A DNA stretch of 30,250 nt, from the IMG/VR virus record IMGVR_UViG_3300023184_000384, positions 1-30,250 of that record. One strand, given 5' to 3'. Positions 1 through 30,250 of this stretch are shown piece by piece. The DNA comes from a virus. The first letter of the stretch is position 1; every line of letters begins with the position of its first letter. The position numbers were made by a program, and so were the translations under genes. The notes under the pieces were generated by a model. That model made no database searches. It was not told the origin of the DNA and saw only the letters and a list, made by a program, of their open reading frames with translations.

Positions 1-293
1 TCAATACCATTTATATTCCAAATGTATCCTGTAAACTGTTTAGTTTTTTCTACATTACCTCTAACCGTGCTTGAATAGATGTACCCTTGGATATCATGAT
101 TCTCCCTAAACCATCTGAATGCTTGTTGGTATAAAGGAGCAGGTAAACACCATATGTGCTCAAATGGTTTTACCATATTAAAAACAGGATTTTTAAGTTG
201 TGGGTCAATATTGTAATAACCAAAACAAGGTTCATCAAATCCTAGCTCTTTTAAAGCTAAGGCTTGTTCATATGTTATAAACTCATTTTTCAT
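1..293 (-). CDS. Conserved phage protein, paralogue of the gene at 2018-2425 (3' end cut off by the window)
   Basis: I do not recognise a function. The ATG at 291-293 opens a frame that runs off the left edge; 97 residues are visible. It begins MKNEFITYEQALALKELGFDE and later has APLYQQAFRWFRENH. The same blocks occur in the protein at 2018-2425 (EFISYNQALALKNLGFNE and APLYQQSFKWFREKH), so the two are paralogues. The start lies one base after the stop of the upstream gene, which suggests translational coupling. Such EQALALKELGF proteins recur in phages as hypothetical proteins (from memory). Confidence 0.8.
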   Translation of the reverse strand, partial: MKNEFITYEQALALKELGFDEPCFGYYNIDPQLKNPVFNMVKPFEHIWCLPAPLYQQAFRWFRENHDIQGYIYSSTVRGNVEKTKQFTGYIWNINGI

Positions 294-294
294 G

Positions 295-516
295 TTATTT
301 TATATTAGTTAGTAATTCTTTCCATTCTTCTTTTTTAATATAACCTGTTTCACCTGCATAATACTTAGATTGTTGTAAATCTTTTATTTTTTCTACATGT
401 AGTTTAGCAAATTCAATCATCATTTTTGATACTTTTAATCCTGATTTAGAAAGAGTAAAATCTTCATCTTTCATTAATAATAAAAACTCTTCTGCTGTTG
501 GTATATTACTTTTCAT
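295..516 (-). CDS. Small conserved phage protein of unknown function
   Basis: This 73-residue soluble protein is charged and probably helical. It has an N-terminal TAEEFLLLMKDED segment and a central MMIEFAKLHVEKI helix. I recall similar MIEFAKLHV proteins as hypothetical proteins in other phages, with no known role. It overlaps the upstream zinc-ribbon gene by 11 bases and is followed after one base by the next start, as in an operon. No membrane segment or catalytic motif is visible. Confidence 0.75.
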   Translation of the reverse strand: MKSNIPTAEEFLLLMKDEDFTLSKSGLKVSKMMIEFAKLHVEKIKDLQQSKYYAGETGYIKKEEWKELLTNIK

Positions 517-631
517 TGTCTACAGGTTTAGGTGTACATACATGACCATCACTCCACTTGATTCCTGGAGGAGGTGTTAATTCTGGTGAGCTGTACTTAG
601 TACCACACTCACTACATATAAATTTATTCAT
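506..631 (-). CDS. Small zinc-ribbon-like protein (41 aa)
   Basis: Starting at the ATG at 629-631, the frame encodes 41 residues beginning MNKFICSECGTKYSS, with a later HVC. The Cys-x2-Cys pair plus the later His-x-Cys could bind one zinc ion. It overlaps the stop of the upstream small membrane protein (ATGAATAA arrangement) and the start of the next gene, which supports real translation. Its function is unknown. Confidence 0.65.
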   Translation of the reverse strand: MNKFICSECGTKYSSPELTPPPGIKWSDGHVCTPKPVDNEK

Positions 632-782
632 TGTCTTGTCTTTTAGTTTCTCTTAATGTACCTATGCCTAGGCAGTAGGAAATAATTGCTAATAACCCAG
701 GGGTACTAGAAATAGTTCCTATAAGGCTTATTAATACTATACCACTAAGAACATATATTATGAGATTTTTCTTATTTATCAT
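624..782 (-). CDS. Small membrane protein (52 aa)
   Basis: The frame from the ATG at 780-782 encodes 52 residues: a short basic N-terminus (MINKKN), a hydrophobic stretch of about 35 residues (roughly 7-41) that could form two short or one long membrane segment, and a charged tail (RETKRQDNE). It overlaps the upstream gene by 11 bases and the downstream gene by 8 bases. No family was recognised; small membrane proteins of phages may act in lysis, exclusion or envelope modification, but nothing here decides. Confidence 0.6.
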   Translation of the reverse strand: MINKKNLIIYVLSGIVLISLIGTISSTPGLLAIISYCLGIGTLRETKRQDNE

Positions 783-915
783 GGTCTTGTTTTTTAGTAA
801 TCATTTTCCAAACGTCTGGCACAGCTTTAAACCAGAATAGATAGAGTAACATTATTGCACATGCTGCTACTGTTATACCTAGTATAACCATTAGTATTCC
901 TATTAGTATTTTCAT
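772..915 (-). CDS. Small single-pass membrane protein (47 aa)
   Basis: I use the ATG at 913-915, giving MKILIGILMVILGITVAA and onward. The frame is open further upstream to a GTG at 961-963, but that stretch overlaps the coding end of the zinc-ribbon gene at 920-1057. Residues about 2-28 are strongly hydrophobic, and the C-terminal tail is charged (MITKKQDHDK). It lies between a zinc-ribbon gene and another small membrane protein. Function unknown. Confidence 0.65.
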   Translation of the reverse strand: MKILIGILMVILGITVAACAIMLLYLFWFKAVPDVWKMITKKQDHDK

Positions 916-919
916 TGTT

Positions 920-1057
920 TTATTTTTTAAAATTAATACTTCCTCCACACTTCGGATCTCCACATTTAAGTTTTACTTTTCCTCCAGCATTTACTTTTTC
1001 CAAAAATGGAGGTGGAATAATACGTTTATGACACTTGTAGCAAAATATAATCTTCAT
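920..1057 (-). CDS. Small four-cysteine zinc-ribbon protein (45 aa)
   Basis: The frame from the ATG at 1055-1057 encodes MKIIFCYKCHKR near the start and KCGDPKCGG near the end, a Cys-x2-Cys plus Cys-x4-Cys set typical of a compact zinc ribbon. An in-frame ATG six bases further upstream (1061-1063) is an equally possible start. The 5' end overlaps the upstream gene by 32 bases in another frame. Role unknown; nucleic-acid or protein binding would be usual for such ribbons. Confidence 0.65.
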   Translation of the reverse strand: MKIIFCYKCHKRIIPPPFLEKVNAGGKVKLKCGDPKCGGSINFKK

Positions 1058-1259
1058 TTTCATCAATTTTAGTTCGTAATAGTTCTCTTAGTTCTAATAT
1101 GAATGGTAAATATATTTGGGGATTCATTTCATCATGAATGCAGTTATCCAATAAGTTATTTACCATTACGTTTGAAGTTTTTACATGTCCTAAAGTAGAA
1201 CTTGATTTAATAACTTCTCTAACTTTGTTATATTTAATAACGAATTCTGGACCTTCCAT
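1026..1259 (-). CDS. Hypothetical protein (77 aa)
   Basis: I do not recognise this protein. It begins MEGPEFVIKYNKVRE and is mostly helical and charged, with no cysteine cluster or membrane segment. The upstream gene's TAA stop immediately precedes its ATG (TAAATG), which supports this start and co-translation. Confidence 0.65.
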   Translation of the reverse strand: MEGPEFVIKYNKVREVIKSSSTLGHVKTSNVMVNNLLDNCIHDEMNPQIYLPFILELRELLRTKIDENEDYILLQVS

Positions 1260-1487
1260 TTATATTTTTTCTATTTCTTGTTTAACTTCTTGCCAATATT
1301 TTTCATTAGTATAGGTAAATGCATCTGTGTTTATAAAGTTTAATACCTCATCTACTACTATCAATGCACATTGAATACCTTCTTTATATCGTTCCGTAGT
1401 GCTGTTTAATCCCGTTTCGCTTCCGTTGTTTGGTAGAGAATAGTAGAATGAATTTATTAAATCCTTTGCTTTTTCTTTTGGTGTCAT
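1260..1487 (-). CDS. Small conserved phage protein, MTPKEKAKDL family
   Basis: I chose the ATG at 1485-1487 rather than the in-frame TTG 15 bases upstream. The ATG overlaps the upstream stop as TAATG, and a clear GGAGG ribosome site lies 8 bases before it. The 75-residue protein begins MTPKEKAKDLINSF, has a central IQCALIVVDEVLNF helix, and ends KYWQEVKQEIEKI. I recall this general pattern (PKEKA, CALIAVDE, YWQEVKQEIE) in many phage small proteins without assigned function. Confidence 0.8.
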   Translation of the reverse strand: MTPKEKAKDLINSFYYSLPNNGSETGLNSTTERYKEGIQCALIVVDEVLNFINTDAFTYTNEKYWQEVKQEIEKI

Positions 1488-1729
1488 TATCTCATCCTCC
1501 AATTTTTTTCATAATCTGGTCTACGTGTCCAAATATGGTTTTCAGTAGTAATCCAAAACCGTTCTAACCATGTTTCACGTTTTACTCCTTCAATTAATTC
1601 TTTATCTTTTCCTCCAATCATCGCTACTAACATTATACCTAAGTCTAATGCTTTCTCTGCTTCTTCGAAATTTTCATCTTTAATAAATTGACGGGCTTCA
1701 AGCCACGTTTTCGTTACTGGTTGTTTCAT
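1487..1729 (-). CDS. Hypothetical protein (80 aa)
   Basis: No family was recognised. The protein has an acidic helical N-terminal half (EARQFIKDENFEEAEKALDL) and a tryptophan-rich, basic C-terminal half ending NWRMR. Its last codons contain the GGAGG that serves as the ribosome site of the next gene, and its TAA overlaps that gene's ATG. The start has only an A/T-rich leader. Confidence 0.6.
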   Translation of the reverse strand: MKQPVTKTWLEARQFIKDENFEEAEKALDLGIMLVAMIGGKDKELIEGVKRETWLERFWITTENHIWTRRPDYEKNWRMR

Positions 1730-1743
1730 AAACTTTATTTTTA

Positions 1744-2034
1744 TTATTTAATTATTCCTAACTCCTTTGCTCTTGAATATGCTACTAATTTCCCATTTTT
1801 CGGGTTAATATATTTCCTTTGTGTTTTAGGTAATTTAGCTTCAATTTCAGCTTCACTAACAAAATTTGTTGGGTAAAATTCTTCAACACTTATAGGACCG
1901 TTTGGTGCTTTATTTAGGTCATAAGTCCAAACAGAACGAACTCCACTTTTGTTTTTATATTCCCTAGTAAATTTTATTTGTTTTACAAATTCGGTCTCAT
2001 TGACCTCTTGTTTTGGTCTACCTCTTTTTCCCAT
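1744..2034 (-). CDS. Small protein with an N-terminal AT-hook-like motif
   Basis: The 96-residue protein opens MGKRGRPKQEV. KRGRPK matches the AT-hook core (Arg-Gly-Arg-Pro flanked by basic residues), which binds the minor groove of AT-rich DNA. The rest is unassigned and ends in a short basic segment (NPKNGKLVAYSRAKELGIIK). The same hook type is repeated four times in the protein at 4015-4611. The gene overlaps its upstream neighbour by 17 bases. DNA binding is an inference from the hook alone. Confidence 0.7.
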   Translation of the reverse strand: MGKRGRPKQEVNETEFVKQIKFTREYKNKSGVRSVWTYDLNKAPNGPISVEEFYPTNFVSEAEIEAKLPKTQRKYINPKNGKLVAYSRAKELGIIK

Positions 2035-2425
2035 AACCTATTTCTATTAGTTTATCTAAACATGCTTGTTCTGCTTCTTCATAAGTTATATGATTGTATT
2101 TTACTGGACTGTCTACTCTGCCTTCACTAGTAAAATGTGTAATCATAAACCCAAATGTTTTATTGTCATCTACAAATATGTCAACATATAATCCATGTTT
2201 TTCTCTAAACCACTTAAATGATTGTTGATACAATGGAGCCCAACCATATTCTCTAATTATACCATTAGTAATCCCCACATTGTCATATGGTTTTCGATAG
2301 TAGACTAAACATTGTCCTTCTGAATTGAGTGGAGTTTCATTAAACCAATATGCTAAGCTTTTTTCATTAAATCCTAAGTTTTTAAGAGCTAATGCTTGAT
2401 TATAAGATATAAACTCTTTTTCCAT
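2018..2425 (-). CDS. Conserved phage protein, paralogue of the partial gene at 1-293
   Basis: This 135-residue protein begins MEKEFISYNQALALKNLGF and contains APLYQQSFKWFREKHGL, blocks shared with the truncated protein at the left edge. The C-terminal part, with a central TYEEAEQACLDKLIEIG helix, could be compared only if the left-edge gene were complete. Its start and the start of the next gene share a near-identical leader (TAGGTTATGG then an A-rich stretch), suggesting local duplication. No catalytic motif is visible; function unknown. Confidence 0.8.
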   Translation of the reverse strand: MEKEFISYNQALALKNLGFNEKSLAYWFNETPLNSEGQCLVYYRKPYDNVGITNGIIREYGWAPLYQQSFKWFREKHGLYVDIFVDDNKTFGFMITHFTSEGRVDSPVKYNHITYEEAEQACLDKLIEIGYGKKR

Positions 2426-2428
2426 AAC

Positions 2429-2590
2429 CTATTTATTTAAAACACTTTTAATATGTTCAATTGATTTCAATATTTGTCTATCAGCGCATGTTTGTCCTTC
2501 AACTTTTCTACTTCCAAGTATATTTGCTACTATCCTTAAAGTATTTTCAATTTGTTTTGCTTGATATTCGTGGATTATCAATTCTTTCAT
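2429..2590 (-). CDS. Hypothetical small protein (53 aa)
   Basis: The ATG at 2588-2590 opens a 53-residue frame beginning MKELIIHEYQAKQIENTL, largely helical, with one cysteine. It is the first gene after a strong terminator and a promoter-like element at 2612-2638, so it probably heads a transcript. Its leader ends TAGGTTATG, like those of the next two genes. No family recognised. Confidence 0.65.
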   Translation of the reverse strand: MKELIIHEYQAKQIENTLRIVANILGSRKVEGQTCADRQILKSIEHIKSVLNK

Positions 2591-2611
2591 AACCTATTTT
2601 TATTTAATTTA

Positions 2612-2638
2612 AATATATAAAAAAAGGCCTTGACGGCC
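2612..2638 (-). promoter_or_regulatory. Variant of the GGCTT-N15-ATATATT promoter-like element
   Basis: On the minus strand, GGCCG is followed after 15 bases by ATATATT, then by the TTAAATAAAA leader of the gene starting at 2590. The spacing equals that of five better copies; the first box matches only at GGC, and here it coincides with the terminator stem. Proposed as a promoter by comparison only. Confidence 0.35.
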
Positions 2639-2640
2639 TA
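2617..2640 (-). terminator. Rho-independent terminator
   Basis: On the minus strand AGGCC-GTCAA-GGCCT forms a 5-bp GC-rich stem with a 5-base loop, followed directly by seven T. It sits a few bases after the stop of the gene at 2646 and should end the transcript carrying the two MKQSELRKIIREE genes. Confidence 0.85.
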
Positions 2641-2645
2641 ACTTT

Positions 2646-2957
2646 TTATTTAACTATTTTAAATGAAGAACTTGTACTATTTCGTTCTGCCACTTTCTTT
2701 GCTTTAGCAATTGCTTCTTCAGGTGAAGATGCTTTTACTGTAATTACATCATCGTAATCTTCCCCACCTTTTTTGTACCAATATGATACCTTATATTCGG
2801 TTTCCTTCATTGTGTTTTTGATGGATGGGTTAGGTTCTTTAAATCCAACTTTCTCTTTAAAACGAGACATATCTACGCCTGCGTTAGCGATTTCTTCTCT
2901 TATGATTTTTCTAAGTTCTGATTGTTTCATTTTATTTTCTTTTAATTTATCAAACAT
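2646..2957 (-). CDS. Phage protein with N-terminal KQSELRKIIREE tag (a)
   Basis: This protein has 103 residues from the ATG at 2955-2957, which overlaps the upstream stop as TAATG. A second candidate start at 2928-2930 would make it begin exactly MKQSELRKIIREE, as its upstream neighbour does. After the tag comes a short unassigned stretch, then a region with probable strands and a helix (YKVSYWYKKGGEDYDDVITV, then SPEEAIAKAKKVAER) that resembles small alpha/beta domains of phage proteins. The tag recalls short N-terminal targeting segments of T4-like head proteins, but that link is a guess. A terminator follows. Confidence 0.75.
   Translation of the reverse strand: MFDKLKENKMKQSELRKIIREEIANAGVDMSRFKEKVGFKEPNPSIKNTMKETEYKVSYWYKKGGEDYDDVITVKASSPEEAIAKAKKVAERNSTSSSFKIVK
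2892..2930. repeat. 39-base direct repeat, copy 1 (encodes the MKQSELRKIIREE tag)
   Basis: This stretch matches 3308-3346 with two mismatches as I read it. It encodes the shared N-terminal tag of the two neighbouring genes, in the same orientation. Confidence 0.85.
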
Positions 2958-3346
2958 TATTTTTTATGATATTGGTTGATATATGAATTTAATAGTTCCT
3001 GAGTTTTATCTAGTTCTGAGTTGAATTCTTCAATTGAATTAATTTTTTTAGATTCAGATATGTTTTCAACTGGTTTTACTTCATATCCACTATATGTTTC
3101 TTTATCTTCTGGGTTGTGAAATTTATAAAATGTTTTCCATTCATCATCTCCTCTATCATTTATCGCAATATCTTGATAATCATATTCGTAATCATCTGCC
3201 CATTTTTCTGCTTCTTCCTTAGAATTAAATAATTGTTTCACAGGAGTTTCTTCATGGTTTACATCATAAAATATAACTTGATATTTTTGATTTAATGTTT
3301 TATCAAGTTCTTCTCTTATGATTTTTCGTAGTTCTGATTGTTTCAT
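2957..3346 (-). CDS. Phage protein with N-terminal KQSELRKIIREE tag (b)
   Basis: The protein has 129 residues and begins MKQSELRKIIREELDKTL, sharing its first 13 residues with the neighbouring gene. The middle is acidic and aromatic (ADDYEYDYQDIAINDRGDDE), and the C-terminus is a helical, coiled-coil-like segment. The rest of the two proteins is not obviously alike, so the tag seems to be a mobile or selected module. The start is preceded by an A/T-rich leader with no Shine-Dalgarno sequence. Function unknown. Confidence 0.75.
   Translation of the reverse strand: MKQSELRKIIREELDKTLNQKYQVIFYDVNHEETPVKQLFNSKEEAEKWADDYEYDYQDIAINDRGDDEWKTFYKFHNPEDKETYSGYEVKPVENISESKKINSIEEFNSELDKTQELLNSYINQYHKK
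3308..3346. repeat. 39-base direct repeat, copy 2
   Basis: Partner of 2892-2930, with two mismatches; it encodes the N-terminal tag of the gene at 2957-3346. Confidence 0.85.
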
Positions 3347-3366
3347 TTAATATTTTATTATAAATA

Positions 3367-3960
3367 TTAGGCCTTCCATTTCCATTGAAATCCATAAACT
3401 TTCTTTAATTTTCCTTTACAACATAAACCTATACTTCCTATATCTTTATTTTTGCCTAAAAATACATTAGCTTCACTTATTGAGTTAAAAATATTAATTT
3501 CGTTTCCTTTTAAATCATATTGAATTACAGATTTTTGTAGTGTAGGATATTTCTGTCCTTTTTTTGCTTCACTTATATTTTTCTTTTGTTCTAATGTACA
3601 TAAAAATCCATACTTTCCATGTTCTAATCCACTTACGTGGAATTTATGTTTTTTACCTATTCTCCCTTTTCCATATTTGATTTTAAATTCTTCACACCAA
3701 AATTCAGGTCCTCCACCTCCTTTATTTTTATTCATCAATGTAAAACCTAAAAATTTATAATATTCAATCCAAAAACATTCTAATGGGCCCCAATCCTCAT
3801 ATTTAAGTGAATTTACTTCATCTATAATTGAGTACTCTATTTGTTTACCGTATGTTTTTTTATGAGGTATTTCTCTCGAATTTATAGTTTTACCTACATA
3901 AACTTTAGAAGGATCTCCAAAGCAATTTGTGACTAAGTAAATTTTTGTAGTATTTATCAT
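3367..3960 (-). CDS. GIY-YIG homing endonuclease, free-standing (a)
   Basis: This 198-residue protein should make site-specific DNA breaks that spread its own gene. The N-terminal GIY-YIG fold is visible: KIYLVTN (6-12) and KVYVGKTINSR (19-29, including the usual catalytic Arg), then ECFWIEYYKFLGF (61-73) carrying the probable catalytic Glu, and LMNKNKGG. Downstream is a NUMOD3-like ISEAKKGQ segment, and residues about 146-196 form a NUMOD1-like DNA-binding repeat (IQYDLKGNEI, SISEAN, YGFQWKW). It is a close paralogue of the gene at 17455-18129, with a 47-base stretch differing at a single position, so the copies diverged recently. A hairpin lies just upstream of the start. Confidence 0.9.
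   Translation of the reverse strand: MINTTKIYLVTNCFGDPSKVYVGKTINSREIPHKKTYGKQIEYSIIDEVNSLKYEDWGPLECFWIEYYKFLGFTLMNKNKGGGGPEFWCEEFKIKYGKGRIGKKHKFHVSGLEHGKYGFLCTLEQKKNISEAKKGQKYPTLQKSVIQYDLKGNEINIFNSISEANVFLGKNKDIGSIGLCCKGKLKKVYGFQWKWKA
3740..3786. repeat. 47-base repeat shared by the two GIY-YIG genes, copy 1
   Basis: This stretch differs from 17891-17937 at one base. It covers the part encoding ECFWIEYYKFLGF, the conserved active-site segment. Confidence 0.85.
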
Positions 3961-3961
3961 C

Positions 3962-3994
3962 GTAATGTTTTTATTATCCGATAATAAATATTAC
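3962..3994. repeat. Imperfect inverted repeat (hairpin) at the start of the GIY-YIG gene
   Basis: The core TTATTATC-C-GATAATAA is a perfect inverted repeat (3971-3987), extended by outer arms GTAAT and ATTAC. It fills the short gap between the AT-hook gene and the endonuclease start. It is not followed by T on the minus strand, so it is a poor terminator; an operator or an RNA hairpin limiting endonuclease expression is more likely. Confidence 0.55.
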
Positions 3995-4014
3995 AAATCA
4001 TAAAGAGTTACACG

Positions 4015-4611
4015 TTAGTGTAACTTTTTTGGTCTACCTCTACGACCCCCATTTTTATTTTTTTTAAATAAACGTTCTTCCTCACGTTTCGCTTTTTCCT
4101 CAGCAGATAATGGTGCACGTCCACGTTTACCTGATGTTGGTTTCTTATTAGCCAATTTAGCATCACGTATCGCTCTATCTTCATCACTCATTGGTTTTCT
4201 ACCACGTTTTCCACCTGTAGGTACATATGCTGGCGCTTCGAATCCTTCGGGACGTGTTCTTGGTCTTCCACGTTTTCCATTCCCCATTACATTCACAATT
4301 TTTTCTTTAACATTATTTTCCTTTTTAGAGAAAAATCGTGCCATTCTTAAATGGTATGGATGAACCATTACTTGGTCCAAATCAAAATTATGTGTACTAC
4401 CTTCAGGTCCATACACTTCAAATCCACCATTTGGAAATGTGCGTTTTTCACCTGGTTCAAATCTTGCTTTCAAATGAAAAACAGTATTATGTTCCTCAAA
4501 ATAAGTTACAGGTAATACACGACAATCTTTAGTGAAATTTAAAAATTTAGGTTCCAACTCAGCGTAAAATTTACGTGGTGGAAACACATCATCATTTTGT
4601 TCGATTTTCAT
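4015..4611 (-). CDS. Phage protein with four C-terminal AT-hooks
   Basis: This 198-residue protein has a globular N-terminal part (about 1-95), then four AT-hook motifs: GKRGRPR (112-118), GKRGRKP (134-140), GKRGRAP (161-167) and GRRGRPKK (189-196), separated by charged linkers of about 15-22 residues. AT-hooks bind the minor groove of AT-rich DNA, so this is probably an abundant DNA-organising or transcription-associated protein of an AT-rich phage. Only the first and last hooks have the canonical GRP core; the middle two have RK and RA. It has its own promoter-like element (4630-4656) and a TTAAATAAAA leader. The N-terminal domain is not recognised. Confidence 0.8.
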   Translation of the reverse strand: MKIEQNDDVFPPRKFYAELEPKFLNFTKDCRVLPVTYFEEHNTVFHLKARFEPGEKRTFPNGGFEVYGPEGSTHNFDLDQVMVHPYHLRMARFFSKKENNVKEKIVNVMGNGKRGRPRTRPEGFEAPAYVPTGGKRGRKPMSDEDRAIRDAKLANKKPTSGKRGRAPLSAEEKAKREEERLFKKNKNGGRRGRPKKLH

Positions 4612-4629
4612 AACTTTTATTTTTTATTT

Positions 4630-4656
4630 AATATATGTAAAGGGATTTTGGAATCC
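4630..4656 (-). promoter_or_regulatory. GGCTT-N15-ATATATT promoter-like element (GGATT variant)
   Basis: On the minus strand GGATT, 15 bases and ATATATT precede the AT-hook gene. The spacing is identical to four other copies, and the spacer includes the recurring AAAAT. GGATT and AATCC in it also form a small hairpin. It abuts the stop of the upstream gene. Confidence 0.55.
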
Positions 4657-4961
4657 TAGTCTTTACTTAGAGTAGAAATGGCTTTTGAAATCTTAACACA
4701 ATCTTCAAACATCTGTCTATCTTCATAGTATTTGATATTATCTTTTAATGTGTCTACAAAAAACTCCTTTTCCAACGTTATATCAAACGTAGCATTTTCT
4801 TCAGCGCATTTTACAGAAAGCACATGAACGCGTTTTTTACGCGTTTTAATGTTTCTTATAATGGATTCTACTAATGCCTGAGCAATTCTAAAATCTTTAT
4901 CATTCACTAGACTTTGGAAGTCTTCAATCGATGTTACTTTAAACTCTTTTGGTTTTGTCAT
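4656..4961 (-). CDS. Conserved small phage protein (101 aa)
   Basis: The protein begins MTKPKEFKVTSIEDFQSL, has a central beta-like region (KKRVHVLSVKCAEENATFDITLEKE) and ends in a helix with YYEDRQMFEDCVKISKAIS. I recall phage hypotheticals with a similar FDITLEK...YYEDEEMYEECAKI pattern, without known function. It is preceded by the small basic gene at 4964-5119 with almost no gap. Confidence 0.7.
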   Translation of the reverse strand: MTKPKEFKVTSIEDFQSLVNDKDFRIAQALVESIIRNIKTRKKRVHVLSVKCAEENATFDITLEKEFFVDTLKDNIKYYEDRQMFEDCVKISKAISTLSKD

Positions 4962-4963
4962 AA

Positions 4964-5119
4964 TTAGAATAAGTTTAAAAATTTTAGATCTATTTTTTTT
5001 TCTTTTAAGCGTTGTTTTCGTTCTTCATGTTTCAACATTTGGGTAGCTAAACGTTCTAGATGCTCTGATTTTTGAGCTTCATAGTCTTTAACTAGCTTAT
5101 CATGTTTTTTATGTTTCAT
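4964..5119 (-). CDS. Small highly charged helical protein (51 aa)
   Basis: The ATG at 5117-5119 opens a frame starting MKHKKHDKLVKDYEAQ, rich in Lys, Glu and His throughout, likely a single long helix or short coiled coil. Its stop lies close before the next start (TAATTATG). The leader is ATATTTATAATAG with no Shine-Dalgarno sequence. No function can be given. Confidence 0.65.
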   Translation of the reverse strand: MKHKKHDKLVKDYEAQKSEHLERLATQMLKHEERKQRLKEKKIDLKFLNLF

Positions 5120-5134
5120 CTATTATAAATATTA

Positions 5135-5791
5135 CTAAAATCTTGAAATTAAACTACTTCCATCATCTTCTGGTTTTGGAGGTTCATATAACCCTAATTT
5201 AGCTAATTGTTCTTTTTGGTAATCATCTAATTGAAAATCAATTGCATCACTTGTTCCATTTGTTGGAGAATGTGTTTCTAATTGATTGATATCACTCTTA
5301 TTAAAAATATCTCCATGATTTAAAAAATAACAGTTATAACATAGAAAACGTATATTTCCTAAGTTATAGTGGTTTGAATCGTTGTCTTTAAAATTTAATA
5401 TAAGAGGTATTTTATAATCACTTACTCGTCTTTCATGAAACCCACACATTGAACATTCCTCTTTCAAATGACCTTCCTCGATCATTTTTTTCTTAATCAA
5501 TTCAGGTTTAAAATGTTTTGCTGATAATCTTCCCTCAATTACATCTAATACATTGAACTGATGTTTATATGCATTATTACCTGTTAAAAATTTTGGAATA
5601 CCTTTACCACATTGGTTTTTATGTACTTCAAATAAACTTCTCCCCCCTTCAAATTCGTGATATTGTTTAGCCCATCCTTTATAGTGGATATAACTAACAT
5701 TAAGGTATCTAGCAGCTGACTTATTAGACTTTGTATGTCTCATAGCCAGTTGGATTTGTTCCTTAGTTAAGTCTTTTCTAATAATTGACAT
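5135..5791 (-). CDS. HTH plus degenerate HNH-type zinc protein
   Basis: This 218-residue protein has two visible parts. Residues about 10-45 (EQIQLAMRHTKSNKSAARYL to YKGWAKQY) look like a helix-turn-helix. Residues about 111-160 look like an HNH fold: CSMC (113-116) and CYNC (151-154) would bind zinc, and NHYNLGNIRFLC matches the usual Asn and NL-x-x-LC part. The position where active HNH nucleases have His reads LNFKD (132-136), so catalysis may be lost. It could be a DNA-binding regulator or a nuclease with an unusual site. The C-terminal tail is acidic. I recall related CYNCYF proteins in other phages. Confidence 0.75.
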   Translation of the reverse strand: MSIIRKDLTKEQIQLAMRHTKSNKSAARYLNVSYIHYKGWAKQYHEFEGGRSLFEVHKNQCGKGIPKFLTGNNAYKHQFNVLDVIEGRLSAKHFKPELIKKKMIEEGHLKEECSMCGFHERRVSDYKIPLILNFKDNDSNHYNLGNIRFLCYNCYFLNHGDIFNKSDINQLETHSPTNGTSDAIDFQLDDYQKEQLAKLGLYEPPKPEDDGSSLISRF

Positions 5792-5793
5792 AT

Positions 5794-6096
5794 TTAATCT
5801 TCTAGTTCAGGTAATGTTTCTCCGTCTTCTGTTTGAGGAATAAAAGTGTCTGGATATTCAGAAGGAATGACATCGAAATCTGTTTTATTAAATTTCCTTT
5901 CAGCTTCTTGAAACTCATTAAATTCACTTCTTTCCATAATAACAGTTTCAGTGTAGGTATGATCTCCTTCACCTTTAGTTACTGTAATACCTGCTTTTTT
6001 ATCTACACTAGAACATTTAACACATCTCGTAGCGTTAGGAAATATTTCTAGTCTTTTTGGGTGAATATCTTCACCACATGATGTACATGCTTTCAT
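5794..6096 (-). CDS. DksA/TraR-type C4 zinc-finger protein
   Basis: The 100-residue protein starts MKACTSCGEDIHPKRLEIFP and continues to CVKC near residue 28, the Cys-x2-Cys...Cys-x2-Cys finger of the DksA/TraR family (the usual RL...P...C-x2-C spacing). DksA and TraR reach into RNA polymerase's secondary channel, but the long N-terminal coiled coil that does so is absent, and here the finger is N-terminal. The remainder is acidic (ending EDGETLPELED). A role in transcription is possible but not shown. It overlaps the upstream gene by four bases. Confidence 0.75.
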   Translation of the reverse strand: MKACTSCGEDIHPKRLEIFPNATRCVKCSSVDKKAGITVTKGEGDHTYTETVIMERSEFNEFQEAERKFNKTDFDVIPSEYPDTFIPQTEDGETLPELED

Positions 6097-6485
6097 TCTT
6101 TTTCTTTTGATTTAGTTAATTTTTCTAAAAATTCCCATAGTTCTTTTGGGGTTGATAAATTGAATGTTTCTTCAACATCTTTTGTTGAGACTACTAATGG
6201 GTAAACATTTCCCTCATTATCTAGTCTACCAAATATATACCACAATATAATTTCACTTTTCCACAACCCAAATTTAATCATAATTAAATCTTCAATTATA
6301 GAATAGTACCCTTCCTCAAATTCGGATAGGTTAACTTTGAACATCTCATACATTTTGTTTGAGTTAGCCCATTGTTTTTCAATATTATTAATAATTTCAA
6401 CAAATAAGTCATATTCAGAAATAGTAATATTTTTTTCTAAACGTTTATTTATTTTTAATTTTTTTCCAAAGTTATTTAGATTCAT
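6093..6485 (-). CDS. Conserved phage protein of unknown function (130 aa)
   Basis: The protein is helical with a basic N-terminus (MNLNNFGKKLKINKRLEKN). Its most distinctive segment is MFKVNLSEFEEGYYSIIEDL followed by FGLWKSEIILWYIFGRLD, and it ends in a charged helix. The hydrophobic ILWYIFGR stretch is too short for a confident membrane segment. I recall similar segments in other phage hypotheticals. It overlaps the upstream small gene by 14 bases and the zinc-finger gene by four, so these are co-translated. Confidence 0.7.
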   Translation of the reverse strand: MNLNNFGKKLKINKRLEKNITISEYDLFVEIINNIEKQWANSNKMYEMFKVNLSEFEEGYYSIIEDLIMIKFGLWKSEIILWYIFGRLDNEGNVYPLVVSTKDVEETFNLSTPKELWEFLEKLTKSKEKE

Positions 6486-6642
6486 ATTCTTCTATATTAT
6501 ATATTTTTGCAAAATCATCTTCACTTAATCTTTTTCTCAAAGCAAAATATTCTAATGCTCCTTGATATTCCATTGATAATACTTTATCAAGTGGTTCTTT
6601 TTTAATATCAAATTTATGGTAGTAAAAATATTTTTTATACAT
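6472..6642 (-). CDS. Small conserved phage protein (56 aa)
   Basis: Starting at the ATG at 6640-6642, the frame encodes MYKKYFYYHKFDIKKEPLDK and later SMEYQGALEYFALRKRLSED, ending YNIEEYESK. It is the first gene after a promoter-like element (6659-6685), preceded by an A-rich leader. It overlaps the start of the next gene by 14 bases. Function unknown. Confidence 0.65.
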   Translation of the reverse strand: MYKKYFYYHKFDIKKEPLDKVLSMEYQGALEYFALRKRLSEDDFAKIYNIEEYESK

Positions 6643-6658
6643 TTTCTTCTTTTTTTTA

Positions 6659-6685
6659 AATATATGATAAAAGATTTTATAAGCC
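6659..6685 (-). promoter_or_regulatory. GGCTT-N15-ATATATT promoter-like element
   Basis: On the minus strand GGCTT, a 15-base spacer containing AAAAT, and ATATATT lie between the last glycan-block gene and the gene starting at 6642. It is one of five well-matched copies with identical spacing in this window. Confidence 0.6.
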
Positions 6686-6690
6686 TAGCT

Positions 6691-7464
6691 TTATAAAAAT
6701 TTTGTATTATTTGCTGAGTTATGTTTTATATATTCACCCCACTTATATTTAGCATAAGCATGTCCGTTTTGTTCTGCTATTTGACGTTTTTCTCCATTAA
6801 CTGATACTGAGGCGAAATGGTAAAAATTCACATCATATACTCTTAACATTCTAAATTTTGCTAATTCACATTTAAGAAAAAAGTCCCAATCACTAACCAT
6901 TCCTTCTTCATAATTCTCATCCCATCCTCCTAACTTCAGATAATTTATCTTAGACATAAATATAGGTAAAGTAGAACCCATATTGTTGGGTTTAAGATTA
7001 GATAATGTCCTTTCATATCTCCAAAATGCTTCTATATCAAATCGTTTTGGATTAGTACCTAAATCCTTTATAACAAATTGGTTAAACATTGAAGGATAAG
7101 GTTCGATTTGATTTGGGGAAATACAAATGTCAGGTTCATTTTGACTGTATTTCTTATAGTGTGCTTCCAATTTTGTATCCCAATCTTGAGGAAATACATT
7201 ATCATCATTGACTATTAAAATCAACTCATTAGTCGCATTATAAACGCCTAAATTAGTTCCTCTACACAGTCCTACATTTTGTTCTAGATTTAGGATTTCA
7301 ATTGATTTAGCGTATTTTTCCAATACATCTTTATTGATATCGTAAAATCCATCTACAACAACTATAATTTGATTTTTATTTTTCTGACCTTTAGTTACTG
7401 ACCATAGACATAATTCTAGTGCGTCTGGTGACTTGTAGGTTGGTATGATTACGCTTATAGCCAT
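6691..7464 (-). CDS. Family 2 glycosyltransferase (GT-A fold)
   Basis: The 257-residue enzyme should transfer a sugar from a nucleotide-sugar donor. It opens MAISVIIPTYKSPDALELCL, the typical GT2 start, followed by IIVVVDGF and VNDDN (about 85-89), the metal-binding DXD-type motif. Further on, GGWDENYEEGMVSDWDFFLK holds the acidic residues usually found near the catalytic base. The acceptor is unknown. It is the last gene of the glycan block, one base after the methyltransferase-like gene at 7466. Confidence 0.88.
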   Translation of the reverse strand: MAISVIIPTYKSPDALELCLWSVTKGQKNKNQIIVVVDGFYDINKDVLEKYAKSIEILNLEQNVGLCRGTNLGVYNATNELILIVNDDNVFPQDWDTKLEAHYKKYSQNEPDICISPNQIEPYPSMFNQFVIKDLGTNPKRFDIEAFWRYERTLSNLKPNNMGSTLPIFMSKINYLKLGGWDENYEEGMVSDWDFFLKCELAKFRMLRVYDVNFYHFASVSVNGEKRQIAEQNGHAYAKYKWGEYIKHNSANNTKFL

Positions 7465-7465
7465 A

Positions 7466-7990
7466 TTAATTTATTCTTTCTAAAATTACCATTCCTGGAT
7501 GAATTTCCATATGTTCTTTAATTTTCCATTCTTCTTTATGAGTCTCAATAAATTCATTTACTGCTGGCATTAAATTAAATGCTACAGTATCGTGACACAT
7601 GATCCAATACCTTACTCTTGAATGATGTAAATTAAGTTCCTTAATTAGATGTTCATTAGTATGGTCTGTATCTATAAATAGTAACTCAGTTGGTTCAATT
7701 TCAACTTCTAAAGTACTTGCTAAATGGAAATCATATTTCACTCCATTCTCTTCTGCTATTTCATAAACTTCATTTATGTTTGCTCCATGAACCTCAGGAT
7801 GATTGATGTCGTATGAAACCATTCTTTTAGGTAAACCTGATAATAGGCCCCAAGTTGAAACGATCCATCTTACTCCGAATTCAGTTACATGTTCACATGC
7901 TTCAGAATACTGTCTTAATGTTGGTATGAACATATCAATGTCTGATGGTGTTCTTTCTGCTCTGTTGTATTTTTCTTCTAGTCTATTCAT
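7466..7990 (-). CDS. Methyltransferase-like protein (class I SAM fold)
   Basis: The 174-residue protein has TEFGV (36-40), equivalent to the E/DxGxG SAM loop although the second glycine is lost (EFGVRW), then a LLFIDTDH segment (103-110) and a later MCHDTV. This pattern fits the Methyltransf_24/cephalosporin-hydroxylase-like group found in sugar-modifying clusters. The weakened SAM loop leaves open that it is a non-methylating relative. It lies between two glycosyltransferases, eight bases after the fused gene upstream. Confidence 0.65.
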   Translation of the reverse strand: MNRLEEKYNRAERTPSDIDMFIPTLRQYSEACEHVTEFGVRWIVSTWGLLSGLPKRMVSYDINHPEVHGANINEVYEIAEENGVKYDFHLASTLEVEIEPTELLFIDTDHTNEHLIKELNLHHSRVRYWIMCHDTVAFNLMPAVNEFIETHKEEWKIKEHMEIHPGMVILERIN

Positions 7991-7998
7991 TGTTTTTT

Positions 7999-9438
7999 TT
8001 ATTTATCCCATTTAATTAAAGGACTAAGCCACTTTGACTCAGTATGTGTTGAAACTGCTGGTATTGAACTTATTAATACTTTACCTTTTTTATCTCTTAA
8101 ATTTAAAAAGGCATAAAACGATCCTAAACTTGGTGTATCATGAGTACATTGTTTCCAAATATCAAAATCTTCTTTTATATGTTTTGCTTGTGTTAAAAAT
8201 GTCAAACATGTTGAATTGGTCATTTTCCAATGACTTGAAGCAGTTAATAATACTCTAGTAACTTCTCCTCCTGATTCAATATGTGGATTTCCTCCTTGAT
8301 CTGCATTTATATATTTATCTGGATGGTCATATCCTGTTACATAATTTGCTCCGGTTAATAAACCTTCAAATAAAACCTCTTTAGCATAATGTTTATGTAG
8401 ATAATCATCTTCTACAATATAAACCAAATCATCGTCATTTAATTTTTTAACACGTTCTAATAAAGTAACAAAACTTTCTGATGATGTTTTTGAGTGTGTT
8501 TCTTCAAAATTAACTTTTAGGCCTTTTAATTTTTCTATTACTTCTTCACTGCAATTATCTGCTTGTATAAATAAATTTTCAGTTCCAAATATTTCAATAA
8601 AATTAGATAAACATTCCATTTTTGAAGAACCTTGTATTTTACCTTTAGCTGTGAATGCATTCTTACTACTCAATCTATAAAATACATTCATTGGTTTTGG
8701 TTTAATATATCCTAAACCACAACTTCCATAAAATCCTTTTTTAATATATAAAGATTCAGGATAAGTATTATCAAATGCTTCTCTTTCAAATGTAGCTCCA
8801 ATATGTTGAGTAAATGAAACATATGATTTTTCTTTAGCTGATGCTAAATTAGTTAAAGCATATTCGTGATAAAATATAGGTGTAGTAGGAAATGTTTTTG
8901 ATAAAGCACCTGCTATATCATAACAGAATTTTTGAGCGTGGTCTGCGTCTATGAATATCATACCGTATGCTGTATCCCAATTATCCTTAATATAATCTAC
9001 CCCATCTACTCCAAATTTAGTTACAATAAATCCATTATCAACATACTTTCTAAATAATGAAATACCTGCTTCATAATTATCTGTTGAAATATCTGCTGTT
9101 TCAATATATCCAGCTAAAAAACCATTCATTTGTAATGCTCTAGCCATTATAACTGTTGAACATCCTGCTGCTGTACCTACTTCTAGTATGTATTTAGGTT
9201 TATTTACTCTAATCCAAATATATAAAACTTTCCCCTCGTTATAGTCGATTGGACCTGCTCCTGCTAAATGACCTGAACCTGCTGATGATTCGTTTATAAC
9301 TTGGTTTAAATATTCTCCATTAAAGAATTCATCATATTCTTCTTCATATTTTGAATAGTCTCCAAATTCATCAGTTAGTTGTTTGATGATTTCTGGATCT
9401 TTAATGTACTCTGCTTGTAAATCTTTTAGTAATTTCAT
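7999..9438 (-). CDS. Fused methyltransferase and glycosyltransferase-like protein
   Basis: This 479-residue protein seems to have two domains. Residues about 60-245 form a class I SAM methyltransferase of the Methyltransf_24 kind: YILEVGTAAGCST (83-95) is the SAM loop, ETADIS (113-118) the acidic second motif, and MIFIDADHA (160-168) the usual motif IV. From about 250 onward (NVFYRLSSKNAF) a glycosyltransferase-like domain begins, with the DXD-type VEDDY (342-346) and a C-terminal TESKWLSPLIKW. The fusion suggests that the same glycan is extended and methylated by one polypeptide. Substrates are unknown. The stop/start overlap with the upstream gene is TAATG. Confidence 0.75.
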   Translation of the reverse strand: MKLLKDLQAEYIKDPEIIKQLTDEFGDYSKYEEEYDEFFNGEYLNQVINESSAGSGHLAGAGPIDYNEGKVLYIWIRVNKPKYILEVGTAAGCSTVIMARALQMNGFLAGYIETADISTDNYEAGISLFRKYVDNGFIVTKFGVDGVDYIKDNWDTAYGMIFIDADHAQKFCYDIAGALSKTFPTTPIFYHEYALTNLASAKEKSYVSFTQHIGATFEREAFDNTYPESLYIKKGFYGSCGLGYIKPKPMNVFYRLSSKNAFTAKGKIQGSSKMECLSNFIEIFGTENLFIQADNCSEEVIEKLKGLKVNFEETHSKTSSESFVTLLERVKKLNDDDLVYIVEDDYLHKHYAKEVLFEGLLTGANYVTGYDHPDKYINADQGGNPHIESGGEVTRVLLTASSHWKMTNSTCLTFLTQAKHIKEDFDIWKQCTHDTPSLGSFYAFLNLRDKKGKVLISSIPAVSTHTESKWLSPLIKWDK

Positions 9439-10328
9439 TATATATATTTTATGTTTGGGAATGAATTCTCTCTTGGTCCACTTATCATTTCAGTACAAAT
9501 AATTTGAGAATATCTGCATATCATCTCAAACATTGAACTTTGGTATCCTATATTTACTTTTGCTTTTGAACGAATATATAATTGGACTCTTAATGATGTT
9601 GGTATTTTATTAAAATCTAAAACAACGTTTATATTATTTTTAAATGGAGTTTCTTCAATATCTACTCCTCCATAATAAACGTATTTTAATTTATATTTAT
9701 CTAATTCTTCAATTATTTTGTTATTTTTATCATCTCCGAAAAATTCTCCTTTTTTTAATTGACTGCTAGTACAAATAAAACCTCCAAATTCCTCATCTCC
9801 GACATATTTGTTTATTAATTCATCTCCTTCATTTTTTTCATCTTCACTGAAATACAATTCCGGTTCATAATCAAAACATTCCTCTTCTTTGAATCCCCAA
9901 AATAACATCATTTGTTTTATAAGAGAAACATTTATATTTTCTGGGTCGAATATTCTATAATGATCATGAAATATTTCTCCATCAAATGAATCAACTATCC
10001 CATCTACATAAGGATTATTAATAAACACCCTTTTAACATTTTGTTCTGGTTGAGGCCAATGTGCCCAACCATCACCAAAAAATTCCTTAATTAATTTCTC
10101 ACTTGGGGTATATATTTTACAGTGTGGGTATTTTTGTTTTAATAGTCTAGGTAAAGCAGATATGATGCCCCAGTCACCTAATCCATTACATAATCTTGTT
10201 ATGATAAATTTTCCTTCTGCAATATAACCATCTGGTATAAATGATGGATCATTTTTAGGGAAACCTAATTTAGGTACTTCTCCTAAATTTGAAACTCTGT
10301 TATCATTTAGTCGTAAAAAACTTGGCAT
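9438..10328 (-). CDS. Glycosyltransferase, heptosyltransferase (GT9)-like GT-B fold
   Basis: The 296-residue protein contains RLCNGLGDWGIISALPRLLK, resembling the GDxxxxxPxLRxLK start of ADP-heptose:LPS heptosyltransferase-type enzymes, followed by KYPHCKIYTP. Near the C-terminus, AKVNIGYQSSMFEMICRYS matches the donor-side segment of this class. A few bases separate it from the upstream methyltransferase gene. The donor could be any nucleotide sugar; the fold class is more certain than the substrate. Confidence 0.65.
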   Translation of the reverse strand: MPSFLRLNDNRVSNLGEVPKLGFPKNDPSFIPDGYIAEGKFIITRLCNGLGDWGIISALPRLLKQKYPHCKIYTPSEKLIKEFFGDGWAHWPQPEQNVKRVFINNPYVDGIVDSFDGEIFHDHYRIFDPENINVSLIKQMMLFWGFKEEECFDYEPELYFSEDEKNEGDELINKYVGDEEFGGFICTSSQLKKGEFFGDDKNNKIIEELDKYKLKYVYYGGVDIEETPFKNNINVVLDFNKIPTSLRVQLYIRSKAKVNIGYQSSMFEMICRYSQIICTEMISGPRENSFPNIKYI

Positions 10329-10329
10329 A

Positions 10330-10875
10330 TTATTTTGTAAATATTGATAATGAAGGAAAATTTGAATTTAATATTTCATAATTAACTATATCCTTTACTG
10401 AGTTAATTGGTCTAGCTTTATATTTTATCATCCATTCTACTTTGTCTCTTTCTTCACTTCCTCCTTCAAAAACAACAGTTTTATTTTCTTCTAAAGCGTT
10501 ATATGTTCTTAAGATAGTATCACCTGTATTAGATATATCTAAATGCATTAAATCAAATTCTTCAGGATTTAAAAGCCATTCGTTGTAATCTTTTTTAGTA
10601 AATACAACATAATCTTCTACTCCATACTTATTAACATTATCTATTGTTTGTTGGATACTTGAATGTTTATATTGATAATCTTCCCATAAATCATAACAAT
10701 GTAATTTTCCTTCTCCTAATTCTTTTAAGGCTAAAGCAATTGCTACTGTTGAATATCCATATAGGCATCCAAATTCAATTACTTTTTTAGGTTTAAGTTT
10801 TAAAACTAAATCATATAAGTCTTTACCTATATTATTTTCTCTATATGATGATTCTATTTCTGGATTGATATACAT
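10330..10875 (-). CDS. Methyltransferase-like protein (class I SAM, Methyltransf_24 type)
   Basis: The 181-residue protein has KKVIEFGCLYGYST (30-43), a good SAM-binding glycine loop (ExGxxxG), then LHCYDLWED (second-strand acidic motif) and FDLMHLDIS (motif IV). It is related in pattern to the proteins at 7466 and 7999, so the block carries three such domains. It probably methylates a sugar or a sugar-attached group. Its ATG overlaps the upstream stop as TAATG. Confidence 0.75.
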   Translation of the reverse strand: MYINPEIESSYRENNIGKDLYDLVLKLKPKKVIEFGCLYGYSTVAIALALKELGEGKLHCYDLWEDYQYKHSSIQQTIDNVNKYGVEDYVVFTKKDYNEWLLNPEEFDLMHLDISNTGDTILRTYNALEENKTVVFEGGSEERDKVEWMIKYKARPINSVKDIVNYEILNSNFPSLSIFTK

Positions 10876-11573
10876 TATTTTTTATAATTACTGTAGTTGA
10901 TGCAAAAGTTATTTTCTAAATCCCAATTGTTATTTCCTAAATAAACTAATTCTCTACCAGTTATTTTCTTTATGTTATTTGTAAATTGAATTTCATGACC
11001 TATTGAGTGAGCTCTATTAAAACCCTCATATATAAATGGATTATCTAAATATGTTTCTTTTAAATTTTCTGTTGATATTAAACCTACTCCTCCATGTGCG
11101 TGTTCAGGATGATTTTCTCCTCTACTTACTCCAACTAAACCTAAAAAACCCATATCTTGTTTCTCAAATTCATTTATTAGATAATCTAAATAATTTACTT
11201 GACCTCCAATTAAAATATCATCCTCTGTAAATATATAATAATCATATTTGTCTTTATCTTTATATTTTGAATATATATCTAAATATGCTCCAAATGAACC
11301 TCCATTATTTGGTCTAGTAACTAATTTTACTTTTTTATATTTTTTAACTAATTTTTTTAATTTATCATTAGCTTCTTCATTTCCAACATCATTGTTTACA
11401 ATAATAGTGTCCATATCCACTCCTGGTAGAAATGTTTTATCTAATTCTAGAGCTGCTTTTAACATATCTAATATAGAAGAAACATTATGATGTTGTTCAT
11501 GATGAGGATATTCATTTTTTCCTCCTCTATTTCTATCTAACAATGCTGTTACTATTACTTTACAAACTTTCAT
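10875..11573 (-). CDS. GT-A type glycosyltransferase (GT2-like)
   Basis: The 232-residue protein has MDTIIVNNDVG followed by KLVTRPNNGGSFGAY (about 84-98), the typical GT2 nucleotide-binding strand and loop, then YYIFTEDDI (112-120) with the DXD-type motif. A HAHGGVGLIST segment follows, as in acceptor-side loops. It overlaps the acetyltransferase gene by 14 bases in another frame. The acceptor is unknown. Confidence 0.8.
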   Translation of the reverse strand: MKVCKVIVTALLDRNRGGKNEYPHHEQHHNVSSILDMLKAALELDKTFLPGVDMDTIIVNNDVGNEEANDKLKKLVKKYKKVKLVTRPNNGGSFGAYLDIYSKYKDKDKYDYYIFTEDDILIGGQVNYLDYLINEFEKQDMGFLGLVGVSRGENHPEHAHGGVGLISTENLKETYLDNPFIYEGFNRAHSIGHEIQFTNNIKKITGRELVYLGNNNWDLENNFCINYSNYKK

Positions 11574-11976
11574 ATTTCATTTCTATATATTTTCTTTCTC
11601 TTATATATTTTACATTTCCTGTTTCTATGAAACCTAAATCTAAATATAATTGTTTAGCAAAGTTATCTTCAAATACCCATAATTTAGGAATAAATTTAGT
11701 AGATAAAATATGTTTATAAGCAAGTTTAGCATATCCTTTTTTTCTATGGTCTGGATGAATATCAACTCCTACATATTCTTTATCTATTCTAACATAACCT
11801 ACTTTAGTATCTCTAACTATAATTATATACCAAGGCTCTTTTAAATTTTTGAACCATTCCTTACATTGCTCTAGAGTAAAAATAGAATCATTTTCTAAAT
11901 TAATTCTTGTAGATTCGTGGTTTCTAACTTCGAGTAGAAATGGAAGATCCTCTTCAGTAAGTATTTTTAATACCAT
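11560..11976 (-). CDS. GNAT acetyltransferase
   Basis: I chose the ATG at 11974-11976, which overlaps the upstream stop as TAATG, over the in-frame TTG six bases earlier. The protein of about 138 residues has the acetyl-CoA loop in VGVDIHPDHRKKGYAKLAY (R-x-x-G-x-A), after a strand that places the substrate (WYIIIVRDTKVGYVRI), and a C-terminal LYLDLGFIETG typical of GNAT. Next to a sugar aminotransferase it probably N-acetylates an amino sugar, as FdtC- or PseH-type enzymes do, but the amine substrate is inferred. Confidence 0.8.
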   Translation of the reverse strand: MVLKILTEEDLPFLLEVRNHESTRINLENDSIFTLEQCKEWFKNLKEPWYIIIVRDTKVGYVRIDKEYVGVDIHPDHRKKGYAKLAYKHILSTKFIPKLWVFEDNFAKQLYLDLGFIETGNVKYIRERKYIEMKYESL

Positions 11977-13160
11977 TACCAACCTTTTTTAATACATTCG
12001 ACTATATATTCTCTATCTTCTTTAGTTACCCACCATCCTACTGGAAGTGAAGATAATCTTGGAGTAATTTTATCTAAATTAGGTAACATTGCTTTATATT
12101 CACCTAAACATGAATGTATATCATTTCTTTCGTGTACTTGAGATGTTGCTATACCACATTCTTTCATGTATTTATAGAAATCTTCTTTTCTATCTACTAA
12201 AATTGAATATATCCAAAATGAAGATTCTCTTTCTGAATGACGTTTTAGTAAAGTAATACCAGGTATATTTTTAAGAGCTTCATCATAATAGGCTGCATTT
12301 TCTTTATGTTTAGTAGTAATTTCATTTACATGTTTGAAATTTTCCATTCCTATTGTAGCGTTAACATCATTCATATGGAATTTAAATCCCCATTCTTCAA
12401 TATTTGCTTCACATCTAAAATCTTTTCTATTAGATTCTCTATCAATACCATACCATCTTAGTAATTTTGATCTCTTATATAAGTTCTCATAAGGTAAAAA
12501 TAATAAACCACCATCTACTGATGTAACGTGTTTAATTGCTTGTAGACTGAATGTACTTATATTTCCGTGATTTCCTATTAATTTACCTTTATACTTACTT
12601 CCAAATGCATGAGCACAATCTTCAATTACTGCTGGTTTGAATCCAAACATTTTAAATGCTTTTTCTTGGATTTGTTTTAGTTTATCTAAATCAATCGGAT
12701 ATCCTCCCCAATGAACCACCATAATAATTTTAGTTTTGGCAGTTATTTTTCTTGATAAGTCATCTAAATCCATATTCAATGTTTCCGGATCTACATCTAC
12801 CCATTTTATTTTCAATCCATTAGCCAGAATTGGAAAATTAGTTGCTGTACATGTAAGAGGTGTTGTTAATACTTCGTCTCCTTCTTCTAGTCCAGGCCAA
12901 TGTGAAGTTATAGTTCCTACTCCATCAAATTGAACTAAATTAGTAGAAGGTGCTCTTAACATATGGAAAGCTAAATGTTCTGCTGATGTAGCTGAATTTA
13001 AAGTAACTATATAGTCATTATTAAAATATGCTCCTAATTTCTTTTCGAATTCGTCTACTTTAGGTCCTTGACCTATATATCCACTGTTTAATATTTTAGT
13101 AACTTCTTCTCCAGCTGTTGGAGACATAAATACTTTGAATAAAGGAATGTCTTTTTTCAT
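11976..13160 (-). CDS. DegT/DnrJ/EryC1/StrS-type sugar aminotransferase
   Basis: The 394-residue length is typical for this PLP-dependent family, which converts NDP-keto-sugars to amino sugars. VIEDCAHAFGS (178-188) holds the Asp that contacts the PLP nitrogen, and STFSLQAIKHVTSVDGG (202-218) holds the probable Schiff-base Lys210. NSGYIGQGPKVDEFE and PLTCTATNFPILANG also match the family. With the adjacent acetyltransferase it could make an acetamido-dideoxy sugar. No nucleotidyltransferase or 4,6-dehydratase is present here, so the keto-sugar must come from elsewhere. Its ATG overlaps the upstream stop by four bases (ATGA). Confidence 0.88.
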   Translation of the reverse strand: MKKDIPLFKVFMSPTAGEEVTKILNSGYIGQGPKVDEFEKKLGAYFNNDYIVTLNSATSAEHLAFHMLRAPSTNLVQFDGVGTITSHWPGLEEGDEVLTTPLTCTATNFPILANGLKIKWVDVDPETLNMDLDDLSRKITAKTKIIMVVHWGGYPIDLDKLKQIQEKAFKMFGFKPAVIEDCAHAFGSKYKGKLIGNHGNISTFSLQAIKHVTSVDGGLLFLPYENLYKRSKLLRWYGIDRESNRKDFRCEANIEEWGFKFHMNDVNATIGMENFKHVNEITTKHKENAAYYDEALKNIPGITLLKRHSERESSFWIYSILVDRKEDFYKYMKECGIATSQVHERNDIHSCLGEYKAMLPNLDKITPRLSSLPVGWWVTKEDREYIVECIKKGW

Positions 13161-13792
13161 ATCGTTGAATAAAATTGGTTTTGTTTTGTTTGTTTTTCTA
13201 TTGTTTTAGTATGGTTTAGAGAATATTCTTCCTCTAAAGGTAAATGAGTATATACCTTGAATCCATCTAAACGTTCGTGTACTTTATTTACCCATTTAAT
13301 TTCAGGAGTATTTTTATAGATACGCCATTGTAAATCAGGCCAGTTAATTGCATAATCTTCCCCCATTTTCCATCCCCAACCATGAACATGTTCTGGTGTA
13401 ATACCCATTACATAATTTTTTCTTGGTACTAATAATACTTCTATTTCTGGATTTTCCTCTAATAATGTAGGTAATGTTTCTAGTAGATATGGGTTTGGAA
13501 TTTCGTCTGCGTCTATTTGAAACACATAATTACCTTTACAATTTTTTGTTAAGTTATTTTTAAATGAAGCAAAATCATTATTTAATGGAAAACTTACAAA
13601 TTTAATTTTCCCTAAAAACATTAACTCATTGATGTAACTTTGTACTTGTACATTTTCAATTGATGGATTAGTTAATTCATCTTGTTGAACTACTATCTCA
13701 TCTTCCTCACGTTTATGTTTGAGTAAGTGAGGAATGAGTTTTTGAATTTCTTCTAATTCATTACAGACAGTTATTGCATAACTAATTTTCAT
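13157..13792 (-). CDS. Family 2 glycosyltransferase (WaaE/SunS-like)
   Basis: The 211-residue protein starts MKISYAITVCNELEEIQKLI (GT2 start with the CNE of the WaaE-like group). It then has NNDFASFKNN and YVFQIDADEIPNP, whose DAD (94-96) is the metal-binding DXD, and later WRIYKN and VHERLDG. This group includes LPS core glucosyltransferases and peptide S-glycosyltransferases. It heads a transcript by its promoter-like element (13810-13836) and a TTAAATAAAAAGTTATG leader, followed by the aminotransferase. Confidence 0.85.
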   Translation of the reverse strand: MKISYAITVCNELEEIQKLIPHLLKHKREEDEIVVQQDELTNPSIENVQVQSYINELMFLGKIKFVSFPLNNDFASFKNNLTKNCKGNYVFQIDADEIPNPYLLETLPTLLEENPEIEVLLVPRKNYVMGITPEHVHGWGWKMGEDYAINWPDLQWRIYKNTPEIKWVNKVHERLDGFKVYTHLPLEEEYSLNHTKTIEKQTKQNQFYSTI

Positions 13793-13809
13793 AACTTTTT
13801 ATTTAATAT

Positions 13810-13836
13810 AATATATAAAAAATTTTATAAAAAGCC
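13810..13836 (-). promoter_or_regulatory. GGCTT-N15-ATATATT promoter-like element
   Basis: On the minus strand GGCTT, 15 bases and ATATATT, with spacing identical to the other copies. The spacer is almost pure A/T and forms a small TATAAAA/TTTTATA inverted repeat. The first base is shared with the upstream stop codon TAG. The downstream gene is the glycosyltransferase at 13792. Confidence 0.6.
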
Positions 13837-14291
13837 TATTTTAAAACATCTATATATTCTAAAGCTTTTATAAATTCAGTTCGTTCAAAACTTTTTAAGG
13901 TTGTCATATCCATTCTCCATTTATAATATTCTCCTTTTTTTCCTTTAATTGGATATTTTTCCTTTTCTTCATCTTTCACTTCAACTGCTCTTACAGCTGC
14001 CCATTTAGCATTTTCAGCATTTGAACCATTATAAAATACCATCCCACTTTGAGGAACATTTATAGTAGTAGGCATCCATACTAAATCATCTGATGCTTTA
14101 AATATTACATCTTTATATAGATCTGGTAGTACTTCTAATTGTTGAGTATAGAATTCTTCTCCTTCTTTCATTAAAGAGTTAGTAGTATATCCACATCCAA
14201 AACAACTATATGTTTTGATGGTTGGTGAGTTTTCAGTTACGTAACATATATCACTTTCGCAACATGGGCATTTAATTAAGTTATCTTCCAT
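13836..14291 (-). CDS. Conserved phage protein with N-terminal zinc ribbon
   Basis: The 151-residue protein begins MEDNLIKCPCCESDICYV and continues SCFGCGYTT, a Cys-x2-Cys...Cys-x2-Cys ribbon. The rest (LEVLPDLYKDVIF, LVWMPTTINVPQSGMVFYNG, WAAVRAVEV) recalls a phage hypothetical family (from memory) with no known role. It lies inside the glycan block with a spacing of one or two bases, but nothing links it to sugar chemistry. The start has an AAATAAAAAATAAA leader. Confidence 0.75.
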   Translation of the reverse strand: MEDNLIKCPCCESDICYVTENSPTIKTYSCFGCGYTTNSLMKEGEEFYTQQLEVLPDLYKDVIFKASDDLVWMPTTINVPQSGMVFYNGSNAENAKWAAVRAVEVKDEEKEKYPIKGKKGEYYKWRMDMTTLKSFERTEFIKALEYIDVLK

Positions 14292-14292
14292 T

Positions 14293-14556
14293 TTATTTTT
14301 TATTTATTAATGTTTCAAAATATGTTCTATTTACTGACATATACTTGTCTTTTTCTTCTTTGCTATTAATTTTACCACATAATTTTCTATATTTATCTAG
14401 TAATTCTTGATTTGGTGTTTTACGTTCAACTAGATGAGAATAGTTTTGCATAATATGTTCTCCTACTAATCTTTCACTTGTTAGTTGATTTAGTCTATCT
14501 ATAAACTCACGTCTTAAAGTACGAAAATTTAGAAAAAATGTTTTTATTTTTTGCAT
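14293..14556 (-). CDS. Hypothetical protein (87 aa)
   Basis: This basic, helical protein begins MQKIKTFFLNFRTLRREFID and has many Lys/Arg residues with no motif I recognise. Its ATG overlaps the stop of the glycosyltransferase upstream (TAATG), so co-translation is likely. It may be a small accessory of the block or an unrelated cargo gene. Confidence 0.65.
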   Translation of the reverse strand: MQKIKTFFLNFRTLRREFIDRLNQLTSERLVGEHIMQNYSHLVERKTPNQELLDKYRKLCGKINSKEEKDKYMSVNRTYFETLINKK

Positions 14557-15857
14557 TATATTTTAGTTAAATTTGGTAATGATATTTTCTTAAGCATTGG
14601 TAATTTAAGTGCTTGATGTTTCGGAAATTCAGGTACTCTACTTAAATATTCTTTCATTTTCTCAGTCATTTTCTCAAATGAGAAATTTTGTTTAGAATAG
14701 AATCCTTGACGTTTTCCTCCATCAACATATACCTTATAATTTTCAAACATGTCTTTTAAGTAATGCCCTATCGAAGCATAATCTGGTGAGAACCATTTAC
14801 CATCTTTTACCAACATTGTATTAGCAGCACTTGGATGAACATTAGTTAATGTACCTTTTATCAATTGAGTAAATTCTGGATTTAAAAAATCTAAATGTCC
14901 GCTCCATCCTGTTGTAAGTAGAGGTTTTTTAGATTGAGTAAATTCTAATAATGGTCTTCCAAATCCTTCCCCTTTAGTTAATGAAACCATTGCTTTCACT
15001 TTTGGATGATTATATATCTCATTAATTTCAGCATCTGTAAATTCACCATGCAATAAATATATTTTAGGTAAATTATCTGATTTTACAGTTCGTTTAATAA
15101 TATTGATACGTTTTAAAATTTCATCTCTATCCATATAAGAAGAACCCATTAAAGACGTTTTTAAAATTAGAGCTGGAGGTTTCTTAGTATTTTTAAATGT
15201 CTCTAAGAAAGATTTAATTAACAGTCCTACGTTTTTTCTATCTTCACCTAAATCTCCTGGCAGCCAGTGACCTAAATATAAGTAACAGAAATCTTCAGGT
15301 ATTGAATTTAAATCACCAATGTTTAAATTTGGTTTATCTAAAAACTTATAAATGTTTGTATCTATTCCTTCAAATATAACTTCTATAGGTGTTTTTACTT
15401 CTATAACAGCTTCTAATTGTTTAGTATGTTCATTTACTTTATTATATTTACTTGCTAGGAATCCTTTCTTAGAATGTTCAGATGAAACTAAAACTAAATC
15501 CATTCTGTTTACTCCTTCTACCCAATCAGCAGGTACAATATCTATTTCTAGACCTGCAGTGATTCCAATGTTAAATTTTCCTGCTTTTTGGAACTCATTA
15601 GGCACTGTAATCCAAATCATAACATCTGGTTGTGCACTTAACTGCATTGTAGGTAAAATGTACTCATTTAAGAAATGCCACTCTGGGTTATCGTTGATGA
15701 AATTTGTAGGTGTGTTTCCCCAATTGCAGGATAGTATTTTAATATCCCATTCATCCTTTTTCAATTCAATAATTGATTTAACTGTATCTCTTGATCTTGC
15801 TCCATAACCTGATAAGGTATCTACAGGAGCGTAAATTACACAACTAGTTTTGTTCAT
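14556..15857 (-). CDS. GT-B glycosyltransferase, GT4-like
   Basis: The 433-residue enzyme has the N-terminal acceptor-domain start PVDTLSGYGARSRD. Its C-terminal donor site reads VSLTKGEGFGRPLLEFTQSK, where E297 and E305 form the E-x7-E pair that binds the nucleotide-sugar in GT4 enzymes, followed by LLTTGWSGHLDFL. CYLYLGHWLPGDLGEDRKN fits the start of the second Rossmann-like domain. The 42-residue gene upstream overlaps its start. The substrate is unknown. The 151-codon antisense frame here is a shadow. Confidence 0.88.
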   Translation of the reverse strand: MNKTSCVIYAPVDTLSGYGARSRDTVKSIIELKKDEWDIKILSCNWGNTPTNFINDNPEWHFLNEYILPTMQLSAQPDVMIWITVPNEFQKAGKFNIGITAGLEIDIVPADWVEGVNRMDLVLVSSEHSKKGFLASKYNKVNEHTKQLEAVIEVKTPIEVIFEGIDTNIYKFLDKPNLNIGDLNSIPEDFCYLYLGHWLPGDLGEDRKNVGLLIKSFLETFKNTKKPPALILKTSLMGSSYMDRDEILKRINIIKRTVKSDNLPKIYLLHGEFTDAEINEIYNHPKVKAMVSLTKGEGFGRPLLEFTQSKKPLLTTGWSGHLDFLNPEFTQLIKGTLTNVHPSAANTMLVKDGKWFSPDYASIGHYLKDMFENYKVYVDGGKRQGFYSKQNFSFEKMTEKMKEYLSRVPEFPKHQALKLPMLKKISLPNLTKI

Positions 15858-15972
15858 ATTCTTTTATAAATTGGTTATAAATTTCTTTTTGTAATTCATT
15901 TGACATAAAAATAAAATCTTCTAGATGTTGTCTATCACTTACATATTTAACAAATTCTATTGCTAATTCCAT
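15844..15972 (-). CDS. Small protein between two GT-B genes (42 aa)
   Basis: The ATG at 15970-15972 opens MELAIEFVKYVSDRQHLEDF, ending IKEYEQN. It overlaps the start of the next glycosyltransferase by 14 bases and lies two bases after the stop of the previous one, as expected of a real gene in a packed operon. It is acidic and helical. Function unknown. Confidence 0.6.
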   Translation of the reverse strand: MELAIEFVKYVSDRQHLEDFIFMSNELQKEIYNQFIKEYEQN

Positions 15973-15974
15973 AA

Positions 15975-17429
15975 CTAGTAATTAAGTTTATGATTTAATT
16001 CTCTTTTTTCTATTTTATCTGTATCTAATAATTCGAAATTTTTTCTGGGTTTCCAAGTTGAAAATAAAGTATCTATATTTTCTATGATACGTTTCCCCAT
16101 TTTTTCTCCTGTGAATCCTGCTTCATCACCTACAGCCCATTCTCTTCCCATTAATCCTCTTTTCACACGTTCTTCTTTTTCTAACTTATAAACATTTAAT
16201 ATTTGTTCAGCAGCGTCTTCAGCTGTACATCTATCATCCCAAATATAAGGAGTTTCAGGTGAGCCTTGAATTGATCTATTTGTTGGATATACTGGAAATG
16301 CCCATTCACCGTGATTTTTTAAAGTTCCGTTGTGGTTAGATGGAAAATCAGCGTCTACTTCCATCCATTTACCATCTTTTGTAAATCTCATTTGGTCTTG
16401 CATTCCACCTGTTACATTTGCTATAATTGGTAAACCACATAATAAAGCTTCAGTTAATGCTAAGCCCCATCCTTCATTTGATGTTAATAAAATTTGAGCA
16501 TCTGACATATTATATAAGAAACTCATATGGGTTGGATCTAGTCTCTGATCTGAAAATATAATGTTATATTTTTCTTCTCCTTTAAAGAAGAAATCACATA
16601 CTGCTCCTAAATCTGTTCCATTTCCATCTACTACTTGTGTATGTAAAATAAAAGCACATTTTTTAGCTTTTTCTTCTGGTAAGTTATCAATAAATAACTT
16701 ATATGCTAATAAAGTATCAGGTATTTGTTTTCTACGAATATTTCTTGAATTGAAGAATAGAATAAAATCATATTCTTTTCCTTTCAACATATTATCTTTA
16801 AATTTTAGAAATTCTAAATATTTAGGTGAGCCAAAAGGTTCTTGACTTATTGGTTTAAATACATTTTCATTTAGACCATGAGGTACATATTCAATTATTT
16901 TGTCTTTAACCTTATCTCCTAATACTAACTTATTAATGTTAACAGTTTGTTTAGAAATTCCTAATAAAGCATCACATGCCTCATAGAATGGTCTGTTATA
17001 CATTGGTGCTGGATAATTATCCCATATGTTTAGGTAAATAATAGGAATGTGTTTTCTAATTTCATTTTCAATTTGAAACAACCAAGTAAAATATCTTGGG
17101 TCAGTAATTAAAAATATAGCATCTGGTTTTTCGTCTTTAATAAGTTGTCTTATTAGACGTGGTTCACCATATCCTTCTGTTGGATATAAAAATATACTTG
17201 AATCCGTTAGCCCAGTTTGAGCATCATTATCTTGTGATAAATCGAATTTTTTTCCTTTTTCTGGATGATTCATAGCACCTGCTACTTGTACCCAATTGAA
17301 GTGGTGTGAGGTGTTCATTACTATTTCTCTAGCAACTGTTGCTACACCTGAATGTACTCTGATATCATCACATATTAGTAAAATTTTGCGGCGTTTTTCC
17401 TTAGGAATATAACCTAATTTTTCTTTCAT
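15975..17429 (-). CDS. GT-B glycosyltransferase, GT4-like
   Basis: The 484-residue protein starts KEKRRKILLICDDIRVHSGVA, a Rossmann start with the acceptor-side glycine loop of GT4. It later has LFFNSRNIRRKQIPDTLLAY at the domain junction and LLTSNEGWGLALTEALLCGL, where E319 and E327 make the E-x7-E donor site, then IIANVTGGMQDQ. It is the first gene of the glycan block in transcription order, with an A-rich leader (TTATATTAAATAAA) before the ATG. Donor and acceptor are unknown. Confidence 0.88.
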   Translation of the reverse strand: MKEKLGYIPKEKRRKILLICDDIRVHSGVATVAREIVMNTSHHFNWVQVAGAMNHPEKGKKFDLSQDNDAQTGLTDSSIFLYPTEGYGEPRLIRQLIKDEKPDAIFLITDPRYFTWLFQIENEIRKHIPIIYLNIWDNYPAPMYNRPFYEACDALLGISKQTVNINKLVLGDKVKDKIIEYVPHGLNENVFKPISQEPFGSPKYLEFLKFKDNMLKGKEYDFILFFNSRNIRRKQIPDTLLAYKLFIDNLPEEKAKKCAFILHTQVVDGNGTDLGAVCDFFFKGEEKYNIIFSDQRLDPTHMSFLYNMSDAQILLTSNEGWGLALTEALLCGLPIIANVTGGMQDQMRFTKDGKWMEVDADFPSNHNGTLKNHGEWAFPVYPTNRSIQGSPETPYIWDDRCTAEDAAEQILNVYKLEKEERVKRGLMGREWAVGDEAGFTGEKMGKRIIENIDTLFSTWKPRKNFELLDTDKIEKRELNHKLNY

Positions 17430-17454
17430 AAATTTTATTTTTTATTTAATATAA

Positions 17455-18129
17455 CTAATTTTCTTTATATTTCCAAATGTAACCATAAGATGTTTTTTGG
17501 TTTTTTAATAAACAATTAGAAATTCCACTTTCATTAACATTTAGTTCTTTAGAAGCATGTCTAATCGATTCATATTCTTTAATAAATCTCCCATCTAGAT
17601 CATATTGAAATATAGGTTTCATTAATTTAAAAAGCCATTTTTTTGATTTATAAAAATCTTTATTTTTTATTAAATGACCTAATTTTAAATTAACAATATG
17701 TTCTTCTGAAAATTTTTTATTTTTGAATCTTTCTCTAGTATCAGGTCTATATTTTCCTTTTAATGCTTTAGACGTACCTGGTTTAGGTTTGCCTTTCCCT
17801 CCAGAATTAGGTTTAGGTTTTCGCATTTTTTGTTTAGTTACTTCAGTATGAAAATTAGGTCCACTTCCGCCTTTATTATGGTTTAAAACAGTAAAACCTA
17901 AAAATTTATAATACTCAATCCAAAAACATTCTAATGGTTTCCAATCTTCACGATTTAAACTTTGTACTTCATCTATATAAGAATATTCTATATCTTGACC
18001 ATATATTTTTTTATGATCTGCTTCTCGTGAATTTATAGTTTTACCTATATATAATTTAGAAGAATCTCCAAAACAATTAGTTATTAAGTATATTTTTGTT
18101 TTTTCTATAACGCTGTCGTGCTTTTTCAT
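17455..18129 (-). CDS. GIY-YIG homing endonuclease, free-standing (b)
   Basis: I favour the ATG at 18127-18129 (224 residues), because the paralogue at 3367-3960 starts only a few residues before its KIYLVTN. The frame is open further upstream, overlapping another gene. GIY-YIG segments: TKIYLITNCFG, KLYIGKTINSR (catalytic Arg) and ECFWIEYYKFLGF (probable catalytic Glu), then LNHNKGG. The middle holds Lys/Gly/Pro-rich linkers and NUMOD3-like pieces. The C-terminus is a NUMOD1-like unit (FQYDLDGRFI, SIRHASKEL, YGYIWKYKE). It lies between the glycan block and the nucleotide-metabolism block. Confidence 0.88.
   Translation of the reverse strand: MKKHDSVIEKTKIYLITNCFGDSSKLYIGKTINSREADHKKIYGQDIEYSYIDEVQSLNREDWKPLECFWIEYYKFLGFTVLNHNKGGSGPNFHTEVTKQKMRKPKPNSGGKGKPKPGTSKALKGKYRPDTRERFKNKKFSEEHIVNLKLGHLIKNKDFYKSKKWLFKLMKPIFQYDLDGRFIKEYESIRHASKELNVNESGISNCLLKNQKTSYGYIWKYKEN
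17891..17937. repeat. 47-base repeat shared by the two GIY-YIG genes, copy 2
   Basis: This stretch differs from 3740-3786 at one base, a synonymous-looking change within the segment encoding ECFWIEYYKFLGF. Confidence 0.85.
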
Positions 18130-18226
18130 CTTGTTGTTCCTTATTTTCCCAATAATGATCGTGAGCGCGTTGTTTTTTAACTGCTTGTTTTTCAACTTCT
18201 GTTAAATATTTTTTTAGACGTCCCAT
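18077..18226 (-). CDS. Small basic MGRxKKYLTE protein overlapped by the GIY-YIG gene
   Basis: I use the ATG at 18224-18226 (49 residues: MGRLKKYLTEVEKQAVKKQR and onward, ending RQRYRKNKNILNN). The MGRxKKYLTEEEK start followed by N-K-E and R-Y-x-K-N repeats recurs, from memory, as the N-terminal part of longer DNA-binding or nuclease-like proteins in large DNA viruses and phages. Here it ends early, and its last 53 bases overlap the endonuclease frame, so it may be a truncated remnant or the separated N-terminal domain of the endonuclease. A +1 shift would join them. Confidence 0.6.
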   Translation of the reverse strand: MGRLKKYLTEVEKQAVKKQRAHDHYWENKEQQDEKARQRYRKNKNILNN

Positions 18227-18248
18227 TTTATCGGTTATAAATATATAA

Positions 18249-18265
18249 GGATCTAACAAAGATCC
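18249..18265. repeat. Inverted repeat GGATC...GATCC
   Basis: Five-base arms with a seven-base loop lie between the ribbon-helix-helix gene and the MGRxKKYLTE gene, just before an ATATATT box (18240-18246). It resembles the hairpins seen next to other promoter-like elements here; it could be a weak terminator or an operator. Confidence 0.45.
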
Positions 18266-18280
18266 ATAATAACTTTTATT

Positions 18281-18469
18281 TTAATCTTTGGTATTTAAGT
18301 GGTGGTTGGTAACTTGTTTTCTAAATTCTTCATTATTAATATATAAATCAATTGCTCGATTTACAAGCTTATTTAAATTAAATTTTCTCCTTACTCCTTC
18401 TAATTTGAAGGCATTGAATAAATCTTCATCAACTTTAACTGAGGTAAGAATTTCTTGTTTTTTTATCAT
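18281..18469 (-). CDS. Ribbon-helix-helix regulator (Arc/MetJ type)
   Basis: The 62-residue protein has ILTSVKVDEDLFNAFKLEGV followed by NLNKLVNRAIDLYINNEEF, the beta-strand, helix, turn, helix of a ribbon-helix-helix DNA-binding dimer (the SVKVD strand would enter the major groove). Such proteins repress their own and nearby genes. A GGATC/GATCC inverted repeat downstream and an ATATATT box could be targets, but this is untested. It lies downstream of the nuclease gene with a gap of about 38 bases. Confidence 0.85.
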   Translation of the reverse strand: MIKKQEILTSVKVDEDLFNAFKLEGVRRKFNLNKLVNRAIDLYINNEEFRKQVTNHHLNTKD

Positions 18470-18507
18470 AACATTATCTTTGTATATACATATATACGAA
18501 TTTCATA

Positions 18508-19458
18508 TTAAACGCCTTTATTACATAACTCCTTTTTATTTTTGAATTGGCAATATTGACAACTAGATTTACTTGGTGTTGCTTGATGATCAGTGTTCTT
18601 ATATGAACCGTCTATATTAAATACATTTTCTATAAATCCAGTTAATGCATCTTTAGATTTTTTCATTTTTGTTTTTCCATTTGCTGGTACAAACGATTGA
18701 ACACGTTTTTGAGGAAATTCTGATTCTTCCCAAATTTTCCTTTTCAATATGAAAAATTCAATATCTATATGATCTATATCTACTCCAAACTGTTCACTAA
18801 AAAACTGTTTATATAGTAGTAGTTGGAATTGTTTAACTTCATCTTTCTTTTCCTTATCTTTCCATCCACGAGTACTAGTTTTTATATCGTATATAACAAA
18901 TTTCTCTGAAGGTTCGTGATATAATACTAAATCTATAAATCCATTAAATAAAACGTTGTTATACCGTTTATCTGGTGGTAATACTACTGGTATCTCGACA
19001 CCTACAAAGTGCCAATCTCTTATACTAAAATAACTGTTACGTTTCTTTTTGATATGTTCTAAAATTTTAAGTCCATCTTCAAAAAATTCCCTCATTTCAG
19101 TTGGATTACTAAAATGTACTTTCTTATTTTCGTTGTATCCATCAGCGTATGCTTTTTGGAATGCGTCTTCAAAATATTCTTCCAAATTGATATTATCTGC
19201 TTTAGCTCCACTTTCATTGTACGTTACTGTTAAGTAATGCTGTAACGTTTCATGTATAGCAGTTCCAAAAGTCATATTGATAGATTGAGAACGAATTTTC
19301 TCTCCATCCCTGTACTGGAGTGCCCATCTTTTTGGACACCCCATAAACATTGACATCTGGCTGTATGAAAGTGATTTTTGAAAAGCAAAATTAATTTCCT
19401 CAACTTTATGTTTTTGGATTTGTTTAATTATACTTGGAATTTGTTTTGCTTTAGACAT
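18508..19458 (-). CDS. PD-(D/E)XK nuclease with a probable 4Fe-4S cluster (Cas4/AddB-like)
   Basis: This 316-residue protein fits the RecB-family exonuclease group. Active-site pieces in order: GTAIHETLQHY (His69), GFIDLVLYHEP (Asp176), FVIYDIKTSTRGW (Asp191, Lys193) and QFQLLLYKQ (the Q-x3-Y motif). Cys41 (MGCPKRW) plus Cys300, Cys303 and Cys312 (CQYCQFKNKKELC) match the N- and C-terminal cysteine set that holds a 4Fe-4S cluster in Cas4, AddB and Dna2. It probably processes DNA ends in phage recombination or replication. Its start overlaps the upstream gene by eight bases. No CRISPR element is near, so a Cas4 adaptation role is unlikely. Confidence 0.88.
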   Translation of the reverse strand: MSKAKQIPSIIKQIQKHKVEEINFAFQKSLSYSQMSMFMGCPKRWALQYRDGEKIRSQSINMTFGTAIHETLQHYLTVTYNESGAKADNINLEEYFEDAFQKAYADGYNENKKVHFSNPTEMREFFEDGLKILEHIKKKRNSYFSIRDWHFVGVEIPVVLPPDKRYNNVLFNGFIDLVLYHEPSEKFVIYDIKTSTRGWKDKEKKDEVKQFQLLLYKQFFSEQFGVDIDHIDIEFFILKRKIWEESEFPQKRVQSFVPANGKTKMKKSKDALTGFIENVFNIDGSYKNTDHQATPSKSSCQYCQFKNKKELCNKGV

Positions 19459-19801
19459 ATGGGTTGTAGTATTCAGGTACGTATCTTGGATCGTTTATAT
19501 TACTAACCCAATCTATTTCTTTAATTGGTAATTCATTTGTTATAATACAAGTGTCCTCACAATCGTACCAATAATCATCTGGGTCTCCTTCAAAATGGAA
19601 TTCAGCAAAATTTCTTCGTGTGTCACTAAATCCATCTATTTTACGAATGGTTTCTTTTGTGTAACTTGCATAAAATCGTTTACCATAAGCACCTACATAA
19701 TTTTTGTAGTGAGTAGGTTCAGTATATTTATCTACACCTAGTTGAAGTTTTTCTCTGTCTTCAGGTGGTACTGAGGGAATTTTACGTCTTGGTTTTTTCA
19801 T
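19451..19801 (-). CDS. Hypothetical protein (116 aa)
   Basis: I do not recognise this protein. It has a basic N-terminus (MKKPRRKIPSVPPEDREKLQ), then a Tyr/Gly-rich central part (VGAYGKRFYASYTKETIRKI) and an acidic, aromatic C-terminus (DPDDYWYDCEDTC). It sits between the HAD phosphatase and the Fe-S nuclease with end overlaps, suggesting one operon. No membrane or catalytic motif is obvious. Confidence 0.65.
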   Translation of the reverse strand: MKKPRRKIPSVPPEDREKLQLGVDKYTEPTHYKNYVGAYGKRFYASYTKETIRKIDGFSDTRRNFAEFHFEGDPDDYWYDCEDTCIITNELPIKEIDWVSNINDPRYVPEYYNPYV

Positions 19802-20212
19802 TTATAAAATACCTTTTAATTTTAACATTTCTTCTACTTCTCTCCAATCAACAAACGGTCTTTCAATTTTCCAATCATACATTAATGGACATCCTAAAGC
19901 AGCGTCATCAATATAAAGTTGAGCATAACATTTTGGAGATGAAGTCCATTCTTCCTGACCTGGATTTGACTGAATTCCATATAATGGAATTCCATTTGAT
20001 TGGAACCATTCTAATGCATCCCACAATCCTCCATTTTCGATTTTTCCAGTAACAGGTGAGATACCTTCTTTATGAGAACGCATTGTAAATAATATTAAAT
20101 TATGTCCCTTTGCTACTAATGCTTTTAATACAGGTACCGCTCCTATATCTTCACCTACTTTAGGATATTCATGTGTTACACATGTTCCATCAAAATCTAT
20201 AGCTATATCCAT
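19802..20212 (-). CDS. HAD-superfamily phosphatase
   Basis: The 136-residue enzyme shows the HAD motifs in order: IDFDGT (5-10, nucleophile Asp6 and acid Asp8), FTMRS (42-46, motif II Thr43), a plausible motif III lysine (SPK, Lys94) and YIDDAALG (100-107, motif IV metal-binding Asp102/103). The cap is small. Together with the Nmad1-like neighbour it may act on nucleotides, for example a 5'-nucleotidase or a modified-nucleotide phosphatase, but the substrate cannot be read. One base separates it from the upstream gene. Confidence 0.88.
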   Translation of the reverse strand: MDIAIDFDGTCVTHEYPKVGEDIGAVPVLKALVAKGHNLILFTMRSHKEGISPVTGKIENGGLWDALEWFQSNGIPLYGIQSNPGQEEWTSSPKCYAQLYIDDAALGCPLMYDWKIERPFVDWREVEEMLKLKGIL

Positions 20213-20213
20213 T

Positions 20214-20627
20214 TTACCAATCGTATTTAAATGATTTCAATTTACCTTTCATTATTTCATATCCAATTTCTTGGAATATGGATTTATCTTCTTCTTTATA
20301 TCCCCAATAATCATTTTCTTCTCCATAAAATGCAAAAGCAAATGGTTCATCCATAAAATCACTAATATCGGTAGTTTCATATCTATTAAACCAATCACTT
20401 CCTATCTCATCCATATATTCCCTTAATTTTGGAAATTTTGATCTTAAAGGTAAAAAATCTTGTTCATCCGTATCAGCATTGCTTTCCCACCAAATCTTAA
20501 ATTTATCAATTGGTGATTTAGCTTGATTCATTAGTTGTTTTTCTAATTTAGATTTTTGTTTTTCTAAAGTTGAAATTTCTTTATCAATTTGCTTGATTGC
20601 ACTTTTAATTTCTTTTACTTTTTCCAT
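20214..20627 (-). CDS. Hypothetical protein with an N-terminal coiled coil (137 aa)
   Basis: Residues about 1-37 (MEKVKEIKSAIKQIDKEIST and onward) form a heptad-like coiled coil. The rest is acidic and aromatic, with ISDFMDEPFAFAFYGEEND and DYWGYKEEDKSI, and no motif I can place. It overlaps the Nmad1-like gene by 13 bases, so it is likely co-translated. Confidence 0.65.
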   Translation of the reverse strand: MEKVKEIKSAIKQIDKEISTLEKQKSKLEKQLMNQAKSPIDKFKIWWESNADTDEQDFLPLRSKFPKLREYMDEIGSDWFNRYETTDISDFMDEPFAFAFYGEENDYWGYKEEDKSIFQEIGYEIMKGKLKSFKYDW

Positions 20628-20962
20628 AATCCTCTATCCACTAATTGAGCTATAATACCATAGTTAGTAAGATCTTGATATGTATCAGTTAATGCTTCAT
20701 TTTGTGCTTTACGACTTGTAATGATTAGATTTTTCCATCTGCTTATCTTATCATTTAGTCTAAAAAATAGACCTGTTAAAGCAAATTGTTTTTCATCATC
20801 ATTAGATAACTGAGTCCCAGCTGCTATGTTAGTTAAACCATAGTCAAGATGTTTTTTAGCAAATAACTCATACTGTTCCTTCATTATTTTCTTATATCCA
20901 CTTGCAATAGTAGGATATTCTGCTTCGAGTTGTTCGATAACTGATAGTTCTTTTTCTGCCAT
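20615..20962 (-). CDS. Nmad1/DUF1599-like protein (nucleotide-modification-associated)
   Basis: The 115-residue protein has ELFAKKHLDYGLTNI, FFRLNDKISRWKNLI and NEALTDTYQDLTNYGIIAQL, the K-x-x-D-Y-G, R-x-x-D-K-I-x-R and DTxxDLxNYxI pattern of DUF1599, a domain described (as Nmad1) as linked to modified-nucleotide synthesis in phages. It lies next to a HAD phosphatase, which fits nucleotide metabolism. The enzyme activity of the family is not established as far as I know. Its start overlaps the stop of the candidate frameshift extension as TAATG. Confidence 0.75.
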   Translation of the reverse strand: MAEKELSVIEQLEAEYPTIASGYKKIMKEQYELFAKKHLDYGLTNIAAGTQLSNDDEKQFALTGLFFRLNDKISRWKNLIITSRKAQNEALTDTYQDLTNYGIIAQLVDRGLWKK

Positions 20963-21135
20963 TAGTTTTGTCCAATTGAATTAGCCATATAAGATGTGGC
21001 TGATGTGTATGTAAAATTTTGAGGTGTTCTTGATGTTAAAACACTATTGCCGTTATGAAGTGAATTTCCAAAATTTTGATTATGGTTATATGTACCATTA
21101 CTAGTAGTGGAGGCTATTAAATTCACTTCTACTAA
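20962..21135 (-). CDS. Open -1-frame extension (57 codons), candidate frameshift product with 21132-21344
   Basis: From TTA at 21133-21135 to the TAA at 20962-20964, the -1 frame is open for 57 codons rich in Asn, Ser and Thr (for example NGTYNHNQNFGNSLHNG and NFTYTSATSYMANSIGQN). It has no ATG near its head; the nearest alternative start is a GTG a few codons in, without a ribosome site. Its TAA overlaps the next gene's ATG as TAATG, the usual junction here. The upstream frame ends at a slippery-type heptamer, so it may be made as a fusion by -1 frameshifting. If not, GTG initiation or a decayed frame would explain it. Confidence 0.55.
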   Translation of the reverse strand, partial: LVEVNLIASTTSNGTYNHNQNFGNSLHNGNSVLTSRTPQNFTYTSATSYMANSIGQN

Positions 21136-21344
21136 AAAGGGCGCATCATGATCTCAATTTGATCAAGTTGGTCTTTTTTGTCAGCAGGTATTTCCATTGA
21201 TGCAGCCATTAAAGCTGATGGTTGAGTTTCTGCTAAAAGCAATTTTGGTTCTACTAATACTTTAGATTTCAAACCTTCTTCTTTTGATTGTTTTTCTGTT
21301 GGATGCCATAGGATAGCATACTGGAATAATAGTGATTTTTTCAT
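21132..21344 (-). CDS. Conserved phage protein ending RPF (70 aa), possible frameshift upstream partner
   Basis: The 70-residue protein begins MKKSLLFQYAILWHPTEKQS, has KSKVLVEPKLLLAE, and ends DQLDQIEIMMRPF. I recall QYAILWHP...VEPK...RPF proteins in other phages as conserved hypotheticals ending at the same RPF, so the zero-frame product is probably real on its own. The last three sense codons are CGC CCT TTT then TAG, containing C_CCT_TTT. A -1 slip would extend it by 57 residues (20962-21135). Confidence 0.8.
   Translation of the reverse strand: MKKSLLFQYAILWHPTEKQSKEEGLKSKVLVEPKLLLAETQPSALMAASMEIPADKKDQLDQIEIMMRPF
21135..21141 (-). other. Candidate -1 frameshift heptamer C_CCT_TTT
   Basis: On the minus strand the zero-frame codons CGC CCT TTT TAG give the X_XXY_YYZ form with the slip codons CCT and TTT, followed immediately by the stop. 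A small stem with arms AGTA/GTG and CAC/TACT can be drawn just downstream as a possible stimulator. The evidence is sequence form only. Confidence 0.45.
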
Positions 21345-21346
21345 TT

Positions 21347-21583
21347 TTATTTGTTTTTAGTTAATCGTTTAAGTTCTTTTTTAGTTGCATCTCTTTCTCC
21401 CCAAATTTCTTTAGTGTCGAACCAAGCAATACTTCTATTACCGTTTTCATCTACTTTGTAACCATTTGAGAAAAATTTTACACCTTTCAGGTATGCTTTA
21501 AGATGTAATTTTTCATGTTTTTCTTCTACTCGTGATTCGAAATTGCCTGTTTTGCCTCCGAAACTTCTTTGTTCTACTTTCAT
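21347..21583 (-). CDS. Hypothetical protein (78 aa)
   Basis: No family is recognised. The protein begins MKVEQRSFGGKTGNFESRVE, has KVDENGNRSIAWFDTKEIWG and a basic C-terminal helix ending KRLTKNK. Its ATG overlaps the upstream stop by four bases (ATGA). It is two bases upstream of the RPF protein. Confidence 0.65.
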   Translation of the reverse strand: MKVEQRSFGGKTGNFESRVEEKHEKLHLKAYLKGVKFFSNGYKVDENGNRSIAWFDTKEIWGERDATKKELKRLTKNK

Positions 21584-21762
21584 AACTTTAGTTTTTCTTT
21601 TTTAATTTCTAATTTAATAATTTTCTCTATTTCTATATCTGCTATACTTAGCTCTTCACATATTTTACTCAAAGGATTAGTAGAATCTAATGGTAGTCTA
21701 TTTTTTCTTATTTCATTAAGTTCTACTAATAAATTTTCTAATATTTTAATTCGTTCACTCAT
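21580..21762 (-). CDS. Small helical protein (60 aa)
   Basis: A coiled-coil-like N-terminal helix (SERIKILENLLVELNEIRKN) and an acidic-basic C-terminal helix (EIEKIIKLEIKKEKLKL) dominate. The gene overlaps both neighbours by four bases. Unknown function; a partner-binding peptide is possible. Confidence 0.65.
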   Translation of the reverse strand: MSERIKILENLLVELNEIRKNRLPLDSTNPLSKICEELSIADIEIEKIIKLEIKKEKLKL

Positions 21763-22208
21763 TTCAGTAATTTTTTAATTAACTTATCTTCCACTCCTTT
21801 TTGTACTAATATATTTTCAATCCATTCTTTATCTGTTAACTCAACATAATCTGCTGCTTCATAAGTTGAACATTCAAAATATTCAGCTATATAAGGTAAT
21901 ACTTCAGTTGGTACTTTTGATTTAGTTGATTTAATATAAGGTGAATAAGTGTTTTTAGATTGTGGTATAAAACTTTTATATACATCATAAATTTTCTTAC
22001 TATCCTTTAAATTTAAACCTTGAACATAATTAACAATTTCTATATATTTAGGATTCATACTCAAAAATTTATGAGTCATATATCCATTAAATACTTTTTG
22101 TTCCTCAGGACTAAATGTTTCCCAATTAGGTTTAGTATCAATGATTGCTTTTAGAAAATCAAATATGTTAAACTGTTTTGGTTTCGATACCTTTATTGTA
22201 CTCTTCAT
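21759..22208 (-). CDS. 62: Probable clamp-loader small subunit (T4 gp62-like)
   Basis: The 149-residue protein lacks ATPase motifs but has the layout I associate with phage clamp-loader small subunits: FNIFDFLKAIIDTKPNW, then MTHKFLSMNPKYIEIVNYVQ, YKSFIPQSKNTYSPYIKSTK and YIAEYFECSTYEAADYVELT. In T4 the small subunit joins four ATPase subunits to load the clamp. The ATPase subunit is about 800 bases upstream, supporting this. T4's own subunit is somewhat longer. The start overlaps the upstream gene by 41 bases; no shorter good start is seen. Confidence 0.72.
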   Translation of the reverse strand: MKSTIKVSKPKQFNIFDFLKAIIDTKPNWETFSPEEQKVFNGYMTHKFLSMNPKYIEIVNYVQGLNLKDSKKIYDVYKSFIPQSKNTYSPYIKSTKSKVPTEVLPYIAEYFECSTYEAADYVELTDKEWIENILVQKGVEDKLIKKLLK

Positions 22209-22428
22209 ATTCAGTTCTAATTTCTTTAGGTAACATTTCTGTTAATATTTTTCCTGATTTAATATCAATAAATACAGGAATTGGAATAACTGCATCCTCG
22301 CTAGTTCCAGCTAGAAACTTACTCATTTTTCTTAGTACTACTGCTTCTTGAAATATTTGATTTCCATCTACTGATGATATTGCTGTGGTTTGAGTAATAT
22401 CAATATTCATTTTTGGTTTATTTTCCAT
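22168..22428 (-). CDS. Conserved phage protein of unknown function (86 aa)
   Basis: The protein contains FQEAVVLRKMSKFLAGTSED followed by VIPIPVFIDIKSGKILTEMLP, a compact pattern I recall from other phages as hypothetical. It lies between the clamp-loader subunit genes, overlapping the small subunit by 41 bases, which suggests a replication-linked role, but no motif shows it. Confidence 0.75.
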   Translation of the reverse strand: MENKPKMNIDITQTTAISSVDGNQIFQEAVVLRKMSKFLAGTSEDAVIPIPVFIDIKSGKILTEMLPKEIRTEYEEYNKGIETKTV

Positions 22429-22429
22429 C

Positions 22430-22585
22430 TTATAGTGTTTTAATTATTTCTAATATTTTTTTTCTGATTTCGTCTTCTTGTTTTTCATCAAAACCTAATC
22501 TACTTATAACATTATCTGTCCCATAAATCACTTCTACATGTAATAAAGTAGCTAATACTTCAATTGTTCTTATTTTATCTAACAT
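22430..22585 (-). CDS. Small protein with a strong ribosome site (51 aa)
   Basis: The ATG at 22583-22585 is preceded by AGGAGG at good spacing, one of the few strong ribosome sites here. The frame encodes MLDKIRTIEVLATLLHVEVI and ends KKILEIIKTL: hydrophobic and charged helices, no known family. It starts inside the end of the upstream small gene and is followed by the next start after one base. Confidence 0.75.
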   Translation of the reverse strand: MLDKIRTIEVLATLLHVEVIYGTDNVISRLGFDEKQEDEIRKKILEIIKTL

Positions 22586-22712
22586 TTGTTCTTCCTCCTA
22601 TTTGAGATGGTTGTTTATATACATTTTTTCCTGTTTGGATTTGTCTTGACAGTAATGCTGCCATAAAACATTCGATGCGTTTTTTAACGCTTGTGTTTGA
22701 TCGTTTAGCCAT
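22575..22712 (-). CDS. Small basic protein (45 aa)
   Basis: The frame from the ATG at 22710-22712 encodes MAKRSNTSVKKRIECFMAAL and ends QIGGRTNVR. It overlaps the stop of the upstream gene by eight bases and the start of the next by 11. It is basic, with a Ser/Thr-rich start, and may bind nucleic acid or another protein; function unknown. Its 3' end carries the AGGAGG used by the next gene. Confidence 0.65.
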   Translation of the reverse strand: MAKRSNTSVKKRIECFMAALLSRQIQTGKNVYKQPSQIGGRTNVR

Positions 22713-23001
22713 TTTTTATCATTTGTTTATTTATATATGCGTCTTTAAATGCTTTTACTGATGCGAATTCGGAATTTAGATGTTCAATTACTTCTTCCAT
22801 TAATTTATAATCTTTTCCATCATTGAGTTGATTTGAACTTTTTATTAATAATGAAACTCCTGCTACTAACATATGAGTTGCTTCATTAACTGTAAGGTTA
22901 TCTTGTTTGGCAGGAAATCCTATACTAACATTTATTTTACCTGCTATTTCTGGATCATTTTCCATATTTACAATTATTGAATATTTAACTGATTTCATCA
23001 T
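22705..23001 (-). CDS. Hypothetical protein after the clamp-loader ATPase (98 aa)
   Basis: I do not recognise this protein. It has an alternating hydrophobic N-terminal strand region (VKYSIIVNMENDPEIAGKI), then THMLVAGVSLLIK, and a helical C-terminus (EHLNSEFASVKAFKDAYINK). The ATG at 22999-23001 overlaps the ATPase gene stop, so it is translationally linked to the clamp loader. Confidence 0.7.
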   Translation of the reverse strand: MMKSVKYSIIVNMENDPEIAGKINVSIGFPAKQDNLTVNEATHMLVAGVSLLIKSSNQLNDGKDYKLMEEVIEHLNSEFASVKAFKDAYINKQMIKNG

Positions 23002-23933
23002 ATTACTTTTTTAGTATTTATAGTTTCTAATACACGAGAAATAGTACTCATGATATTTATTTCTTTATCTAAAACAAAATGAGCACGATACGTTCCTTCT
23101 TCTAAAATACAAACTAATTCACCATCATTATTTTTAGAGTAACCGTCTAAATTCTCATATAAGAACCTATAAAGATCTTCAAAATCATTTAAATCAGAAT
23201 TAGCGATAATTTGTCTAATGTTATTAAAACTTTTAAAAGACGGTTTTTTTAGTTCTTCTAATATTTTCTCTTTATAATTATCTACTGAATTTATAGATTT
23301 ATCTAATGTTAGAACTCCATCAATAGTATATTTTTGACAGTTGTTAATTATTTTTCTAAAATCAGGATGAAATTTATTGATTATCGTTGCTAAATCTTCT
23401 AGTTCAAATTCGATTCCCTCAGTAGTTAATATATCAGATATTTTTTCTGCTATAATACGTTTTGTAGGAGGAGCCAAATCAAATTCCTGACATCTGCTTC
23501 TTAACGGTTCAATTAAACGTTCTGGATAGTTACCTGTTAATATGAATCTAGTTGTTAAAGCGTATGTTTCCATCATATTTAACAATATTACTTGTGATGC
23601 TTGTAAGATGTGAGTTGCTTCATCTAATATCACTATTTTAAGTGGAGCGAATGAACCTGCACTTGCAAATGCTCCTACTTTATCTCTCATCACTTCCATA
23701 CTGCGTTCATCTGTAGCATTGACATATAAACAATCACAATCAATATTCTTAACTAATATTTTAGCTAATGTGGTTTTTCCTGAACCTGGTTTTCCTGCGA
23801 ATAGTAAGTGAGGTATATCTTGTTTATCAATGAATTCTTGGAATTTAACCTTAATTTCATCTTTACAAATATATCCTTCTAAAGTGTCAGGACGATATTT
23901 TTCATTTAGAATTGTGTGTAACCTTTTTGTCAT
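22998..23933 (-). CDS. 44: Clamp-loader ATPase (T4 gp44 / RFC small-subunit-like)
   Basis: The 311-residue AAA+ ATPase should load the sliding clamp on primed DNA. It shows the RFC-box-like EKYRPDTLEGYI (11-22), Walker A GKPGSGKT (47-54), Walker B VILDEAT (101-107), sensor 1 LTGNYP (132-137) and the SRC arginine finger (146-148, LRSRCQEFDL), all expected of the RFC/gp44 family. The length matches T4 gp44 (about 319). A TTAAATAAAAGTTATG leader precedes the start, so a transcript may begin here. Probable small subunit at 21759. Confidence 0.95.
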   Translation of the reverse strand: MTKRLHTILNEKYRPDTLEGYICKDEIKVKFQEFIDKQDIPHLLFAGKPGSGKTTLAKILVKNIDCDCLYVNATDERSMEVMRDKVGAFASAGSFAPLKIVILDEATHILQASQVILLNMMETYALTTRFILTGNYPERLIEPLRSRCQEFDLAPPTKRIIAEKISDILTTEGIEFELEDLATIINKFHPDFRKIINNCQKYTIDGVLTLDKSINSVDNYKEKILEELKKPSFKSFNNIRQIIANSDLNDFEDLYRFLYENLDGYSKNNDGELVCILEEGTYRAHFVLDKEINIMSTISRVLETINTKKVI

Positions 23934-23942
23934 AACTTTTAT

Positions 23943-24050
23943 TTAAATAAATAGCCCTATTAATAATCCTATTATAAATATTAATATTAATGTTATAATC
24001 TGTGCTTTTCTAGCTCCATTATTAAATGGAGGTTCCATTCCTTCAAACAT
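23943..24050 (-). CDS. Small single-pass membrane protein (35 aa)
   Basis: From the ATG at 24048-24050, MFEGMEPPFNNGARKAQIIT is followed by a hydrophobic segment of about 19 residues (LILIFIIGLLIGLFI) to the stop. The basic residues before it favour a cytoplasmic N-terminus. It overlaps the upstream small gene by eight bases. Function unknown; small membrane proteins of this form are common in phages. Confidence 0.6.
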   Translation of the reverse strand: MFEGMEPPFNNGARKAQIITLILIFIIGLLIGLFI

Positions 24051-24171
24051 TTAATTTTTTATTTTGAACCGTTTTTAAAATATCTGCTAATTCTTTAGAA
24101 CATACAATATACGTTCCATGATCTTTTTTCATATTGTCCATTTTCCAACAATACTCTAAAAATAATTCCAT
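24043..24171 (-). CDS. Small protein (42 aa)
   Basis: The ATG at 24169-24171 opens MELFLEYCWKMDNMKKDHGT, then YIVCSKELADILK and a basic end. It lies ten bases after the previous stop and overlaps the membrane protein start. No family recognised; real by packing and frame, with only modest support. Confidence 0.55.
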   Translation of the reverse strand: MELFLEYCWKMDNMKKDHGTYIVCSKELADILKTVQNKKLNV

Positions 24172-24181
24172 AGTAGATTTT

Positions 24182-24418
24182 TTAATCTCCATATATGTTA
24201 AATTTCTTAACAGGTTTTGGTTTTTCAGGTTTAGCCTCTGTAATTATATATAACATACTTGTTGATGGAGATACAATATAATCACCCTTATATCCTGTTT
24301 TTTGAAAATATGCTTCAAGTGTATCAGTTAATGTAGGATAAGTTACTCCAGGTAAATCATCTACTAATTCCCACGTATCTCCTTTTATTCTAGTGGCAAT
24401 AGTTTTTCTATTTTTCAT
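24182..24418 (-). CDS. Hypothetical protein after GroEL (78 aa)
   Basis: The protein begins MKNRKTIATRIKGDTWELVD and has GYKGDYIVSPSTSMLYIITE and a Lys/Pro-rich tail (KPEKPKPVKKFNIYGD). Its ATG directly follows the GroEL stop (TAAATG), with a GGAGG in the end of groL as ribosome site. No role can be assigned. Confidence 0.65.
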   Translation of the reverse strand: MKNRKTIATRIKGDTWELVDDLPGVTYPTLTDTLEAYFQKTGYKGDYIVSPSTSMLYIITEAKPEKPKPVKKFNIYGD

Positions 24419-26357
<1,939 letters not shown>

Positions 26358-26376
26358 ATAATTTTTATTTTTGATT

Positions 26377-26403
26377 AATATATTGAATTTTATTTTTTAA
26401 GCC
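26377..26403 (-). promoter_or_regulatory. GGCTT-N15-ATATATT promoter-like element before groS
   Basis: On the minus strand GGCTT, a 15-base spacer with AAAAAAT, and ATATATT precede the GroES start by about 20 bases. The spacing equals that of the copies at 4630, 6659, 13810 and 27161. Confidence 0.6.
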
Positions 26404-26412
26404 AAATTAACT

Positions 26413-27153
26413 TTACATATTTCTTTTAACTAAATAATATGTGGATTTAGTTGAACATGTTTCGAATTCAAATTTTACTAAACCTTCTAAGTTAACAAAC
26501 ATTTTTGCTTTTTCAGCATCTTTATTAACATTCATTATCTCTTTAAATATATCTGAATCGAAATTTAGTTCAAATTCATATGGTAAGTCTTTAGTAGTAA
26601 ATCCAGTCATGAAATAAGATACCTTATTTGCATATTCAATATCTCCCCCAAATATAAGTTCAAGTTCAAATTGACCATCCATACTAGTAGTTGGTTTCAT
26701 AACCACATTCTTACTTTCTGGTAGCGCTGATTTAGCTTTAATTATGGCTGTAATACTTTCTAAATTTAAATCAGTTTCTAAATTATATTCTTCAACACCT
26801 GAGAATGTTCCTGTTTTGGCTACAGTTAAAGTATCTGCTAATGCATAATTAACTGTAAATTGAGAATCTGATATAATAAGTTTATTAAATGCTTTTCCAT
26901 TTTTAATATAACTTAATAATAGATCTCCACTTGTAATTCCTAATAGTTTAAGTAGTTGAGATGTATTTGAAATACCTATTGACGAATCTTGGATATCAAA
27001 GTTAGAGTGATTTATTTCTCCAATCATTTCTTTAGTTGGAGATGTGAAACGAATGTTTAGGTTGTTTGTTTTAACATCCCATTTAGTAGATTCTACTAAA
27101 CCGTTGAGGTAATATTTATTAATGATATTTACTAATTCTACTTTATTTATCAT
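26413..27153 (-). CDS. 45: Sliding clamp (T4 gp45-like)
   Basis: The 246-residue protein is close to T4 gp45 (228) and lacks catalytic motifs, as expected of a clamp that encircles DNA and tethers the polymerase. It has alternating beta/helix segments, with LKLLGITSGDLLLSYIKNGK and IISDSQFTVNYALADTLTV in the first half, and DLPYEFELNFDSDIFKEIM and FVNLEGLVKFEFET in the second, typical of the PCNA-like gp45 fold. It lies just downstream of the DNA polymerase region. In T4 gp45 also activates late promoters. A promoter-like element and an inverted repeat precede it. Confidence 0.85.
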   Translation of the reverse strand: MINKVELVNIINKYYLNGLVESTKWDVKTNNLNIRFTSPTKEMIGEINHSNFDIQDSSIGISNTSQLLKLLGITSGDLLLSYIKNGKAFNKLIISDSQFTVNYALADTLTVAKTGTFSGVEEYNLETDLNLESITAIIKAKSALPESKNVVMKPTTSMDGQFELELIFGGDIEYANKVSYFMTGFTTKDLPYEFELNFDSDIFKEIMNVNKDAEKAKMFVNLEGLVKFEFETCSTKSTYYLVKRNM

Positions 27154-27160
27154 ATTTTAT

Positions 27161-27187
27161 AATATATTAAAATTTATTTTGTAAGCC
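27161..27187 (-). promoter_or_regulatory. GGCTT-N15-ATATATT promoter-like element before the sliding clamp
   Basis: On the minus strand GGCTT, 15 bases and ATATATT lie just before the clamp gene. The last box is only a few bases from the start codon region, so the transcript would have a very short leader. Identical spacing to four other copies. Confidence 0.6.
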
Positions 27188-27188
27188 A

Positions 27189-27201
27189 AATCTTGAAGAT
27201 T
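27189..27201. repeat. Inverted repeat AATCTT-G-AAGATT before the sliding clamp promoter
   Basis: Perfect six-base arms abut the GGCTT box and overlap the stop of the gene at 27200. It could be an operator or part of a weak transcript end. Confidence 0.4.
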
Positions 27202-27499
27202 ATTTTTTATTTTTAATTTCTAATAATATACTTTTATTTCGTTCGATATCTTCTTCACTTCTTTTTATATATGTTTCAATTCGTTCAATTAAGTATTCTA
27301 TTGTCAATAAATCAGTTATCAAATTTTCTTCACTCGGTGTATAACCAAAATGAAACTTTTTACTGTATTTATGAATGTAAAATTTACCAACAGTTGTTTC
27401 TAATACTTTAGTTCCACCATCTCTAATAGTGTCAATTGTTTTAATGATAAAAGGTGTTCCACCTTTTACTATATATTCCTTCATATGTTCTTCTGTCAT
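27200..27499 (-). CDS. Hypothetical protein between polymerase and clamp (99 aa)
   Basis: No family is recognised. It begins MTEEHMKEYIVKGGTPFIIK with probable strands (FYIHKYSKKFHFGY) and ends in a charged coiled-coil helix (LIERIETYIKRSEEDIERNK). It is four bases after the polymerase stop, so co-transcription with the polymerase is likely, and its stop overlaps the inverted repeat before the clamp. Confidence 0.7.
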   Translation of the reverse strand: MTEEHMKEYIVKGGTPFIIKTIDTIRDGGTKVLETTVGKFYIHKYSKKFHFGYTPSEENLITDLLTIEYLIERIETYIKRSEEDIERNKSILLEIKNKK

Positions 27500-27503
27500 A
27501 TTT

Positions 27504-30089
27504 CTAAAATTTAAAAAATTTATTTACATGAGGATTTAATATAACCCATTCCCATTTTAAATCTTCATAAATGCTTTTTAATTTATTAGCTAATAATGAA
27601 TCAAAAATACCTTCAACATCAATATATGTTTTAACAAATTCCTCAATTTCAGGAGGTGTTTTAGCATTTGGTATTCCTATTGTTTCTAAATGGTAAGGAT
27701 TCTGTTTTAAGTTAATAATAAATAACTTATCTCCTTCAATTATGCTTTCGTATTTCTTATCTAATCTCTTAAATTTAAGTAAGTCATTGTAACGTACTGC
27801 TGCTTTAGTATTTGTTGGAGCACCCGTTTTAAATCTACTAAACATTTCTCCTGTTGTAGCTCTAATTTGGTAGTTAGTAATTAATTTTACTCCTGTTGGT
27901 TTACCTAATAGTTTTGGATCTGTTGTTTTTAGTAACTTATAAAAATCAACTATTGATTTATCTATTTCAGCTCTATCCCTACCAAACAATATGTCTTTAA
28001 TAAATTGTTCACCAAACTTCTTAAACATTTTATTCATATTAGATTTCATTAGCTCTAGGCCTTTCATATCTAATTCTTGTACGTCGACTCCTTCCTTATT
28101 AGTAACGTACATTCCATATCTTCTCTTACCTGTAACTAAAATACTGTAACATATAACCTCTTGTTTTAACTGGAAGTAATGTGTGTTAGCTGGAATATTA
28201 AATAAACGTTTTCCTAATTCATTTAGTGAAGCATTAGCTTCATCTTGTAATTCTAGAGCTAGTTCTAATATTTTGGTATTTTTCTCCTCCTGTTTTAAAT
28301 CAGGAAACCTATGTTTAAGTAATGGACCTAATACAATGTAAAGTGAATCTGTATCACTAATACAAATGTTTTGTTTTTGTTCTTTAATTTCTTTATTTAT
28401 CTTATTATTTACAAATACAATACTTTCTTGAGTTAATCTCTGTCCACTATTAGTAATAGCTCCACTACACATTAAATGACCATCAGTATATCTCCATCCA
28501 TTTTTAGCAAATGTACCATACATTGCGTTTTGCAAAATCTTAAATGAATGTTGGAACAAATCATATAATTTATAGTTTACCCAATCTTCTTCCTTACCTG
28601 CTTTTTTCTTTAAAGCTCTATAATGCTCTCGTTTTTCAAACCAACCTTCTAATATTTTAGCTACAACTGATTTTTCATCAGTTCTAAACATAGCTCCTGA
28701 TGCAGCTACAGTGTAGTTATTTTCTTCAATTAATTCAATTAATTTTCCTAACTTTACCTTAGTAACATTGGTTTTGTAGTTTGTTTTATTTAAACGTTCT
28801 ATGTTTACAATTTCATTAGGATCACGTTCTTTAAGTTTTTCTAAACTGTGATTTTGTTCATAATGTACATTGTGATCTACTTTAATACGACCTACTAATG
28901 TTTCAATACCTAAATTAAGTGATTTGATAATTGAAGGATATAGTGATGTAAAATCCAAATCTATAACATCAAAATATAATCCTGGTATTGGTTCTAATAA
29001 GTATCCTCCAGCATATGTTTCCTTAACTGTTTTTAAGTATGGATTGTGAGTAGTTGGTTTATTTGGTGATATAATTCCTTCACGTTTAAGATATTTTAAT
29101 ATAGCACCTTCATTCATTACTGTATTCCAGTATATACTTTCATAAGGTATATTACAAATATGAGAAATCATAATTGTTAATTCAATGAATTTTAATTTCT
29201 CTTCCAACTTTTCAAGAATGATAATATCTCGTAAGTTATAGTCTACATACTTATTTATATCGTCTTTAAAGAGTGTATTTAGATTTCCTTCATATTCTAT
29301 TTTTCCTAAATCAACATATTTTAAACCAATATCTCCTAACTTATAAGATGGTTCTTCCTTCATAATGTATTTTTTATGAAGTAACATATAGTCTAAGTGA
29401 TTTACACCTCCAATAATTACTTGTAATGCACCTGCAAATTCTCTTTGTATAACTTTTCTAATAGGAGATAAACGTAATGTTTCATCTTCACCTACTACCT
29501 GTACCATTCTAAAGTACATATAAGGAATATCAAAATAAGCTGAGTTGTAACCTACTAATATGGTTGCATCTAATTCCTCCCATTTATCTAAGAATTTTAG
29601 TATAAGTTCCTTTTCAGAACCACAAGGTATAATATGTTTACCATCTTGTATAGTTTCCTTAATTTCCTTTGATTTATCAACTACAAAACAAAAATACTGC
29701 ATTGTAGTCATATCTCGTAAGGCAATAGAAGTAAAAGGCATAGGAGCCGATTGAATATATTCAGGTGTTAAAGCACCTCCCATTTCAATCTCAATATCGA
29801 GATATACTATGTTTTGGTAAGATGGGATTTCATTTTCTTGTTTGTAGTAAAGTTCCCTTAAAATAAGGAGTTCCTTACTTATGTCTTTTTCTAATAAGTT
29901 AGGATCTTCTTTATTTAGTTTTTTAGTAGGTACAGCCCATCCTCCTGTTAGAACGGGTTGGGCATTTTCTTCCCAATCTTCTACTCGTTTCCAGTATGTA
30001 GGTTGATATTTAAAGTTTTGCCAACCCAACTTATCATCACGTAGATAATAAGTGTAATCTTCAAATGAATAATGAATTGCTTGATACAT
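27504..30089 (-). CDS. 43: Replicative DNA polymerase, family B (T4 gp43-like)
   Basis: The 861-residue enzyme copies the phage genome and carries a 3'-5' proofreading domain. Exonuclease motifs: YLDIEIEMGG (Asp98, Glu100), GYNSAYFDIPY (Asn182, Asp187) and DYNLRDIIILE (Tyr284, Asp288). Polymerase motifs: DLDFTSLYPSII (Asp379), KILQNAMYGTFAKNG (Lys517, Asn521, Tyr524) and ISDTDSLYI (Asp579, Asp581), then the KRRYGMYV KxxY-type site. Length is close to T4 gp43 (898). The C-terminus ends NKFFKF, a possible clamp-binding peptide. Only shorter antisense frames overlap it. The start follows a TTAAATAAAAGTTATG leader. Confidence 0.97.
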   Translation of the reverse strand: MYQAIHYSFEDYTYYLRDDKLGWQNFKYQPTYWKRVEDWEENAQPVLTGGWAVPTKKLNKEDPNLLEKDISKELLILRELYYKQENEIPSYQNIVYLDIEIEMGGALTPEYIQSAPMPFTSIALRDMTTMQYFCFVVDKSKEIKETIQDGKHIIPCGSEKELILKFLDKWEELDATILVGYNSAYFDIPYMYFRMVQVVGEDETLRLSPIRKVIQREFAGALQVIIGGVNHLDYMLLHKKYIMKEEPSYKLGDIGLKYVDLGKIEYEGNLNTLFKDDINKYVDYNLRDIIILEKLEEKLKFIELTIMISHICNIPYESIYWNTVMNEGAILKYLKREGIISPNKPTTHNPYLKTVKETYAGGYLLEPIPGLYFDVIDLDFTSLYPSIIKSLNLGIETLVGRIKVDHNVHYEQNHSLEKLKERDPNEIVNIERLNKTNYKTNVTKVKLGKLIELIEENNYTVAASGAMFRTDEKSVVAKILEGWFEKREHYRALKKKAGKEEDWVNYKLYDLFQHSFKILQNAMYGTFAKNGWRYTDGHLMCSGAITNSGQRLTQESIVFVNNKINKEIKEQKQNICISDTDSLYIVLGPLLKHRFPDLKQEEKNTKILELALELQDEANASLNELGKRLFNIPANTHYFQLKQEVICYSILVTGKRRYGMYVTNKEGVDVQELDMKGLELMKSNMNKMFKKFGEQFIKDILFGRDRAEIDKSIVDFYKLLKTTDPKLLGKPTGVKLITNYQIRATTGEMFSRFKTGAPTNTKAAVRYNDLLKFKRLDKKYESIIEGDKLFIINLKQNPYHLETIGIPNAKTPPEIEEFVKTYIDVEGIFDSLLANKLKSIYEDLKWEWVILNPHVNKFFKF

Positions 30090-30129
30090 AACTTTTATTT
30101 AATATTTTACCATCGGATTTGCAAGTTCT

Positions 30130-30142
30130 ATATTGAATCAAT
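30130..30142. repeat. Inverted repeat TATTGA-A-TCAATA before the polymerase
   Basis: Perfect six-base arms lie in the 70-base gap between the right-edge frame and the polymerase, about 40 bases upstream of its start. An operator is possible. Confidence 0.35.
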
Positions 30143-30159
30143 ATCTCTTAGCTTTTGCG

Positions 30160-30250
30160 TTACTGCGGGGAGGATGGAAATTCAATTTCTTTTAATGTAT
30201 GATATATTTTAATTGCTGCTATTTTAACCCAATCTATATCTTTATGTTTT
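30160..30250 (-). CDS. Unidentified gene, 3' end only (5' end outside the window)
   Basis: An open frame enters from the right edge and ends at TAA 30160-30162. About 29 residues are visible, ending KIYHTLKEIEFPSSPQ, preceded by DWVKIAAIKIYHTL. The codon use is like the neighbours, though the last codons are GC-richer. Too little is visible to name it. Confidence 0.5.
   Translation of the reverse strand, partial: KHKDIDWVKIAAIKIYHTLKEIEFPSSPQ

Follow-up and report, generated by a model that had tools for sequence, protein, structure and literature searches.

The locus lies on the minus strand of the 30,250-nt stretch of viral DNA analysed here (positions 1 to 30,250 of IMG/VR virus record IMGVR_UViG_3300023184_000384; hereafter the window). 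An ORF encoding a 70-aa protein, here called the core, extends from 21344 to 21132 and ends in -QIEIMMRPF, its last codons being ATG CGC CCT TTT TAG; the assignment is based on the reading of the ORF and on its relatives. The heptamer C_CCT_TTT (21141-21135), recognised as slippery from its sequence and its conservation in the family, with T_TTT as its central element, directly abuts the TAG stop (21134-21132). The -1 frame entered at 21135 contains 57 open codons (LVEVNLIASTTSNGTYNHNQNFGNSLHNGNSVLTSRTPQNFTYTSATSYMANSIGQN) and closes with TAA at 20964-20962, so that the extension as a whole occupies 21135-20962 and the product of a frameshift would be 127 aa long. The stop overlaps, as TAATG, the next gene (20962-20615), which encodes a 115-aa protein similar to PHROG 1485 and DUF1599. 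The head of the extension lacks an ATG and has a GTG at codon 4, while the sequence YMANSI near its C-terminus (20991-20974) follows a pattern, Y-x(1-2)-A...[LIV], that recurs in the family. Past the slip site, the 5-nt spacer TAGTA (21134-21130) leads to an 11-bp stem, a putative stimulatory RNA structure identified by folding and covariation, in which the 5′ arm GAAGTGAATTT (21129-21119) pairs with the 3′ arm AAATTCACTTC (21067-21057). The earlier note on this DNA had described the heptamer before the stop, the 57-codon open frame with its TAATG junction and the missing ATG, all of which we find as described. It had also taken the TAATG overlap as a sign that the extension is translated; the junction is present but supports translation weakly, since relatives have other junctions.

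It should be noted that a longer open -1 frame also follows at least 12 of the 52 window ORFs that reach 60 aa. Within the window alone, an open -1 frame past a stop is therefore not unusual, given how often neighbouring genes overlap that way. Among the same 52 ORFs, the frameshift gene is the only one that ends in T_TTY followed by a stop. It is sequence comparison with relatives that establishes the arrangement as far more than a chance occurrence. Other window genes include a T4-type clamp loader, a family B DNA polymerase and a phage GroEL-type chaperonin, as expected for a large phage. The chaperonin (PHROG 5725, Pfam Cpn60) is located at 24419-26050, near the clamp loader, and a chaperonin and clamp loader pair also flanks the frameshift gene of locus L058. 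Two closely spaced glycosyltransferase-like genes (PHROG 2170) are found at 14556-17429.

Relatives of the 70-aa core were collected by protein searches of IMG/VR, by DNA patterns in which the terminal Arg-Pro-Phe could be encoded by any synonymous codons, and from the 735-kb phage LR756501. Together they form a set of 49 non-redundant viral loci of 26-67% GC, several of which are closely related, so that the set does not represent 49 independent cases. The slip site is kept in 48 of the 49 loci, the exception being L055. The protein searches did not depend solely on the 3′ end of the gene, and retention of the slip site, with the same exception, holds for the relatives found in this way as well. 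In the 47 frameshift loci whose contig extends far enough, the -1 tail is complete, with 44-188 open codons. No locus lacks an open -1 frame, the combined log10P against shuffled sequences being about -84, a value in which related loci are not independent. The earlier note had proposed to ask whether heptamer and tail recur in homologues; they do so in all relatives recovered except L055 (2989-3318), where core and tail are joined in a single frame (-RPFLEQSS-), which is either a fusion of natural origin or an artefact of assembly.

The gene is thus found, judging from these relatives, across many uncultivated large phages. In a tblastn search of annotated phages, meaningful E-values were obtained only for the 735-kb LR756501/LR756503, and the search revealed no isolated phage with a relative. 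GTDB genomes yielded no true relative; the sole pattern match there (L050) was rejected because it resembles an ABC ATPase. A further profile scan of IMG/VR added no contigs to those already collected.

Codon choice at the slip site is remarkably constrained. The tetramer T_TT[T/C/A] is retained in all 48 frameshift loci, mostly within C_CCT_TTT or C_CCT_TTC. Over the 49 loci, the penultimate codon is CCT in 45, AAT in 2 and TCT in 2, its third base always being T, and the last codon before the stop is TTT in 37, TTC in 11 and TTA in 1. Proline is encoded by CCT in 45 of 45 cases, including GC-rich genomes in which CCT is rare (log10P of about -25 relative to local proline codon usage). Analogously, in 17 GC-rich loci the third base of the Pro/Ser codon is A or T without exception (17/17), whereas G or C predominates at the third position of the neighbouring codons. 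The arginine codon is the rare CGC in 18 of 24 AT-rich loci, compared with about 1.3 expected. Since these choices depart so far from local usage, C_CCT_TTY is favoured, with T_TTY as its constant part. The X_XXY_YYZ heptamer pointed out in the earlier note is present in the window, but in the family it is T_TTY that is invariant: any of the four bases can occupy the first position of the heptamer, and while about three quarters of the loci contain a strict heptamer, about one quarter depart from the rule. In E. coli, the few tetramers prone to shifting in the presence of a stimulator include U_UU.C and U_UU.U (PMC4066793).

The recurrence of this layout bears directly on the proposal that a single ORF has been split by gene decay or by a homopolymer sequencing error. 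The run of five T at the site, where a single-base indel would merge the two frames, is what one would expect under this proposal, and L055 indeed has core and tail joined in frame. Nevertheless, the 48 loci that share this layout come from many assemblies, their codon choice is under selection, and the T run is reduced to three in the TTC versions. The earlier note had listed both a decayed frame and a single-base error as alternatives; the former is contradicted by the conserved C-terminal motif of the tail and by an open frame kept across very divergent genomes, and the latter is excluded by recurrence among relatives. In our opinion, this explanation can be set aside with near certainty.

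Slippage of RNA polymerase on the T run, yielding mRNAs that have gained or lost U, is extremely improbable. A short T run is present, but transcriptional slippage usually needs longer ones, and the run here is at most five T and only three in the eleven TTC loci. In addition, a spaced and covarying downstream stem fits the stalling of ribosomes. Transcriptional slippage is known from other systems (PMC5009743).

The downstream stem was evaluated by scanning the 100 nt after the slip site for the best perfect stem of each locus, in comparison with dinucleotide shuffles. The stem starts 5 or 6 nt past the slip site in 25 of 47 loci (Fisher p of about 3e-21, a value inflated by relatedness), although in several loci, such as L012, L081 and L089, the best single stem is not significant against the shuffles. 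The folding z-score of the 75 nt following the slip site averages -1.54 over 48 loci, and that of the window stem is -2.9. In the clade of the window, 97% of the stem cells are paired over six relatives, and 5 of the 11 pairs have undergone compensatory changes on both sides; the covariation score was reached in none of 500 shuffles and lies above all slid controls. Stimulatory structures generally begin 5-8 nt downstream of the slip site (PMC4066793). The family thus displays the elements expected of a programmed -1 signal, namely a slip tetramer, a structure 5-8 nt downstream (25/47 loci) and a conserved coding -1 frame.

Another line of evidence comes from the tails. These are rich in Ser, Thr, Asn and Gly and highly divergent in both length and sequence; the Asn/Ser/Thr richness reported earlier for the window tail holds more widely, these residues accounting for about 41% of AT-rich tails. 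A C-terminal motif, Y/F/H-x(1-2)-A...[LIVM], is nevertheless present in 38 of 47 tails, compared with 8.4 expected from shuffled C-termini, and its Tyr and Ala are encoded by synonymous codons that vary among loci. We found no convincing occurrence of the motif in the other ORFs of the collected loci. In nine pairs of relatives, the tail pN/pS ranges from 0.26 to 0.76, which is only moderately below 1. Selection acting on the tail at the amino-acid level is strongly supported by these sequence patterns.

If the tail were instead a separate small gene, translated by termination-reinitiation from an internal start such as the GTG at codon 4 of the window tail, a start codon just past the slip site would be expected, and in the window clade tail codon 4 is indeed GTG or ATG. 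However, 25 of the 47 relatives have no ATG, GTG or TTG before tail codon 15, and L016, L078, L082 and L084 have none anywhere in the tail or the open stretch upstream of it. For the former reason, separate initiation cannot explain the family in general, contrary to the GTG initiation that the earlier note had considered. It would also leave unexplained both the codon-level conservation of CCT TTY and the single-frame core and tail of L055. We therefore consider a separately initiated tail very improbable.

Taken together, the comparison with relatives supports the -1 frameshift proposed in the earlier note, and the in-frame joining of core and tail in L055 is counted in its favour. The locus is very probably expressed by programmed -1 ribosomal frameshifting; the signal itself is strongly supported by the sequences, from which we infer the slippage event and its efficiency. 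Most ribosomes would presumably terminate at the TAG after CGC CCT TTT and so yield the 70-aa core. Some would instead move back one base on T_TTT; in most loci the proline tRNA would assist by re-pairing in tandem on CCC, and the RNA stem beginning 5-6 nt downstream would stall the ribosome during the slip. The shifted ribosomes would then read TTA GTA GAA and onwards to the -1 stop, producing the rarer 127-aa protein.

Alternatively, the main trigger of the same frameshift might be a stop codon occupying the A site (a -1 "shifty stop"), in which case the level of frameshifting would report the availability of release factor. The stop abuts the slip codon in 47 of the 48 frameshift loci, and in several of them (C_TCT_TTT, G_TCT_TTT, and N_CCT with N other than C) only the phenylalanine tRNA re-pairs well, as this scheme would predict. 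Yet in L089 the slip codon is followed by GCG and the stop comes one codon later, with both the slip site and the open -1 frame kept. The strong preference for CGC suggests that two tRNAs slip in tandem, before the A site receives the stop, and the triplets that follow the slip codon (TAG in 33 loci, TAA in 11 and TGA in 3, with L089 and L055 as the exceptions) do not imply any single release factor. We regard the stop as an unlikely main trigger, and prefer tandem slippage assisted by the stem.

The frameshift mechanism itself is of a known kind, and several established systems invite comparison. As in the T3/T7 coat protein, Lactobacillus phage A2 and Listeria phages A118, A500 and PSA, whose coat or tail proteins acquire extensions by frameshifting (PMC5009743), a shift of frame close to the 3′ end of the gene would yield a minority form with a C-terminal extension. 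Here, however, the base is a 70-aa domain without an assigned role, usually encoded near replication genes; the extension consists of a linker and a short conserved tip, mostly without a known domain; and the slip site touches the 0-frame stop. The lambda-type tail assembly chaperone gpG/gpGT likewise exists as a core and an extended form, owing to a -1 shift towards the end of a small gene, but the present core is unrelated to it by profile search, no tape-measure gene was identified adjoining it among the 25 commonest neighbour families, and the extension is short and of low complexity. With dnaX tau/gamma and IS911/IS3, the locus shares a slip site followed by an RNA structure 5-8 nt downstream (PMC4066793). 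Unlike their A_AAA_AAG, its slip site is C_CCU_UUU, C_CCU_UUC or bare U_UUY, and no upstream Shine-Dalgarno element has been established at the frameshift loci. The release factor 2 gene prfB also places its slip codon directly before a stop, but there the shift is +1, at CUU UGA, within a release-factor gene, whereas here it is -1, accompanied by a downstream stem, and the gene is not one for a release factor.

The core is predicted with confidence to be a small domain of β-(α)-β-α-α-β topology (AlphaFold2, mean pLDDT 92.4). A model of the L055 fusion contains the same core with a low-confidence tail, which is probably disordered. Sequence searches of Pfam, PHROGs and PDB with the core and its alignments gave nothing consistent; comparison of 47 core proteins with PHROGs likewise revealed no consistent family and no tail chaperone. 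Fold searches with the core produced no match at E up to 0.001, and PurS, ribosomal eL20/LX and the RNA-polymerase-binding YkzG were weak leads below significance.

Neighbouring genes across the loci encode clamp loader, UvsX, RecT, SSB, exonuclease, methyltransferases, thymidylate synthase, GTP cyclohydrolase and chaperonin; thus, the identified neighbours belong mostly to replication, recombination, nucleotide metabolism or the chaperonins. A tape measure is absent from the 25 commonest neighbour families, and many neighbours have no family. We tentatively suggest that the protein functions mostly as an untailed small core, a minority of subunits carrying a flexible Ser/Thr/Asn/Gly-rich linker and a docking tip, which would be the Y-x(1-2)-A...[LIV] motif at the tail C-terminus. 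Frameshifting would then fix the ratio of tailed to untailed subunits within a phage complex.

This suggestion is favoured because the neighbours are mostly of the replication type; the fibre-like features of LR756501 make display on the virion a serious rival. In that case the core would reside on the particle, and the frameshifted tail would be a surface fibre or adhesin, like the Ig-like extensions of coat and tail proteins. In LR756501 (region L090:14306-18119), the tail, with its collagen-like GTSG repeats, matches tail-fibre and collagen families, and a nearby gene matches collagen-like tail-fibre families as well. NVGIGTTSP-like strings, which we take to resemble phage tail-fibre repeats, occur in the tails L078:1711-1845 and L082:789-926, and a similar one in L057:3207-3368; the Ser/Thr/Asn/Gly-rich composition of the tails points in the same direction. 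Against display stand the replication, recombination, nucleotide-metabolism and chaperonin neighbours, a conserved motif that is a short C-terminal tip and not a domain, and a scan of 44 tails that returned no tail-fibre family match and no recognisable surface domain. Overall, we consider display somewhat unlikely.

Returning to the tailed minority subunits, we hold the broader proposal to be evenly poised: a widespread phage family in which a -1 frameshift at the stop edge (U_UUY before the stop, plus a stem) would supply minority subunits with a linker and a docking tip, mostly beside replication genes. If true, this would be a stoichiometry switch distinct from phage tail chaperones, coat/tail display and transposases, the phage uses of frameshifting known to us; to our knowledge, no such switch is among them.

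Frameshift gene pairs of phages are known mostly from tail assembly chaperones and virion display, and the present family adds a new protein, carried by AT-rich to GC-rich phages, one of 735 kb, in which the recoding signal has been retained while the tail diverged. The gene family, its stop-abutting slip site and the use of such a site in this protein appear to be undescribed in the literature searched, a search that had most subscription journals outside its reach. Automatic gene prediction is likely to leave out the extended product or to report it as a small ORF of its own, and the product would for this reason escape attention in proteomic and functional work on large phages. The natural variants (N_CCT, A_AAT, C_TCT, TTC, TTA, the displaced stop and the in-frame fusion) constitute a test set for the parts of a bacterial -1 signal. 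One extension has a different, possibly globular appearance: that of L061 (3201-3728) is 176 codons long, with an ATG at codon 25, and may be a separate overlapping gene.
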